Shown here piece by piece: positions 1 through 64,000 of a stretch of 64,000 nucleotides of DNA. The position numbers and the translations under genes were made by a program. The stretch covers positions 62,001 to 126,000 of the forward strand of contig NZ_JADRCR010000003.1 of the NCBI RefSeq assembly GCF_016649425.1, written 5' to 3'. Source of the stretch: Limnobaculum allomyrinae (GTDB lineage: Bacteria; Pseudomonadota; Gammaproteobacteria; Enterobacterales; Enterobacteriaceae). The notes beneath the pieces are model-generated. The model had not been told where the DNA came from, ran no database searches, and saw nothing but the letters and a program-made list of their open reading frames with translations. Each line of letters begins with the position of its first letter. Position 1 is the first letter of the stretch.

Positions 1-1253
1 CGGGCATAATGCATTCCCATCACGCCTTGCGTATCGGTAAATTCAAACACCATGTTGGTCATCAGGTCGCATTTGGACAGCAAACCTGCACGGGTCGCCT
101 TGTTAACATCAGCGCCAATCTGGCTGGCAATCCAACCGGCCAGCGCCTGAATACGGTCAGTTTTGTCACGTACGGTACCAAGCTGTTGTTGGAACAGAAC
201 AGTTTCCAGACGTGGCAGACGATCTTCCAGACGATGCTTACGGTCAGTATTAAAGAAGAATTCCGCATCCGCCAGACGTGGGCGAACCACTTTCTCATTA
301 CCGGAGATTATCTGTTGCGGATCTTTGGATTCAATATTGGTCACGAAGATAAAGTTCGGCATTAAACGACCCTGATGATCATATACCGGGAAGTACTTTT
401 GATCGCCTTTCATCGTATGCACTAAGGCTTCGGATGGTACTGCCAGGAACTTCTCTTCAAATTTAGCGGTTAACACCACTGGCCATTCCACCAGCGAAGT
501 AACTTCTTCCAGCAGGCTCTCACTGATATCAGCTACACCGCCAAGTTTATCGGCAGCGGCTTCGGCATCACGCTTTATCAGTAGCTTACGGGTATCATAA
601 TCGGCGATCACTTTGCCGCGTTCGATCAGAATTTTTGGATACTGATCGGCGCTACCAATGGAGAACTCAGGTTCGCCCATAAAACGGTGACCGCGAATAA
701 TGCGATCGGATTTAATGCCCAAAATAGTTCCGTCAATCAGTTCACTACCGTACAGCATAGTTACGGTATGAACCGGGCGGATAAACTGGGTATCTTTATC
801 ACCCCAGCGCATCGGTTTAGGAATTGGCAATTTAGCCAGCGACTGGGCGACCAAATCGGCCAACAGCGCCTGCACTTGCTGGCCTTTAACCTGAGCGCGA
901 TACATCAGCCATTCGCCTTTGTCCGTAGTCAGTCGTTCAGCCTGTTCAACGGTGATACCGCAACCACGAGCCCAGCCCTCTGCGGCTTTGCTTGGTTTGC
1001 CTTCGGCATCAAACGCCTGAGAAATTGCCGGGCCGCGTTTTTCAACTTCACGATCGGGCTGTGAGGCCTGTAGTTCAATGACTTTCAGAGCCAGGCGGCG
1101 TGGAGCAGCGAACCACTCAACCGCGCCGTAGGACAAATTAGCGTTGTCCAGTTCCGCTTTAAAATTTGCAGCAAAAGATTCAGCAAGAGAGCGAAGCGCC
1201 TTCGGTGGCAACTCTTCCGTGCCGATTTCCACAAGGAAAGTTTGTTGAGTCAT
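1..1253 (-). CDS. glyS: Glycyl-tRNA synthetase beta subunit (partial, 3' end outside window)
   Basis: Beta subunit of the bacterial (alpha2beta2) glycyl-tRNA synthetase, which charges tRNA-Gly in the cytoplasm. The ATG at 1251-1253 opens a frame beginning [20 protein letters not shown], the characteristic GlyS N-terminus. The frame stays open to the window edge, giving 417 codons of the roughly 690 normal for the family. It follows glyQ on the same strand with a 9-nt gap (1254-1262), the usual glyQS operon arrangement. No internal stop or frameshift is seen; the missing C-terminus is only the window boundary. Identification is confident from the N-terminus and from the glyQ neighbour. Confidence 0.97.
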
Positions 1254-1262
1254 GGCGTTCTC

Positions 1263-2177
1263 TTAAACCTTATTCTTATTACACATAGGGAAACCTAATG
1301 CCTCGCGAGAAGCATAGTAAGCCTCAGCAACCGCTTTGGTCAGCGTACGGATACGCAGAATATAGCGTTGGCGCTCGGTCACAGAGATCGCTTTGCGGGC
1401 ATCCAGCAGGTTAAAGCTATGGGCCGCTTTCAGAATGCGCTCGTAAGCCGGTAACGGCAGTGGAGTTTCTAATGCCAGTAACTTTTGAGCCTCTTTCTCA
1501 TACTGTTCAAAACAGCTGAACAGGAAGTCAGTATCGGCATATTCAAAGTTATAGGTAGACTGCTCCACTTCGTTTTGATGATAGATGTCACCATAGGTAG
1601 TCTTACCGAAAGGGCCGTCACTCCAGACTAAATCGTAAACGCTGTCCACGCCCTGAATATACATCGCCAGACGCTCAAGCCCGTAGGTGATTTCACCCGT
1701 TACTGGCTTACACTCCAGACCACCGACCTGTTGGAAATAGGTAAACTGGGTCACTTCCATTCCGTTTAGCCATACTTCCCAACCAAGACCCCAGGCACCC
1801 AGCGTTGGGTTTTCCCAGTTATCTTCAACAAAACGAATATCGTGCACCGTCGGATCCACACCCAGCTCTTTCAGTGAGCCAAGATACAACTCCTGAATAT
1901 TATCCGGAGAGGGTTTGATAATGACCTGAAACTGGTAGTAGTGCTGTAAGCGGTTCGGGTTTTCACCATAGCGACCATCCGTAGGACGGCGTGAAGGCTG
2001 CACATAAGCAGCGGCTATTGGCTCAGGCCCTAAAGCCCGCAGGCAGGTTATTGGATGTGACGTACCAGCACCGACTTCCATATCCAATGGTTGGACAATG
2101 GTGCAGCCCTGACGCGACCAATAATCCTGTAATGTTAGGATTAATCCCTGAAAGGTTTTATTATCGAACTTCTGCAT
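1263..2177 (-). CDS. glyQ: Glycyl-tRNA synthetase alpha subunit
   Basis: Catalytic alpha subunit of glycyl-tRNA synthetase; activates glycine with ATP and works as a tetramer with GlyS. 304 residues, essentially the standard family length. The frame begins [20 protein letters not shown] and carries the family-typical [19 protein letters not shown] and [20 protein letters not shown] blocks of the class II active site. The ATG at 2175-2177 is the conserved start. First gene of the glyQS operon, divergent from tag. Confidence 0.98.
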
Positions 2178-2219
2178 GTTGGATCCGCGCGCGATAGAGT
2201 TTAATTAATGTAGCTGATA

Positions 2220-2248
2220 AGTATACCTATAGACGACCAGATGTGCAG
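2220..2248 (-). promoter_or_regulatory. Possible sigma70 promoter of glyQS
   Basis: Read on the minus strand, TATACT (2220-2225) is a good -10 hexamer. A weak -35 candidate, CTGCAC (2243-2248), lies 17 nt upstream. The site lies 43 nt before the glyQ start codon in the 120-bp divergent spacer with tag. The -35 match is poor, so this is tentative. Confidence 0.3.
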
Positions 2249-2297
2249 CTCTAATCCATACCGGACACAGGATTTTGTTAAAAATCAGGGGAAATAT

Positions 2298-2867
2298 ATG
2301 CAACGTTGTAGCTGGGTCAATCAAGATCCACTTTACATTGAGTACCATGACAACGAATGGGGCAAGCCCGTTCGCAACAATCAAAAACTGTTTGAGAAAA
2401 TTTGTCTGGAAGGACAACAAGCCGGACTTTCATGGATTACCGTATTGAAAAAACGTGAGGCTTACCGCCAATGCTTTCACCACTTTGATCCGGTAAAAGT
2501 TGCTGCCATGACGGAAAAAGACATTGATAAACTGATGGAAAACCCAGGACTCATTCGCCATCGCGGCAAACTGGAGGCCATCGTGCATAATGCCAAAGCT
2601 TATCTGGCCATGCAGGCTGCCGGAGAGGACTTCGCCACCTTTATCTGGTCGTTTGTAGATAATCATCCAATCCTCAACCATCTTTCGATGAAAAAACCTG
2701 AAGAATTCCCTGCTTCCACGCCGACTTCGGTCGCCATGGCAAAAGCACTAAAAAAGCGTGGTTTTAAATTTTTCGGTGCCACCACCTGTTATGCCTTTAT
2801 GCAATCGATGGGGCTGGTTAACGACCATATGATTGAATGTTTCTGCCATCCGGACAACCACGCGTGA
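2298..2867 (+). CDS. tag: DNA-3-methyladenine glycosylase I
   Basis: Constitutive base-excision repair enzyme that removes 3-methyladenine from alkylated DNA. The chosen ATG at 2298 gives 189 residues starting MQRCSWVNQDPLYIEYHDNE, which matches the Tag N-terminus including the zinc-site Cys. An in-frame upstream start at 2241 would add 19 residues not seen in the family, whereas AGGGGA (2287-2292) is a well placed ribosome site for 2298. The C-terminal zinc ligands are visible in HMIECFCHPDNH. Its stop codon overlaps the start of the next gene (yiaC), as expected for a tag-yiaC operon. Confidence 0.96.
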   Translation: MQRCSWVNQDPLYIEYHDNEWGKPVRNNQKLFEKICLEGQQAGLSWITVLKKREAYRQCFHHFDPVKVAAMTEKDIDKLMENPGLIRHRGKLEAIVHNAKAYLAMQAAGEDFATFIWSFVDNHPILNHLSMKKPEEFPASTPTSVAMAKALKKRGFKFFGATTCYAFMQSMGLVNDHMIECFCHPDNHA

Positions 2868-3307
2868 TTCGTCACTATCAGCCACAGGATCTGGATGCGC
2901 TAATGGCGTTGTGGTTAGCCACCACCATTCATGCGCACCCTTTTGTTGAACAATCGTACTGGCAGGAAAGTGAGCCATTGGTTCGCAACGTTTATATTCC
3001 TGATGCAACCACCTGGGTCTATTGTGAACATGATGAAATCATTGGTTTTATCAGTGTGATGGAACAGCAGTTTATCGGAGCGCTGTTTGTTGATTTTAAT
3101 CATCAGGGAAAAGGCATTGGTAAGGCGTTGATTGAGGCAGTTAAACATCATTACCCCAAACTGCTACTTGAGGTCTATCGGGAAAATACCCACGCACTTC
3201 AATTCTATCAGGCAATGGGTTTTCATATTGTCAGCGAACAACCTCACCCGGAAACAAAACAGATAACCTTAATCATGCAATGGCAAGCCCCCTTTATTGC
3301 TCCCTGA
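2864..3307 (+). CDS. yiaC: GNAT-family N-acetyltransferase YiaC
   Basis: Acetyl-CoA-dependent acyltransferase of the GNAT fold; E. coli YiaC has been reported as a protein lysine acetyltransferase. A GTG at 2864-2866 that overlaps the tag stop codon (GTGA) gives 147 residues beginning with an Ile-Arg pair like E. coli YiaC (146 residues). An ATG at 2837 would add nine residues and overlap tag more, so the GTG is preferred and implies translational coupling. The acetyl-CoA loop is visible as NHQGKGIGKALIEAV, followed by the typical LEVYRENTHALQFYQAMGF segment. The tag-yiaC pairing is as in E. coli. Confidence 0.9.
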   Translation: MIRHYQPQDLDALMALWLATTIHAHPFVEQSYWQESEPLVRNVYIPDATTWVYCEHDEIIGFISVMEQQFIGALFVDFNHQGKGIGKALIEAVKHHYPKLLLEVYRENTHALQFYQAMGFHIVSEQPHPETKQITLIMQWQAPFIAP

Positions 3308-3325
3308 TAACACGCTTTTAGCCTT

Positions 3326-3360
3326 ACACAGGGTAAGTGCTGTTAGTGCGAACCCTGTGT
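3326..3360. terminator. Inverted repeat after yiaC, possible terminator
   Basis: ACACAGGGT (3326-3334) pairs perfectly with ACCCTGTGT (3352-3360), a 9-bp stem with a 17-nt loop, 18 nt after the yiaC stop. No T-run follows, so intrinsic termination is uncertain; a protein-binding palindrome is an alternative. The rest of the 281-bp spacer up to 3588 holds a -10-like TATAAT at 3403-3408 without a convincing -35, possibly serving the lipoprotein gene pair. Confidence 0.35.
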
Positions 3361-3588
3361 AGCTACCGCACTTAATTACCCTTTTACTCATTATTAGCCT
3401 GCTATAATTGTAAAGATACGGGTCTGATAGCAGTGACAAAAAACGACGTCATCACCCCGTATAACGGCCTTTTTCGGTTGTTAAAGAAGTGTCCTGCAAT
3501 TGAAAAATTTGCGTAAAGAAACTTCCTTTCCGCAAAAATTAGGCTTTAATCTGCTGTATCAGGATGTCGATTCAACGAGGTACAGGTT

Positions 3589-3858
3589 ATGAAAAAGTTT
3601 ATTGCAGCAGTTGTCGTAGTTACATCTATGCTGTCACTGGCAGGTTGTGCAAATCCGTATGGTGGAAGTAATCCCAATAACAATCAGGCAGCAAACGTAG
3701 GTGTTGGTGCAGGCGTTGGGGCCGTTGTCGGTGCAGGCATCGGTGCATTATCTTCCTCGCACAAAGATAATACTAAGGGAGCCCTGATTGGTGCTGCCGC
3801 AGGTGCTGCGGTTGGTGCTGCTTCCGGAGCCATTCTGGGCAATAGCTCAGGTCAGTAA
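3589..3858 (+). CDS. Small glycine-zipper lipoprotein, YiaD N-terminus-like
   Basis: 89-residue predicted outer-membrane or periplasmic lipoprotein. The signal peptide ends in a lipobox, LAGC, with Cys at about residue 20. The mature part is a short Asn-rich linker followed by a glycine-zipper segment with GAGVGAVVGAGIGALSSS and KGALIGAAAGAAVGAASGA. This region closely matches residues 35-80 of the adjacent YiaD, but the OmpA-like domain is absent. It lies 20 nt upstream of yiaD on the same strand and is presumably co-transcribed. It looks like a duplication of the YiaD N-terminal half; a membrane-spanning role for the zipper is inference. Similar short lipoproteins (Glycine-zipper/Rick_17kDa-like) occur in many enterobacteria. 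Confidence 0.85.
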   Translation: MKKFIAAVVVVTSMLSLAGCANPYGGSNPNNNQAANVGVGAGVGAVVGAGIGALSSSHKDNTKGALIGAAAGAAVGAASGAILGNSSGQ

Positions 3859-3878
3859 TTCTGTTTTAAGGTATATGT

Positions 3879-4538
3879 ATGAAAAAGTTTATGATTGCCA
3901 CGGTTATTGCACTTAGCGGTACATTAGCCGTTTCGGGTTGTACGACTAACCCTTATACCGGTGAATCACAAGTTGGCGATTCTGGCATTGGTGCAGGTAT
4001 TGGCGCTGTTGTTGGCGCGGGTGTAGGTGCATTGTCATCATCCAAGAAAGACCGCGGTAAAGGTGCCCTGATTGGGGCTGCTGCCGGGGCTGCTCTGGGT
4101 GGTAGTGTTGGTTACTATATGGACGTTCAGGAAGCTAAACTGCGTGAGAAAATGGCAGGTACTGGCGTGAGCGTTACCCGTTCAGGCGATCAGATCATTC
4201 TGAATATGCCAAATAATGTTACTTTTGATACCAGCAGCAGTACGCTGAAGCCTGCAGGTGCTAATACTCTGACGGGTGTGGCAATGGTATTAAAAGAGTA
4301 CAACAAAACCGCCGTGAATATTCTTGGCCACACCGACAGCACCGGTTCTCGTCAGTTAAACATGAATCTGTCTCAACAGCGTGCTGACAGCGTAGCCAGT
4401 TCGTTAATTACTCAGGGTGTTGCTGCTAACCGTATTCATACTCAGGGTGTTGGACCCGATCAACCGATCGCCTCTAACAGCACAGAGGCTGGTAAAGCAC
4501 AGAACCGTCGCGTAACCATTACGTTAAGTCCATTGTGA
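3879..4538 (+). CDS. yiaD: OmpA-family lipoprotein YiaD
   Basis: 219-residue outer-membrane lipoprotein. The signal peptide ends in the lipobox VSGC. A glycine-zipper segment (about residues 36-82) precedes an OmpA C-terminal-like peptidoglycan-binding domain (about residues 105-217), which contains VTFDTSSSTLKP, NILGHTDSTGS and the LSQQRADSVASSL and NRRVTITL blocks. Length and order match E. coli YiaD, described as a BamD multicopy suppressor. It is preceded by a shorter paralogue (3589-3858) and followed by a strong terminator. Confidence 0.95.
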   Translation: MKKFMIATVIALSGTLAVSGCTTNPYTGESQVGDSGIGAGIGAVVGAGVGALSSSKKDRGKGALIGAAAGAALGGSVGYYMDVQEAKLREKMAGTGVSVTRSGDQIILNMPNNVTFDTSSSTLKPAGANTLTGVAMVLKEYNKTAVNILGHTDSTGSRQLNMNLSQQRADSVASSLITQGVAANRIHTQGVGPDQPIASNSTEAGKAQNRRVTITLSPL

Positions 4539-4560
4539 TTGGGGTTTGATGTTTTGTGAG

Positions 4561-4587
4561 AAACCGGCGCTGTGCGCCGGTTTTTTT
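4561..4587 (+). terminator. Rho-independent terminator of yiaD
   Basis: AAACCGGCG (4561-4569) pairs with CGCCGGTTT (4575-4583) around a 5-nt loop and is followed by a run of seven T. It sits 23 nt after the yiaD stop; a textbook intrinsic terminator. Confidence 0.93.
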
Positions 4588-4624
4588 ATGGCGGGTAGAT
4601 TGGTTAAATTGACTGATAAGAATG

Positions 4625-4675
4625 TTCCGGCCGTAAAAACGATGTTGCTCATATCACCTTAGTGCTCGACCGGAA
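4625..4675. repeat. Short intergenic inverted-repeat element, copy 1
   Basis: TTCCGGCCG (4625-4633) and CGACCGGAA (4667-4675) form inverted ends of a 51-bp element. A second copy with nearly the same ends and similar interior (GTAA near the left end, GTGC near the right) lies at 39062-39111. Both copies are between genes, so this looks like a small dispersed palindromic repeat. Confidence 0.6.
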
Positions 4676-4686
4676 AGCCGCCTTAC

Positions 4687-5313
4687 TTAGCTTTTTAGAC
4701 CTCTGGCTTTATGGTTAGATGCCAGAATATTTCCCCCGGCTATCCCTTGTTTATTCTCCACTGCTTTTAGCCATTCTGCTGTTGATGCGGCTGCGGCAAA
4801 CCGGGAATGGAAAACGACACTGAATACCCGGTGGATCTCTTCAGCAGTTGCCTTTCCGGCCTGATTTTCGTAAGGAAGACTTCCTGTGGCGTCGGACAGA
4901 AACTCGACGCTAAATCCTGCATGACTGGCGTGGTAAATGGTGGAAGCGTCACAGTTATGCGTCATATAGCCGACAATAGTTAAGGTATTTATTTGTCGGT
5001 CTTTCAGCCAGGCCATAAGCGCTGTTTCGGCAAACGCATCGGGTAAGCGCTTCTCAATCAATAAATCGTGATGCTGACGCTGAATCTCCGGGTGCAACGC
5101 CCACCCTTTACTGCCTCTGGCGAACACCGGTGAGTTTTCCGCGGCGCTGTTTTGCACAACAACAATTGGAATACCCTCTTTTTTTGCCACCGCCATAGCC
5201 CGGATAATATTGTTTAACGATATCTCCACCGGTGGATATTCAATAGGTAATTCTCCAGTGAAATACTCGTTTTGCACATCAATAACGATCAATGCTCTTG
5301 TCGGCCTGTCCAT
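4687..5313 (-). CDS. Isochorismatase-family cysteine hydrolase
   Basis: 208-residue cytoplasmic hydrolase of the isochorismatase-like superfamily, whose members hydrolyse amides or vinyl ethers (nicotinamide, ureidoacrylate, isochorismate). The catalytic triad is visible: Asp12 in IVIDVQNEYF, Lys88 in LIEKRLPDAF, and Cys121 in GYMTHNCDAST, the last preceded by the usual bulge region. ATG at 5311-5313 is chosen over a TTG one codon upstream because AAGGA sits 8 nt before it. It is divergent from a GlxA-type regulator (5445-6434), a pairing that suggests the regulator controls it. The substrate cannot be named. Confidence 0.88.
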   Translation of the reverse strand: MDRPTRALIVIDVQNEYFTGELPIEYPPVEISLNNIIRAMAVAKKEGIPIVVVQNSAAENSPVFARGSKGWALHPEIQRQHHDLLIEKRLPDAFAETALMAWLKDRQINTLTIVGYMTHNCDASTIYHASHAGFSVEFLSDATGSLPYENQAGKATAEEIHRVFSVVFHSRFAAAASTAEWLKAVENKQGIAGGNILASNHKARGLKS

Positions 5314-5444
5314 CAATAGTTTCCTTATAGCCCGTTAACACTTCGGCTATTTTGCGGGCTTACTCACTTATCGGATAGTGACCTGAATGACAGATATCGA
5401 TAGAATCAGGCCAATTATCTTTGCCTGACATTCAGGGAATATGC

Positions 5445-6434
5445 ATGGAACCGCTGACCAACCCGACCACTATTGCCGTTGCCGCTTATCAGGGCATTAA
5501 TCCGTTTCATCTCTCTATTCCCCATACGGTATTCAGTAATGTGCTGAATCAGGATGGCTCTCCTCGTTTTCGGGTCATCACCTGTGCACTGGAAGAGCAA
5601 CAGATAGAAAGTTCGATGGGGTTTAGCATCACGACTCAATACGGTATTGAAGGCTTCCGGCAGGCAGATATCATCATTGTGCCATCCTGGCACCGCATTG
5701 ATATTGCCCCTCCCGAAGAGTTTATTGATGTGCTGAAACAGGCTAATCGGCAGGGTGTAAAAATTGTCGGCTTATGTCTGGGAGCCTTTGTACTGGCTAA
5801 AGCCGGGCTATTAAATGGTAAGGCGGCAACCACCCACTGGAAATGGGCCAATGCTTTTAGCCTGCGTTATCCGGAAGTAGCGCTGCGCGCAGCGGAACTC
5901 TATATTGATGAAGGAAATATTCTGACCTCCGCCGGTATGGCCGCAGCGATTGATTGCTGCTTACATATGCTACGGCAGATTTGCGGAGCAGAAATCGCTA
6001 ATCAGGTTGCCCGTCAAATGGTTGTTGCACCTCATCGTCAGGGAGGGCAGGCACAATTTATTGAAATTCCACTGCCGGTATCACGACAGGATGACCGTAT
6101 CTCTCAGGTACTTAACTGGGCAGCGCAACATCCTGAACTACCGCACTCTATCGATTCACTGGCGCAAAAAGGTGCGTTAAGCCGTCGAACCTTTACCCGA
6201 CATGTGCGGCAAACTACCGGTACCACGGTAATGCAATGGCTGTTGAATCAGCGCCTTGCTAAAGCACAACGAATGCTGGAATCCGGCAATCATTCTATGG
6301 AGAAGGTGGCGGCAGAATCCGGTTTTAATACCGTGGCGTCCCTGCGTCAGCACTTTACCAAAGCGTTGAACATTTCTCCCTCATCCTACCGGAAGCAGTT
6401 CAAAATAAAGGCAGAACAATCAGCCAGTAAATAA
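5445..6434 (+). CDS. GlxA-type AraC-family regulator with DJ-1/PfpI domain
   Basis: 329-residue transcription factor. Residues about 10-190 form a DJ-1/PfpI (class I glutamine amidotransferase-like) sensor domain with the nucleophile-elbow motif GLCLGAF. Residues about 225-320 form the AraC double helix-turn-helix with SRRTFTRHVRQ and the second helix AAESGFNTVASLRQHF. ATG 5445 is preferred to an upstream TTG (5421) because CAGGGA lies 7 nt before it. It is transcribed divergently from the cysteine hydrolase across a 131-bp spacer, so it probably regulates that gene. Family members sense small metabolites; the effector here is unknown. Confidence 0.9.
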   Translation: MEPLTNPTTIAVAAYQGINPFHLSIPHTVFSNVLNQDGSPRFRVITCALEEQQIESSMGFSITTQYGIEGFRQADIIIVPSWHRIDIAPPEEFIDVLKQANRQGVKIVGLCLGAFVLAKAGLLNGKAATTHWKWANAFSLRYPEVALRAAELYIDEGNILTSAGMAAAIDCCLHMLRQICGAEIANQVARQMVVAPHRQGGQAQFIEIPLPVSRQDDRISQVLNWAAQHPELPHSIDSLAQKGALSRRTFTRHVRQTTGTTVMQWLLNQRLAKAQRMLESGNHSMEKVAAESGFNTVASLRQHFTKALNISPSSYRKQFKIKAEQSASK

Positions 6435-6515
6435 ACCAAAAACCGGTCATGATTTATTTATCAGTTATGGTAATGTTTGGTCACTGACAATCTATCCCAT
6501 CGCAGAGGACAGGAC

Positions 6516-7490
6516 ATGAAGCCATCGATCGTCTCCTATAAGAAACTGCCCGAAGATTTACAGGACAAACTGGAACAACGTTTTTCCGTTACCTCTTTTG
6601 ACTCCATTACTAATGAAAATCGCGCCGACTTTATTAAAGCCCTGAGTAAAGCCGAAGGTATCATTGGAGCTAACGAAACTATCGATCGTAAATTACTGGA
6701 ACAGGCACCGGTACTCAGAGCGGTTTCTACCATTTCTGCGGGTTTTGACAACTTTGACGTTGATGCCCTGACCGAAAGAAAGATTCCTTTGATGCATACG
6801 CCAGGGGCCCTGACCGAGACGGTGGCAGATACTATTATGGCGCTGGTGCTGACTACCGGTCGGCGCATCCTGAATGTAGCGGAACGAGTAAAAGCCGGAG
6901 AGTGGAAAGGCAGCGTAGGCGAGAGCTGGTTTGGTACCGATATTCATCATAAAACCATGGGAATCATCGGAATGGGTCGTATTGGTACCGCACTGGCTCA
7001 GCGGGCACATTTCGGTTTCGGTATGAAAATCGTTTATAACACCCGCAACCGCAATCCGGAGGCAGAAAACCGCTTCGATGCCATTCATATGGAATTAGAT
7101 AAACTGCTGTCAGTAGCCGATTATGTCTGTCTGATATTGCCGTTGAATCCACAAACTCGTCACCTGATTAATGCAGAACGATTCGCACTGATGAAACCAT
7201 CAGCCTTCTTTATTAATGCCGGACGTGGCCCGGTAGTGGATGAAGCAGCATTAATCGAAGCACTACAGCAAGGCACCATTGCCGGTGCGGGTCTGGATGT
7301 ATTTGAAAAAGAGCCGCTGCCAAAGGACTCCCCGCTGCTATCGATGCCGAACGTGGTTGCAATTCCGCATATTGGTTCAGCCACTTTTGAGGCACGCTAT
7401 GCCATGGCTGCCAGCGCCGTTGATAATTTAATTGCAGCCATGACGGACAGTATCGATGGCAACTGCGTTAATCCTCAGGTTATCCGCTAG
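6516..7490 (+). CDS. ghrB: Glyoxylate/hydroxypyruvate (2-keto-gluconate) reductase GhrB
   Basis: D-isomer-specific 2-hydroxyacid dehydrogenase, 324 residues, the same length as E. coli GhrB. It reduces glyoxylate, hydroxypyruvate and 2-keto-D-gluconate with NADPH. The Rossmann motif GMGRIG lies at about residues 152-157. Catalytic residues Arg237 ([11 protein letters not shown]), Glu266 (DVFEKEP) and His285 (IPHIGSAT) are all present. Start ATG 6516 follows the purine-rich GAGGACAGGA and matches the conserved MKPS N-terminus; an upstream TTG (6477) is rejected. In E. coli ghrB follows yiaD; here the hydrolase/regulator pair lies between. Confidence 0.94.
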
Positions 7491-7511
7491 CACACAAATC
7501 TGGCCCTGGTC

Positions 7512-7560
7512 TTACCGTGTCTGCATCAAATCACACATTTTTTTGATGTAGTCACGGTAA
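7512..7560. terminator. Long inverted repeat after ghrB
   Basis: A 19-bp stem with one mismatch and one G-T pair: TTACCGTG...CATCAAA (7512-7530) against TTTGATG...CACGGTAA (7542-7560), 21 nt past the ghrB stop. The loop contains ACACATTT. It probably ends the ghrB transcript, though there is no T-tract after it. Confidence 0.5.
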
Positions 7561-7640
7561 AAATGCAGTTTATTTATCAGCACAATCCCTCGGAATTAAC
7601 CAAATAAACCTGTTGAATACCACATTCAATGGTCGCCTGA

Positions 7641-7664
7641 ACCACACATTTCACCATGTGTGGT
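7641..7664. repeat. Perfect 9-bp inverted repeat upstream of avtA
   Basis: ACCACACAT (7641-7649) and ATGTGTGGT (7656-7664) separated by 6 nt, 114 bp before the avtA start. It could be an operator or a leader hairpin for avtA; nothing more can be said from sequence alone. Confidence 0.4.
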
Positions 7665-7778
7665 AATTACTACAGAACTTCAGATAAAAATCAGTCAAAT
7701 ACTCACCCGTTGCACCAGCTAAGGTCTGTCGGTATGGTTAATGGTTATCCCCTCAGCCCATAACATCAATGTATTAAC

Positions 7779-9029
7779 ATGACATTTTCATCTTTTGGTA
7801 AAAAATTTACCCGTTTTTCCGGCATTACCCAGTTAATGAGCGATTTAAACGATGGTTTACGCACTCCCGGGGCAATTATGCTTGGGGGCGGTAATCCTGC
7901 AAAAATCCCGGAAATGCAAGACTACTTTACTCAGCTTTGTGCCGATTTACTGGCAGAAGGAAAGCTCACCGAATCTATCTGTAACTATGATGGCCCGCAG
8001 GGGAAGAATACCTTTCTGACTGCACTGGCAGAGATGTTAAGCAAAGAGCTGGGCTGGCCGATTGAAGCGAAAAATATCGCTCTGACCAACGGTAGCCAAA
8101 GTGCTTTTTTCTATCTGTTTAATCTGTTCGCCGGCCACCAGCCCGATGGTCAGGTGAAGAAAGTTCTGTTTCCTCTGGCTCCGGAATATATCGGCTACGC
8201 CGATGTAGGGTTGGAAGAAGACCTTTTGGTCTCTTATAAACCGACCATCGAGCTGCTGCCCGAAGGCATGTTTAAATATCATGTGGATTTTGACCATCTG
8301 CATATTGGTGATGATATTGGCGCTATTTGCGTTTCTCGTCCAACTAACCCAACGGGTAACGTATTAACCGACGAAGAAGTGATGCGTCTGGATGCCATTG
8401 CGCATCAGAAAGGCATCCCGCTGATTATCGATAACGCCTACGGTGTTCCTTTTCCGGGTATTATCTTTAGTCAGGCCACGCCGCTATGGAATTTGAATAC
8501 CATTCTGTGTATGAGCCTGTCCAAACTGGGTCTGCCAGGCACTCGCTGCGGAATTATTATCGCTAATGAAGAAACCATTCAGGCCATGGGCAATATGAAT
8601 GGCATTATTAGCCTGGCACCGGGCAGCATCGGCCCGGCACTGGCTTTAGAGATGATAGAACGCGGTGATTTACTCCGTCTTTCAGAGCAGGTAATCCGTC
8701 CCTTCTATCAACAGCGCGTAGAGCAAACGCTGGCGATTATTCGCCGTTATATCCCGGCAGAACGCTGTCTGATCCATAAACCTGAAGGTGCCATCTTCCT
8801 GTGGTTATGGTTCAAGGATTTACCTGTCAGCAGTCAAACCCTGTATCAACGGTTAAAAGCCCGCGGTGTACTGATGGTGCCCGGTCATTACTTCTTCTCT
8901 GGTCTGGAGCAGGAGTGGCCTCATACCCAGCAATGTATGCGGATGAACTATGTGCCGGAGCCCGAGTTAATAGAGAAGGGAATTATTGTTTTAGCGGAAG
9001 AGATTGAGAGAGCACATAAGGAAGGATAA
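7779..9029 (+). CDS. avtA: Valine-pyruvate aminotransferase
   Basis: PLP-dependent fold-type I aminotransferase (transaminase C) interconverting valine plus pyruvate with 2-oxoisovalerate plus alanine. 416 residues, against 417 in E. coli, starting MTFSSFGKKFTRFSGIT. The PLP-lysine segment is CMSLSKLGLPGTRCG and the substrate-carboxylate region RMNYVPEPE is near the end. Alignment by eye with E. coli AvtA is collinear throughout. No strong Shine-Dalgarno is visible before ATG 7779, which is nevertheless the family start. Confidence 0.95.
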   Translation: MTFSSFGKKFTRFSGITQLMSDLNDGLRTPGAIMLGGGNPAKIPEMQDYFTQLCADLLAEGKLTESICNYDGPQGKNTFLTALAEMLSKELGWPIEAKNIALTNGSQSAFFYLFNLFAGHQPDGQVKKVLFPLAPEYIGYADVGLEEDLLVSYKPTIELLPEGMFKYHVDFDHLHIGDDIGAICVSRPTNPTGNVLTDEEVMRLDAIAHQKGIPLIIDNAYGVPFPGIIFSQATPLWNLNTILCMSLSKLGLPGTRCGIIIANEETIQAMGNMNGIISLAPGSIGPALALEMIERGDLLRLSEQVIRPFYQQRVEQTLAIIRRYIPAERCLIHKPEGAIFLWLWFKDLPVSSQTLYQRLKARGVLMVPGHYFFSGLEQEWPHTQQCMRMNYVPEPELIEKGIIVLAEEIERAHKEG

Positions 9030-9110
9030 ATCCGCCCTTTGAAAGATATATAATTCAGTTTCTCTTATTCGCCATTTTGTAAAATAGAAGGGCAACGCTC
9101 ACTGGGTGTT

Positions 9111-9463
9111 GCCCTTGACCTTTTCATGGAGCACTGGAATTCAGCCGACAACTGAAAGAGGGTAGCACGCCAAACATGAATGTTTGGCGTGCTACCCCGG
9201 ACAAAATTGCAGGAGCAACTTTGAACAGCACAACGTGCTGGCCCCGTAGGGATGAGGCGAATAAACCGAATCAGCGCCGGTGCGTAAACCCGAATGAAGG
9301 CGGAGGGAAGTCGCCACAACGCGGTATACCGCGTTGAACAGCGCTTGCGCTGGCCCGCAAGGGTGAATACATCATTTCATGATGTATTCATAGCGCGACC
9401 TGAATTCCGGTGCGAAGGCGCGGGGGTGCAGGGGCGTTCGCCCTTAACGCCCCCTGCTCGGCC
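9111..9463. repeat. Multi-hairpin intergenic repeat, copy A (about 350 bp)
   Basis: This non-coding stretch between the converging avtA and ibpB shares long blocks with 31048-31286: GGAATTCAGCCGACAACTGA, GTGAAGGCGGAGGGAAGTCG-like, GAAGGCGCGGGGGTGCAGGG and AACGCCCCCTGCTCGGCC. It contains perfect hairpins: a 16-bp stem with TGAA loop (9161-9196), CAGCAC/GTGCTG (9226-9240), the palindrome at 9318-9335, CAGCGC/GCGCTG (9339-9352) and an 11-bp stem at 9365-9389. A GTCGC/GCGAC pair (from 9311 to about 9399) encloses the last three. A further 9-bp hairpin (9090-9114) at its left edge may terminate avtA. The remainder of 9030-9540 shows no gene. Confidence 0.75.
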
Positions 9464-9540
9464 ACTTGCACTGCCGCCAATTTGAACACCGCACTACTAG
9501 TGGACGAAACCTGCTCAATACTATTATTTTTCAGCAACTA

Positions 9541-9972
9541 TTATTGCTGATGCTCAATCACACCCGGCTTACCAATAGTAATCCGCTGTGCCTGTAACGC
9601 TTCCGGTACTCTGCGTTCAATATCGATATGCAGCAGCCCCAGTTCGAATTTGGCTTCAGTGACAATCATGTGGTCTGCCAGAGTAAAGCTCAGTTCAAAC
9701 GCCTTACAGGACAATCCCTGATGCAGATACTGAACCTCTTTTTCTATTTGGGTTGGGTTGCCTTTTACCGTCAGACGCTGGCCTTCTGATTCTATTTCCA
9801 GATTTTCCTGTTTAAATCCGGCTAAGGCTAATGTGATGCGATAGTGGTTATCGTCACTTTTCTCAATATTGTAAGGAGGGAAACCGGAATCCGCATTACC
9901 CTGCATGCTGCTGGCCAATTTGTCGAATCCGATCCACTGACGAAATAACGGTGATAAATCATAATTACGCAT
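9541..9972 (-). CDS. ibpB: Small heat-shock chaperone IbpB
   Basis: 143-residue small heat-shock protein (alpha-crystallin domain about residues 35-125) that binds aggregating proteins with IbpA and hands them to ClpB/DnaK. It begins [20 protein letters not shown], the IbpA/B signature N-terminus, and contains the [11 protein letters not shown] and LTVKGNP strands. The C-terminal motif region reads RITIGKPG. It is downstream of ibpA in the same transcript, as in E. coli. The 89-nt spacer before it carries a thermometer-like hairpin over its ribosome site. Confidence 0.95.
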
Positions 9973-10030
9973 AATATAACTCCTTCTTTGAAGCGAGTAA
10001 GGTCTGCCCCCATTACGGCAGGCAAAATAA
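9973..10030 (-). promoter_or_regulatory. ROSE-like RNA thermometer before ibpB
   Basis: In the minus-strand RNA, CUCGCUUC pairs with GAAGGAG (9980-9997) around an AAA loop, leaving one G bulged opposite the Shine-Dalgarno. The U-C-G-C-U sequence matches the U(U/C)GCU signature of ROSE elements, which open at heat-shock temperature. A second stem, CTGCC/GGCAG, lies just upstream. E. coli ibpB is also reported to be under such control. Confidence 0.7.
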
Positions 10031-10061
10031 CGTTTATGGCGCTTAGCGCCTCAAAATTCGA

Positions 10062-10475
10062 TTACTTAATTTCGATACGGCGTGGCTTTGAAGCCTCAGG
10101 AATAACCCGTGCCAGTTCGATATACAGCAAACCATTTTCTAAATGAGCGCCTTCAACCTGAATATGTTCAGCCAGTTGGAATTTGCGTTCAAAATTGCGT
10201 TCGGCAATGCCCTGATAAAGGTAAGTTTTTGCTGGTTCCTGGCTCTGTTTGGCACCACGTACGACTAACAGATTGGGCTGAGCGGTAATCTCCAGTTCAC
10301 TTTCAGCGAACCCGGCGACCGCAATAGCAATACGGTAATGGTGTTCATCAACCAACTCAACATTATAGGGAGGGTAGCCGCCATTGCTTTGGCTCTGGCC
10401 TGACTCAAGGGTATTCAGCATCCGGTCAAAACCGATGGCAGAACGATACAGTGGGGAAAGATCAAAATTACGCAT
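10062..10475 (-). CDS. ibpA: Small heat-shock chaperone IbpA
   Basis: 137-residue small heat-shock protein, the same length as E. coli IbpA, starting [20 protein letters not shown]. The alpha-crystallin domain spans about residues 35-125 ([30 protein letters not shown]). The C-terminal intermolecular motif region ends in RRIEIK. First gene of the ibpAB operon; a heat-shock promoter and a ROSE thermometer lie upstream. A small hairpin (GGCGC/GCGCC, 10038-10050) just after the stop may modulate read-through into ibpB. It is divergent from yidQ, as in E. coli. Confidence 0.96.
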
Positions 10476-10585
10476 AAAACACGCCTCCTAAATAAATCAG
10501 CGAGGTTGAATAACATCATCTTCCTTTAAGGACAGATGAACTTCCAGCGATCAGCAACCCTATTGGCATTGCTTTATCGATCACA
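10476..10585 (-). promoter_or_regulatory. ROSE-type RNA thermometer in ibpA 5' leader
   Basis: The roughly 110-nt leader ends with CCUCGCU (minus-strand RNA, 10499-10505) facing the Shine-Dalgarno AGGAGG (10483-10488). CCUC pairs with GAGG and CU with AG, leaving one bulged G. UCGCU fits the ROSE consensus U(U/C)GCU, and AGGAGG is 7-8 nt before the ATG. Architecture, leader length and gene context all match ROSE elements of ibpA-type genes. Confidence 0.8.
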
Positions 10586-10592
10586 CTTAACA

Positions 10593-10619
10593 AAATGGAG
10601 GCATAAATTCATTTTTCAA
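10593..10619 (-). promoter_or_regulatory. Sigma32 (heat-shock) promoter of ibpAB
   Basis: On the minus strand TTGAAA (10614-10619) is followed after 13 nt by CTCCATTT (10593-10600). This is one mismatch from the sigma32 -10 CCCCATTT and has the correct spacing. It predicts a start near 10586 and a leader of about 110 nt. Confidence 0.75.
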
Positions 10620-10773
10620 CGGCAAAACTCCATTTCTAAGCTAAATTTTATATCGACACTCGATTATCTGGCGTTACTTATTCAAATTTAGATAGTTGAG
10701 TGCTATAACGTTGCTCTTCAACCCAATATCATTAACTGTCAGAACGTATGATGCGTTTTGTGGATAGCAAACA

Positions 10774-11154
10774 ATGATGACTACTGTTAAAGGTTTTTTA
10801 CTGCCCATTTGTGTCAGTACAACCATGTTTGCACTTTCTGGTTGCTCCAGCCTGATGGCTCACGTGGCGCCTTATGAACGGTATTATCCGGGCACTGCTC
10901 ATGATATTGATATGATTGGTGACGACAATCATGGATGGCTGATGCGCAGCCTGTTGATTGTCGATCTGCCCTTCTCTGCGATGTTAGATACCGTTTTGCT
11001 GCCTTATGACCTCTATCGTGCCAGCGATACCGAAGGGCGATCTTCGCCACGAAAAACGATTTCAGATTCAGATAAAGAGAAGCAAAACAAAGGACTGATG
11101 AAGGGTTCTGGCTATACGCCACCCCCACAAGAAAAATCTAGCGATAAGAAGTAA
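10774..11154 (+). CDS. yidQ: DUF1375-family lipoprotein YidQ
   Basis: 126-residue lipoprotein with signal peptide and lipobox LSGC (Cys about residue 24). The body carries the DUF1375 pattern seen in E. coli YidQ and YceK: the YYPGT motif, MIGDD, then DLPFSAMLDTVLLPYDLYR. The C-terminal tail is Lys/Ser-rich and probably disordered. It is divergent from ibpA exactly as E. coli yidQ is. The function is unknown; envelope location is inferred from the lipobox. The 3' end overlaps the converging lacI-family gene by 17 bp. Confidence 0.9.
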   Translation: MMTTVKGFLLPICVSTTMFALSGCSSLMAHVAPYERYYPGTAHDIDMIGDDNHGWLMRSLLIVDLPFSAMLDTVLLPYDLYRASDTEGRSSPRKTISDSDKEKQNKGLMKGSGYTPPPQEKSSDKK

Positions 11155-12145
11155 TACGGGCAATCAATTCTGCATCAGCAACAAAAAGCTGACTATCGGT
11201 TAAACCGTCGATCTTTTGACGCATCATTTCACAAGCCTGCCCCACTAGCGTCTTTTCGTCCTGCCTCATCGACCAGATATTATTGGGCAAAAAGCTCAGC
11301 ATGACGTGTTCGTCGAAGGTACCAATATTAATCCGGCTGGGGATATAGCCATAGCGCTCACGTAATACGCTTAGCCCTCCTTCCAGAATCGGTAATGAAG
11401 AGGAGATAAAGTTCACCGGAAACTCACCGTGCTGTTCAATAAACTGATTCATCATCAGCTCACCATCTTCAACCCGGTTATGGTCAGCATAAGAGAGCAG
11501 CGATTTCTCCTGAGAAAAACCTGACTCATCGCTGGCTCTGACATACCCTTTCAAACGTTCAGCAATAGTAGGCAGCCCGGCATCACCCACAAAGAAATGA
11601 ATAGGCTGTTGAATTTTATCCAACATGGCACGAGTCAGGCGATAACCACTTTTACAGTTATCGGTAATAACACAGGACGCCCCTTTAATACCAAAATCCC
11701 GATCGAGAAAAATCAGCGGTTTATTGCGGTGTTTAACGTGATGAGCCTGACTTTTGGCATCAACTGAAACAATAAAAATACCGTCTACATTGCGTTCTTC
11801 CAGCGATTTCACCAGTTTGTTTTCATATTTGGGGTCGCCATAAGTACAACAGATCATTAATTGATAGCCAGCTTCCCGGCAGCGAATTTCCAGTAACTCC
11901 GCCAGTGCAGAAAAGAAGGGGTTTGATAAACGCGGAATGACTAAACCGAAAGTTTCAGTCTTGTTCAGTTTAAGGCTACGTGCAGTATGGTTAACGGTAT
12001 AGCCATGTAATTCAACATATTGAGCTATTTTTTCCTGCGTTTTTACGCTGATGCGATACTGTTCAGCCTTACCATTCAATACTAAACGAACCGTAGTAAT
12101 GGATAAGTTTAAATCATTCGCAATCTGCTCTACCGTTTTAGCCAT
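11138..12145 (-). CDS. LacI-family transcriptional regulator
   Basis: 335 residues. The N-terminal LacI helix-turn-helix (about residues 3-50: TVEQIANDLNLSITTVRLVL) and hinge (ARSLKLNKTETFG) are followed by a periplasmic-binding-protein-like effector domain (about 60-330) with FGLVIPRLSNPFFS and the NVDGIFIVSV segment. It is downstream of, and on the same strand as, the seven-gene operon 12252-20550, separated by 106 bp containing a long inverted repeat. It is the obvious candidate local repressor, with an intermediate of that pathway as likely inducer (inference). Its last 17 bp overlap yidQ on the other strand. Confidence 0.92.
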   Translation of the reverse strand: MAKTVEQIANDLNLSITTVRLVLNGKAEQYRISVKTQEKIAQYVELHGYTVNHTARSLKLNKTETFGLVIPRLSNPFFSALAELLEIRCREAGYQLMICCTYGDPKYENKLVKSLEERNVDGIFIVSVDAKSQAHHVKHRNKPLIFLDRDFGIKGASCVITDNCKSGYRLTRAMLDKIQQPIHFFVGDAGLPTIAERLKGYVRASDESGFSQEKSLLSYADHNRVEDGELMMNQFIEQHGEFPVNFISSSLPILEGGLSVLRERYGYIPSRINIGTFDEHVMLSFLPNNIWSMRQDEKTLVGQACEMMRQKIDGLTDSQLFVADAELIARITSYR

Positions 12146-12195
12146 GACGTCTCGTTGGTTCCATTAACTGATTAAACATGGTGAATACTGATAGT

Positions 12196-12238
12196 GCAGG
12201 ATATGGCAAATTTTCTGCTACCGCACGCCATATCCTGC
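12196..12238. terminator. 12-bp inverted repeat between tctA-like gene and lacI-family gene
   Basis: GCAGGATATGGC (12196-12207) and GCCATATCCTGC (12227-12238) are perfect complements with a 19-nt loop, 13 nt beyond the tctA stop and 51 bp before the regulator start. There is no T-run. It is either the end of the operon transcript or a regulator-binding site. Confidence 0.5.
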
Positions 12239-12251
12239 GGGTATCACAATC

Positions 12252-13760
12252 TTATCCCCGACGAACTTTCATCAGTGATTTGATTTTAGGTCCAAATACA
12301 GGCAAAAGTAATGTTAGTACTGCAATAGCCAAAAATGTTGCGCATATCGGACGAGTCAGTAACACCATCGGATCGCCTTCCGACATCATCAGTGCCCGAC
12401 GCAGGTTAGATTCTGCCATTGGGCCAAGAATAATACCAATGACGATTGGCGACATAGAAAAATCCAGCTTAATCAAAATATAAGCTAAGAATCCAGCGCC
12501 CATCATAACGAATACATCGGTCATACTGTGGTTAACCGAGTAGGCACCCACAGAACACAGCATCAGAATAATCGGCACCAGCACGCGGCGCGGAATATCC
12601 ATCACTTTAGCGAACAGGCGCATGCCCATAAAACCCATGATGCCCATAAATACGTTGGCAGCAAATAAACCGATAAAGATGGAATTTACTTCAACCGGAT
12701 GATCGGTAAATAGCTGAGGGCCTAACGCCAGCCCCTGCACCATAAAAGCTCCCATAATGATGGCTGTCGCCCCATCGCCAGGAATACCCAGCGTCATTAA
12801 TGGAACCATCGCACCCCCCGCTACCGAGTTAGCACCAGCCTCCGGAGCAGATACCCCTTCAGGAGAACCATGGCCAAACTCTTCCGGATGCTTAGACCAG
12901 CGTTTTGCTTCGTTATAAGCGATAAAAGAAGCGATATCACCACCCACACCAGGCACTGCGCCAATGCCGGTACCAATGACCGAAGAACGAACATAGGTAG
13001 GTAACACACGTTTAAAATCGAGCCAGGTTGGTAAGATACGCGTGATATTAGCCCGAATAATCTTTACCTGTCCGGCAATACGCTCACGGTAATCCTCTTC
13101 AAAACTTAGCAATCCCTGAGAAAAAGCAAACAGCCCAACCAGCACCGGTATAAACGAAACGCCACCCATTAAGTAGATAGAGTCAAAAGTAAAACGCATT
13201 CCACTGGTCATCGGATCCAGGCCAATGGTGGCAATAAACAAACCAATTCCACCACCAATCAATCCTTTAATAATCGAGTTAGATGACACGCTGGTGATAA
13301 TACTGATACCAAATACCGCCAGAGCAAAATACTCTGCCGCAGAGAAACCGGTGGCTACTTTTGCCAGCAGAGGTGCAATCAGCACTAATGCGATGGTACT
13401 AAACAGGCCGCCAAACATGGAGCCCATGGTAGATAATCCCAGCGCCCGACCAGCTTCCCCTTTTTTAGCCATAGGGTATCCATCCAGCACGGTCGCAGCG
13501 GAAGCAGGCGTACCCGGCGTACTAATCAAAATAGCCGTAATTGAGCCGCCATATACCGCACCACAATAGACCCCCAACAGTAAAAGGATCCCGGTCATAC
13601 CCTGAAAGGAATAGGTCAGCGGCAGCAGTAAAGCGATGCCCATGTTGACGGTTAATCCCGGCAGCGCACCGATAATAATGCCGGCCAACACCCCCAACAG
13701 AATCATTGATACCGTTTCAAGGCTGAATACGATAAACAGGGCTTCTAAAACTTCATTCAT
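12252..13760 (-). CDS. Tripartite tricarboxylate transporter large membrane subunit (TctA family)
   Basis: 502-residue integral membrane protein of about 12 helices and the main permease subunit of a TTT-family, binding-protein-dependent carboxylate transporter. TctA hallmarks include GALPGLTVNMGIALLLPLT near residue 35 and TPGTPASAATVLDGYPMAKK near residue 85, plus the paired motif GIPGDGATAIIMGAF around residue 340. The standard length is about 500. Last gene of the operon, 18 bp after the TctB gene. Together with TctB and TctC it would import an organic acid; the substrate is unknown but should feed the isomerase/kinase/aldolase encoded upstream. Confidence 0.93.
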   Translation of the reverse strand: MNEVLEALFIVFSLETVSMILLGVLAGIIIGALPGLTVNMGIALLLPLTYSFQGMTGILLLLGVYCGAVYGGSITAILISTPGTPASAATVLDGYPMAKKGEAGRALGLSTMGSMFGGLFSTIALVLIAPLLAKVATGFSAAEYFALAVFGISIITSVSSNSIIKGLIGGGIGLFIATIGLDPMTSGMRFTFDSIYLMGGVSFIPVLVGLFAFSQGLLSFEEDYRERIAGQVKIIRANITRILPTWLDFKRVLPTYVRSSVIGTGIGAVPGVGGDIASFIAYNEAKRWSKHPEEFGHGSPEGVSAPEAGANSVAGGAMVPLMTLGIPGDGATAIIMGAFMVQGLALGPQLFTDHPVEVNSIFIGLFAANVFMGIMGFMGMRLFAKVMDIPRRVLVPIILMLCSVGAYSVNHSMTDVFVMMGAGFLAYILIKLDFSMSPIVIGIILGPMAESNLRRALMMSEGDPMVLLTRPICATFLAIAVLTLLLPVFGPKIKSLMKVRRG

Positions 13761-13778
13761 AGCGATCCCTTTATCCTT

Positions 13779-14240
13779 TTATTCTAAGAATTCAGATACA
13801 GGCAGAGGGGAATTAAAAATCAGGGTGAATGAGACATAGATAGTGGCCACAATCACCACTGAAATCAGCGCTAAAAACCACGCCCGTCGCTCACCCATCA
13901 TCCACATCACCACCGGGCTTAACAGCAGCGAAGCCACAATAAAACCGGTATAGTTAAGCAATACGCCATACAGCACCATTACGATCGCCAGTACATAGGC
14001 TCTACGCACCGGCAGAGAGGTCAGATCAACCGAAACACCGGCAGTTTTTGCACGCTGAACGGCCACTTCAATCCACTGTAAAACGCCTAATCCAATAAAT
14101 AACCAGGCCAGACCATAGGGCCAGAAACGCTCTCCGGGCACGCCGTATTGATCAAACATGCTCATATCCCGGGAGAGATACATAATTACGCCCCCCAGAA
14201 GAACCGAGAGTAAACCGACAAGAATATTCAATTTCCGCAT
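13779..14240 (-). CDS. Tripartite tricarboxylate transporter small membrane subunit (TctB family)
   Basis: 153-residue membrane protein with four predicted helices: LNILVGLLSVLLGGVIMYL at the N-terminus, then PYGLAWLFIGLGVLQWI, YVLAIVMVLYGVLLNYTGFIVA and FLALISVVIVATIYVSF. The size and hydrophobic pattern are those of TctB. It sits between TctC and TctA as in other TTT operons. GGAGGGAG precedes the ATG and is partly inside a UUCG-loop hairpin (14253-14276), which may lower its translation relative to TctC. Confidence 0.88.
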   Translation of the reverse strand: MRKLNILVGLLSVLLGGVIMYLSRDMSMFDQYGVPGERFWPYGLAWLFIGLGVLQWIEVAVQRAKTAGVSVDLTSLPVRRAYVLAIVMVLYGVLLNYTGFIVASLLLSPVVMWMMGERRAWFLALISVVIVATIYVSFTLIFNSPLPVSEFLE

Positions 14241-14252
14241 GACATCGTCTCC

Positions 14253-14276
14253 CTCCTGCCGGCGAACCGACAGGAG
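14253..14276 (-). promoter_or_regulatory. Intercistronic UUCG-tetraloop hairpin (tctC-tctB)
   Basis: In minus-strand RNA, CUCCUGUCGG pairs with CCGGCAGGAG around UUCG (one G-U pair). It lies directly after the binding-protein gene, and its 3' arm runs into the tctB Shine-Dalgarno. Such hairpins often protect the upstream message and set the high binding-protein to permease ratio. Confidence 0.55.
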
Positions 14277-14286
14277 ATACCTCTAT

Positions 14287-15258
14287 TTATTTTTTCATGG
14301 TTTCGTCTATCAGCGTTTTATACATCTCATCATCTTCTTTCATCATGTTGTAAGCATCATCACCGGCAATCACTACTGGCATAATGCCCTGTTTCTTCAA
14401 CGCTTCCTGATAGGCCGGTGTTTTCACTACTTCAGTAAAAGTATCCACCAGTTCTTGTTTCACGTTATCCGGTACTTTAGCGGTCGTTGCCAGCACCGCC
14501 CAGGCGCGCATTTTGACGTTAACATCCAGACCTAACGCCTCTTTAAAGGTCGGTACATCCGGGAACAGTTCAAAACGTTTTTCGTCCATCACACCCAGCA
14601 CTTTCAGAATACCGGCATCAACCTGAGATTTTACCGAGCCCGGCGTAGTTAATACTGAATCGATGTGACCACCCACTAACGCAGCAATAGAGGGGCCGGT
14701 GCCTTCGTTATAAGGAATATGGTTAAACTTCACATCCATAGTTTTTTCCATATTCACCGCCGCCAAATGGTAAATCGCCCCCATACCGGAGTTACCCACT
14801 TTTAACTTACCCGGATTGGCTTTTGCTGCATCAATAAACTCTTGCAGCGTGTTATAAGGCGATTTGGCATTGACCACCACCGCAACCGGATCGGCAATCG
14901 TTGTCACTAACGGCGTAAAATCTTTATAAGTCACCGGTGATTTGCCTTGATGTGGGAACATCGCCAGTTCAACGGTGGTCATCACCAGCTTATAGCCATC
15001 TGGCTTAGCTTTTGCCACTTCAATCAGCCCGGTCAGGCCGTTACCGGCGGGCTTATTCACCGGAACAAACATGGTTCCTTTAGGCATACGGTCACGGGCA
15101 AACTCAATCACGGTACGGGCTGAAGTATCAGTACCACCACCAGGATTTTTAGGAATAACCACTTCAATGTTCTTGGTAGGGTAAGTTAGCGTTTGCTCCG
15201 CCTGAACCATCCCGAAGGGCAGCATTAGCGCGAGCAGAGGAAGCAGATTTTTTTTCAT
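14287..15258 (-). CDS. TTT-family periplasmic solute-binding protein (TctC/Bug family)
   Basis: 323 residues. A Sec signal peptide (residues 1-20, cleavage after MVQA) is followed by a Bug/TctC fold with VVIPKNPGGGTDTSAR near residue 35 and PDGYKLVMTT and NSGMGAIYHLAA further on. It captures a carboxylate in the periplasm for the TctAB permease. Its start codon overlaps the stop of the sialidase-fold gene (ATGA), so the two are coupled. The ligand is unknown; Bug proteins most often bind acids through their carboxylate. Confidence 0.93.
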   Translation of the reverse strand: MKKNLLPLLALMLPFGMVQAEQTLTYPTKNIEVVIPKNPGGGTDTSARTVIEFARDRMPKGTMFVPVNKPAGNGLTGLIEVAKAKPDGYKLVMTTVELAMFPHQGKSPVTYKDFTPLVTTIADPVAVVVNAKSPYNTLQEFIDAAKANPGKLKVGNSGMGAIYHLAAVNMEKTMDVKFNHIPYNEGTGPSIAALVGGHIDSVLTTPGSVKSQVDAGILKVLGVMDEKRFELFPDVPTFKEALGLDVNVKMRAWAVLATTAKVPDNVKQELVDTFTEVVKTPAYQEALKKQGIMPVVIAGDDAYNMMKEDDEMYKTLIDETMKK

Positions 15259-16325
15259 GAGGGCACTCCATTATTATCATTATCAGACGTTATTTTTTGG
15301 TACACGATGTTCTTACGATTCCATGTGTAGGTCACATGGAGTGTTTCACCATTGGCGATAATCGCCGGGTAGGAAAATTCTCCTTCACCATTTTCCAGAT
15401 CTAACGGAATCGACCAGGTTTTGCCGTTATCCTGCGATACATTGATTGATATGGGATAGCGACGATTCCAGTTGCCTTCGATAGGGTTATAAGCCAGCAC
15501 CAGACTGCCATTTCCCAGTCTTACTACATCAATACCACTGTTATTATTTGGCAGTTCTGTTTCATAGGCCGGACACCAGCTACGGCCATAATCCATTGAA
15601 TCACTGCGGTAAATGCGCCCACGGGAACTGCGCATCATGGCATGTACCAGGCCGGGAGCGGACTCCCATAACGTTGGCTGAATCACGCCATCCCATTCAA
15701 ATACGCGTTGCAGATCGGTTTCCCACAGCGCGTCATCTTTTAAACCTTGCCAAATATCACGCTCATTTGCAGATACCGGATGAATATGAGCAATCGGGAT
15801 GTCCACGCGCTGCCAGCATTCACCCAAATCGGCGGAGATATCAACAAAAGCATCCCAGTAGCGATCGTTCTCGATAGAGGAAGGAGCCAGCCACTCACCA
15901 TTGGACATCACCAACAGCTTGTTTTTAACCGGGCCACGAGGCAGCGGGTCTCCTGGCACTAACTCCTGAGGTTGACTCCAGCTATAACCACCGTCTCCGG
16001 ATGTAACATAGCGGGTTATCCAGTGATGTACATCCGGCCCCACTTTATAGAACAACCATAGCGTGCCGCACTGGTAGTGCAAAACCGGATTCCAGTGTGC
16101 CAGACCATCCTGAGCAATGGCTCTTTGAGCCGGCTGCCATTCGCCTCTGACGCAACGAGATAGCCAAATTGCCGTATCACCGCTGGCCTCTTTTTGTCCG
16201 GCAAAGTAGGCTACCAGCAGTTGATCGCTGTCTGGTAGCACCACTAATGTTGATGCATGACAGTTATTAAAAAGCTGATGATTCACATCCAGTAAAAACT
16301 GCGAAGATTGCTTAATAAAATGCAT
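15255..16325 (-). CDS. Sialidase-fold (BNR/Asp-box) protein, probable glycan-acid hydrolase or lyase
   Basis: 356 residues without a signal peptide or membrane segment, so probably cytoplasmic. Four Asp-box motifs (S-x-D-x-G-x-x-W) are visible: SGDGGYSW, SADLGECW, SMDYGRSW and SQDNGKTW, marking a six-bladed sialidase-type propeller (BNR_2-like). The C-terminal LHVTYTWNRKNIVYQKI is typical of exo-acting members. Relatives include sialidases and other glycoside-processing enzymes, so the reaction cannot be fixed. Its place between an aldolase and a sugar-acid transporter suggests that it frees or converts the imported compound inside the cell. True sialic-acid catabolism genes (nanK, nanE, nagB) are absent here. 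Confidence 0.8.
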   Translation of the reverse strand: MHFIKQSSQFLLDVNHQLFNNCHASTLVVLPDSDQLLVAYFAGQKEASGDTAIWLSRCVRGEWQPAQRAIAQDGLAHWNPVLHYQCGTLWLFYKVGPDVHHWITRYVTSGDGGYSWSQPQELVPGDPLPRGPVKNKLLVMSNGEWLAPSSIENDRYWDAFVDISADLGECWQRVDIPIAHIHPVSANERDIWQGLKDDALWETDLQRVFEWDGVIQPTLWESAPGLVHAMMRSSRGRIYRSDSMDYGRSWCPAYETELPNNNSGIDVVRLGNGSLVLAYNPIEGNWNRRYPISINVSQDNGKTWSIPLDLENGEGEFSYPAIIANGETLHVTYTWNRKNIVYQKITSDNDNNGVPS

Positions 16326-16339
16326 CTTATGATTTTTCC

Positions 16340-17266
16340 TTATAGCTCTAAATAACCGCGAATATCCTGTCCCAACCGCACCATGCCATTAATGGCCTCC
16401 GGATAGAATGTTTGCAGATATCCACTGCTATCCCGCACCCGGCAGGCAATAGTATGGAAATTTCCAATGGATTGTTGAAAATTTTTCGCACAAACCGGGT
16501 AATCCAGATTCTCAACTAATGCTGCGGTAGAGAGATAATCAGATAACTTGCGAGCCTTTTCCGGCTCGGCCTGCCAATTCTCATACAGCCAGACATACAG
16601 GTCAGGATGAAAGTTAGCCATAACACCGCTAAAGGCCTGACACCCCGCCTGAAAAGAGGCCAGCAGCGTTTGGCTATTGGCATTCGCCAGATGTAGGCGG
16701 CTGCCTTTGGCCAGTTCAAGGCGACGTTTAATCATGGTCAAATCGCAGCAGGTATCCTTAATGAAGGTGTAACGACCACTTTGAGCACACCAGGCCACCG
16801 TCTCTTCCGACAGCAGGCGTTTATATGGGTAAGGGCATTCATAAATTCCCAGATCTACCGATACCGGCACCTGAGCGGTTAAACGCTGTAAGGTTTCCAG
16901 TGCCTTATCGTTGCTTTCGCCCGCCAGCGCCAGACGGTTGCTGATCATTATCACCCCATCAACACCGGTTTCAGACATACTGATTAGCTGTTCACTCTGA
17001 TGGCTAAATGCATTTGCCGTATGACCGGATGCCACGACAGGTAGCCGACCATCAACTTTTTCTACGATAAAACGCACCAGTTTTCTGGCTTCTTCGTCGC
17101 TTAAAAAGAACATTTCACTCGACTGACAATCGGCAAATAACCCGTGAACACCGGCAGCCAGATACCACTCAATCAGCTTTTCCAGTGACGGCCAGTCGAT
17201 CTCTTTACGTTCATCAAAGGGCGTTAGCATCACAGGCCAAACGCCGCTATATTTTTGTTGGTTCAC
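16340..17266 (-). CDS. DHDPS/NanA-family aldolase
   Basis: 308-residue TIM-barrel enzyme of the dihydrodipicolinate synthase/N-acetylneuraminate lyase family, which acts on 2-keto acids through a Schiff base. The Schiff-base Lys170 is in YTFIKDTCCD and the general-base Tyr142 in GIYECPYPY. The usual GTTGE substrate motif is replaced by CQSSE (residues 47-51), pointing to an unusual substrate. The start is taken as GTG 17264-17266, with AGGA 8-9 nt upstream and one nucleotide after the isomerase stop; a longer ATG frame (17299) would overlap the isomerase by 32 bp. Probably cleaves the 2-keto or ketose product made by the upstream enzymes (inference). Confidence 0.87.
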   Translation of the reverse strand: MNQQKYSGVWPVMLTPFDERKEIDWPSLEKLIEWYLAAGVHGLFADCQSSEMFFLSDEEARKLVRFIVEKVDGRLPVVASGHTANAFSHQSEQLISMSETGVDGVIMISNRLALAGESNDKALETLQRLTAQVPVSVDLGIYECPYPYKRLLSEETVAWCAQSGRYTFIKDTCCDLTMIKRRLELAKGSRLHLANANSQTLLASFQAGCQAFSGVMANFHPDLYVWLYENWQAEPEKARKLSDYLSTAALVENLDYPVCAKNFQQSIGNFHTIACRVRDSSGYLQTFYPEAINGMVRLGQDIRGYLEL

Positions 17267-17267
17267 G

Positions 17268-18926
17268 TTATGCTTCCTTTTGAAGCGCATGCAGTGCATC
17301 GCCCGCTACTTTTACCTGAATCCCCTGAGTCAGCGCCTGAGCGACAAACGCCCGCAGTACGCTGTTCAGCTTAGCCTGCTCCACATAAGCAATCGTGATA
17401 TGGTTACTTTGATGCCCTGACATCAAGTCATCACGCTGAACGCCATCCAGTACACAGTTGAGCAGCGGCCATTCATAGTTAGTCGCCCGGCGGCGGCGTT
17501 CAAACTCGTCTTCGGGTAATTCAACTGCATGACCGGAACCAATATGCATCACCACATTGGTTCCTTCATAGTGGGCTCGAGCCCAGACAAAGCGCCCGGC
17601 TTTACCCTGCCCGCAAATAGTTGAACCACCATAAGGGAAAAACATAGGCGGTTGACGATATCCTGTTGCACCCGCAATACCACCTTTCAGATGCTCAAAC
17701 GGCACCGCTCCGGAGATCTCCATATCCCAATAGAAAGTACCCCGATATTCACTGCCCCAACGAATATCATGTAATGTCGTTTCCGCCGGCAGCCCTAATG
17801 AACTCAGCAAACGCCATAACATGGTTTGGGGAATAGCCGTTCCCATATCCACTTCATTAATGCAGGGGATGGCCTGATTTGGGCAGATGATCTCGCCTTG
17901 CTCATCCGGAATAGGAAAACGCTCGGTGGAACCAATGGCACCTTCAGCAAAATCTGAAGCGGCGCAGCTATCCTTCAACCCCTGCTGATACTGAACCCCT
18001 ACCGCCGATAAACCAAAACGTTTTACAAAGCGCGCCATGGCAATCATCATGGCACACTGCTCTTTGACCTGATCGCGAGTTAGCTCAATGGCGCTATCCT
18101 CACCAAACTGGAATTTCATACCGCGCTCTTCATACCAGTTCAGACAGGTTTCCCTTAGCTCATCGGGCACTTTCGCCATTTCAACCAGCAAAGCAGACTG
18201 TGACAGCGACTCCAGCGGCATGCCTATATTCACTAACGCTTGCTGAGGAAATACGCCGTTAATCATCCCCATACAGAAAGTATCGAATAATCCCAAAATC
18301 TCTTTATGCTGCAAAATATATTCGCCGACTTTGCGACCCACGGCACCCTCCGGGGTCGCCATTACCGGATGTGTCGGCGCCACATCATGCAAATAATTAT
18401 TCTTATGTTGCAATGAGCCATAACGCAGCCAGGTCTGCAAACCCTGCATAAAGAACTCATCATCAAAGCTCTCTGACCATAAACGGGAATAGGGTTTATC
18501 CAGACTGGTTAAGGTTCCTGCCAGACAAAGCATGCCCACTAACCCCGGGCAGGTACCGTCAAAATTCGCCAGCAACAGGACAGGGCCACGATGGTGAGCT
18601 AACGATGGAGCGATATGGTGTGAATACTGCCAGGCAGTTAACAGCACAATCACTGGCGCATCCGGTTCAATAGCGGCAAACAAATCACTGCCTTCACGCT
18701 GGCTACTGATAAAACCATGTCCACGACTTTGACTCACCGGATGAGCTCGCTTCATGGAGTAACCCAGCTGTTCCAAAGCCCGCTCCAGCTTGTCTTCAAA
18801 TTTTTTCTGTATTGGCCAACAGGTAACGTTTGCCGGCTCACGTAAATCCGCGTTAGTGACCATCAATACCTGCTTACTTTTCGCCCCTATTTTCGCCGGT
18901 GACGGTGGCAGATTAAGTTTTAACAC
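17268..18926 (-). CDS. L-fucose/L-arabinose isomerase-superfamily protein
   Basis: 552 residues with a start at GTG 18924-18926, preceded by CAGGA at 8 nt; the frame is open further upstream but overlaps the kinase gene. The length and the segments VLLLANFDGTCPGLVGMLCLAG, MGMINGVFPQQALVNIGMP and HIGSGHAVELPEDEFE fit the FucI/AraA-like superfamily, which interconverts aldoses and ketoses using a Mn2+ site built from Glu, Asp and His. EVDMGTAIPQTMLWRLL is the likely metal-ligand region. It is not close enough to FucI or AraA to assign a sugar. It lies 25 bp after the FGGY kinase, giving the classic isomerase-kinase pair for a sugar, polyol or deoxysugar. Confidence 0.82.
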   Translation of the reverse strand: MLKLNLPPSPAKIGAKSKQVLMVTNADLREPANVTCWPIQKKFEDKLERALEQLGYSMKRAHPVSQSRGHGFISSQREGSDLFAAIEPDAPVIVLLTAWQYSHHIAPSLAHHRGPVLLLANFDGTCPGLVGMLCLAGTLTSLDKPYSRLWSESFDDEFFMQGLQTWLRYGSLQHKNNYLHDVAPTHPVMATPEGAVGRKVGEYILQHKEILGLFDTFCMGMINGVFPQQALVNIGMPLESLSQSALLVEMAKVPDELRETCLNWYEERGMKFQFGEDSAIELTRDQVKEQCAMMIAMARFVKRFGLSAVGVQYQQGLKDSCAASDFAEGAIGSTERFPIPDEQGEIICPNQAIPCINEVDMGTAIPQTMLWRLLSSLGLPAETTLHDIRWGSEYRGTFYWDMEISGAVPFEHLKGGIAGATGYRQPPMFFPYGGSTICGQGKAGRFVWARAHYEGTNVVMHIGSGHAVELPEDEFERRRRATNYEWPLLNCVLDGVQRDDLMSGHQSNHITIAYVEQAKLNSVLRAFVAQALTQGIQVKVAGDALHALQKEA

Positions 18927-18951
18927 GTTGATTTTCCTGTTCTGATAAATT

Positions 18952-20550
18952 TTACGCTGACAATTCGGCATTACTCATCATCTGGTGATAACGCTGCTGA
19001 TCCTGATACATCTGTAAATAAACCTGATACTTAGCCTGATGGAATGAAGCGGTTGAATCATCGGGCTGAATGCTGTTTCCATATCGAACCATTGCTCCGG
19101 CCGCCTGAGAAAAGTCAGAAAAGGCATCGCATGCTACGGCACCCAGTAAAGCAGCACCCAGCGTGACTGCATCCTCTTCTTTAGCCAGATGGATCGTGCG
19201 TTGAGTCGCATTGGCATACTCTCTGAGCCAAAGCGGATTTTTAGTCGCACCGCCGCATAAAATCAGGCGCTCAATCTGATGGCCTGACTCTTCCAGTACG
19301 TCGATAATATGGCGAGTACCATAGGCAATAGCCTGTAGGGTGGCTAAATAGCGGCGGGCCAGTGCATCCAGCCCCGTCTCCAGCGACAGACCCGACTCCA
19401 TCCCTTTCGCATCAGGATTAGCGCGGGGAGAACGATTGCCGTGGTGATCTGCCAGAATATGTAGATGATAAGTAGGAAACGGATGCTGCTGTTCGAGTTG
19501 AGCAACCCGCTGATTCAGAATTTGGTAGTAGCTGCACTGCTGACGCTGAGCTATCGCTTCCAGTTCAGGCCAGGCATCGCTCTGGCGTAGTGTCCACTCA
19601 ACCAGAGCACCAGCAGCACTTTGCCCACCTTCATTCAGCCACCAATCAGGGATCATGGCGCTAAAGTAAGGCCCCCACACGCCGGGTACCATCACCGCCT
19701 GAGGACTGACGACCATATGACAATTAGAAGTACCGCTGATAATGGCCAAACTGGCTTGTGGATGTGCCGCAACCAAAGCCAGACCACCGGCATGGGCATC
19801 AATAATTCCACTGGCGATAACGACATTGGTATTCAACCCAAACTGACGGGCAGCTTCCGGGCAGAGCATACCCGCCTTTTCACCCAAATTTAAAACTGTA
19901 GCGGGTACTTTATCGGTTAATTCTGTCAGCCCTACGGCATCCAACAGGCTGTGGCTAAAGCGTCCTTCATGAGAAAGGTAGTTCCATTTACAGCTTAGGG
20001 TGCAAATACTGGCTGCATCAGCCGCGCTGGCTCGCCAGACCAGATAATCAGCTAAATCAAAAAAGCGCCATACCTGCTGATAGCGCTGTGGATAATGCCT
20101 TTTTAACCAAAGAATTTTGGGTAATTCCATCTCAACGCTGACTTCACCACCAACATATTGCAACGCAGGATCATTGGTCAGATTAATCTCCATGGCTTCA
20201 TCAATGGCTCGGTGATCCATCCACATGATGATATCCCGCTCAGCCTCACCATTTTCAGCAACCGAAACGGGTGAGCCATCCGTTGCAACCGCAACTAAAG
20301 AGCAGGTGGCATCAAAGCCAATGGAGCAAATGGAATCAATATCAACCCGGGAGAGTTCAACGGCCTCTTTTACCACCGCACACACTTGCTGCCAGATATC
20401 CGCAGATGACTGCTCAACTACATTCGCTCGGGGGTGAAATTGCTGAATAGCCCGAACTGAAAATGCCAGGCGTTCCCCTTGTGAGGTAAAAATACCAGCC
20501 CTGACACTGGCAGATCCTACATCAACCCCGATAAAAAACTGATGCTCCAC
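18952..20550 (-). CDS. FGGY-family carbohydrate kinase (ribulokinase-like)
   Basis: 532 residues with start GTG 20548-20550, right after GGAGG (20555-20559). FGGY fold: N-terminal phosphate loop FFIGVDVGSASVRAGIFTSQ, GFDATCSLVAVATDG, MWMDHRAIDEA (catalytic Asp region), and the C-terminal adenosine motif LILCGGATKNPLW with GAALLGAVA. The arrangement is closest to the ribulokinase/D-ribulokinase branch. It should phosphorylate a ketose with ATP. First gene of the operon that continues with isomerase, aldolase, sialidase-fold protein and the TTT transporter. The substrate is unknown. Confidence 0.88.
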   Translation of the reverse strand: MEHQFFIGVDVGSASVRAGIFTSQGERLAFSVRAIQQFHPRANVVEQSSADIWQQVCAVVKEAVELSRVDIDSICSIGFDATCSLVAVATDGSPVSVAENGEAERDIIMWMDHRAIDEAMEINLTNDPALQYVGGEVSVEMELPKILWLKRHYPQRYQQVWRFFDLADYLVWRASAADAASICTLSCKWNYLSHEGRFSHSLLDAVGLTELTDKVPATVLNLGEKAGMLCPEAARQFGLNTNVVIASGIIDAHAGGLALVAAHPQASLAIISGTSNCHMVVSPQAVMVPGVWGPYFSAMIPDWWLNEGGQSAAGALVEWTLRQSDAWPELEAIAQRQQCSYYQILNQRVAQLEQQHPFPTYHLHILADHHGNRSPRANPDAKGMESGLSLETGLDALARRYLATLQAIAYGTRHIIDVLEESGHQIERLILCGGATKNPLWLREYANATQRTIHLAKEEDAVTLGAALLGAVACDAFSDFSQAAGAMVRYGNSIQPDDSTASFHQAKYQVYLQMYQDQQRYHQMMSNAELSA

Positions 20551-20721
20551 AATGCCTCCAAACTCAATGCTGCGTCGAGTTAGCAACTCATGAAAGCGCG
20601 GAGCAAAAAACAATCAAATTGTTTAAATTATGTGATATCGATCGAAATGAAGAAGATAACCAACTGAATTGAAATAGATAATTTTTTGAGCAATTTGGCA
20701 GGAGAAAATCCAATAATCCAG
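20551..20721. promoter_or_regulatory. Probable promoter region of the catabolic operon
   Basis: AT-rich spacer upstream of the FGGY kinase. It contains TGTGATATCGATCGAAAT (20631-20648), with a CRP-like TGTGA half-site only, and short AT-rich dyads around 20610-20630 that could bind the LacI-family regulator. No complete promoter can be called with confidence. Confidence 0.3.
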
Positions 20722-20751
20722 CCAGCGTTAATCAATCAGAATTAACGCCGG
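20722..20751 (-). terminator. Hairpin downstream of cah
   Basis: On the minus strand CCGGCGTTAAT pairs with ATTAACGCTGG (one G-U pair) around an 8-nt loop, 15 nt after the cah stop. No clean T-run follows, but position and stem suggest the cah terminator. Confidence 0.55.
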
Positions 20752-20766
20752 CAGGACGCAGTTTTC

Positions 20767-21489
20767 TTAGTCTTTCAGAACTTCACGAGCATTGATTGGC
20801 TGAACCGGACGGTTGTTTGGGTGTCCCATCAGCGCAGTAAACGCCTGAATTTGTTCATGGCTGGCAGTGATCTGATTTTTCAGCACTAACCAACGAACCC
20901 CTTCAGTACAAGGAGGTGTAGTCAGAGAACCGCTAAAGCGATAGTAGTGCAAGTTAGCTGGCAGTAAATCTTTGGCATTGATCTTTTGATCATAGGTCAC
21001 CGTTTCACCCGTCTTAGGCATCTCTTTCCACAGTTTAGCCAGCGTTGGGTTAGCTTTACCCTCTTTCACCATAACGGCTAACACTGTCAGTTCACCCTTA
21101 CTGTTAGCATGAACAAAGTGAATCTCCATAGGGAAAGATTTACCTTCGATTTGGTTTTCACCCGGGGTATGGAAATGGAACTGTTTCAGTTCAAATGGCA
21201 TACCATCGACATCAATTTTGCTACCTGCGGCATAATTGACTTGTAATGTATGGCCATTATTCACCATATTTTCTGCGCCCGCAGCATAAGTAATATGGAA
21301 AGGCTTCAGATCGGATTTAACGGTACCGGTCAGGTTAACCGGTGACTGATTTTGAGCGTGGCAGGCAGCAAATTCTGGTGCTAATTCAGCCCAATGTTCC
21401 GGCCCTGCTTCGCCGCTATATTCCCAATGAGGGGATGCAAGCGCACTAAAAGACAATGCCAGACCACAAACGGCGATAAACGTTTTCAC
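20767..21489 (-). CDS. cah: Periplasmic alpha-class carbonic anhydrase
   Basis: 240 residues. A signal peptide (residues 1-18, cleaved after SALA) indicates export to the periplasm. Zn2+-dependent CO2 hydration: the three histidine ligands are in QFHFHTPGEN and EIHFVHANSKGE, followed by the conserved SLTTPPCTEGVRWLVL block. Two cysteines (in FAACHAQNQSPVNL and PPCTEG) are placed as the usual structural disulfide. A single-gene unit with its own hairpin. In E. coli it does not occur between yidQ and yidR (from memory). Confidence 0.94.
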   Translation of the reverse strand: MKTFIAVCGLALSFSALASPHWEYSGEAGPEHWAELAPEFAACHAQNQSPVNLTGTVKSDLKPFHITYAAGAENMVNNGHTLQVNYAAGSKIDVDGMPFELKQFHFHTPGENQIEGKSFPMEIHFVHANSKGELTVLAVMVKEGKANPTLAKLWKEMPKTGETVTYDQKINAKDLLPANLHYYRFSGSLTTPPCTEGVRWLVLKNQITASHEQIQAFTALMGHPNNRPVQPINAREVLKD

Positions 21490-21900
21490 ATTATTTCCTT
21501 TTAAAGATTAACCAGAACAATATTAGAGGGATATGACAAGTATCAATCGAATACAATATTGCTAACATCCCTGGATGCAGCGGAAAAATAAGTTCCCGTG
21601 TTCGATAATTATATATTCGATTAAAACAACTTGAATCAACCGAGCTGTAATTAACCCGATGCAAAGTGTAATAATATGTAACCCATTGATATGAAAAAAA
21701 ATAACACACAGGTATCATTTTCATTAACTCAATGAAAAATAATGTAACTCCTTCAAAAGGCCGTTATTAATGTTCAATAAAATGGAGGAAATTAAAATAT
21801 GAATCTGAAACTTATCTTGTTTATTCTATTTAGTACTAAAATTAAATAAGAATTAATTTCAACAGCATAACCAAATATAAAAAAGAAAATGATAATAAAT
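21490..21900. other. AT-rich intergenic region, no gene seen
   Basis: About 410 bp, strongly AT-rich (runs of A/T, many TAAT steps). It presumably contains the cah promoter near its left end. The only open frame (minus, 21491-21724) has no ribosome site and a non-protein-like composition. The AT bias resembles H-NS-bound spacers, but no specific element can be named. Confidence 0.5.
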
Positions 21901-21938
21901 AAAAAAGCCCCCGAACCTATTAAAGTTCAGGGGCTTTT
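21901..21938 (-). terminator. Terminator of kbp
   Basis: Minus-strand RNA forms AAAAGCCCCUGAAC against GUUCGGGGGCUUUU (one G-U pair) with an 8-nt loop, continuing into a U-run of six, 22 nt after the kbp stop. Confidence 0.92.
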
Positions 21939-21960
21939 AAATCAGTTAATTAATAACTAA

Positions 21961-22407
21961 TTATAATTTAGGAATACGCAGAACTTGTCCTGGATAGATC
22001 TTATCCGGATGGCTTAACATTGGTTTGTTAGCTTCAAAAATCTTCTGGTATTTGTTGGCATCACCATACTGAGACTTAGCAATAGCCCCCAGAGTATCGC
22101 CTTTCTGAACGGTATAGAAGTTACCTTCTTCTGAAGGTTGAGCAACAGAAACTTGATCCTGAACGTTACCGATAGACGCAACGTTACCCAGAATAACCAT
22201 CAGTTTCTCTTTCAGCTCCTGATCTGCAGCTTCGCCACCAACAATAACGGTGTCGTCTTCTACTTTAATATCAACTTTATCAGAACCAGGCAGACCCATT
22301 TTATCTAAGTGCGCCTTCAGTTTTGCTGCTTTATCTTCTGGTTTGCTAGAGACACTATCCCAAAGCTTTTCGCCTGCTTCCTTAACAAAATTGAATAACA
22401 TTCCCAT
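21961..22407 (-). CDS. kbp: Potassium-binding BON/LysM protein Kbp (YgaU)
   Basis: 148-residue soluble protein: BON domain (about residues 30-90, DKVDIKVEDDTVIVGG) followed by a LysM domain (about 97-147, YTVQKGDTLGAIAKSQYGDA to IYPGQVLRIP). E. coli Kbp/YgaU has the same order and length and is described as a cytoplasmic K+ sensor. ATG 22405-22407 is chosen because GGAG lies 6 nt upstream; a TTG five codons earlier is less likely. A single-gene unit with a strong terminator. Confidence 0.93.
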   Translation of the reverse strand: MGMLFNFVKEAGEKLWDSVSSKPEDKAAKLKAHLDKMGLPGSDKVDIKVEDDTVIVGGEAADQELKEKLMVILGNVASIGNVQDQVSVAQPSEEGNFYTVQKGDTLGAIAKSQYGDANKYQKIFEANKPMLSHPDKIYPGQVLRIPKL

Positions 22408-22541
22408 TATATTCTCCAACAACAGTTAAAATGTTTAGACACCACTTATTTCCGACTAAACCCGTGGTGAACCACCTCGTCAGCGAGAGATAAGCGCTGT
22501 TTATAGTATATCCCACGAACCGCCCACACACTAATTTTGTG

Positions 22542-23831
22542 TTAATCCGGTTCAGTGCCAGTAATAAATAATTGAGAAAAACCGTCTACTTTTCGCATGT
22601 AAGCAATATATTCACCATTAGGTGAAAACACCACCGCATCAGCACAAAGGTGGTTTGCATTCTTCTCGGTTAACCGCTTCACAACCCCGCTGTTAACATC
22701 ACACAACACGATGCTGCCATCCATAACAAAGGCCAGACTACGCCCGTCCGGACTCCAGCTAAATGCAGAATCCACCCCGTAACCACCATCGGTCACCTGT
22801 TTTAGTTCGCCGCCCTGCGGAGAGACCAGCCAAACCTGAACCACATCGAAATCGTCTTTCATCAGGAACGCGATTTTGCTGCCATCAGGAGAACTGCGAA
22901 TCCAGTGACGTGGCGAAGAGACAACTCCCGGAAAACGTCGATCTCCGGTATAGGTCAAACGACGCTGACTTACACTTGCCGGAGGTGCTGGCATCAGCGT
23001 CATGGTTCCGGTTAGTGGGTACTCACCGGGTTTGGCGTAATCTTCCAAATGCTCAGGTAAATCAACAATAAAAACTTCTGACAGTTTGCTACCATCCTCT
23101 GCCCGGGTATCACCAATAAATGCCAGCGCCCAGCGTTGAATCGTTCCTTGTGGGGTAATATAACCTTCGTTTCCTACCCATCCCTCTTCATAAGCCCGGC
23201 TGATTTCATCACTACCTGCTTCGGGAACCAATACTGTTGAACTCACCAAAACACAGAAATGACTACCGTCATATTCCCGAACGTGTTGTTTTTCCACATG
23301 AACGGAATGCAGCGGCACCGCAACACCAATATTGCGCTGATCAAACTGTGACCCTTTCTCATGCATCACATGATCGTTATAGGTGAAGCTCAGCCGACTA
23401 CCATCCGGGCTAAAAACGTGAACGTGGGAACCGCCGCGTAGCGCTCCGCTGGTAAAAGGAGGGGTAATATCTAATGCATCCAGCGTAACCGCATGCTTTC
23501 GGTCTGGTTCAGTCACTATCACACCGCGACGGTGATGAAAGTCATAGTGCCACTGTTCATCCGGCTGCTCCGGACTGTGGATAAAGGCATAGCGCACCGG
23601 TTCAACCGGGCTGGCAGTCACCACGCCAACATAGCTTTGCGGCTCTGCCTGATAAACAATTTCAACTTCGCAGCTATTAATATTCACCCGTTCGATAGTC
23701 TCGCCGGTAAACGACGAACCATCGGGCCGGACATCATAAATCAACCACTGACTGTCCGGTGTCCATACGTTAACGTTAGTTAACTGGTGGTTGCAGGGCG
23801 TATAGGTAATTTGTTTTTCTGTTTCACGCAT
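22542..23831 (-). CDS. yidR: DUF3748 beta-propeller protein YidR
   Basis: 429 residues, collinear by eye with E. coli YidR. The start ATG 23829-23831 has AGGAG 7 nt upstream and gives MRETEKQITYTPCNHQLTN; a start 15 codons earlier is rejected. TolB/oligogalacturonide-lyase-like propeller repeats are seen: NVWTPDSQWLIYDVRPDGSS, HVFSPDGSRLSFTYNDHVMHE, IRSSPDGSKIAFLM, FSWSPDGRSLAFVMDG and FSPNGEYIAYMRK. The GALRGGSHVHVFSP block is shared with oligogalacturonide lyases. No signal peptide. The function is unknown; in E. coli the gene lies next to yidQ and near dgo, whereas here about 11 kb separates it from yidQ. Confidence 0.92.
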   Translation of the reverse strand: MRETEKQITYTPCNHQLTNVNVWTPDSQWLIYDVRPDGSSFTGETIERVNINSCEVEIVYQAEPQSYVGVVTASPVEPVRYAFIHSPEQPDEQWHYDFHHRRGVIVTEPDRKHAVTLDALDITPPFTSGALRGGSHVHVFSPDGSRLSFTYNDHVMHEKGSQFDQRNIGVAVPLHSVHVEKQHVREYDGSHFCVLVSSTVLVPEAGSDEISRAYEEGWVGNEGYITPQGTIQRWALAFIGDTRAEDGSKLSEVFIVDLPEHLEDYAKPGEYPLTGTMTLMPAPPASVSQRRLTYTGDRRFPGVVSSPRHWIRSSPDGSKIAFLMKDDFDVVQVWLVSPQGGELKQVTDGGYGVDSAFSWSPDGRSLAFVMDGSIVLCDVNSGVVKRLTEKNANHLCADAVVFSPNGEYIAYMRKVDGFSQLFITGTEPD

Positions 23832-24187
23832 CGATGTGCTCCTACCTTGTCGCCTGTACGAATCTTTATGTTGCAAGATAAATTTTCAACTGTCACTGAA
23901 AGGTTATAAAAAATTCCACCGTTATCGCTATTTCGTCACTCATTAAGAAAATTAATAACATAATGATGTTAAATAGATATAGGAGGGAATTAGAGTTACA
24001 GCAAGGAGAGATGAGATAAAAGATCCGCTGATACCAGAGCGGCTATAACCTTCCTGATGAGTAGTGGAATTCAGACGACAGCGGAGAGAGGGTTGCAGAG
24101 GAACGTCGTCACGAACGAACTCAGATGGCTGACAAATCTAATAAATCAGCACCTGCCAATATCCCGACCGTAATAACACCGTGTTTA
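23832..24187. other. Intergenic region with degenerate repeat copy
   Basis: No gene seen. TGGAATTCAGACGACAGCGG and GAGAGAGGG (24064-24093) resemble the left part of the multi-hairpin repeats at 9111 and 31048, suggesting a decayed copy. A small CCGCT/AGCGG hairpin lies at about 24026-24043. The yidR promoter should lie near the left end. Confidence 0.45.
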
Positions 24188-24215
24188 GGGGCTACGACCC
24201 ATCAGTCATAGCCCC
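24188..24215 (-). terminator. Hairpin at end of dgo operon
   Basis: Minus-strand RNA GGGGCUAUGAC pairs with GUCGUAGCCCC (one G-U pair) around 6 nt, 7 nt after the dgoT stop. No T-run, but position and stem strength suggest transcript end. Confidence 0.65.
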
Positions 24216-24221
24216 GGCAAA

Positions 24222-25523
24222 TCAGGCTATCCGCTTAACTTCTCCAACCAACAAAATATACGAGAACGCACCAATCACCGCCACAACGGAAATATAGATA
24301 AGCGAAGGAGCGAAACCATAGTGTTGAGCCAGATAACCCACTACCAACGGCACAGTAATGCCACCCAAACCGCCGATAAAGTTAAATACCCCACCGGTTA
24401 AACCAATCAGGCGCACCGGAGCCAGTGATGAAACCAGCGACCAGGTAATTGACGCAAAACCATTACCAAAAAATGCCACCGCCATCAGCACCATAATCCA
24501 AATCGGATCGTTAGTGTAGTTAGCTCCCATAATGCAGGAAGAGAGCAACAAACCGCAGATAATCGGAGTCTTACGGGCAAAACCAATGGATTTACCACTA
24601 CGGGTTAATTTATCGGCCAACTGACCAGAAAGTAACACCCCGAGGAAAGCGGCCAGAAAAGGTACCGTCGTCATAAAACCGGCGGTTAACGCGGCAATGC
24701 CTTTTTCCTGAGTCAAATAGTTAGGGAACCAGGTCAGGAAGAACCACAGCATGGACGTAATGGCAAACTGACCTAAATAGACACCAATCAATTTACGATG
24801 AAAAATCAGTTTCCAGTCCGCGCGGGTAAATGGCACTTTTTCTTTTTTCTCAATCAGAGCATCGCCATCAACCATACCGCCGCCTTGCTCGATATACTCA
24901 AGCTCTGCACGGTTTATTCCTTTGCTTTTTCTTGGGTTTTGGTAATTAAAATGCCAAATCAGTGCCCAGACAATCCCGATCGCACCAGTAATAAAGAACA
25001 CCCAATGCCAGCTTGGAATTTCCTGAACCCAAATCAGCATCGGCGTTAAAAATGCCAGACCAACAAACTGCCCTGAAGTATAGAAGCCTACAGCACCGGT
25101 ACGTTCCTGTTCAGGGAACCAACTGGTGACTACCCGGTTATTTACCGGGAACGCCGGGGCTTCAAACAGACCGGTCACAGCCCGCAAACCAATCAACGAG
25201 GCTAATCCACCGGCAAACCCCTGCAAGAAGGTAGCGACTGACCAGCCCATGATGGCAATAAAGTAAGTAAGTTTGGAACCAACCCGATCTAAAAACCAAC
25301 CACCCGGAATTTGGCAGGCAGTATAAGTCCAGGCGAAGGCGGAGAAAATATATCCCATCTCCGTTTTGGTGATGCCAAACTCCTGTTGAATTTTGGCAGA
25401 TGCCACGGCCAGATTTGCCCTGTCGACATAGCAAATCACCACCGTCACAAAAATCATCAATAAGGTAATATAGCGACGCTTGGTGGGCTTTATTACCTCT
25501 ACCGAATCGATTGTTTTATCCAT
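24222..25523 (-). CDS. dgoT: D-galactonate/H+ symporter (MFS)
   Basis: 433-residue, 12-helix major facilitator of the anion:cation symporter family. The N-terminal [20 protein letters not shown] motif contains the Asp/Arg pair typical of DgoT/ExuT transporters. [10 protein letters not shown] is the A-type loop and [18 protein letters not shown] follows helix 4. It imports D-galactonate with protons. Last gene of the dgo operon, 210 bp after dgoD; the spacer holds a hairpin (25625-25660) that may allow partial termination. AGGA lies 9 nt before the ATG. Confidence 0.94.
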
Positions 25524-25624
25524 TGTAGAGTATCCTGTTTAATTGTTTTTATACTGCCGGAAAATAATAAAAATTGCTCTATTGCCTTATTTATCAACGT
25601 AATCAAAACAGATCCGGTCAGATT

Positions 25625-25660
25625 AAGGCGTAAGGGAACCCCGGCGGGTATTTACGCCTT
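25625..25660. promoter_or_regulatory. Hairpin in dgoD-dgoT spacer
   Basis: AAGGCGTAA (25625-25633) pairs with TTACGCCTT (25652-25660); the loop itself can fold further. Inside a 210-bp gap in an otherwise overlapping operon it may stabilise or partly end the upstream message. The T-run is on the plus side, so it is not a clean minus-strand terminator. Confidence 0.4.
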
Positions 25661-25733
25661 TTTATTGCTTTAATAATTAAACTGACCGGTTAATTACGTT
25701 TTAAATAAACGCGATGCTTTCACAATGCCATTA

Positions 25734-26882
25734 TTACCACTCGGCAACAGCGCCATCCGGATAACGCCAAATCGGGTTACGCCAGTCAGGAGCTTGCTTA
25801 CTGCGTTCAATCACTAACTCTTCATTTATCTCCACGCCTAACCCTGGTTTGGTTGGTGGATAGAAATGACCATCTTCCATCGAGAAGTCTTCTTTATTCA
25901 GTACATAATCCAGTAGCTCTGCGCCTTGGTTATAGTGAATACCCATGCTCTGTTCCTGAAGTACGGCATTACGTGCGACAAAATCAATATGCAGGCAGGA
26001 TGCCAACGCAATCGGCCCCAGAGGACAATGCGGAGCAAACGCCACATCGTAAGATTCCGCCATTGCGGCAATTTTATAACACTCGGTGATACCACCAGCG
26101 TGGGAAAGATCGGGTTGAACGATGCCCAGGCCACCATCGGCCAGCACACGTTTAAAATCAAAACGGGAGAACATTCGTTCACCGGCTGCAATAGGAATAT
26201 GAGTCTGAGCTGCCAGACGAACATAATATTCTGCCTGCTCTGCCAGTACCGGTTCTTCAATAAATAGCGGACGATAAGGCTCCAGCTCTTTAATCAGAAT
26301 TTTTGCCATTGGCGCATCAACGCGACCATGGAAATCCAGACCAAACTCAATACTATTACCAAAGGCTTCACGAATTTCAGCCACTACCGCTACCGCTTCA
26401 TCCACTTTACGTGAATTATCAATGATTCCCATCTCTTCACAGCCATTCAGCTTAAAGGTATCGAAACCGATATTTTTCAGTTTATTAATACCGGAAATCA
26501 CATCAGATGGGCGATCGCCACCTACCCAGCTATAGGCTTTAATTTTATCGCGCACCAGTCCACCCAGCAGTTGGTAAACCGGAACCCCTAACACTTTGCC
26601 TTTGATATCCCACAATGCCTGATCGATACCGGAGATAGCACTCATCAGAATAGGGCCACCGCGATAAAAACCACCGCGATACAGGGTTTGCCAGATATCA
26701 TTTATGCGGGCAGGATCCTGACCGATAATCATCTCTGACAGTTCATGTACCGCTGCTTCAACACTGCGAGCACGACCTTCGATCACCGGTTCCCCCCAGC
26801 CAGTCACGCCTTCATCGGTTTCTACTTTAAGAAACATCCAGCGCGGGGCTAAACGGTAAGTGGTGAGTTTAGTAATTTTCAT
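25734..26882 (-). CDS. dgoD: D-galactonate dehydratase
   Basis: 382-residue enolase-superfamily enzyme (mandelate racemase subgroup) converting D-galactonate to 2-dehydro-3-deoxy-D-galactonate. Metal and acid/base residues are visible: Asp and His in [14 protein letters not shown], Glu in [10 protein letters not shown], Glu in [13 protein letters not shown], and the late His in [13 protein letters not shown]. Length and start [19 protein letters not shown] match E. coli DgoD. Its ATG overlaps the dgoA stop (ATGA). Confidence 0.97.
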
Positions 26883-27496
26883 AACTGCACTTCCTTATAG
26901 GCTTTAACAAAACGTTGCGCCTGCTGGCGGGTCTGTTCAGGTGACTGACCGGCACGATACAGATCGCTTCCCAGCCCTGCGCCAACACAACCCGCCCGCC
27001 TATACTGGTGGAGGTTTTCTGGCGTCACGCCACCCACCGCAAACACCGGTACTTCTGGCGGTAAAACGGCTTTGAGCGCTTTAATGTAGTCAGGGCCAAA
27101 AGATGAAGAAGGAAATATTTTTAGCGTTTGAGCACCGGCGTCCAGTGCGGTAAACGCCTCTGTTGCCGTGGCACAGCCAGCACATACCGTCATACCAAAC
27201 TCTACGGCGCGTCGGATAACCGCCGGATTGGTGTTTGGTGTCACAATCATTTGGCAGCCCATCGACGCTAAACGCTCGACATTAGCAACCGTTAAGACGG
27301 TACCCGCACCAATCAGCGCCTGAGAACCAAACTGCTCAACCATCTTCGGAATACTGACCTCCCACTGCGGTGAATTCAGTGGAATTTCAATAGCATCAAA
27401 ACCAGACTCAATCAGGGCGGAAACGTGGGACTCCACCTCCTGGGGCTGAATACCACGTAAAATAGCAATTAGCGGAAAATTAGTTTTCCAGCTCAT
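26879..27496 (-). CDS. dgoA: 2-dehydro-3-deoxy-6-phosphogalactonate aldolase
   Basis: 205-residue KDPG/KDPGal-type class I aldolase that splits 2-keto-3-deoxy-6-phosphogalactonate into pyruvate and glyceraldehyde 3-phosphate. The Schiff-base lysine is in [16 protein letters not shown]; the catalytic Glu region is [11 protein letters not shown]. Starts [16 protein letters not shown] like E. coli DgoA. Overlaps dgoK by 17 bp and dgoD by 4 bp, implying translational coupling. Confidence 0.96.
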
Positions 27497-28385
27497 AAAC
27501 CAGACTCCTTATACCGGATTTAAAGGCATCATCTCCATCAATGGCCTGATGTGGAATACCGGCTAAAGCCAACGCTTCACGATAGCGACTGGTTAAACTC
27601 TGGTTACCAATAATCGTGACGCCACGCTGATTCACATCGGCATATTGCTGTTGCATTTGCGCCACTTCATTACCGATAAGCAATCCGGATAGCCACTCCT
27701 GAACCACGGAAGGATCTAACTGACCAAGAACATGAGCCGCCCGGGTTTCAAACAGGCGGCGGATAATATGAGTTTCATTAAAACCAACTTCCATACCCTG
27801 TCTGAATGCCTGCTGCGATTCCCGCTGCACACCAATACCGGCACCCACCAGAGAATGATTAATCAACAAATGATGTAGTTCACCGGTCATCACCGTCCGA
27901 AAATCGGCTACCGTATCGCCATCCATTTGTACCCATTTGCAATGGGTACCGGGCATCACGTAATAGGCGGCTGGTTTTTGTGCATGAGCACCCACTAACT
28001 GGGTCTCTTCACCGCGCATAACGTTACAGTTGCCATCCTGATTGATGGCAAGACCCGGCACAATCCAGGCGCGCATTGGCGCTAGCTGAGTTACCGGCAT
28101 TAAGTGATGAGAGATCTGACTTAAATTTGCCGGACACATTTGATAAGGAGTAGGAATCCATCCAGCGTTGCTGCCAATCATGCCGGCCATGACTACAGGG
28201 ATCCCGTCAGGATACTGAGCCAGCCAGTTATCAAACAGCTGATGAAAAATCGCTTCCGGCGGCTGCCCGTCAAAACGGGTAACGCCCCGCTCAGAACGCA
28301 GCGTATCGACGCAAAGATCGCCATCAAATAACCAGGCTCTCAGATTGGTTGATCCCCAATCAACGCCGATAAATTGCTCAATCAT
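27480..28385 (-). CDS. dgoK: 2-dehydro-3-deoxygalactonokinase
   Basis: 301-residue sugar-acid kinase of the ASKHA fold phosphorylating 2-keto-3-deoxygalactonate at O6 with ATP. The N-terminal FIGVDWGSTNLRAWLF is the phosphate-1 motif; YYVMPGTHCKWVQMDGD and ALALAGIPHQAIDGDDAF are family segments. Slightly longer than E. coli DgoK (about 292). Its ATG overlaps the dgoR stop (ATGA). Confidence 0.95.
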   Translation of the reverse strand: MIEQFIGVDWGSTNLRAWLFDGDLCVDTLRSERGVTRFDGQPPEAIFHQLFDNWLAQYPDGIPVVMAGMIGSNAGWIPTPYQMCPANLSQISHHLMPVTQLAPMRAWIVPGLAINQDGNCNVMRGEETQLVGAHAQKPAAYYVMPGTHCKWVQMDGDTVADFRTVMTGELHHLLINHSLVGAGIGVQRESQQAFRQGMEVGFNETHIIRRLFETRAAHVLGQLDPSVVQEWLSGLLIGNEVAQMQQQYADVNQRGVTIIGNQSLTSRYREALALAGIPHQAIDGDDAFKSGIRSLVYELEN

Positions 28386-29080
28386 GTAGACTCCTTCAAA
28401 CGCTGGGTGGAACTGGCAATCATCGCCAGAGCGGCCTTCTCTGCGGCATCAATATCCTGATGACGAATCGCATCGTACAAGTCCTTATGTTCCCGCAATG
28501 TGCGAGGCATATTGTCTTCATCCGGCATATAGGTACGCTCAAACACCGCATGTTGTAGCGAACTAATCGCAACACCCAACTGCTGTAATATTGGATTATG
28601 GGTCGCCACCAAAATAGCCTGGTGAAAACGAATATCCGCCTGGTTAAACGCTTCACGATCCTGACTGTGAACAATCATGTCATTCAGCGCACTTTCAATC
28701 TGTACCAATTCTGTAGGGGTTGCGCGCTCTGCTGCCCAACGCGCCATACTCGGCTCGACTAAATGACGTACTTCATTCATTGAGGCGATCAACCGGGGGT
28801 CGTAATCATGCTCAAGAATCCACTGCAAAACGTCACTGTCGAGATAACTCCACTGATTGCGGAAAGTGACAAAGGCTCCGCGATAACGCTGCACTTCAAC
28901 TAAACGCTTTGCTGCCAGTGCGCGCAGCACCTCACGAATAATGTTGCGTGAAGTATTAAATTCTTCACAAAGATCGGTTTCTGCCGGTAACGCAGAACCG
29001 GGAATATATTTACCGTGTACGATCTGCTTACCCAGCTCGATAATAATGCGATCGGTTTTGCTCATTTCAGACTGTGGCAT
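28382..29080 (-). CDS. dgoR: Galactonate operon repressor (GntR/FadR family)
   Basis: 232 residues. A GntR winged helix (about 5-75: PAETDLCEEFNTSRNIIREVLRALAAKRLV) precedes an FCD effector domain (about 85-225) with metal-site His and Asp residues (DIRFHQAILVATHN). It represses dgoRKADT and is released by D-galactonate in E. coli. ATG 29078-29080 is chosen over a TTG one codon upstream because GGAG is 6 nt before it. First gene of its own operon, so autoregulated; repeated TTGTAC-type sites upstream are likely operators. Confidence 0.95.
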   Translation of the reverse strand: MPQSEMSKTDRIIIELGKQIVHGKYIPGSALPAETDLCEEFNTSRNIIREVLRALAAKRLVEVQRYRGAFVTFRNQWSYLDSDVLQWILEHDYDPRLIASMNEVRHLVEPSMARWAAERATPTELVQIESALNDMIVHSQDREAFNQADIRFHQAILVATHNPILQQLGVAISSLQHAVFERTYMPDEDNMPRTLREHKDLYDAIRHQDIDAAEKAALAMIASSTQRLKEST

Positions 29081-29109
29081 CAATAACTCCGGAGTGATAA
29101 GTGTCGTTG

Positions 29110-29285
29110 TTGTACTGAAAACTGTGCTGCTTCGGCATCAGTTTTGACTGTTACCAACTTTATCTGTCTGACCCTCACCTGTCTTGTACACGATGTTAAA
29201 AATGGCGAGTATTTCTACTACGACGAAAGGATTGTAATTCAATTTATTTAAATTGTACTACGATCTGGATCGCAAAACGTACAAT
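29110..29285. promoter_or_regulatory. dgo promoter/operator region with repeated DgoR-like half-sites
   Basis: TTGTACTACGA (29253-29263) and TTCTACTACGA (29213-29223) differ by one base and are 40 bp apart, on the same DNA face. Further TTGTAC cores occur at 29110, 29184 and, on the other strand, 29280-29285. They lie between dgoR and the start of the ammonia-lyase gene and are plausible DgoR operators. The remaining 200 bp to 29485 shows no gene; AAGGAG (29475-29480) serves the next gene. Confidence 0.5.
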
Positions 29286-29485
29286 CCATTTCTGGAAGGA
29301 AATTATTTGAATGCCAGAAAAGGTTATTCAGCGCTGAAAAAATAACAGCCCTGCCTGAAACTCACCCTCTCTTACAGTTTTTAACCTCATCATTTCCGAT
29401 CATTTTTTATTTACTGGTTAACTTGTCCCTCGACAACTCATCAACCAGAGGATAAAAATAAGTTTGCTAACCTAAAGGAGCCGGT

Positions 29486-30448
29486 ATGAATTCCCTCTAT
29501 CCATTAATCACTGAAGCCCATATGGCAATTCGTCCCCAGGTCAGAACCACACCGCTGGACTACAGCCCGTTGCTATCATTAATCAGCGGCTGCCAAATCT
29601 ATCTGAAGTGTGAGCACCTGCAGCATACGGGGTCATTCAAGTTTCGGGGAGCGGCAAATAAGATACATTTACTGAATGAAACCGCGCGCCAGAGCGGTGT
29701 GATCACCGCTTCAACAGGTAATCATGGTCAGGCATTAGCGCTGGCGGCTCGGAAAGCGGGCGTAGCCGTTACCGTATATGCTCCCGCAACAGCGGCACAG
29801 GTTAAGCTGGATGCTATCCGTGCATTTGGGGCTGATATTGAACTGGTTGAAGGGGACGCGCTGGCGGCAGAGCTTGAAGCATCAAGACAAGCCGGATTAC
29901 AGGGGAAACCCTTTGTCTCTCCTTATAACGACAAATACATTATTGCCGGTCAGGGTACAGCTGGCATAGAAATAGCAGAACAGATAGACGATTTGGATGC
30001 GGTATTTATTGCCGTTGGTGGCGGCGGTTTGATATCGGGTATTGGTACTGCTCTCAAACAGTTATCCCCTAAAACTCACATTATCGGCTGCTGGCCAGCC
30101 AATGCGCCCAGCATGTACGCCAGCCTGAAGGCCGGAAAAATTATCGAAGTGGAAGAGCAGGAAACGCTGTCTGATGGCACCGCTGGCGGCGTAGAGCCTG
30201 GCGCTATTACCTTTCCTGTTTGCCAACAGGTCATCGATCGTTGCGAATTAGTGAGTGAGCAAGAGATCCGCGATGCAATGCGTCTGGTCGCCCGCACCGA
30301 CCGTTGGATGATTGAAGGTGCCGCTGGCGTAGCGCTTGCAACTGCACTACGGCTGGCACCTGAATTTCAGGGTAAGAAAATCGCCGTGGTACTGTGCGGT
30401 AAAAATATCGTACTGGAAAAGTACATTAATGCAGTGAGCGGAGAATAA
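29486..30448 (+). CDS. PLP-dependent threonine/serine (or hydroxyaspartate) ammonia-lyase
   Basis: 320-residue fold-type II PLP enzyme. Lys52 in HTGSFKFRGA forms the internal aldimine. The substrate loop STGNHGQALA and the glycine-rich phosphate loop VGGGGLISG are intact. There is no C-terminal ACT regulatory domain, so it is a catabolic-type short enzyme, in the range of threo-3-hydroxyaspartate dehydratase, serine racemase and TdcB-like proteins. The precise substrate is not determinable. Divergent from dgoR across 405 bp; convergent with a GNAT gene. Confidence 0.88.
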   Translation: MNSLYPLITEAHMAIRPQVRTTPLDYSPLLSLISGCQIYLKCEHLQHTGSFKFRGAANKIHLLNETARQSGVITASTGNHGQALALAARKAGVAVTVYAPATAAQVKLDAIRAFGADIELVEGDALAAELEASRQAGLQGKPFVSPYNDKYIIAGQGTAGIEIAEQIDDLDAVFIAVGGGGLISGIGTALKQLSPKTHIIGCWPANAPSMYASLKAGKIIEVEEQETLSDGTAGGVEPGAITFPVCQQVIDRCELVSEQEIRDAMRLVARTDRWMIEGAAGVALATALRLAPEFQGKKIAVVLCGKNIVLEKYINAVSGE

Positions 30449-30476
30449 TACCTCAACCTCTATCCTCTGAACCGTT

Positions 30477-31004
30477 TCACTGCGGATTCAGGGGATAATA
30501 CATCGCCATCCGATAAAAGCGGCTCCATTCCCGCTCACCGGCTAGAGCCTGCTGTAGAAACTCAGGGACGGGCAATGAGTCAAATGCCATAAAACCTATA
30601 CGTTGATAAAAAGGGCCATTCCAGACCACATCACGAAACGTCGTCAGTCCGACATATTGGCACTGCTGCTGACGTGACCATTCAATCACTTGCCTAATCA
30701 ACTGTTTACCAATACCTCGCCTGCCCGCATCAGGATGGACACATACCTCCTGAATCCAGCCCCACTCCTCAACCCGATCTGCCAGAATAAAACCAACCGG
30801 CTGGCCATCCTGCTGCGCCACCCATAATCGTTTCTCTGCCTGAGCCTGCTGCAATAAATCAACAGAAATCGTCTCCTGCCGCTGTGGTATTGGCAAAACG
30901 GATTCAGGAAAAATCGACGCAGCAGCAGCCTCGATCGGGGCAATTAATGGGATATCGGCCGCAACAGCCAAACCAATCGAATAATTAGTTATTTCACCAG
31001 TCAT
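30477..31004 (-). CDS. GNAT-family N-acetyltransferase
   Basis: 175 residues. Start ATG 31002-31004 has AAAGGA 5 nt upstream; an in-frame ATG eight codons earlier has a poorly spaced site. The acetyl-CoA-binding motif is VHPDAGRRGIGKQLIRQVI, followed by CQYVGLTTFRDVVWNGPFYQRIGF, which is typical of single-domain GNATs. The substrate is unknown. A multi-hairpin repeat lies immediately upstream. Confidence 0.88.
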   Translation of the reverse strand: MTGEITNYSIGLAVAADIPLIAPIEAAAASIFPESVLPIPQRQETISVDLLQQAQAEKRLWVAQQDGQPVGFILADRVEEWGWIQEVCVHPDAGRRGIGKQLIRQVIEWSRQQQCQYVGLTTFRDVVWNGPFYQRIGFMAFDSLPVPEFLQQALAGEREWSRFYRMAMYYPLNPQ

Positions 31005-31047
31005 ATAAATCCTTTCAACAAAATGCATTCCCGCCGTTGCCCTTAAA

Positions 31048-31286
31048 GCCCTTGACCTTCTCTCTTAAGCTTTTGACCTCAAAGAGCACTGGAATTCAGC
31101 CGACAACTGAAAGAGGGTAGCACGCCCAACAGGGATGTTGGGCGAGGCACTGCTTCGCTGGGAGCGAATCAGTGCCGGTGCGTAAGCCCGAGTGAAGGCG
31201 GAGGGAAGTCGCCACAGGCGACCTGGATTCGGGTGCGAAGGCGCGGGGGTGCAGGGGACGTTCGCCCCAACGCCCCCTGCTCGGCC
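31048..31286. repeat. Multi-hairpin intergenic repeat, copy B (about 240 bp)
   Basis: Same orientation and shared blocks as copy A (9111-9463). Hairpins include CGCCCAACA/TGTTGGGCG (31123-31144), a near-perfect 14-bp stem (31146-31176, TTCGCT/AGCGAA at its tip), GTCGCC/GGCGAC (about 31208-31222) and a terminal GCAGGGG...CCCCTGC stem. Relative to copy A it lacks the modules between GTCGCCACA and GCGACCTG. The rest of 31005-31354 holds no gene. Confidence 0.75.
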
Positions 31287-31354
31287 GCCTCACGATAGTT
31301 GAACTAAACGCTACATCATTAGCGGCCGAAATTACTCAAGAGCTAAACAGATCG

Positions 31355-32608
31355 TTATGGTATCAAATCCATCTGCTTAGTCTCTTTCCCTAACCAAATA
31401 ACCGCCACTACCGCCACCATTATCGACGCACAGAACAGACTAAAAATCAGCGTAATCGAACTGTTCATTGCCACCAGATAACCGACCATTAGTGGCCCCA
31501 GAATACCACCAACCCGACCAATGGAAGCAGCCATTCCGGCACCCGTGCCGCGGATCGCGGTTGGATATTGTTCCGGTGTATAGGCGTATAACGCTCCCCA
31601 TGCACCCAGATTGAAGAATGACAATAGCATGCCAAAAATCAACAGTTGAGCAACGGTATCAGAAGCCCCAAAGAAATAGGCTGAAATCGCGGTTCCGGTC
31701 AGATAAGTTGCCAGTACAAACTTACGCCCGTAGCGCTCGATGAGCCATGCGGCGGTAAAGTAACCCGGAAGTTGGGCCAGCGTCATAATCAACACATACT
31801 GGAAGCTTTTCACCAAACTAAAGCCCTTCAGCATCACGACACTCGGCAGCCACAGGAACATACCATAGTAAGAAAACACCACGCAGAACCACAGAATCCA
31901 CAGCATCAGCGTGGCTTTACGATAATCACTGGACCAAACCGCTGTGATATTGCTGATAATTGAAGGCTTGGCCTCTTTGGTTTCTGCCCGCTTAAAGCGC
32001 GGTGAGTCCGGCAGATTCCAGCGCAAATAAATGGCATAGAACGCAGGTAACGCACTGATTAACATCGCCACACGCCAGCCGTAGCTTGGAATGATAAAGT
32101 AAGCAATCAGCGCCGCCGCCAGCCAACCAAACGCCCAGAAGCTCTCCAGCAGTACCACAATGCGCCCGCGTTCGTGTGATTCAACGCTTTCAGATACCAG
32201 CGTTGAGGCTACCGGCAGTTCGCCACCCAGCCCCATACCAATAATAAAACGCAGCACCAGTAATGCCGCCAGCGTAGATACCAGAGCAGTCAGCCCACTG
32301 CCAACACTAAACAACAGCAATGTGACAATAAATGCCGATTTTCGTCCGGTACGATCCGCCATCACGCCAAATACAAACGCTCCTACCGCCATGCCGATAG
32401 AGTTAATGCTGCCAATCCAGCCCATTTGTTGAGCCGTTAGTCCCCAGTCTTGTTTTAACGCTGCCAATAAAAACGACAACAGCCCGACGTCCAAAGCATC
32501 GAACATCCACCCCAGACCGGCAATCGTCAACAGCTTATGTTTAGACACCCCTTTTTGAACCAGCGTTTTTTGTGAAGTCGTCGCTTGTGACACCTGAGTT
32601 ATCCTCAT
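31355..32608 (-). CDS. niaP: Niacin/nicotinamide transporter, NiaP type (MFS)
   Basis: 417-residue, 12-helix MFS transporter. It is close by eye to Bacillus NiaP/NaiP along the whole length: GWMFDALDVGLLSFLLAALK, GMGLGGELPVASTLVSE, VLLESFWAFGWLAAALIAYF and WFCVVFSYYGMFLWLPSV. It imports nicotinate or nicotinamide for NAD synthesis. The ATG at 32608 has no ribosome site, whereas a GTG five codons later (32593) is preceded by GAGGA at 9 nt, so the true start may be there. It stands alone; no NiaR-like regulator is nearby. Confidence 0.85.
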   Translation of the reverse strand: MRITQVSQATTSQKTLVQKGVSKHKLLTIAGLGWMFDALDVGLLSFLLAALKQDWGLTAQQMGWIGSINSIGMAVGAFVFGVMADRTGRKSAFIVTLLLFSVGSGLTALVSTLAALLVLRFIIGMGLGGELPVASTLVSESVESHERGRIVVLLESFWAFGWLAAALIAYFIIPSYGWRVAMLISALPAFYAIYLRWNLPDSPRFKRAETKEAKPSIISNITAVWSSDYRKATLMLWILWFCVVFSYYGMFLWLPSVVMLKGFSLVKSFQYVLIMTLAQLPGYFTAAWLIERYGRKFVLATYLTGTAISAYFFGASDTVAQLLIFGMLLSFFNLGAWGALYAYTPEQYPTAIRGTGAGMAASIGRVGGILGPLMVGYLVAMNSSITLIFSLFCASIMVAVVAVIWLGKETKQMDLIP

Positions 32609-32864
32609 AAAGTAGAGTTTCAGCGCCTGTTATAACAGGCAGAAAATATCAGAGCGGATGAAGCATAGAACAATTTGTCTCAACCCGCCGATTGATAAAC
32701 AAAGGCACACTTCCGGATATCCTTTTGGCATATCACAATGTGTAGTTGCAGTTTTTCCAGAAACAATGTGATAACAGCATCTGAGTTGTCTCACAACACA
32801 TTTTTCCATCTTTGAAGGCGTTTTCTTTCTGTAGTAGTATCCTGAATAACTATTTTTTTCCCCG

Positions 32865-33590
32865 TTGAGCTTATTGATGGACCAACAATATCAACACTGG
32901 CTATACGCCCTGTCGGCCCCAATAGTCGCACTAAACATTGAATACGGGGCGTCTTACACCGCGCCGAACTTCTACCCAAATGACTCCTCGCTGGATTTAA
33001 AAGAGAGCTGGGACATAGAATCCAGAGAATCATTATTCGATACCGTCACCCGCATGATCGACCACGGTCATGCTGACGAACTCTCCTATCCTTACTATTT
33101 ATGGCACCAGCTAACACCAAACCGTTGGCGGGATTATTCAGCACATCAGGAAGAGTCGCGTCAGGTATTGCTGGAGTTTGTGGCCGATACCGCTCTCATG
33201 TGCGGCTCAGGCGGCATCCGTGCCTGGGATCTGTGCCGAATGAGCTTCTTGTGCCGTATTGGCGTATTGAACCAGTGGATTACAGAACAAGAGAGTTTGT
33301 GGTTTCACTGTCGTATCGCCCAGCGCGCCCGCCACTACTACGCCAGTTGGCAAGAGTACGCATCCGGATTTCTGATTGGCAGAACCTTCTGGCTCTCCAT
33401 CAGTGAAGAGCTGCCGGAACTCAAACGCTACGCGCTGAACAGTAAAGGTACGCTGGATTCGAATATGACCATTTCCCGGTATCTGTTTACCGAGTCCAAT
33501 AGCCCTTATCAGCATCTTATATGGGAAATGGATCCGGCCGAGCTGGAGATGGAAAAACCTCAGTCACTACAGGAGGTTGACTGGTCATGA
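32865..33590 (+). CDS. DUF1266 protein of the YbeU/YbeR type
   Basis: 241-residue soluble protein without signal peptide. The central block GSGGIRAWDLCRMSFLCRIGVLNQW with LAQRARHYYASW-like continuation and GFLIGRTFWLS is the DUF1266 signature. In E. coli two such genes (ybeR, ybeU) sit beside djlB/djlC and hscC. Here it overlaps the J-domain gene by 4 bp (ATGA), indicating co-translation. The molecular role is unknown; it may be a client or adaptor of the HscC chaperone system (inference). Confidence 0.85.
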   Translation: MSLLMDQQYQHWLYALSAPIVALNIEYGASYTAPNFYPNDSSLDLKESWDIESRESLFDTVTRMIDHGHADELSYPYYLWHQLTPNRWRDYSAHQEESRQVLLEFVADTALMCGSGGIRAWDLCRMSFLCRIGVLNQWITEQESLWFHCRIAQRARHYYASWQEYASGFLIGRTFWLSISEELPELKRYALNSKGTLDSNMTISRYLFTESNSPYQHLIWEMDPAELEMEKPQSLQEVDWS

Positions 33591-36310
33591 ATCTAAGCTG
33601 TTGGGAAATATTAGGCATTGAGCCCACGGACGATCAGGAGATTATCCGTAACGCTTACCGTAAAAAACTACCTGAGTATCATCCGGAGAGCGACCCACAA
33701 GGTTTCCAAAATCTGCGTCAGGCTTATGAGCAGGCTAAAAAAGGGATTCAGTCAGAATTCCGGCCGATCTCTGCCCTGAATGATGCACCAATCCAACCCC
33801 TGATTGAGGCGGAACAAGAGCAAGAACCAGAGGCGAAGGAACAGCATCCTGAGCAACAGGCCATTGACCAGTTAACTGCGGATCTCGAAACCCTGTTAAA
33901 CGATGCTAATCAGCGCTATCAGCCGGATGCCTGGCATCAGTACATCCAGAAAATTGATAGTCACTCCATCGAGGTGACTAACCAGCTACGCTGGCAACTG
34001 CTGATGATGCTGTATAACACCAGCTATGTCTCCAGAGACTGCGTGCAGATTCTGGCAGAGCGTATGCGTTGGAAACAGCGAATCACCGAGCTGAAAGGTG
34101 AGAGCGTCGAGCATCTGGACGACTATCTCGACTATATTGCCAAAGGCGATATCTTTGATATGACCCTGCTTACGGGGCTGCCGCTGGCAGCACAGAATGC
34201 CAGCGTAGAGCATATCAACTCGATCAATTTTCTGTTTTGGGAACGGCCTGCCTGGATGTTGCGAGAGTATCTGATGCAGCCGATGGTGATCTACTGGCCT
34301 GATTCTCCGGAGGTGATGGAACTGCGATGCCGCTGGTACACACTGGCGGGAATTGGTTCTGAACATCTCAGCGACTATTGCCTGCAACAGCTGAGCAAAG
34401 ATCCGGAGAATAGCGACTGGCTCTATTTATATGCTTCTCAATGTTCTATGTCCGGCCATGATGATAGAGCACTGCCATTTTGGATCCGCCTGTATCAAGC
34501 CGAGCGCCATGCCACGGCAGAAGCCTGGCTATTAACCTGGTGCGTTAATCATGCACCAGAACGTACGCCGCTGCTGATTCAGGCTCTGGATAATGCACAA
34601 TATCTCTCCGCCGAAGGCGTAGCCATCGATGCACCGGAACAACGTTATATTACCCCAACCCAAACCACCAAAACCTTGCTGCGATGGGGAGAGGTACTAC
34701 AAAGCCCGATGCCGCTAATAGCTCAGGACTTTGCTAACTGGCGGCTGCATAAAGAGACACCCATTACCATGATTCGCCATCTGATTCTGGATGATGGCAG
34801 CGATCCGGTGGTGCATCTCTATCGCCACGCCAGCATGCTGCGGTTGGGAAATGAAACCCTGCTACAGCAAATTATTGATGAACCGGAAAGTGGCAATCCG
34901 CTGGACGACCTGATCCTGAGCCGATTTAAACTACAGGCTCAGCAACGTTTAGACTGGCTGAAAACATCTACGGTTATTCAAGCCTTTACCCATTGGCTGT
35001 ATGCTCCGCAACCGGAAGCACTACCGGCAGAACTGGCACAGCGCGACTCTGAAGCACATTTACAGTGCCTTCATTGGTTACTGCAACGGCGCTGGATGGC
35101 CAATGAACAATTAGAACGCTTAGCCAACAGTGAAACTTTTGGCAACAATCTGGAAACCATCACGGATTGGATCAGCTTTATCGCCCTGAATAACAGTGCA
35201 TCACTGCCGGAACCGGTCAACGATCAGGATTACTGGCAATGGTGTCGCCAGTGCTATGCGCTGGTTCTGTTGCTGGAAAGACCGGCAGAATCATTACCGA
35301 TGCTGGTACAGGCGAAAAATATAACACCACAAGAGCAGCATCCGCTGTATGAATTCTGCCAGTTGATTAACAACCTGGATATACAGCAGGAGAATATCGT
35401 TGAGCAATATCGGGATAGGCTCACGCTGAGCCAAATTCTTCAGCACCATTCATGGACGCGACTGCCGATCACGCCGGAAAACTATCTGGAAAACCAACAA
35501 ACCACTCGCTCTTATTCTATCGACCATTTTTATATCAGCAGTCTGGAATGGCGAGGACGTATTGAAAAATCCTCGAATATCAATCAAATAGTATTCTATG
35601 CCGCTTGCGCCTGGTTTGGCCTCAATGGTCGGGAAAAACGTTTCACTACGTTGATAGAAGAAATGCAGCTCAACAATGAGGCGGAACAGGCGCTAAGAAG
35701 CGCATTGCTTAACGCAACCTCTTATGGGCAAATCAATGAAGTGCGTAATCCCCGGCTGAAAGAGCTGATTAGCGAAACGCTGAATATGCGCCGCAATCCT
35801 CATCGGGTTCTCTCTGAAGACAGCCAAAAATCACTATGGGATTGTCAGCAAAACCCCAATGAAGATATTACCTTGCGTCTGGTGGCCAAACTGTTATTAC
35901 AGGAATCCCGTTATCGCGGTAGAAATCCTGTGGAAGCCAGCCAACAGCCCAGTAAATTCTGGGAGTTCTGGCGCTTTAAATCTCGTCTTAACCGCACCGG
36001 CTTTGCCGCCCAGTTGCTGTTGGGTGCACTGTTGAGCTGTATTATCGGTGTCATCCTGATCAAGATGTCAGACAGTGCCGTAGGCCCATTAGTTTTGGTG
36101 GCCTTATTTCTGGTCAGCAGCCTTGGCGCCATGATCAGACGGGCCAATGACCTGAACTTGAGTAATACGGCCATCATCATCATGGCGGTAGTCTCCGCGA
36201 TTTTTCCTATCACCATGACCTTAAGCATCATTTACCTGTTACTGGCTCCGGGTGTTCCTTTTGCCAATAAAGCCGGGCCACCGGCTAATGGATGGTTTAA
36301 TCAACCATAG
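33587..36310 (+). CDS. J-domain protein (DjlB/DjlC-like) with C-terminal DUF805 membrane domain
   Basis: 907 residues. A short J-domain occupies residues 3-55 (CWEILGIEPTDDQEIIRNAY), but the invariant HPD reads HPE (32-34). A long helical, TPR-like middle follows (about 100-780). The C-terminal DUF805-type domain (about 790-907) has three membrane helices (about 806-825, 833-851, 861-887) and the IRRANDLNLS motif. E. coli DjlB/DjlC, J-partners of HscC, are type III (C-tail) membrane proteins of about 480 residues, so this is nearly twice as long. It overlaps the DUF1266 gene and is 3 kb from hscC. Confidence 0.85.
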   Translation: MNLSCWEILGIEPTDDQEIIRNAYRKKLPEYHPESDPQGFQNLRQAYEQAKKGIQSEFRPISALNDAPIQPLIEAEQEQEPEAKEQHPEQQAIDQLTADLETLLNDANQRYQPDAWHQYIQKIDSHSIEVTNQLRWQLLMMLYNTSYVSRDCVQILAERMRWKQRITELKGESVEHLDDYLDYIAKGDIFDMTLLTGLPLAAQNASVEHINSINFLFWERPAWMLREYLMQPMVIYWPDSPEVMELRCRWYTLAGIGSEHLSDYCLQQLSKDPENSDWLYLYASQCSMSGHDDRALPFWIRLYQAERHATAEAWLLTWCVNHAPERTPLLIQALDNAQYLSAEGVAIDAPEQRYITPTQTTKTLLRWGEVLQSPMPLIAQDFANWRLHKETPITMIRHLILDDGSDPVVHLYRHASMLRLGNETLLQQIIDEPESGNPLDDLILSRFKLQAQQRLDWLKTSTVIQAFTHWLYAPQPEALPAELAQRDSEAHLQCLHWLLQRRWMANEQLERLANSETFGNNLETITDWISFIALNNSASLPEPVNDQDYWQWCRQCYALVLLLERPAESLPMLVQAKNITPQEQHPLYEFCQLINNLDIQQENIVEQYRDRLTLSQILQHHSWTRLPITPENYLENQQTTRSYSIDHFYISSLEWRGRIEKSSNINQIVFYAACAWFGLNGREKRFTTLIEEMQLNNEAEQALRSALLNATSYGQINEVRNPRLKELISETLNMRRNPHRVLSEDSQKSLWDCQQNPNEDITLRLVAKLLLQESRYRGRNPVEASQQPSKFWEFWRFKSRLNRTGFAAQLLLGALLSCIIGVILIKMSDSAVGPLVLVALFLVSSLGAMIRRANDLNLSNTAIIIMAVVSAIFPITMTLSIIYLLLAPGVPFANKAGPPANGWFNQP

Positions 36311-36361
36311 AACAGGCAAGATGCCCATTGAGTTAATTTAATCACACAAGAGAGGCCCCTG

Positions 36362-37441
36362 ATGAATAAGACTTACAGAATTGCCGCCATTCCCGGCGAC
36401 GGTATCGGCAAAGAAGTATTACCAGAAGGGGGTCGCGTGCTGGAAGCCGCTGCCCGACGTTGGGATCTCAACCTGGAGTTTCATACTTTCGACTGGGCTA
36501 GCTGTGATTACTATCTTGAGCACGGCAGCATGATGCCGGCCGACTGGTTTAAACAACTCCAGTCGTTTGACGCCATCTATTTTGGTGCCGTTGGCTGGCC
36601 GGACAAAGTGCCTGACCATATCTCCCTGTGGGGCTCATTGCTTAAGTTTCGCCGTGAATTTGACCAGTACGTCAACCTGCGTCCGGTACGTCTGTTTCCG
36701 GGGGTGCCCTGTCCATTAGCCAATAAAAAGCCCGGCGATATCGATTTTTATGTGGTGAGGGAAAATACCGAGGGTGAATACTCTTCCCTTGGTGGCCGCA
36801 TGTTTGAAGGCACCGACAGAGAGTTTGTGGTACAGGAGTCTATCTTCTCCCGCCACGGCGTTGATCGCATCCTGAAGTATGCTTTTGAACTGGCTCAGAC
36901 TCGCCCACGCAAAAAACTGACTTCGGCCACAAAATCTAACGGTATGGCTATCAGCATGCCTTACTGGGATGAACGTCTGGCTTTAATGGCAGAAAACTAT
37001 CCGCAAATTGCCTGGGACAAGCAGCATATTGATATTCTTTGTGCCCGCTTCGTGCTTAACCCGGAACGTTTTGATGTGGTGGTGGCCTCTAACCTGTTTG
37101 GCGATATTTTGTCAGACCTTGGCCCTGCCTGTGCCGGCACCATTGGCATCGCGCCGTCTGCCAATATCAATCCGGAACGTAACTTCCCGTCGATGTTTGA
37201 ACCGGTACACGGTTCTGCCCCTGATATTTACGGCCAGAATATTGCTAATCCGATTGCCATGATCTGGACCGGCGCCATGATGCTGAGCTTTCTGGGTGAA
37301 GGGGATAATCGCTATCAACAGGCTCATGATGGCATTCTACACGCCATTGAACAGGCTATCGCTCAGGGCCCCAAAACCCGCGATATGGGCGGTAGTGCCT
37401 CAACCCAGGAAGTCGGCAAAGCGATTGCTGAACGACTGTAG
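36362..37441 (+). CDS. Tartrate dehydrogenase/decarboxylase, D-malate dehydrogenase type
   Basis: 359-residue beta-decarboxylating dehydrogenase of the isocitrate/isopropylmalate family, collinear with TtuC/DmlA (YeaU). Family members oxidise D-malate to pyruvate and CO2, and tartrate. Visible: PGDGIGKEVLPEG near the N-terminus, the substrate loop LRPVRLFPGV, VRENTEGEYSS, and the metal-site region ASNLFGDILSDLGPA. AGAGG lies before ATG 36362. Followed 130 bp later by an aldehyde dehydrogenase on the same strand. The usual LysR regulator (dmlR) is not adjacent. Confidence 0.9.
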   Translation: MNKTYRIAAIPGDGIGKEVLPEGGRVLEAAARRWDLNLEFHTFDWASCDYYLEHGSMMPADWFKQLQSFDAIYFGAVGWPDKVPDHISLWGSLLKFRREFDQYVNLRPVRLFPGVPCPLANKKPGDIDFYVVRENTEGEYSSLGGRMFEGTDREFVVQESIFSRHGVDRILKYAFELAQTRPRKKLTSATKSNGMAISMPYWDERLALMAENYPQIAWDKQHIDILCARFVLNPERFDVVVASNLFGDILSDLGPACAGTIGIAPSANINPERNFPSMFEPVHGSAPDIYGQNIANPIAMIWTGAMMLSFLGEGDNRYQQAHDGILHAIEQAIAQGPKTRDMGGSASTQEVGKAIAERL

Positions 37442-37571
37442 TTAAATCTGACAGTTAGCCACTATCGGCATTCGGTATTTATCCGGATGTCGATAGCCCA
37501 TCACAAATAGCCCGTATTCGATGGTCTATCCTTAAAGACTACCCTGAAACCTATTTCCGGAGGTCAATCTG

Positions 37572-39023
37572 ATGAAACTTAATGATCCAACGTTGTTTAA
37601 ACAGCAGGCATTTATCAACGGTATCTGGCTGGATGCCGGCAGTAAAAACCATCTCGAGGTATTCGACCCCGCTACCGGTCAACGTTTGGGCCAGGTGCCC
37701 GATATGAATGAAAACGATACGCTGGTTGCCGTCGATGCGGCTCGTTTGGCGTTGAACGGCTGGAAAGCGTTACCGGCTCAGCAACGCTCAATACTGCTGC
37801 GTAAATGGTTCGATTTAATGATCGAGAACCGTAAAGACTTAGCGATGATCATGACCCGTGAACAGGGCAAGCCATTGGCCGAAGCCGAAGGCGAAATTCG
37901 TTATGCCGCTTCCTTTATCGAATGGTTTGCCGAACAGTGTAAACGAACCAATGGTGACGTGATTCCATCTCCAACAGCGGATAAGCGCCTGATGGTGATA
38001 AAACAACCCATCGGCGTTTGCGCTGCAATTACACCGTGGAACTTTCCGGCGGCAATGATCACCCGTAAAGCAGCACCGGCGCTGGCTGCAGGTTGTACCA
38101 TGGTGTTAAGGCCTGCCAGCGAAACACCTTATTCGGCTCTGGCGATGGCGGAACTGGCACGACGTGCGGGTATTCCTGCCGGGGTATTTAATGTGGTAAC
38201 CGGGCGCTCTGGCCCGATTGGCGGCGTACTCACGGCTCATCCGGATATCCGTAAGCTGACCTTTACCGGCTCCACCGAAGTGGGTCGTCTGTTGATGCGA
38301 CAAAGTGCTGAGACGATTAAGAAAGTATCACTGGAATTGGGAGGCAATGCGCCTTTTATCGTTTTTGACGATGCAGATATTCCTGCCGCTGTCGAAGGTG
38401 CTATTGCGGCCAAATACCGTAATGCCGGACAGACTTGCGTTTGCGCTAACCGTTTTTATATCCACCGCGATATCTATTCTACCTTTGCTGAGCAGCTCAC
38501 TCGCAAAGTGAATGAACTGAAGGTGGGTAACGGGTTGGATGAAGGGATTAATATCGGCCCGATGATTAATCAGAAAGCCGTGGACAAAGTACAATCGCTG
38601 GTTGATGACGCCGTTTCCCACGGTGCCAAAGTGCTGACCGGCGACAAGGCTCATCCACTGGGCGGTAACTTTGTTAATCCAATCGTATTGGGTGATGTTC
38701 CTGAGAGTGCAAAGTTACTGGAGGAAGAAATCTTTGGCCCGGTTGCGCCATTAGTGATTTTTGATGATGAAAAAGAGGCGATCCGTCTGGCCAATAACAC
38801 TATTTATGGGTTGGCTGCCTATTTCTATAGTAAAGACAGTGCCCGTATCTGGCGCGTCAGCGAGGCGTTGGAGTACGGTATGGTCGGTATTAATACCGGT
38901 TTGTTGTCGAATGAAGTAGCTCCGTTTGGCGGTGTGAAACAGTCAGGACTGGGGCGTGAAGGCTCTGAGTATGGGATCGATGATTATCTGGAGTTGAAGT
39001 ATATGTGTCAGGGGGGATTGTAG
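37572..39023 (+). CDS. NAD(P)-dependent succinate-semialdehyde dehydrogenase family
   Basis: 483-residue aldehyde dehydrogenase of the GabD family, the same length as E. coli GabD. Catalytic Cys is in NAGQTCVCANRFYIH and the general-base Glu in SLELGGNAPFIVFDDAD; the NAD-site GSTEVGRLLM and ITPWNFPAAMITRK are intact. It oxidises succinate semialdehyde (or a related semialdehyde) to the acid. AGG precedes ATG 37572. Its partner here is a tartrate/malate dehydrogenase, not gabT, so the physiological aldehyde may be different. Confidence 0.88.
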   Translation: MKLNDPTLFKQQAFINGIWLDAGSKNHLEVFDPATGQRLGQVPDMNENDTLVAVDAARLALNGWKALPAQQRSILLRKWFDLMIENRKDLAMIMTREQGKPLAEAEGEIRYAASFIEWFAEQCKRTNGDVIPSPTADKRLMVIKQPIGVCAAITPWNFPAAMITRKAAPALAAGCTMVLRPASETPYSALAMAELARRAGIPAGVFNVVTGRSGPIGGVLTAHPDIRKLTFTGSTEVGRLLMRQSAETIKKVSLELGGNAPFIVFDDADIPAAVEGAIAAKYRNAGQTCVCANRFYIHRDIYSTFAEQLTRKVNELKVGNGLDEGINIGPMINQKAVDKVQSLVDDAVSHGAKVLTGDKAHPLGGNFVNPIVLGDVPESAKLLEEEIFGPVAPLVIFDDEKEAIRLANNTIYGLAAYFYSKDSARIWRVSEALEYGMVGINTGLLSNEVAPFGGVKQSGLGREGSEYGIDDYLELKYMCQGGL

Positions 39024-39061
39024 TGCTGTTGAGGTTTTGTTGAAATGGACAACGGTGGATG

Positions 39062-39111
39062 TTCCGGCCGTAATGGCATTGTGCTTATATTGACTTTGTG
39101 CCCGGCCGGAA
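39062..39111. repeat. Short intergenic inverted-repeat element, copy 2
   Basis: TTCCGGCCG (39062-39070) and CGGCCGGAA (39103-39111) are perfect inverted ends. The 50-bp element parallels the one at 4625-4675, with a similar interior. Confidence 0.6.
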
Positions 39112-39120
39112 GGTACCTGT

Positions 39121-39240
39121 ACTTAAGTCTGGAGAGCGTCGGGCCTGGGCTGCCTACGGGCAGTTATGAAACACCTTGCGGTGTTTCACCCTGACGAGTC
39201 AGCGCTTGCGCCAAGTCGCCCCCCACGGCACCCTCTCCCT
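39121..39240. repeat. Hairpin-rich intergenic segment related to the multi-hairpin repeats
   Basis: Contains TGAAACACC/GGTGTTTCA around TTGC (39167-39188), CTGCC/GGCAG (39150-39162), GCGC-TT-GCGC (39202-39211) and AAGTCGCC as in copies A and B. It may be a third, rearranged member of that family. 39241-39306 shows nothing further. Confidence 0.4.
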
Positions 39241-39306
39241 CCGATTGGCTTTATTAACAGGTAAAACCCATCAAATATTGTCGTAATTAATTCAACTAAA
39301 TAGACA

Positions 39307-40992
39307 TTACAACTTCATCGAGTTCAGGTAGTCGATGAGTCTTTCTCGTACCTGAGTGATCAGTTCTTCTTTGTGCTCGGCCAGGGTTTGGTCGAACTCT
39401 TGTAGCCAGATACCAATTTGCATGCGCTGGTCGCCAAGGGATTGGGACCAGGCGCGTTCAAGACGTGCCAATAGTGCGCGGTTTGGAATGGCGTCTCGCG
39501 GGTGGATTTTCAGCGCTTTAAGTCGGTCGTGGCTGGCCTGTTTTTGGCTATCGCTCAATCCTATTGGGCTGTGGTCGATAACTTTGGAGTGGGTGCTGCC
39601 GGTTTCCAGCATGTTGACATCCACTTCCAGCAGTCCATTGATATCGTAACTAAAGCGGATATCCAGCGATTGAATACGGCCGTTGGGTTCGACCGGAACT
39701 TCGAACGACTCTACCAGAATATTGTTATCTACCCGAGGGCTTTCCCCCTGATAGACCGCTACCCGAATAAATTTTTGTTCCGGGTGATTGGTATAAAAGG
39801 TTTCAACCCGGGAGGTGGGTACCACGGTATTACGTTCAATAATCGGAGAGAAGATCCCCGATGTTTTATCGTTACTGGTGGCGATTCCCAGCGTGTACGG
39901 ACAAACATCCGTCAGGATAACTTCGTCAATATCTTCATTACGCAAGCGACAGGCGGCCTGCACTGCTGCACCTAATGCCACAATGGTGCTGGGATCCAGA
40001 TGCTGATGGGGCATTTTGCCAAACAGTCGTACAACCATGCGCTGGATAACGCTCAGGCGGGAAGCACCACCCACCAGCACCAGATTATCCAATTGACTCG
40101 GTTGTAAGCGAGCATCGCTCAGCGCCTGTTCAATGGGAGCACGCAGGCGGTTTAGCAATGGTAACCACAGCTTTTCAGCCTGTTGATCGTCAAGGCTATA
40201 GCGCCATTCCTTATCCTGCCAGTGCCAATTCAGCACACTTTCCTGATTATTCAGGCCGCATTTGATCTCTTCGGCACTGTCATTGAGGCGAGCCATCGCT
40301 TCCGGTGTAATGGTACTTTCGTCCAGCTTCCACTCTTTCAGGCAGGCTTTCACCAGTGCGTGAGTAAAATCTTCCCCACCAAGGTAGTTATCACCGGCAG
40401 AAGAGTGAACTTCAATCAGAGGCAGTGCATATTCCAGTACGGTAACGTCAAAGGTTCCGCCCCCCAGATCAAACACCAGCGTACGACCAAATTCCTGAGT
40501 ATGCAGGCCATAGGCCATGGCTGCTGCGGTCGGTTCATTGATTAAACGCACTGCATTTAGTCCCGCCAGCTCCGCAGCAAAACGGGTTTGTTTGCGCTGC
40601 TCATCGCTAAAATAGGCAGGAACGGAGATAACTACATCGGTAATCGATTGACCCAACCAAGCCTCAGCATCAGCTTTAAGGGATTTGAGTACCAGTGCGG
40701 AAAGTTCAGGCGCTGTGAAAGTCTTATCACCCAGTTTGTACTGGCGATTGCTACCCATATAGCGTTTGAACAGTGAAGCGGTTTTCGTCGGGTGAGTAGT
40801 CAGGCGAGACAATGCCGCCCGACCAATCAGAATAGAGTCATCCTCATCAACGCTGATGGCGGAAGGGGTCAGGAATTCCCCCAGCGCATTGGGAATAAGA
40901 TGAGCTTTGCCATCTTGCCAAACGCTAATAAGACTGTTGGTTGTCCCTAAATCAATACCGATTGCCGGTACAGATGCCTGCTCTCCATTCAT
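39307..40992 (-). CDS. hscC: Hsp70-family chaperone HscC
   Basis: 561-residue specialised Hsp70 (Hsc62), shorter than DnaK because the C-terminal lid is reduced. ATPase signatures: IGIDLGTTNSLISV at the start, VFDLGGGTFDVTVLE and LVLVGGASRLSVIQ. A substrate-binding beta domain follows from about residue 370. ATG 40990-40992 is chosen (GAGG 8 nt upstream) over a GTG three codons earlier. In E. coli its J-partners are encoded next to it; here the DUF1266/J-domain pair is on the opposite strand with two metabolic genes between. Confidence 0.94.
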   Translation of the reverse strand: MNGEQASVPAIGIDLGTTNSLISVWQDGKAHLIPNALGEFLTPSAISVDEDDSILIGRAALSRLTTHPTKTASLFKRYMGSNRQYKLGDKTFTAPELSALVLKSLKADAEAWLGQSITDVVISVPAYFSDEQRKQTRFAAELAGLNAVRLINEPTAAAMAYGLHTQEFGRTLVFDLGGGTFDVTVLEYALPLIEVHSSAGDNYLGGEDFTHALVKACLKEWKLDESTITPEAMARLNDSAEEIKCGLNNQESVLNWHWQDKEWRYSLDDQQAEKLWLPLLNRLRAPIEQALSDARLQPSQLDNLVLVGGASRLSVIQRMVVRLFGKMPHQHLDPSTIVALGAAVQAACRLRNEDIDEVILTDVCPYTLGIATSNDKTSGIFSPIIERNTVVPTSRVETFYTNHPEQKFIRVAVYQGESPRVDNNILVESFEVPVEPNGRIQSLDIRFSYDINGLLEVDVNMLETGSTHSKVIDHSPIGLSDSQKQASHDRLKALKIHPRDAIPNRALLARLERAWSQSLGDQRMQIGIWLQEFDQTLAEHKEELITQVRERLIDYLNSMKL

Positions 40993-41175
40993 GACTTTCA
41001 CCTCGTTCCAATTCCTTAGTGCTGCATCATATCGGGGGAAAAGCGATCAATCAAACGTCTGAGGACGCTTTATGTCATTCAGATCGATCCCGTACTAAAA
41101 CCGTCCGTCACTATTTCTTCCGGGTATATTTTGTTACCATCGGATGCTGGTTAAAAAAACTCCACCGGAGGATCC

Positions 41176-42630
41176 GTGAGAAAAGCCCTTGGCGTGTTTT
41201 TCCCCCTGTATACCACAACCATGATTATGTTGTTGGGTTCCGGGCTGTTGACCACCTATATCTCCCTTCGATTAGCATCAACCAGCGTTAGCGGTGCCTT
41301 TATTGGGGCGATTATTGCCGCAAACTATATTGGTCTGGTGATTGGTGGGAAGGTCGGTTACTCATTGATTATTCGGGTGGGGCATATCCGAACCTATGTG
41401 GCCTGTGCCGGTATTATTACTGCAGCGGTATTGATGCACGGTATCACCGAGATCCTGATGGTATGGGTCGTTTTGAGGCTGATTATTGGCCTGTGCCTGA
41501 TGTGTCAGTATATGGTGCTGGAAAGCTGGTTTAACGATCAGGCTGAACCTAACCAACGTGGCGTAGTATTTGGCTTTTATATGGCCGCCTCTTATCTGGG
41601 AACCGCATTAGGGCAGATTGTGTTAATTATGCAGCCTGATTTAGGCATTCAAACCCTGCTGATTATTGCCCTGTGTTTCTCACTTTGTCTGGTACCTATT
41701 GCTCTGACCACCCGTAGCCACGTGCAACAGATTTCACCGGCGCCCATGGAGTTGCGTTATTTTATTGGCTCCATTCCCAAAGTACTGGCCTCTATTGTGG
41801 TGATCGGCATGGTGGTGGGCTCTTTTTACGGTCTGGCTCCGGTTTATACCAGCCTGCAATCCCTTTCCACTCAACAGACGGGGATGTTTATGGCGATTTC
41901 TATTTGTGCCGGCCTGATTGCTCAATTACCTTTTAGCTGGCTTTCCGATCGTTATAATCGATTAGTTTTATTACGAATTATTGCTCTGTTGCTGGCATTG
42001 GCCGCACTACCATTAGCTATACTGACCCATATCTCTTTTACGCTTTTACTGGGAATTGGGTTTGTGGTGGGCATGCTGCAATTTACCCTCTATCCATTAG
42101 TCGTAGCTCTGGCCAATGACCTGATTGAATCAGAGCGCCGGGTCTCTCTGGCGGCCTGTTTACTGATGTCATTTGGTGTAGGTGCCAGTATCGGGCCTCT
42201 GATTGTTGGTGCTCTGATGCAACCGTTGGGGGGTAATATTCTGTATGCTTTCTTTGCGTTATGTAGCCTGGTGTTGGTACTGCTGAGTCGTACTGCGAAA
42301 AAGCAGGAAGTGCATTTTGTGGAAGATGCCCCATTACCACATATTGCTATGCCGGACAGCCTGATGAGTTCTCCGCTTTCTCCTGCTCTTAACCCCAGCT
42401 TTGATGAACAGATGATTCAGGACAGCATGCCAGCGCCAGAGATCATTAATCAGCAGGAGATGGTGGAGACGGATAGTCCAGTGGATGACTCAACAGAGAC
42501 GGCTTCGGCTGTTGTCGATGAGGATATCGAGCCCCCTGTTATTATCATTCGTGAACATCATGAACAGGATGATAAACAGGATAAGGACGACAAAGATGAC
42601 GGGTTAGAGAAGGCCTACACGCTGGTATAG
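41176..42630 (+). CDS. YcaD-like MFS transporter with acidic C-terminal tail
   Basis: 484 residues, with start GTG 41176 after GGAGGA. The first 375 residues are a 12-helix MFS core resembling E. coli YcaD (MRKALGVFFPLYTTTMIMLL; LESWFNDQAEPNQRGVVFGFYM; SFYGLAPVYTSL). An extra tail of about 100 residues, rich in Asp/Glu and ending in alternating Asp/Lys stretches, is longer than in YcaD (382 residues) and should be cytoplasmic and disordered. The substrate is unknown. Followed 24 bp later by an acetyltransferase gene on the same strand. Confidence 0.85.
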   Translation: MRKALGVFFPLYTTTMIMLLGSGLLTTYISLRLASTSVSGAFIGAIIAANYIGLVIGGKVGYSLIIRVGHIRTYVACAGIITAAVLMHGITEILMVWVVLRLIIGLCLMCQYMVLESWFNDQAEPNQRGVVFGFYMAASYLGTALGQIVLIMQPDLGIQTLLIIALCFSLCLVPIALTTRSHVQQISPAPMELRYFIGSIPKVLASIVVIGMVVGSFYGLAPVYTSLQSLSTQQTGMFMAISICAGLIAQLPFSWLSDRYNRLVLLRIIALLLALAALPLAILTHISFTLLLGIGFVVGMLQFTLYPLVVALANDLIESERRVSLAACLLMSFGVGASIGPLIVGALMQPLGGNILYAFFALCSLVLVLLSRTAKKQEVHFVEDAPLPHIAMPDSLMSSPLSPALNPSFDEQMIQDSMPAPEIINQQEMVETDSPVDDSTETASAVVDEDIEPPVIIIREHHEQDDKQDKDDKDDGLEKAYTLV

Positions 42631-42654
42631 CTAAATATTTAATAAAGGTATCTG

Positions 42655-43200
42655 ATGACCAAACTAATTGAACCTGAAACCGAACGCCTGCGATTGCGGC
42701 AGTGGCGTACTGAAGATCGCGCGCCCTTTGCCGCTCTTAATGCTGACTCTCAGGTAATGGCGTTTTTCCCTTCTACTCTGGATAAAGCCACCAGCGATAC
42801 CATGGCCGATCGCTGCCAGTCGCTAATTGCTGAACGTGGATGGGGTTTATGGGCAGTTGAGTTAAAAGCTACCGGTCAATTTATTGGCTTTGTCGGCCTG
42901 AATATTCCAACCTATGAACTTCCCTTTTCCCCCTGTGTGGAAATTGGCTGGCGACTGGCAAAAGATTTTTGGGGGAAAGGATATGCCACTGAAGCAGCAA
43001 AACGCGCACTGCAAGTGGGTTTTGAACAGCTTGATTTACCAGAGATTGTTGCCTTTACTACCATAACCAATCAGCGCTCCAGAGCGGTAATGGAAAGGTT
43101 GGGAATGTCGTTATCGCCAGACTACTTTGATCATCCGGCACTGGCTAAAGACCACCCGCTACTGCAACACTGCCTGTATCGCCTGGCAGCAAGACCATAG
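42655..43200 (+). CDS. RimJ/RimL-type GNAT acetyltransferase
   Basis: 181-residue GNAT protein. N-terminal ETERLRLRQWRTEDRAPFAAL is the RimJ/RimL-like opening; the acetyl-CoA site is WRLAKDFWGKGYATEAAKRAL. It ends with the typical ITNQRSRAVMERLGM block. Relatives acetylate N-termini of proteins or small molecules; the target here is not evident. AAAGG precedes ATG 42655; probably co-transcribed with the YcaD-like gene. Confidence 0.88.
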   Translation: MTKLIEPETERLRLRQWRTEDRAPFAALNADSQVMAFFPSTLDKATSDTMADRCQSLIAERGWGLWAVELKATGQFIGFVGLNIPTYELPFSPCVEIGWRLAKDFWGKGYATEAAKRALQVGFEQLDLPEIVAFTTITNQRSRAVMERLGMSLSPDYFDHPALAKDHPLLQHCLYRLAARP

Positions 43201-43245
43201 CTATTACATCAGTTCTCAATAGCTTATTGAAGCTGGTGCAATAAA

Positions 43246-43282
43246 GAAAAAAGTCCGTTAGCCATGTAAGGCACTAACGGAC
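43246..43282 (-). terminator. Rho-independent terminator of yegP
   Basis: Minus-strand RNA GUCCGUUAG pairs with CUAACGGAC around 12 nt, followed by six or more U. It lies 40 nt after the yegP stop. Confidence 0.9.
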
Positions 43283-43322
43283 GAAGCACTACAGGGTGTA
43301 AAAATCCTGTTGGCAGAAGCAA

Positions 43323-43664
43323 TCAGGCTTCTACAGTTAAATCTACTACGGTTGCATCAGGTGCATTATTCGTCACAGAAGCAATACCGGCATCCCGTGA
43401 CTGCTCAGAGGTATACGTCTGGCTGGTACCAATAACCTGACCGTTAGATGCTTTTAAATTGAAAGAGAACTTGTCATTAGAGGTCACTTTCTTTTCAAAA
43501 TATTTGCTGTCCTGAGAGTGGGTTTTCACTGACTTGATACCATTCTGGCAGTTAGCTTTGGTGGTATAACCTTCACTACCCAGAATGATCTGCCCATTTC
43601 CTGCTTTTAAGCGGAAATAGAATTCGTTGTTTTTACTTAGAAAAATTTCAAATTTTGCACTCAT
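43323..43664 (-). CDS. yegP: Tandem DUF1508 protein YegP
   Basis: 113-residue small cytoplasmic protein made of two DUF1508 repeats of about 50 residues: KFEIFLSKNNEFYFRLKAGN to GIKSVKTHS, and KKVTSNDKFSFNLKASNGQ to GIASVTNNA. This matches E. coli YegP (110 residues). The function is unknown; such proteins are abundant and stress-associated in some bacteria. AGGTGAG precedes the ATG; own terminator. Confidence 0.92.
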   Translation of the reverse strand: MSAKFEIFLSKNNEFYFRLKAGNGQIILGSEGYTTKANCQNGIKSVKTHSQDSKYFEKKVTSNDKFSFNLKASNGQVIGTSQTYTSEQSRDAGIASVTNNAPDATVVDLTVEA

Positions 43665-44191
43665 TGTCGACTCACCTTTTAGTTAATCCATCTTATTGAT
43701 AGCGACTACATCTCCTCATGCTGCGATCGGATAAGTTCCTTAAAAAGAGTCAACGCCAACTAAAACAGAAGGACGCTCTTTCTAACCGATACACAGTAAG
43801 CATAGTTGATGGTATTAGCTCTGGTATGCAATACGAAAAGAAAAATAATTAAATTTTTCAACCATATGATATTTATGACAAATAATCATTCAGTGATGAC
43901 AATTTAGCCGGTTAAGGGCCAATTAATAATTCAGACGTGTGGGGGAAAGGCTCAATAGTTATTCCCTGTCACAATAAGCGATAACACCACTGATGTTTGC
44001 GTGGTCAATTATTAATTTAATGTTAAGATTGCTGTCTAACTGTGCTTTATAATGAATAAGTACGTAAAGAAACAGTTATAGTGAAAGACCAACAATAACG
44101 ATGCTGCATCTCATTAGTCTTTAATAATTACCCTATATCTATTCCGGGGTATCACGGCGTCGCCCTGTACCACCCTGAAAAGGACACGATA
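43665..44191. other. 527-bp spacer between yegP and maeB
   Basis: No gene is visible. A TATAAT at 44048-44053 with a weak TTAAGA 19 nt upstream is a possible maeB promoter. AAAAGGA (44178-44184) is the maeB ribosome site. The region nearer yegP is AT-rich and should hold the yegP promoter. Confidence 0.4.
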
Positions 44192-46471
44192 ATGGACGAA
44201 CAATTAAAACAAAGCGCTCTTGATTTCCACCAGTTTCCTGTACCAGGAAAAATTAAAATAACGCCAACCAAACCGCTGGCTACCCAGCGTGATTTAGCAC
44301 TGGCCTACTCGCCGGGCGTTGCTGCGCCCTGCTTAGAAATTGCCGCCGACCCTCAGGCATCCTACAAATATACAGCCCGTGGCAATCTGGTAGCGGTAAT
44401 CTCTAACGGCACAGCCGTACTTGGTCTGGGCAATATCGGTGCTCTGGCCGGAAAACCCGTTATGGAAGGTAAAGGCGTACTGTTCAAAAAGTTCGCCGGT
44501 ATTGACGTATTCGATATTGAAGTTGACGAATCCGATCCGGATAAGCTGATTGAGATTATCGCTTCTCTGGAGCCAACTTTTGGTGGCATCAACCTGGAAG
44601 ATATTAAAGCACCCGAGTGCTTCCAGATCGAAAAAGCACTGCGCAAACGCATGAAAATTCCTGTGTTCCACGACGATCAGCATGGTACTGCCATTATCTG
44701 TGCTTCCGCAGTATTAAACGGCCTGCGGGTGGTGGATAAAAAGATTGGTGAGGTTACGCTGGTGGTATCCGGTGCCGGTGCAGCGGCCATCGCCTGTCTG
44801 AACCTGCTGGTTGCGCTGGGTATGGACAAAAAGAACATTACCGTTTGTGACTCACGCGGCGTTATCTATCAGGGCCGCGATGAGAATATGGAAGAGAATA
44901 AAGCGCTTTACGCGGTAGTAGACAGCGGTAAACGCAGTCTGGCCGAGGTCATTGACGGTGCGGATATCTTCCTTGGCTGTTCGGGCCCTGGCGTGTTAAC
45001 ACAGGATATGGTGAAAGGCATGGCGAAGAATCCATTGATTCTGGCGCTGGCTAACCCTGAACCAGAAATTCTGCCACCGCTGGCGAAAGCGGTACGTCCG
45101 GATGCTATCGTCTGTACCGGCCGTTCGGACTACCCGAATCAGGTAAACAACGTTCTGTGTTTCCCATTCCTGTTCCGTGGTGCGCTGGATGTTGGCGCCA
45201 CGGTAATCAACGAAGAGATGAAACTGGCGGCAGTACGTGCCATCGCCGATCTGGCGCTGGCAGAGCAGAGCGATGTGGTGTCCTCTGCTTATGGCGATCA
45301 GGAACTCTCTTTTGGGCCTGAATACTTGATTCCAAAACCATTTGACCCGCGTCTGATTGTAAAAATTGCGCCGGCCGTAGCGCAGGCAGCAATGGACTCC
45401 GGTGTTGCCGAACGTCCAATTACCGATATGGATGCTTACGTTGAACATCTGACTCAGTTTATCTATAAAACCAATCTGTTTATGAAGCCAATCTTCTCTC
45501 AGGCGAAGAAACAGCTGAAACGAATTGTGATGGCTGAAGGGGAAGAAGAACGCGTACTGCACGCCACTCAGGACATCGTTTCTCAGGGGCTGGCCTATCC
45601 GATTCTGATCGGTCGCCCAAGCGTGATTGAAATGCGCATCAAGAAATTGGGTCTGCAAATCGTTGCGGGTAAAGACTTTGAGATTGTAAATAACGAATCC
45701 GATCCGCGTTTCAACGAGTACTGGAATGAGTACTATCAGTTGATGAAGCGTAAAGGCGTTTCCCGCGAGCAGGCACAGCGTACATTAATAGGTAACCCAA
45801 CCCTGATTGGTACCATTATGGTGCAACGTGGTGAAGCTGACGGCCTGATTTGCGGCACTATCGGCAGCTATCATGAGCATTATGAGGTGCTGAAAGGAGT
45901 ATTTGGTTATCGTGACGGGGTGAATACTGCCTGTGCCATGAACGCGATTATTCTGCCAAGCGGCAATACCTTTATTGCTGATACCTATGTGAATGATGAT
46001 CCAACGCCGGAACAGCTGGCAGAAATCACACTGATGGCAGCGGAGACCGTACGTCGCTTTGGCATCGAGCCTAAAGTCGCGCTGCTGTCCCACTCCAGTT
46101 TTGGCACTTCAGATAGTCCAAGCGCCCGTAAAATGCGCCGGGTGCTGGAGCTGGTGAAACTGGCCGCTCCGGAACTGGAAATTGATGGCGAAATGCACGG
46201 CGATGCTGCTCTGGTAGAGAGTATCCGTAACGACGTGATGCCGGACAGTCCGCTGAAAGGCGCGGCAAACATCCTGATTATGCCAAATATGGAATCGGCT
46301 CGTATCAGCTATAACCTGCTGCGCGTTTCCTCTTCGGAAGGTGTGACCGTGGGCCCAGTGCTGATGGGTATTTCCAAACCGGTACATATTCTGACGCCGA
46401 TCGCTTCCGTCAGACGTATCGTGAATATGGTAGCGCTGGCGGCGGCTGAAGCTCAAACTCAGTTGCTGTAG
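44192..46471 (+). CDS. maeB: NADP-dependent malic enzyme, malic/phosphotransacetylase fusion
   Basis: 759 residues, as in E. coli MaeB. It decarboxylates L-malate to pyruvate with NADP. Residues 1-430 form the malic enzyme: [21 protein letters not shown] with the catalytic Tyr, [11 protein letters not shown] metal site, [14 protein letters not shown] and the nucleotide motif [13 protein letters not shown]. Residues about 430-759 form a phosphotransacetylase-like regulatory domain ([15 protein letters not shown]). Single-gene unit ending in a strong terminator. Confidence 0.97.
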
Positions 46472-46521
46472 TTGATAGAACGCGGTCGTTCTGGCCGCGT
46501 TTGCCCGTTTGCCTTAAACTG

Positions 46522-46556
46522 AAAGCCCGAAAACACCTTGTTTTCGGGCTTTATAT
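46522..46556 (+). terminator. Rho-independent terminator of maeB
   Basis: AAAGCCCGAAAACA (46522-46535) and TGTTTTCGGGCTTT (46539-46552), a perfect 14-bp stem with a 3-nt loop, followed by ATATTT. Confidence 0.9.
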
Positions 46557-46696
46557 TTATTGCCTCATCCGATCTCATCTACCGTTACAACCATTATCAC
46601 TTCTTTTACCGTTGGCTCATCTATGCTGACGGAAGCCCTGCTTAATCGCTGCTACTATTAATTCAGACAGTAAATCATTCAGATAAGGCTTCACAC

Positions 46697-47107
46697 ATGA
46701 GCAAAAAATTCACTGCAATCATCTTTGCCGCGTTAATACCCTTGGTGTTGGGAACGACACCGGTAAATGCCGATCCCGGTGGCAATGGTAAAGGTAATAA
46801 AAATAAAGGAAACGGGCATGATGACCACGATAATGTCAGCGTAACCATTACGTTCGATCAGGCGCGAGGAATGGCAGTTAACTATGGCATTGTTGGCTAT
46901 AAGCCTCTGCCACCGGGTATTGCTAAAAATTTAGCACGGGGTAAACCGCTGCCTCCGGGTATTGCTAAAAAAATGGTACCGGTGACCATGCTAAATGGTC
47001 TGCCACACTACCCTGGCTATGAATGGTATGCGGTGGGTGATGATTTGGTGCTGGTTGCGGCAACGACTTTGATAGTGAACACGATTTTGCAAGGTGTCTT
47101 TAATTAG
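46697..47107 (+). CDS. cigR: CigR-like (RcnB-family) exported protein
   Basis: 136 residues. Signal peptide 1-25 (cleavage after PVNA) and a Gly/Asn/Lys-rich linker precede a duplicated motif, KPLPPGIAKNLARGKPLPPGIAKK. The last part is a short hydrophobic segment (LVLVAATTLIVNTILQGVF). This motif order is that of CigR, described in Salmonella (SPI-3) as an anti-virulence protein. No SPI-3 genes are present here. Convergent with the giant adhesin gene; they share a bidirectional terminator. Confidence 0.82.
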   Translation: MSKKFTAIIFAALIPLVLGTTPVNADPGGNGKGNKNKGNGHDDHDNVSVTITFDQARGMAVNYGIVGYKPLPPGIAKNLARGKPLPPGIAKKMVPVTMLNGLPHYPGYEWYAVGDDLVLVAATTLIVNTILQGVFN

Positions 47108-47135
47108 TCGCTGTTTCAGGTAGTTTATAAACAAT

Positions 47136-47164
47136 AAAACCGGCCTGAACAACGGGCCGGTTTT
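47136..47164. terminator. Bidirectional terminator between cigR and adhesin gene
   Basis: AAAACCGGCC (47136-47145) pairs with GGCCGGTTTT (47155-47164), 9-nt loop, with T-runs on both strands. It lies 28 nt after cigR and 48 nt after the adhesin stop. Confidence 0.88.
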
Positions 47165-47212
47165 GTTATCGGAACCATCGCCAGATAGCGATCGTTCCAT
47201 TTAGTTAGTGCA

Positions 47213-50200
47213 TTACATCATGACATGCACATTGTTTTCGACCAGGACTTCAACGTTTGAAGACGCGGTAGTCCAGACGTCATAGGTATTGCCAGCATAT
47301 TGATGCTCGCTTTGTGACGTGCTCCACTGAGTATCCATTTCTTCTAACTGCAGTGTACTGCTCTCATCACCATCGACAACCATCGCTTTGTTTCCACTAT
47401 TGATTGCCAATTCTTCTGTACCCAAACGTAAAACATCATGCAAACTGACTGTCATGGTGTTATTGCCATCACCCAGATCGATAATCTCCACAGAAGTTAA
47501 TTTGTCTTGCATTAACCCCGATTTCAATTGGTCACTCTGACCTTTCAGGATCAAGGTGTCAGTGCCTTCACTACCAAAGAAGACCAGATTCGCTGAGTGT
47601 AGGAGAGTGCCCGTTGTAGCATCATCTACGGTCTCAGCGTTTTCATCCTCTACGTTGGCAGGTACCAGACTATCGCTCTCAAGAACAAAGTCCGGTGTAA
47701 TGGCATCGAACCATATACCGTAGTAAATAACTGCATATGGTGCACTAGTACCAGTAACATTCCCTTGGTCATCCATTCCAACCACGAAAAGCTCATTATC
47801 ATCCAGCTGTAAGCTATTGGTTAACTGAAGACTCCACTTCCCATTTGCATCTACAGTCGTACTCCCCAATTCAAGATGACTATAATATCCATTGGAGTAG
47901 AGAACGATGACATCACCCGCAGTTCCCGTACCACTAATGAGAGGTTTGCCATAACTAATTGCACCACCGTTCTCAATATCACCCGTGTACATAGGCCCAT
48001 TATTCATTACTTCTACAGGGCCATCTGAGTGCACATTAGTAATTGCTAAGTTAGCGCTATCTGGCTGGCTATAGTCAAGAATCAGGCTAAAGCTCTCTGA
48101 TGACTGGCTGTTGTTACCTGCAGTATCTATAGCTGTAACATGGAACTGATGTTCACCTTTAGCCAAATACGCTGCTGGTGTAAAGCTCCACTCACCGCTC
48201 AGGCTATCTACTGTTGTCGAGCCTAACAGAACGCTACCGTCATACACTCTCACGATACTACCAACTTCAGCTTTACCCGTCAGAGTTGGTGTTGAGTCAT
48301 CGGTTATATCACCGCTGCTCAATAAACCCTGTATCGACCCCATATTATCTATCGCTGACTCAATGGTTGGTATCGCTGGCGCAACGGTATCCACAATGAA
48401 ATCAAATGCAGAGATTGATTCACTATGATTACCCATTTTGTCAGTGGCAACTAATGTAATACTATGTTTACCCTCGGCTAAGTCAAAATCTGGTTTTATA
48501 TACCAACGGCTACTAAAGGCAGCCACTGTGGATGAACCCAGCAATACACCATTGTCATATACCATGACGACACTATCAATTTTACCGCTACCTGTAATCC
48601 AGGGACGGAGATCATCAGTTGAACCATTTGCAGTGACATGACCTCTTACAGTGCCAACAAGATCACTGAGATACATAACTGAAGGTAAGATTCCACTGGT
48701 ATCAATAGTGATATTAACTTCTGGGCTAACCGTACTAATATTACCCGCTTTATCCATAATCGTGATGGTGAACTGATGCTCGCCATCCGCCAAAGGTGAG
48801 CCGTAAGTAGGATACCACCAAGGTCCGCCCGAGCTTGCAGTGGTTGAACCAATAACAACACCGTGATCGTAGATAGTCACAATATTGCCACCTTCGGTCA
48901 ATCCAGACAAAGCGGGGGTGCAATCATCAGTCACATCACCCTCTTTCAGCGAGATGCTTTCATCCAGATTATTATATGTAATCACTGGAGCAGCACTTGC
49001 ATCCGGCGCAACAGTATCTACGTAAAAGTAGAAATAGCTGCTCTTGCCACTGGTTTGCCCTTCTGCATTGGTAACATCAATATTGATGCTATATACGTCA
49101 TCAGGTAACTCAGTTTCTGGAGTAAATGACCATTTGCCTTCACCATCAGCGGTTACACTGGCAAACTTCGCATTATTGTTATATATGGTGACAATACCGT
49201 TCGCTATTGCCGTGCCAGATAATGTTGGTCTGGCATCATCTGTAACATGAGTACTTAACACCGTACCCGTGATGATACCTACATTGTCTACCAGAGAAGT
49301 AATGGTCGGTATCCCTGGTGCTTCTGACGGCTCCACAGGCGGTGGCATAATGCAAATATCAGCATCAATAACCACAACAAACTCTGGCGATTGGGTGCTC
49401 TGATTACCTGCTTTATCAACAGATATCACAGTAAAGGTATGGTCGCCATAAGTCAGATCGAATGATGGCGTGAAACTCCATTTACCCGTAGTACTGTCTG
49501 CCTGTACTGAACCTAATTTGACGTCACCATCAAAAATAGTGACAAAATTACCCTTCCCAGCGACACCATTTAGCGTTGGCGTAATGTCATTAGTGACAGT
49601 ACCGCTACTCATATCGCTGCGGAAATCCGCAGAGACTGATTCGATAGTTGGCATCGCTGGTGGGGTGGTATCGATTGTAAAGCTAAACGCGTTGGATGGA
49701 GGATAAACATAACCAATGATGTCAGTTGCGATAGCAGTAATACTATGCTCACCCTGCCCCAGATCAAACGATGGCGTAAAGCTCCACTCACCGTCAGATA
49801 AAGCCCTTGTTGATCCCAGTAAGGTCTCTCCATCATAAATCTCAACGATACTGTGCTTATCCGCTGTTCCTGCAATGTATGGGCGAGGATCATCAATAAC
49901 ACTGTCTTTTCGAATTTGACCTGTAATATCACCAACACTATCAATTACGTAAGCGATAATAGTGGGAACATAGTGTCCATTATCAACCGCTAAACTGAAC
50001 GCTTGGCTTGGTTCACTGACCTTACCATTCGCATCTGTTGCCGTTACGGTAAACACATGTGTACTCATATCAATCGGTGCTGTGGTAAATACCCACTTAC
50101 CGTCTGCATCTGCTGTTACGCTACCAATCGTCTCTCCACCAAGATAGATACTGACAACACTGTTCGCTATCGCTGAACCATGGAGAGTTGGAGTGTTGTC

Positions 50201-53200
50201 ATCAGTAACATCACCATTTTTTAACGCACCAGTGAGATGACCTACGTTATCAAAGGCATAATCAATGGTTGGTACCGTTGGCGAAACAGTATCAATATCA
50301 AAGGTAAATGCTGAAGATGGAACACTCTCATTACCGGCACGATCGGTTACAGTAACCGTGAACGTGTCATAACCTGCCGCCAGAACGGTACTCAGGTTAA
50401 ACGACCAAGAACCATCTGCACCCACTTTCACGGTACCCACTACAAGGTCATTACTATAAACCGTGATAGTTCCATTCGCTTCGGCACTGCCCGTTAAGAG
50501 GGTTGGGTCGTCATTGCTGGTCGCAATATTGGTGGCTGTTGCAGGTGCTGTCGTATCTACAATAATATTGAAAATACCGGTCGGTTTGCTGACCTGTCCA
50601 ATGTTACTCGTAGACGTTGCGGTAAAGTTATGAGAGCCATCAGTCAACGTCGATGTTGGTGTAAAGAACCACTCACCGTTAGCATCAGTCAGCGTTGAAC
50701 CTAACAGTGTGGCATCATCATAAACCTTAACGATACAATCCCGAGCGGCAGTACCACTCAGGGTCGGCTTGTTATCATCCGTTACGCTGCCTTGTTTCAA
50801 CACACCGGTGGTGATACCCACGTCGTCCAACACCATTTCAATTACTGGCGGCATTTGAGACCCGTCACCACAACTGATCACATAGGATTCACTTGGCATA
50901 TAGGCATTGCCAGATCCATCTATGGCGACGGCTGTCAGTTCATTACTACCATAATACAACGGTGTCGATGGTTTCAGGCTCCATGTACCATCAGCACTTA
51001 CCCTGGCGCTACCGATTTCATGACTATCTATGGCATCTTTGGTGTACACTCTAATAATGTCACCCGCAGTACCAACACCGTGAATAGTTGGCTGCGAGTC
51101 ATCAGTCCAATCACCTGACTTAACATTTCCGGTGATATGACCTACTTGATCATCTACTCCAAGAATTTGTTGTCTGATATCAGGGGCTGGTGCAGGGATA
51201 TCTATGGTCAAATCAAAAACTGTTGATGGCAAGCTGGCATTACCAACTGCATCTGTTGAAGTAACAGCAAAATGATATGTCCCATCCAGTAATGCAGTAG
51301 ATGGGGTAAAACTCCATTCACCCGTTTCAGCGTCGGCAATAACAGAGCCTAAAAGAACACTATCGTTATACACTTTCACCACACTGCCCATGGCTGCTTT
51401 GCCTGTCAGCGTTGGGGTGGAATCATCAGTTATAGCGCCATGCTTCAGAAGACCCTGAATTGCACCCACATTATCCTGTACAGATTCAATGGTTGGTATA
51501 ACTGGCTCTTCCGGCACCGGTGGGTGAATATGAAGTTCAGGATCCACAGTGACTATAAACTCGGCTGATGGAATACCTGCATCACCTGCCACCGTAAAGG
51601 CATGATCTCCGGCTGGCAATTCTGCTGCTGGCGTAAAACTCCACTTACCGGCGCTATCCGCTACCGTTGAACCCAGAATAGTGCCATTATTCAAAATGGT
51701 CACAACGCTGCCTTGCTCTGCCGTGCCTTTCAGCGTTGGCGTAGCATTATTAACCACTGTACCGCTATTTAAGTCACCACGGAAATCCGCAGAAACTGAC
51801 TCGATAGTTAGCGTAACGGGTGGTTCTGCAGGTGGCGGAATAATACAAAATTCACTATCAATAATGACAATAAACTCAGGTGACTGACTGCTGTAGTTAC
51901 CTGCTGCATCGATGGCTTCTGCAATGAAGATATGTTCACCGAACAGGAGATCCTCTTTCGGCGTAAAGCTCCACTTACCTGTGGTACCATCCGCCTCAAC
52001 GATCGCGATTAAATTATCATTATCGAAAATACGTACCGTACTGCCGTGCTCAGCTACGCCACTTAACGTCGGTAGGGTATTATTAATGATGACATCGCCA
52101 GTCAGCTCACCACGGAAATCCGCAGAAACTGATTCAATGGTCGGTGCATCTGGTGGAGTAATATCAATAGTAAAGGTAATTGCTGGGGTAGGATTACCAA
52201 CAGTATCATTTGCATCGATCGCGACAGCTGTGATGCTGTGCTCTCCTTGAGCCAAATCATCGATTGGCGTAAAGCTCCACTCACCGTCTTCATATGCTAC
52301 GGTTGAACCCAACAGAGTACTGCCATCATAAATTTTAATCACATAACCTACTTCTGCATAACCAGTGATTATTGGACGAACTTCATCGGTTACGCTACCC
52401 GGGAAGATATTACCTGTTATCTCACCCGTCGAATCACTTAACTCAGTAATCCCTATACCTTTCAAACTAATATAGAAAGAATACTCCTGACTGGCTTGAC
52501 TAATATTACCCGCACTATCCATTACGGTGGTGGTAATGGTATGAGCCCCTGATTCTGGAGCATGTTCCAGATTAAACTCCCAATAACCATCAAAATCAGC
52601 CACCGTACTACCAATTACACTGCCATTATCATATACGGTAACGACACCATGAGCTTCAGCCGTCCCCGTGATGAACTCCGGCGCGCCACATGGGTATTGA
52701 ACGATATCTATATCAGAGGCTGCTTCCGGGGCGATAGTGTCCACAGTCAGCACAAAGCTATCCGACGGGGCGCTAACGTTACCCGTCGCGCTGACCGAAA
52801 CAACATGGAACTGATGTTCACCTTCAGCTAATGATGTGGTTGACGTAAAGCTCCACTGACCCGTTTGGTTATCTGCCACCGTTGAGCCCAGTAACTCTTC
52901 ACCATCATAAACTTTCACCACGCTGCCCATGGTCGCTTTACCGGTCAGCGTTGGGGTTGCATCATCGGTTATATCACCATGCTTCAGAATACCCTGAATT
53001 GCACCCACATCATCCTGTGCGGATTCAATGGTTGGTACCACAGGAGCAGTGGTCTCAATGAAGAACACAAACGCTGTACTTGGTTCACTGGTCTTACCGA
53101 ACTCGTTAGTCGCCGTCACGGTAATACTGTGCACACCTTCACTTAAATCGGTGGGTGGGGTAAAACTCCACTCACTATTAGATCTAACCGGGATTGAGCC

Positions 53201-56200
53201 CAGACAGGTGTCACCGTCATAAACCTTAATAATATCGCCGGTTCTGGCATTGCCAGTCATTTCCGGACGGGCATCATCGGTGATGCCATTTGGTGCAATG
53301 CTACCCCTGATATCACCCACATCATCGATGAGTTTAATCGAAGAGATTGATGCAGGAGCCGGGTATTCAAGGTTCAGAATGAATGGCTCTGACGGTACAC
53401 TGATGTTACCAGCGCTATCCATTGACGTTACAGTGAATTTGTACTCGCCCTCAGCCAACTCAAAAGCTGGCGTAAAGCTCCACTTACCTTCGCTATCCAC
53501 AACGACAGAACCCAGTAATGCTGTTCCTTCCAGAGGTATCGCTGTACCATACACATTCACCACACTACCCGCTTCAGCTTTGCCGCTCAGTGTTGGGGTA
53601 AAATCACCCGTCGAATCACCACTGTTCAGACTGCCCTGAATGACACCCACATCATCCTGTGCGGATTCAATGGTCGGTGCATCTGGTGGAGTAATATCAA
53701 TAGTAAAGGTAATTGCTGGGGTAGGATTACCAACAGTATCATTTGCATCGATCGCGACAGCTGTGATGCTGTGCTCCCCTTGAGCCAAATCATCGATTGG
53801 CGTAAAGCTCCATTCACCGTCTTCATATGCTACGGTTGAACCCAACAGAGTACTGCCATCATAAATTTTAATGACATAACCTACTTCTGCATAACCAGTG
53901 ATTATTGGACGAACTTCATCGGTTACGCTACCCGGGAAGATATTACCTGTTATCTCACCCGTCGAATCACTTAACTCAGTAATCCCTATACCTTTCAAAC
54001 TAATATAGAAAGAATACTCCTGACTGGCTTGACTAATATTACCCGCACTATCCATTACGGTGGTGGTGATCGTATGAGCCCCTGATTCTGGAGCATGTTC
54101 CAGATTAAACTCCCAAAAACCATCAAAATCAGCCACCGTACTACCAATTACACTGCCATTATCATATACGGTAACGACACCATGAGCTTCAGCCGTCCCC
54201 GTGATGAACTCCGGCGCGCCACATGGGTATTGAACGATATCTATATCAGAGGCTGCTTCCGGCGCAATGGTATCTACCGTCAGCACAAAGCTATCCGACG
54301 GGGCGCTAACGTTACCAGTAGCACTGACCGAAACAACATGGAACTGATGTTCACCTTCGGCTAATGATGTGGTTGACGTAAAGCTCCACTGACCCGTTTG
54401 GTTATCTGCCACCGTTGAACCCAGTAACTCTTCACCATCATAAACTTTCACCACGCTGCCCATGGCTGCTTTACCTGCCAGCGTTGGGGTGGAATCGTCG
54501 GTTATAGCGCCATGCTTCAGAATACCCTGAATTGCACCCACATCATCCTGAGCGGATTCAATGGTTGCTGGTATTTGCGGCTCAGAGTCATTACCTATCA
54601 GTTTGAAGGTTACTGTGTTGGAGGATTCGCTGATATTGCCCGCTTTATCCATTGCCGTGACATAAGTTTCATGATCGCCGCTCCCTAATGCTGGCGGCGG
54701 TGTAAATACCCATGATCCTGATGCATCAGCAATGGTCTGACCGACTACGTTACCATTATCAATGATGGTAATCGTACTTCCTGGCTCACCTTTACCATAG
54801 AACCCACCGAACCATTCATCTACGCCCGGAATATACGGATTCCCTTCATCATCAAGGACATCTGCATGAAGCATAATACTAATATTAATCGATGGTTTTT
54901 CCGGCGCAATGGTATCTACCGTCAGCACAAAGCTATCCGACGGGGCGCTAACGTTACCAGTAGCACTGACCGAAACAACATGGAACTGATGTTCACCTTC
55001 AGCTAATGATGTGGTTGACGTAAAGCTCCACTGACCCGTTTGGTTATCTGCCACCGTTGAGCCCAGTAACTCTTCACCATCATAAACTTTCACCACGCTG
55101 CCCATGGCTGCTTTGCCTGCCAGCGTTGGGGTAGAATCATCAGTTATAGCGCCATGCTTCAGAATACCCTGAATTGCACCCACATCATCCTGTGCGGATT
55201 CAATGGTTGGTACAACTGGCTCTTCCGGCACTGGTGGATGAATATGAAGTTCAGGATCCACGGTGACCATAAACTCGGCGGATGGGATACCTGCATCACC
55301 CGCTACCGTAAAGGCATGATCGCCTGCCGGCAGTTCTGCTGCTGGCGTAAAACTCCACTTACCGGTGCTATCCGCTACCGTCGAACCCAGAATGGTGCCA
55401 TTATCAAAAATGGTCACAACGCTGCTTTGCTCTGCCGTGCCTTTCAGCGTTGGCGTAGCATTATTAACCGCTGTACCACTATCTAAGTCACCGCGGAAAT
55501 CCGCAGAAACAAATTCAATGGTTGGTACAACTGGCTCTGTCGGTACCGGTGGGTGAATATGAAGTTCAGGATCCACGGTGACCATAAACTCGGCGGATGG
55601 GATACCTGCATCACCCGCTACCGTAAAGGCATGATCGCCTGCCGGCAGTTCTGCTGCTGGCGTAAAACTCCACTTACCGGTGCTATCCGCTACCGTCGAA
55701 CCCAGAATGGTGCCATTATCAAAAATGGTCACAACGCTGCTTTGCTCTGCCGTGCCTTTCAGCGTTGGCGTAGCATTATTAACCGCTGTACCACTATCTA
55801 AGTCACCGCGGAAATCAGCAGAAACAAATTCAATGGTTGGTACAACTGGCTCTGTCGGTGAACTTGTGGTCTCAGAGATAAACTCAAATACTGTTGACGG
55901 CTCACTCACATTACCCGCACTATCCGTTACACGGGCTGTGATATTATGAGTACCTACACTTAGCGGCTCGTCTGGTGTAAATACCCATCGACCTTCATCA
56001 CTCACCGCTGCCTGGCCAATTAACACATCATTATCAAAAATAGTGACCGTGCTGTTTGGCTCACCTTCACCCACGAAAGATGGCGTTTTATCGTCCGTAA
56101 CGTTGTTAATAATCGGCTGTTCTGGCGCTAACGTATCTACATTAAATACAAACACATCAGAGATTTGACTACCATTACCGGCTTCATCTATTGCCGCAAC

Positions 56201-57733
56201 GCAGATACTATGGGCACCTTCGCTCAGTGCCACTTCTGGAGTAAATGTCCAGTTTCCGGATTGATCGGTAATCACACTACCGATGAATTCACCACGATCG
56301 GTAACAATAATGGTACTTCCCGCCTCACCCTGCCCCGAGATAATCGGTTTGGCTTCATGAGTATTGCTACCCAATAAAATTGGGTTGTTCAAATCACCAG
56401 AAGAGTCCAGTACTGCATTAATGACCGGAGTGTCTGGTGCAGTAATATCGATTTCAAATATTATCGGATCGGATGGCAGGCTTTGGTTGCCATCCTTATC
56501 CGTAGATATCATCGTGATACGGTGCTGACCTTCAGCCAACGGTTTATCTGGCGTAAAGCTCCATATACCATCTTCACCTACAGTAACCTGACCAATAATT
56601 TTGCCGCCATCAGCTTTGAGTAATTGCTTACCGCTCTTATTTACGGCAGACAGAAGACTCGCATTACTGCTATCAATAAAGGTAATAACAGCGCCTGGTT
56701 CACCTACGCCAGAAAAAATGGGTGTGGTACTGGCCGTTTTTGTTTCCAGATTGATAGCAAGCAATGTCTCGCTATCTACCATACTGTTAAACACTGCCTG
56801 AACCGGGGCTATCGGTTGTTCTGACGTAGCGATATCAACCGTAAATGAGAAAGCTTCAGATGAACCACTGGTTGAACCTGATGGGCTAGTTTGAGTCAAC
56901 GTAATGTTATGTACGCCCCCATTTAAAGCCGTTTCAGATATAAATTGCCACTGACCATTGGCATTAACCACCGTGGTACCAATGACCTGATTGTTATCAT
57001 AAATAGTAATGGTGTCGCCTGCTTCACCGACACCATAAATTGTGGTCTTATTTTCAGTTGTACTGGTACCAGAAACTGCAGGAATAGCGACTTCACCAAC
57101 CGTATTAATAGTTTCAGCTGGTGTTGGTAAAGGTTCTACTTGAGATTCAGCCTGTGGTTCTGCCTGAGAGCTCGGTTGAGGTTTTGTATCAGGTGTTTGT
57201 AGTGATACAGAAGATGAAGAAGAGTTATCATCATCTTTATTCGTATTATAAATGCCATAGCCAATACCGCCAATCACTGCGGTACCTAAGAACCACGGCC
57301 ATGATGCCATCAGTCCATCGCTATATTCAACGCTCTCAAATAAATAGCTACTATCGCCCAGTGAAGAACCGCCTAATGTAACAGAGGTAACCCCCTCGTC
57401 AGCCAGCATGTAACCTTCGTTCAATGCATCACTGGTAATATAGGAATAGAGCTGACCATCCTCAGCAATACCCAATAATGGCTGGTGATTACCTGAAACA
57501 TAGTAATTATCAATAACAATCGCAGGATCGGTATCGCCTTCCAAGATCACATACAGATCGTTACCGTGCCGCTTTAGCGTCACATTTTCCGGCGAGTGGT
57601 TATTATCTTGATTTTTTAAGATGTACTGGTGTCCATCCTGAATTTGAATTCTGGCGGGGTTGTTTGAATCAAGAGATATAACCTGAGAGCTGGCGCCCCC
57701 GGAATTAACCAATAGACTAATATTTTTACTCAT
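47213..57733 (-). CDS. Giant Ig-like repeat adhesin, BapA/SiiE-like, type I secreted
   Basis: 3506 residues. Residues 1-165: BapA-type N-terminal prefix with a hydrophobic stretch WPWFLGTAVIGGIGYGIY, then an acidic/Ser run and a Pro/Gln/Glu linker. About 30 bacterial Ig-like domains of roughly 85-105 residues follow (hallmarks ATPTLKGTAE, GSTVADSTGKWSFTP and FTVTVDTIAPE-like boundaries). The C-terminal 115 residues are a module shared with the two neighbouring proteins, including SVEIIDLGDGNNTMTVSLHD and QYAGNTYDVWTT, ending VHVMM. No Sec signal; the C-terminus suggests type I secretion (inference). Expected role: cell-cell or surface adhesion and biofilm. Several internal domains are near-identical at DNA level. 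AAGGAG lies 11 nt before the ATG. Confidence 0.9.
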   Translation of the reverse strand: MSKNISLLVNSGGASSQVISLDSNNPARIQIQDGHQYILKNQDNNHSPENVTLKRHGNDLYVILEGDTDPAIVIDNYYVSGNHQPLLGIAEDGQLYSYITSDALNEGYMLADEGVTSVTLGGSSLGDSSYLFESVEYSDGLMASWPWFLGTAVIGGIGYGIYNTNKDDDNSSSSSVSLQTPDTKPQPSSQAEPQAESQVEPLPTPAETINTVGEVAIPAVSGTSTTENKTTIYGVGEAGDTITIYDNNQVIGTTVVNANGQWQFISETALNGGVHNITLTQTSPSGSTSGSSEAFSFTVDIATSEQPIAPVQAVFNSMVDSETLLAINLETKTASTTPIFSGVGEPGAVITFIDSSNASLLSAVNKSGKQLLKADGGKIIGQVTVGEDGIWSFTPDKPLAEGQHRITMISTDKDGNQSLPSDPIIFEIDITAPDTPVINAVLDSSGDLNNPILLGSNTHEAKPIISGQGEAGSTIIVTDRGEFIGSVITDQSGNWTFTPEVALSEGAHSICVAAIDEAGNGSQISDVFVFNVDTLAPEQPIINNVTDDKTPSFVGEGEPNSTVTIFDNDVLIGQAAVSDEGRWVFTPDEPLSVGTHNITARVTDSAGNVSEPSTVFEFISETTSSPTEPVVPTIEFVSADFRGDLDSGTAVNNATPTLKGTAEQSSVVTIFDNGTILGSTVADSTGKWSFTPAAELPAGDHAFTVAGDAGIPSAEFMVTVDPELHIHPPVPTEPVVPTIEFVSADFRGDLDSGTAVNNATPTLKGTAEQSSVVTIFDNGTILGSTVADSTGKWSFTPAAELPAGDHAFTVAGDAGIPSAEFMVTVDPELHIHPPVPEEPVVPTIESAQDDVGAIQGILKHGAITDDSTPTLAGKAAMGSVVKVYDGEELLGSTVADNQTGQWSFTSTTSLAEGEHQFHVVSVSATGNVSAPSDSFVLTVDTIAPEKPSINISIMLHADVLDDEGNPYIPGVDEWFGGFYGKGEPGSTITIIDNGNVVGQTIADASGSWVFTPPPALGSGDHETYVTAMDKAGNISESSNTVTFKLIGNDSEPQIPATIESAQDDVGAIQGILKHGAITDDSTPTLAGKAAMGSVVKVYDGEELLGSTVADNQTGQWSFTSTTSLAEGEHQFHVVSVSATGNVSAPSDSFVLTVDTIAPEAASDIDIVQYPCGAPEFITGTAEAHGVVTVYDNGSVIGSTVADFDGFWEFNLEHAPESGAHTITTTVMDSAGNISQASQEYSFYISLKGIGITELSDSTGEITGNIFPGSVTDEVRPIITGYAEVGYVIKIYDGSTLLGSTVAYEDGEWSFTPIDDLAQGEHSITAVAIDANDTVGNPTPAITFTIDITPPDAPTIESAQDDVGVIQGSLNSGDSTGDFTPTLSGKAEAGSVVNVYGTAIPLEGTALLGSVVVDSEGKWSFTPAFELAEGEYKFTVTSMDSAGNISVPSEPFILNLEYPAPASISSIKLIDDVGDIRGSIAPNGITDDARPEMTGNARTGDIIKVYDGDTCLGSIPVRSNSEWSFTPPTDLSEGVHSITVTATNEFGKTSEPSTAFVFFIETTAPVVPTIESAQDDVGAIQGILKHGDITDDATPTLTGKATMGSVVKVYDGEELLGSTVADNQTGQWSFTSTTSLAEGEHQFHVVSVSATGNVSAPSDSFVLTVDTIAPEAASDIDIVQYPCGAPEFITGTAEAHGVVTVYDNGSVIGSTVADFDGYWEFNLEHAPESGAHTITTTVMDSAGNISQASQEYSFYISLKGIGITELSDSTGEITGNIFPGSVTDEVRPIITGYAEVGYVIKIYDGSTLLGSTVAYEDGEWSFTPIDDLAQGEHSITAVAIDANDTVGNPTPAITFTIDITPPDAPTIESVSADFRGELTGDVIINNTLPTLSGVAEHGSTVRIFDNDNLIAIVEADGTTGKWSFTPKEDLLFGEHIFIAEAIDAAGNYSSQSPEFIVIIDSEFCIIPPPAEPPVTLTIESVSADFRGDLNSGTVVNNATPTLKGTAEQGSVVTILNNGTILGSTVADSAGKWSFTPAAELPAGDHAFTVAGDAGIPSAEFIVTVDPELHIHPPVPEEPVIPTIESVQDNVGAIQGLLKHGAITDDSTPTLTGKAAMGSVVKVYNDSVLLGSVIADAETGEWSFTPSTALLDGTYHFAVTSTDAVGNASLPSTVFDLTIDIPAPAPDIRQQILGVDDQVGHITGNVKSGDWTDDSQPTIHGVGTAGDIIRVYTKDAIDSHEIGSARVSADGTWSLKPSTPLYYGSNELTAVAIDGSGNAYMPSESYVISCGDGSQMPPVIEMVLDDVGITTGVLKQGSVTDDNKPTLSGTAARDCIVKVYDDATLLGSTLTDANGEWFFTPTSTLTDGSHNFTATSTSNIGQVSKPTGIFNIIVDTTAPATATNIATSNDDPTLLTGSAEANGTITVYSNDLVVGTVKVGADGSWSFNLSTVLAAGYDTFTVTVTDRAGNESVPSSAFTFDIDTVSPTVPTIDYAFDNVGHLTGALKNGDVTDDNTPTLHGSAIANSVVSIYLGGETIGSVTADADGKWVFTTAPIDMSTHVFTVTATDANGKVSEPSQAFSLAVDNGHYVPTIIAYVIDSVGDITGQIRKDSVIDDPRPYIAGTADKHSIVEIYDGETLLGSTRALSDGEWSFTPSFDLGQGEHSITAIATDIIGYVYPPSNAFSFTIDTTPPAMPTIESVSADFRSDMSSGTVTNDITPTLNGVAGKGNFVTIFDGDVKLGSVQADSTTGKWSFTPSFDLTYGDHTFTVISVDKAGNQSTQSPEFVVVIDADICIMPPPVEPSEAPGIPTITSLVDNVGIITGTVLSTHVTDDARPTLSGTAIANGIVTIYNNNAKFASVTADGEGKWSFTPETELPDDVYSINIDVTNAEGQTSGKSSYFYFYVDTVAPDASAAPVITYNNLDESISLKEGDVTDDCTPALSGLTEGGNIVTIYDHGVVIGSTTASSGGPWWYPTYGSPLADGEHQFTITIMDKAGNISTVSPEVNITIDTSGILPSVMYLSDLVGTVRGHVTANGSTDDLRPWITGSGKIDSVVMVYDNGVLLGSSTVAAFSSRWYIKPDFDLAEGKHSITLVATDKMGNHSESISAFDFIVDTVAPAIPTIESAIDNMGSIQGLLSSGDITDDSTPTLTGKAEVGSIVRVYDGSVLLGSTTVDSLSGEWSFTPAAYLAKGEHQFHVTAIDTAGNNSQSSESFSLILDYSQPDSANLAITNVHSDGPVEVMNNGPMYTGDIENGGAISYGKPLISGTGTAGDVIVLYSNGYYSHLELGSTTVDANGKWSLQLTNSLQLDDNELFVVGMDDQGNVTGTSAPYAVIYYGIWFDAITPDFVLESDSLVPANVEDENAETVDDATTGTLLHSANLVFFGSEGTDTLILKGQSDQLKSGLMQDKLTSVEIIDLGDGNNTMTVSLHDVLRLGTEELAINSGNKAMVVDGDESSTLQLEEMDTQWSTSQSEHQYAGNTYDVWTTASSNVEVLVENNVHVMM
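52130..54568. repeat. Segmental duplication, about 906-bp copies offset by 1533 bp
   Basis: 52130-53035 and 53663-54568 are nearly identical and each cover about three Ig-like domains (including the DIDIVQYPCGAPEF and ITELSDSTGEITGN domains). The offset of 1533 bp is exactly 511 codons. A related domain copy recurs at about 54900-55200. Confidence 0.85.
55201..55830. repeat. Near-identical 315-bp tandem repeat inside adhesin gene
   Basis: 55201-55515 and 55516-55830 are almost identical, one 105-residue Ig-like domain each (EFVSADFRGDLDSGTAVNNA...). Only a handful of bases differ, mostly near the domain junction. This indicates a recent tandem duplication. Confidence 0.9.
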
Positions 57734-58114
57734 ACGAGAACAGACTCCTTATCCATTACTCATTTTTTGATAGCCCGTTGAGTTCATCACTCTTAACAGA
57801 ACTCAATCTCAGGTTCTGCAACCGGGCTTGCTTTTTATTGTTATCTGTTGGTGTATCTAATTAGCGGAATTTAGCGCGTACTCCCTGATTACTGTTGCGA
57901 TCTTGCTGACAACGTAAACAATTTTTAGCGTTTATCATTCAGCTTAATGTTGCTATTCGACGATGAGCACAAGGGCCGAAAGTGGGGTTTTCTTCCGTTA
58001 ACCCACTATCCATCCTGCTGTTTTTATTTGTGCCTTGAGCTACCGGTGTGTTTTTTCCTCCTCCTTTTTGTGCCTGAAATATCCTTTTTGGCTATTTCAG
58101 CGAAATTTAGATGT
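57734..58114. promoter_or_regulatory. Leader and upstream region of the giant adhesin
   Basis: A nested dyad lies 40-100 nt before the adhesin start: AGCCCG/CGGGCT outside (57773-57829) and TTGAGTTC/GAACTCAA inside (57779-57807). In minus-strand RNA this is a structured 5' leader. On the plus strand a T-run follows it. No clear promoter and no RfaH ops sequence are seen; no gene in the rest. Confidence 0.4.
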
Positions 58115-58141
58115 AAAAACGGCCACCAAACGGTGGCCGTT
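58115..58141 (-). terminator. Terminator of the mini-adhesin gene
   Basis: Minus-strand RNA AACGGCCACC pairs with GGUGGCCGUU around GUUU, followed by UUU, 12 nt after the stop codon. Confidence 0.9.
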
Positions 58142-58152
58142 CTATCTTTCAA

Positions 58153-59439
58153 TTACATAATGATAGTGTTAACTGTATTCTCAACTAATAGCTCAACACC
58201 GGCATTACCAATAGACCAGACGTTATAAGTGTTACCTGCATAATGATAATCTTGCTCAGTTATCATCCACTTACTGTCGTCGCCGCCAGACTGAATCCAC
58301 TGTTCGCGAACGTTTTCGATCGCTAAGGTAGAACCGTCTTCGCCATTGATAACCAGCGCTTTCTTATCACCGTGAACTGACAGCTCTTCAGAGCCCATAC
58401 GCAGAACGTCATGCATAGAAACGGTAATGGTGTTATGACCATCGCCCAGATCAAAGATCTCTACTGACGTTAACGTGTCTTTCAGTGCGCTCAGGGATAA
58501 GTTAGCGTACACCGTTGACAGTGCTACCGTATCAGTACCTTCGCCGCCATCAACCAGAGCAAAGTTCAGTGATTGCAGATTGATCAGATCGTTACCAGCA
58601 CCAGCCAGCACCTGATCCGCTTCACCCACATGATTAAACACGTCATCACCAGCAGTACCCTGCATCACTTCGCCATGTACCGGAGCTGGAATAAATGCTT
58701 CAACGACCAGAGTGTATGGCTCGCTTGCTTCGCTACGCGTACCTGCTGCAGGATCTATCGCTACAACGGTCAGTTGGTTTTCACCCACTGACAATGCAGC
58801 AAATCCATAAGGAGCTACGCTCCAGTTACCTTCAGCATCAACGACTGCCTGGCCAACTTCATGTCTGCCATTAATATCGGTGTTGTATACAACAACAACA
58901 TCACCAGCAGTACCGGTGCCGCTGATAACCGGGCGAGCATCATCCGTGATCGCACCAGATTTAACATTACCCACATCAGCACCAACCTGATCATAGGCAC
59001 CGCTAATGATTGGTGTTACTAATGTACGATTTGGCTCTGGCTGTGGCTCTGGTTGCGGCTCTGGTTGCGGCTCAGGCTGTGGCTCTGGTTGTGGCTCTGG
59101 TTGTGGCTCTGGTTGTGGCTCTGGCTGCGGCTCTGGTTGTGGCTCAGGTTGTAGTTCAGGTGGTAGCTGTGGTGCCGGTTGTGTAATGTCACCCACTTCC
59201 ATCATTGTCGCGCCCAACACGAACTGGTTGTTACCGTAGCTATCCATTCCAAGAACAGAAAGGTAATGGATACCGTCTGGCAATTCATTAGCAGAAAGGC
59301 TCCACAGGCCATCTTCACCAATCACTGTGTGACCGATCGCCCTGCCATTATCAAACAGAGTAATCATAGTTCCCGGTACACCTTCACCAGAAAACGCAGG
59401 GGTAGCATCGCGACTGTTATCAATAAAATTGGTATTCAT
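58153..59439 (-). CDS. Mini-adhesin: two Ig-like domains, PEPQ hinge and shared C-terminal module
   Basis: 428 residues. Order: one Ig-like domain (1-85, [20 protein letters not shown]); a (PEPQ)10 hinge (about 95-137); a second Ig-like domain (about 140-240); one RTX-like nonapeptide area ([13 protein letters not shown]); then the C-terminal module (about 300-428) ending NTIIM, closely matching both flanking proteins. It lacks the BapA-type N-terminal prefix and a signal peptide. AAGGA precedes the ATG at 10 nt and it has its own terminator, so it seems a complete gene rather than debris. Probably a small secreted protein using the same exporter; the role is unknown. Confidence 0.85.
59033..59152. 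repeat. Ten 12-bp tandem repeats encoding PEPQ
   Basis: Units of GGCTCTGGTTGT with third-position variants, ten in a row on the plus strand. On the coding (minus) strand they give a Pro-Glu-Pro-Gln hinge. Unit gain or loss keeps frame, so this is length variation, not phase switching. Confidence 0.92.
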
Positions 59440-59855
59440 TTAAATTATTTCCTTATATTCCATTTTCAGAAATAGGCATTCCATTAAGTGCTTAACGCTT
59501 AACTCAGCGTTTGATGGCGTCAGACAAATGTCCTGCCATCACTATTTCCGTATACTTAAAAAGTAAAAATCACCTGAATAAAACAGGTTAACTGTTACTC
59601 ATCCTGCGTGATTACTAACCAGTAATGGGTTCTCCCTCCCTTTACTGACATCAACTAAGTCAACGCACTTACTTGACGATTTTCACGGTTATACCGGTGA
59701 TATCTTGTTTACTTAATTCACCCGTACCACCGTTGAATTACTACCATCCAGACTACCGGTAGGCAGTAATTCAGCAGGTACATCCTGAGAGACCTGCCTT
59801 TTACTTACTCTTCCTGCAACACCCTGTTGCAGGATGACTTCTGACAAAATATTGA
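59440..59855. other. Spacer between mini-adhesin and third adhesin gene
   Basis: No gene seen. It holds the mini-adhesin ribosome site (AAGGA near 59450) and a perfect 9-bp hairpin CCTGCAACA/TGTTGCAGG (59813-59833). The 59700-59790 stretch looks like decayed Ig-domain coding sequence but has no open frame of note. Confidence 0.45.
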
Positions 59856-59893
59856 TAAAACCAAAGTAGCCGCCTGAAGGCAGCTGCTTTGGT
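59856..59893 (-). terminator. Terminator of the third adhesin gene
   Basis: Minus-strand RNA ACCAAAG...GCC pairs with GGC...CUUUGGU (one mismatch, one G-U), followed by UUUAUC, 7 nt after the stop. Confidence 0.8.
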
Positions 59894-59900
59894 CACTCAG

Positions 59901-62900
59901 TTACATAATGATTGGATTGACGCTGTTCTCGACCAGTACTTCGACACCAGAAACACCCATAGTCCAGACGTTATAGGTGTTACCTTGATACTGATAAGCG
60001 CTTTGCGATATGGCCCACTGACTGTCACCATTCTCCAGCTTCAGGGTGCTGCCTTCCTCACCATTGACAATAATGGCTTTATCACCACGGTGAATTGCCA
60101 GCTCTTCCGAACCCAGACGCAGAACATCATCCAGAGAGACTTTCATGGTGTTACTACTATCACCCATGTCGAATATCTCGATTGATTCCAGCTTGTCTTT
60201 CAACGCACTCAGATCTAACAGTTCGTTTTTACCTTCCAGAATCAAGGTGTCGATACCCTCATCACCAGAGATATAAGCAAAATCTGTTGAAGCCAGCTTG
60301 ATGATATCGTTACCTGCCCCGCCCATGACCTGATCGCCGGTACCAATATGGATAAAGGTATCGTTGCCCAGACCACCCATCAGGATGTCAGCCTTATCGG
60401 TGCCGAACAAAATGTCATCACCAGCGGTATACATCTGAGAAATGGACAGCAGTGATTGCTGAGTGGTGGATAACAGAGAATGTGTGCTGGAAGATGCGCT
60501 GGACAGCGTATCGTCACCAACTTCAATCTGGTTGTTAGACAACAGCGTCACCAGGTCAGTACTTACCCCTTTCAGCGTTAGCAGCTCTTCAAAGCCATAA
60601 GCACCACCTTTACCATCACGGTCAATACTGATGATGGTATCGCCATTCAACTGCTCCACTTTCAGGTAATTCAGTATTCCCTGAGAAGCGAAGTCCAGCG
60701 TCATCTTGCCTTCATCCATAAAGCAGGAGTAAGAACCGGAGTAGTTAAGTACATCGCCCAAATCGATCAGATCGGCATTGTTGTTCGTCAGCAGATTACC
60801 CACGGTGAAACCATACACTGTGTCATGGCCGTTACCACCCCTACCGTCACCACTCTTACCGGTCAGCACTTTGTACATCAGTACATCGTTACCACCGTTG
60901 GTCAGGTAGAAGGTGTCATTGCCACCGCGGCCTTCAAACAGGTTATTCGCGGCGTTATCCGTGAATGTATCGCCCTGTGCAGAACCGATCAGACCTTCAA
61001 TACTGACTAATTTGTCAGTACCCCATCCGGTTGCAACGCCGGTAGCCAGGTTAGCGGTAATCGCTGAAGCGGAACGACTGTAATCAACAATATCCAGCCC
61101 CGCCGTCTCACTCCAGACTTGCTGACCGCTGACTATCAGGTTCCAGCCGCCACCGCCGGTATAGGTATCATTTCCACCAGAGCCGAAGAAAGTATCGTTA
61201 TAACCGGTACCGATAATGCCGGCTGTTCCTACCGTATTGTTGTTGGCATCCAAACTTTCTGCCGTCAGTACGTAAGCATCGTGCGACTTACTGGTTGTCA
61301 GGCCACCCCAGTTTGCGTTAACCGTGTTGTTGGCAAGGCCACCGATCAGTGGAACAGCGCCCACATGGTCAGTAACCCCGTTAGTGATACGCAGCAATTG
61401 CACCGAGTACACTTCGTTCGGATCTAATCCGAAGAAGCTGACCAGACCCATACTGTTACTGGAGCCGGACGCCTGCGGGTTAATCAGCTGTGTAGCAACA
61501 CAGGCACCTTTAGAGTCATACAACTTAACGGTATTACTGTAGTAGGTATTAATACCGAAACCGTCAACAATACGGATTTGCAGACTGGTACCATCTGCTG
61601 CGATATTGGTATTTTTTACCAACAACGTTGGTGCGGAATCAGTGCTGGATACCACACCGGCATCGCTGCCGGAACGGTATAACACGATATCCATCGAGCC
61701 ATCCCAGTCGTAGTCCAGCGCTACAGCACCGGTAATATTGTCGAACTTAGTAGAACCCGTCAGGCTGACTCCACCGCCATTCCAGACATCAGTCCCCAGA
61801 TTGGTATACAACGTTGGGCTACCGTTCACGCCGGATCGTGGAATTTCGATAATGTCCATTTTACCGTCATGGTTCCAATCCACCGCCAGCGAAGTACCAC
61901 CAGCCAGATTGTCACCAAACCACAGCGCCTGACTGTCCTGAGCAATCAACCTACCGGTACCATCGTTCAGATAGATACGGCTTTCATCGCTGTTAGCACC
62001 CGCTTTAGAACCACGGCTCAGGAACAGATCCAACCAGCCGTCGCCGTTAAAGTCAGCGTAGGTCATGGAGATGGATAGGTTACCGTAGTCTTCATGGCCA
62101 TCATTAGTAAATACGTTGGCATAGTAACCAACGGAGCTGAAGTTAGTTTTTCCTGAACCATTATTGGTCAGTTGGTTATACAGAATGCCTAAACCACGAG
62201 ACGTATTGCCAACAAAATTACCCACGCCGTTGTAGTCAATATGCGCCGTAATATCGACGGTACCGTTGTTATCGATATCCACTGCACCCACTTCGTGCAT
62301 GATACTCAGGGCTGCCGGAATAGCTCCGCCAGGGTGCCCGTTATCAAAACCGGACACTTTCTCGTAGGACAGCACGCCTTTATCATTCTTCAGGAATGAA
62401 ATGGAGTCAGCCTCAGAGTCTGCCAGCACGAAGTCCAGATAACCGTCACCTTCACGGTCATAGGCAATTACACCGCCCAGATGGTTCAGGGTTCCCTGAT
62501 CCACAGCCTTCGGTGAGAAGGTACCGTCTGCATTCTGCATCCAGTAAGCAGTACGACCCGCGTTCTGGTACGAACTGACCTGTGACATCACATCGGTGTA
62601 ACCATCACGGTTAATATCTGCAAACACCGCTGAGTTAACGTAACGGCTGTAAGTATTACTATCGATATCATAGCCAGCACCGTTTGAGGTGGACGGCTGA
62701 GCTAAATAGGTAGACTCATAGTTCTCACGATCGGTTGCGGTATACACACGACCGGCGTTAGCGGTAGTTGTACCGGAAGTACCACGTACGCTCTGGAAGA
62801 ACGACCACAAACCGTCCTGACTGATGGTTACTGCCGCTGAGCTAAGACCACGACCATCGGAATCCGTGGTTCCACCCCATTTCTGAGTAATCAGCAAGCT

Positions 62901-64000
62901 GCCTTCACCGTCAGTTACACCGACGCTGGTAGCGGCTCCCATACTGGAGTGGTTACCGGCTTCATCCCACACCATAAACGCCAGGTTATGTGCACCCGCT
63001 GGCAGTTTAGTCGTCATGCTCCAGGAACCATCTGCATTCGCTTTCGCAAAGCCCAGCACCTGATCCAGACCTTCCTGATAGCTACCGTTACGGTTCTCAT
63101 CGCTAACCAGTGCAACAATAGTACCGGCTTCTACCGTGCCATAATGGCTGCTGTCAAAGGTAAAGGCATCTTTAGTACTGACGTGTTTAGCAATATCCGG
63201 AGCTGCTGTAATCATGTCCGGTACTGTCAGATCGATGGAGACTTTATAATTCTCGGCAAACTTAGTATTTCTGCCCAGGTTACCTGCATTATCAATGACC
63301 TGAAGCCTAAAATTATACGTGGTGTCTGCTGAAACCTCAGGCAACGCGTAGCTCCAGTTATTACCGCTCAGCGTGAGTGTCTTCCAGGTCGCGCCATCAT
63401 CCAGCGAGATCTGTAGTTTTTCACCGGTTAACAGCGCTGCACTCAGGGTACCGGTTACCGTTACATTACGGTCACGGGTAACCATATCCGTGTTAGTGAG
63501 TGTTGCACTGTGGCTGAACAGATCACCCGCCACCAGACCATGGCTGGTATCGGTAGTGATTTTCGCGGTCGTACTCAGGCCATTCATATCACGACTTTCT
63601 GTGATAATGCTCAGAGAATGGCTGTCGGTGCTACCCACATTACCGGCGGTATCCACCACGCGAGCTTTGATGGTGTAATCCCCATCAGCCAGCACTTTAC
63701 TCTGTAGGTCAACAGTCCAGCCGCTATCGGTCAGCGTTGTTGCCTTAGTCCAGGTTTTGCCGCTATCCAGCGTAATTTCTACTGTCTCATCAGATTTCAG
63801 TGCTTTATCCAGCGTACCGCTAATCAACAACGTATTATCGTTGGTGATAAAGTCAGTACTGGAGCTACCGCGATCTTCAGTGATCGCAGTAATAGTAACT
63901 TTGGCGTCTGATATAAAGGTGTCTAAGGTAATGGTGTACGGCGCACAAGGTTCCGTTGAATTACCTACCGGATCGGTTTCTACCGCCGTGAACTTGTTTT
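59901..64000 (-). CDS. Large FG-GAP/RTX surface protein, partial (5' end outside window)
   Basis: The frame is open to the window end (about 1365 codons visible); an internal TTG at 63828-63830 is not a real start. Visible order: Ig-like domains (GTLDKALKSDETVEITLDSG; GTLSAALLTGEKLQISLDDG; a third near PDIAKHVSTKD). Next is an FG-GAP/VCBS propeller with six Ca2+-loop motifs (DINRDGYTD, DREGDGYLD, DIDNNGTVD, DFNGDGWLD, DWNHDGKMD, DYDWDGSMD). A linker domain is followed by RTX repeats (GSGGNDTYTGGGG, GRGGNDTFYL, MGGLGNDTF, MGGAGNDII) and the shared C-terminal module ending NPIIM. RTX plus that terminus indicates type I secretion. Likely a Ca2+-stabilised adhesin. Confidence 0.9.
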   Translation of the reverse strand, partial: NKFTAVETDPVGNSTEPCAPYTITLDTFISDAKVTITAITEDRGSSSTDFITNDNTLLISGTLDKALKSDETVEITLDSGKTWTKATTLTDSGWTVDLQSKVLADGDYTIKARVVDTAGNVGSTDSHSLSIITESRDMNGLSTTAKITTDTSHGLVAGDLFSHSATLTNTDMVTRDRNVTVTGTLSAALLTGEKLQISLDDGATWKTLTLSGNNWSYALPEVSADTTYNFRLQVIDNAGNLGRNTKFAENYKVSIDLTVPDMITAAPDIAKHVSTKDAFTFDSSHYGTVEAGTIVALVSDENRNGSYQEGLDQVLGFAKANADGSWSMTTKLPAGAHNLAFMVWDEAGNHSSMGAATSVGVTDGEGSLLITQKWGGTTDSDGRGLSSAAVTISQDGLWSFFQSVRGTSGTTTANAGRVYTATDRENYESTYLAQPSTSNGAGYDIDSNTYSRYVNSAVFADINRDGYTDVMSQVSSYQNAGRTAYWMQNADGTFSPKAVDQGTLNHLGGVIAYDREGDGYLDFVLADSEADSISFLKNDKGVLSYEKVSGFDNGHPGGAIPAALSIMHEVGAVDIDNNGTVDITAHIDYNGVGNFVGNTSRGLGILYNQLTNNGSGKTNFSSVGYYANVFTNDGHEDYGNLSISMTYADFNGDGWLDLFLSRGSKAGANSDESRIYLNDGTGRLIAQDSQALWFGDNLAGGTSLAVDWNHDGKMDIIEIPRSGVNGSPTLYTNLGTDVWNGGGVSLTGSTKFDNITGAVALDYDWDGSMDIVLYRSGSDAGVVSSTDSAPTLLVKNTNIAADGTSLQIRIVDGFGINTYYSNTVKLYDSKGACVATQLINPQASGSSNSMGLVSFFGLDPNEVYSVQLLRITNGVTDHVGAVPLIGGLANNTVNANWGGLTTSKSHDAYVLTAESLDANNNTVGTAGIIGTGYNDTFFGSGGNDTYTGGGGWNLIVSGQQVWSETAGLDIVDYSRSASAITANLATGVATGWGTDKLVSIEGLIGSAQGDTFTDNAANNLFEGRGGNDTFYLTNGGNDVLMYKVLTGKSGDGRGGNGHDTVYGFTVGNLLTNNNADLIDLGDVLNYSGSYSCFMDEGKMTLDFASQGILNYLKVEQLNGDTIISIDRDGKGGAYGFEELLTLKGVSTDLVTLLSNNQIEVGDDTLSSASSSTHSLLSTTQQSLLSISQMYTAGDDILFGTDKADILMGGLGNDTFIHIGTGDQVMGGAGNDIIKLASTDFAYISGDEGIDTLILEGKNELLDLSALKDKLESIEIFDMGDSSNTMKVSLDDVLRLGSEELAIHRGDKAIIVNGEEGSTLKLENGDSQWAISQSAYQYQGNTYNVWTMGVSGVEVLVENSVNPIIM

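Follow-up and report, generated by a model that had tools for sequence, protein, structure and literature searches.

The window, a 64,000-nucleotide stretch of the Limnobaculum allomyrinae genome, carries on its minus strand seven genes and a gene for a LacI-family protein, arranged head to tail (Table 1). All eight are intact open reading frames, whose starts were chosen with family support. Spacing within the operon ranges from -4 to +46 bp, and 106 bp separate the TctA gene from the LacI gene on the same strand. The initial annotation had described a seven-gene operon of the same families with an adjoining LacI regulator, and the intact reading frames and Pfam matches confirm this description.

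Table 1. Features of the operon and its surroundings (positions in the window)
Feature	Coordinates	Strand	Basis
FGGY pentulose kinase, predicted D-ribulokinase	18952..20550	-	GTG start at 20550; TIGR01315
FucI/AraA-fold isomerase, predicted D-arabinose isomerase	17268..18926	-	GTG start at 18926; AlphaFold2 and structural matches
DHDPS-superfamily aldolase, predicted Kdo aldolase	16340..17266	-	GTG start at 17266; Pfam PF00701
Sialidase-fold protein, predicted cytoplasmic Kdo glycosidase	15255..16325	-	AlphaFold2, GH33 structural matches
TctC, TTT substrate-binding protein	14287..15258	-	Pfam PF03401
TctB, small membrane subunit	13779..14240	-	Pfam PF07331
TctA, large membrane subunit	12252..13760	-	Pfam PF01970
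LacI-family regulator, last gene	11138..12145	-	Peripla_BP_1; full-length LacI-family models; synteny in relatives
Operator-like palindrome TGCTAACTCGACGCAGCA, consensus TGCTAACTCGAGTTAGCA, upstream of kinase start	20568..20585	-	Conserved in relatives
Possible CRP-like site around GATCGATATCACA	20625..20648	-	TCACA kept in most relatives inspected by eye

Twenty of the 80 loci that matched best in a scan of a genome collection have the seven genes in the same order, from kinase to TctA; all 80 were picked by similarity to the sialidase-fold protein and are not a random genome sample. Because the order is kept in these matches, the operon is not a chance association, and the possibility, raised earlier, that its genes are not conserved together is contradicted by an arrangement shared across the genomes of relatives. 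The aldolase and sialidase-fold genes adjoin in 47 of the 80 best-matching loci, which come from Gamma-, Beta- and Alphaproteobacteria and Bacillota. The operon is patchy, given that the isomerase was found in 5 of 395 sampled genomes of the order and, among 369 sampled genomes of the class, solely in that of L. allomyrinae itself. TctA, TctB and TctC (516, 59 and 172 bits, respectively) are contiguous, all exceed their Pfam cut-offs, and make up a TTT transporter, whose TctC has a signal-like N terminus. Together, the conserved order and the carboxylate-type transporter support the view that this is a coherent sugar-acid operon.

The kinase matches Pfam FGGY_N and FGGY_C (92 and 162 bits) and NCBIfam TIGR01315 (542 bits, above the curated cut-off of 408.7). 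RbtK, encoded in the ribitol operon of Klebsiella, falls in the same TIGR01315 family (764 bits) and is 42% identical to the present protein, while the kinases in the loci of Consotaella and Martelella (L051, L058) are 54-56% identical to RbtK. On these sequence similarities we predict that the kinase is a D-ribulokinase, which would share with RbtK its reaction as well as its family. The Klebsiella operon, in which the RbtK gene adjoins an SDR gene and an RbtT-type carrier, differs in that it obtains D-ribulose from ribitol by a dehydrogenase.

The isomerase scores 29.0 bits against Pfam Fucose_iso_C, just below the cut-off of 29.3. Because a PDB search with its sequence returned no significant match, its fold was predicted instead. 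The AlphaFold2 model (pLDDT 88.4) has the FucI/AraA fold, with FucI and D-arabinose isomerase as its best structural matches (Z of about 34-36.5, ~340 residues) and a weaker match to AraA (Z ~30). Identity to FucI is only ~16% over the aligned part. In a non-significant match, His524 aligns with the Asn-His motif of the FucI family, and the invariant residues E343 and D375 are candidates for the Glu-Asp-His metal site. Judging from the modeled fold, D-arabinose is the predicted substrate; substrates of FucI include D-arabinose/D-ribulose besides L-fucose (PMC6894278). In Paenibacillus (L081, L088), two further genes follow those for the sialidase-fold protein and the aldolase: one for a FucI equivalog (1083 bits), whose best PDB match is D-arabinose isomerase (1025 bits), and one for a ribulokinase equivalog (750 bits) rather than FucK. 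This pairing points to D-arabinose and not L-fucose, and its association with the same aldolase and sialidase-fold protein suggests D-arabinose as an intermediate.

The aldolase (Pfam DHDPS, 71 bits) retains the Schiff-base Lys, the Tyr and the carboxylate-binding Ser/Thr pair of its superfamily, and Lys170, Tyr142 and the QSSE motif are invariant across 15 homologues. A DHDPS-family lyase with a Schiff-base lysine should use an unphosphorylated 2-keto-3-deoxy acid, and the aldolase therefore most likely precedes the isomerase and the kinase. This corrects the order proposed in the initial annotation, in which an imported aldose is isomerized, then phosphorylated, and only then cleaved. All three enzyme classes are indeed present, but lyases of this family take 2-keto acids by Schiff base, with the Lys, Tyr and QSSE invariant here, and an aldolase for a phospho-ketose would belong to another family. 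Moreover, loci from Vibrio and Martelella mediterranea (L064, L057) keep the aldolase, sialidase-fold and TTT genes together with no isomerase or kinase beside them in that operon. On family chemistry and the gene content of these two loci, the isomerase-first order was rejected as highly improbable.

A sialidase fold next to an NAL-related aldolase could also signify catabolism of sialic acid or KDN, in which the sialidase would free a nonulosonate and the aldolase would yield ManNAc or mannose. The nan system indeed shares with the present operon a sialidase-fold protein, a DHDPS-superfamily 2-keto-3-deoxy acid aldolase and a dedicated transporter, and some Bacillota versions of the locus carry, in addition, a YhcH-family gene. 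However, two NAL models, whose cut-offs are 281 and 382 bits, give the present aldolase 36.6 and 31.3 bits, respectively, and the aldolase carries NANSQT at the position of NGFDE in NAL-like relatives, whose D-E pair in NAL binds the sialic acid tail. Unlike nan, the operon has an isomerase and a pentulose kinase in place of NanK and NanE, and its sialidase-fold protein is without one Arg and the Glu. Given the NAL scores, the absence of NanK and NanE from the operon, and the pentulose kinase, we rejected this reading, to which we assign very little probability.

Kdo (3-deoxy-D-manno-octulosonate) is an eight-carbon acidic sugar of nearly every Gram-negative outer membrane and of the plant pectin RG-II. 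DHDPS-superfamily lyases form it from pyruvate and D-arabinose in vitro (PMC4016182), and a KDO aldolase activity yielding D-arabinose and pyruvate has been cited (PMC4412817). The present operon would supply a gene for this activity, as the reaction predicted here is likewise Kdo to pyruvate and D-arabinose. The activity, which we take to be EC 4.1.2.23, is to our knowledge without an assigned gene. The C4 epimer of Kdo would yield identical cleavage products.

The sialidase-fold protein matches Pfam BNR_2 (230 bits), and its AlphaFold2 model (pLDDT 91.9) has the six-bladed sialidase fold (VIA-align Z 35.6, 305 residues, rmsd 2.3 to 1w8o_A); GH33 sialidases match the model at Z ~35 over ~305 residues. 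Because its N terminus is not signal-like, the protein is predicted to be cytoplasmic. Among 40 homologues, Tyr319, Arg232 and Arg289 are invariant. All 40 have His23 in place of the first sialidase Arg (a position placed by motif in alignments) and Gln216 in place of the Glu that assists the Tyr, and thus have neither the complete Arg triad nor the Tyr-Glu pair of GH33. A Kdo hydrolase is listed among GH33 activities (PMC11214529). With that hydrolase of RG-II degraders and with GH33 sialidases the present protein shares the fold, the Tyr and two Arg positions, and it differs from GH33 in the His and Gln, in its predicted location and in its pairing with an aldolase. The protein is a putative hydrolase; since one catalytic Arg and the Glu of GH33 are missing, its hydrolysis may depart from the canonical mechanism.

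Both replacements, as well as the cytoplasmic location, could alternatively mean that the Kdo route is right and that this protein acts on Kdo as a mutarotase, lactonase, transglycosylase or eliminating enzyme. We consider this rather unlikely, because Tyr319, Arg232 and Arg289 are kept and relatives occur where a glycosidase would: some are fused to a rhamnosidase of family GH78, with a GH140 gene alongside, and others adjoin GH106 rhamnosidases, all of them alpha-L-rhamnosidases in pectin-type loci. In RG-II, the chain ending in alpha-1,5-rhamnose is the Kdo chain (rhamnosyl-Kdo). Side chains of RG-II contain Kdo and Dha, and one ends in alpha-1,5-rhamnose (PMC12282258). An intracellular sialidase fold, which had seemed odd, is explained if the substrate of the putative glycosidase is Kdo, another ulosonic acid, and not sialic acid. 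GH28, GH78 and GH106 enzymes were not found in the L. allomyrinae genome, and RG-II as the source would therefore need other organisms, or the source differs, e.g., LPS.

The LacI-family protein matches Peripla_BP_1 (67 bits) and full-length LacI-family models. An operator-like palindrome is conserved 5′ of the first operon gene in relatives, and the copy in the window is the only mismatch-free match to the consensus in the whole genome; we predict that the LacI protein binds it. Relatives also have another operon type, which shares its isomerase, kinase and LacI with the present one and has a different head, an SDR and enolase-family dehydratase module at the same chromosomal site. Because one shared LacI operator precedes both types, both probably give the same inducer. 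The TCACA of the possible CRP-like site lies 5′ of the kinase gene in most relatives inspected (by eye, unscored). A scan for sigma-70 promoters returned fewer sites than in shuffled sequences, and we therefore claim no promoter.

We consider it likely that Kdo, or a small glycoside of it, is taken in by way of this operon and channelled into the pentose phosphate pathway. TctCBA would take up the carboxylate, and the cytoplasmic sialidase-fold enzyme would cut the ketosidic bond and free Kdo. The aldolase would then cleave Kdo through its lysine Schiff base to pyruvate and D-arabinose, which the FucI-like isomerase would convert to D-ribulose and the FGGY kinase to D-ribulose 5-phosphate. The LacI protein would repress from the palindrome until it meets an inducing intermediate, which may be D-arabinose or D-ribulose. 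A described route of D-arabinose catabolism uses L-fucose isomerase and the D-ribulokinase DarK (PMC12307932). The last two predicted steps resemble that route; its D-arabinose is imported, whereas here it would be made inside from a C8 acid, and the present isomerase is a distant FucI relative. The isomerase and kinase indicate a D-arabinose product and leave the C4 configuration and substituents of the acid unfixed, so that the same machinery might serve another C8 ulosonic acid yielding D-arabinose, either the C4 epimer or a Kdo derivative with a modification that is dealt with elsewhere. This seems improbable to us, as the rhamnosidase context fits Kdo and we know of no other C8 3-deoxy-ulosonate that is both natural and abundant in LPS, capsules and RG-II.

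The earlier statement that no characterized pathway combines these activities agrees with our literature search, which found no described match, no published gene-level pathway or assigned gene set for Kdo breakdown, and no Kdo aldolase gene; nor are the proteins close orthologues of a characterized pathway. Tentatively, and with somewhat less than even confidence, we suggest that this is the first gene-level Kdo-eating pathway, in which a new clade of sialidase-fold Kdo glycosidases, its active site changed, joins a gene behind the Kdo aldolase activity and a D-arabinose branch that has its own LacI regulator. The pathway would be common to Gram-negatives and Gram-positives, with a head module swapped for the SDR and dehydratase that could first convert a 3-hydroxylated relative (Ko) to Kdo. 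If so, the operon would assign genes to the Kdo aldolase step, offer a candidate for a new glycosidase class acting on Kdo that could serve RG-II and LPS work, and explain the role of many proteins whose present annotation is exo-alpha-sialidase, fucose isomerase or signal transduction protein.

The operon is tightly spaced, with intergenic gaps of −4 to +46 bp, and the LacI gene lies downstream, 106 bp beyond TctA. The initial annotation, which had described an operon of these genes, families and order with tight spacing, was correct in that description. An alpha-type carbonic anhydrase gene is found immediately upstream on the same strand (20767-21489).

Features of the operon and its upstream region in the window
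Feature	Position	Strand	Note
Kinase-isomerase-DHDPS-family aldolase-sialidase-fold protein-TctC-TctB-TctA-LacI, in transcription order (KIN-ISO-DHDPS-BNR-TctC-TctB-TctA-LacI)	11138-20550	minus	gene calls and family models
Kinase start, GTG	20550	minus	supported by homologues
Isomerase start, GTG	18926	minus	supported by homologues
Aldolase start, GTG	17266	minus	supported by homologues
Operator-like palindrome	20568-20585		before the first gene (kinase); conserved in relatives' upstream regions

A BNR profile was run against named genome contigs and the best 80 loci were taken. The operon genes do travel together: in this set, picked by BNR similarity and over-representing related genomes, the complete KIN-ISO-DHDPS-BNR-TctC-TctB-TctA order occurs in 20 of the 80 loci, ISO-DHDPS-BNR is retained in 25, and the adjacent DHDPS/BNR pair in 47. 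The full order is found in Budvicia (BNR identity 80%), Leminorella, Proteus species, Klebsiella, Atlantibacter, Cedecea, Serratia, Symbiopectobacterium, Brenneria, and two Rhodoferax. The Proteus record NZ_OL790812.1 (4.1 Mb), labelled a plasmid, is probably a chromosome. Transporter type differs among loci: most have TTT, which is replaced by an MFS-type carrier on a Klebsiella plasmid and probably likewise in L018 and L019, which belong to a different genus of the order, while a TRAP-like set lies near BNR in Polaromonas (assigned from translated N-termini) and ABC-type genes occur in Paenibacillus.

The window kinase scores 542 bits against the TIGR01315 pentulose kinase model (curated cut-off, 409) and does not reach the thresholds set for the models of L-ribulokinase, xylulokinase, and fuculokinase. 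It is 42% identical to a Klebsiella ribitol-operon kinase (764 bits against TIGR01315), which adjoins an SDR gene and an RbtT-type carrier and to which the Consotaella and Martelella locus kinases are 54-56% identical. Given this family membership and kinship, the window kinase would be expected to act on D-ribulose. The isomerase sequence has no significant match among solved structures. Its AlphaFold2 model (pLDDT 88.4), however, matches L-fucose isomerases and D-arabinose isomerase (Z 34-36.5, ~340 residues) better than L-arabinose isomerases (Z ~30). FucI enzymes convert D-arabinose to D-ribulose and back (PMC6894278). Klebsiella and E. coli entries (L007, L008, and L009) label the isomerase "signal transduction protein" or "hypothetical protein," probably a misannotation.

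The clearest clue to the intermediate is a non-orthologous replacement in Paenibacillus. In P. alba and P. thalictri, BNR is followed by DHDPS, a true FucI, and ribulokinase, and in P. alba a YhcH-family gene comes next. Against the FucI equivalog model, the P. alba protein reaches 1083 bits; among PDB entries, it matches Bacillus pallidus D-arabinose isomerase best. FucI paired with ribulokinase, without FucK, fits D-arabinose and not L-fucose. The Vibrio sinensis genes for aldolase, TTT, and BNR adjoin an oppositely oriented cluster containing FucI.

Because Lys170, Tyr142, and the QSSE motif are all invariant, the aldolase should act on a 2-keto acid via a Schiff base. It scores far under the NAL model cut-offs and carries NANSQT where NAL-like relatives have NGFDE. 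Kdo and its C4 epimer are the 2-keto-3-deoxy acids that give pyruvate and D-arabinose on cleavage. NAL enzymes form Kdo from pyruvate and D-arabinose in vitro (PMC4016182), and PMC4412817 refers to a KDO aldolase.

The BNR model (AlphaFold2, pLDDT 91.9) matches GH33 sialidases at Z ~35, a family whose listed activities include Kdo hydrolase (PMC11214529). Tyr319, Arg232, and Arg289 are invariant among 40 sequences, but the first Arg position is His23 and the partner Glu position is Gln216 in all 40. Because these two residues define GH33, we file BNR as working like a Kdo glycosidase and not as a GH33 member. Its N-terminus is not signal-like.

Chain C of RG-II is a rhamnosyl-Kdo chain. Pectin-type loci contain BNR relatives (30-48% identity). 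In Bacteroides finegoldii, the relative is fused to a GH78 alpha-L-rhamnosidase with GH140 adjoining; in Monoglobus pectinilyticus, it lies next to a GH106 rhamnosidase, as it does in Clostridiaceae and Paenibacillus (the latter two in the order DHDPS-BNR-GH106); and other Paenibacillus have it next to GH95 and fucosidase-family genes. In RG-II, side chains C and D bear Kdo and Dha, and chain C terminates in alpha-1,5-rhamnose (PMC12282258). The simplest reading is that BNR is a predicted Kdo glycosidase. In a Bacteroides locus that also encodes GH140, a natural fusion of GH78 rhamnosidase and sialidase-fold domain (L023:2226-6092) is a good candidate rhamnosyl-Kdo hydrolase.

Loci of Enterobacterales, Rhodoferax, Martelella, Vibrio, and Telmatospirillum have the palindrome TGCTAACTCGAGTTAGCA, with at most 4 changes, upstream of their first gene. 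The window copy is the only zero-mismatch site to a half-specified pattern in the whole genome, where two-mismatch sites are at chance level. A second operon type shares this operator along with the isomerase, kinase, and LacI, with an enolase-family dehydratase, SDR, NAL-like aldolase, and GlcG in place of BNR and DHDPS (L017, 3-12 kb; L008; L009). In one genus, both types occupy the same chromosomal slot (L017 versus L018/L019), flanked by apparent polA and gltX (named from translated N-termini). That two different heads feed the same tail under one regulator type suggests that both yield one shared intermediate. The second type may channel Ko or another sugar acid into the isomerase/kinase tail; on a speculative reading, its head would reduce and dehydrate Ko to give Kdo. 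Related isomerase DNA is present in 82 of 5426 E. coli genomes. Three alphaproteobacterial clusters (L011, L013, and L014) represent another head on this tail, with a 45% identical isomerase, a TIGR01315-type kinase, SDR, RraA, an HpcH-type aldolase in two, and TTT or amino-acid-type ABC transporters.

No description of a Kdo catabolic gene set was found in the literature searched, mainly papers from outside subscription journals. Like the known nan system, the operon would serve ulosonic acid catabolism, of which the Kdo variant is new as far as can be told. Since a search of the L. allomyrinae genome for GH28, GH78, and GH106 found none, this bacterium would likely scavenge Kdo compounds that other organisms free from LPS or pectin, or else recycle its own Kdo. 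A Rhizobium plasmid cluster (L027:6964-11566) encodes DHDPS, a 28% identical sialidase-fold protein, an iron alcohol dehydrogenase, PdxA, and an acid-sugar kinase; by hand-worked stereochemistry, it fits conversion of RG-II Dha via D-threonate to DHAP.
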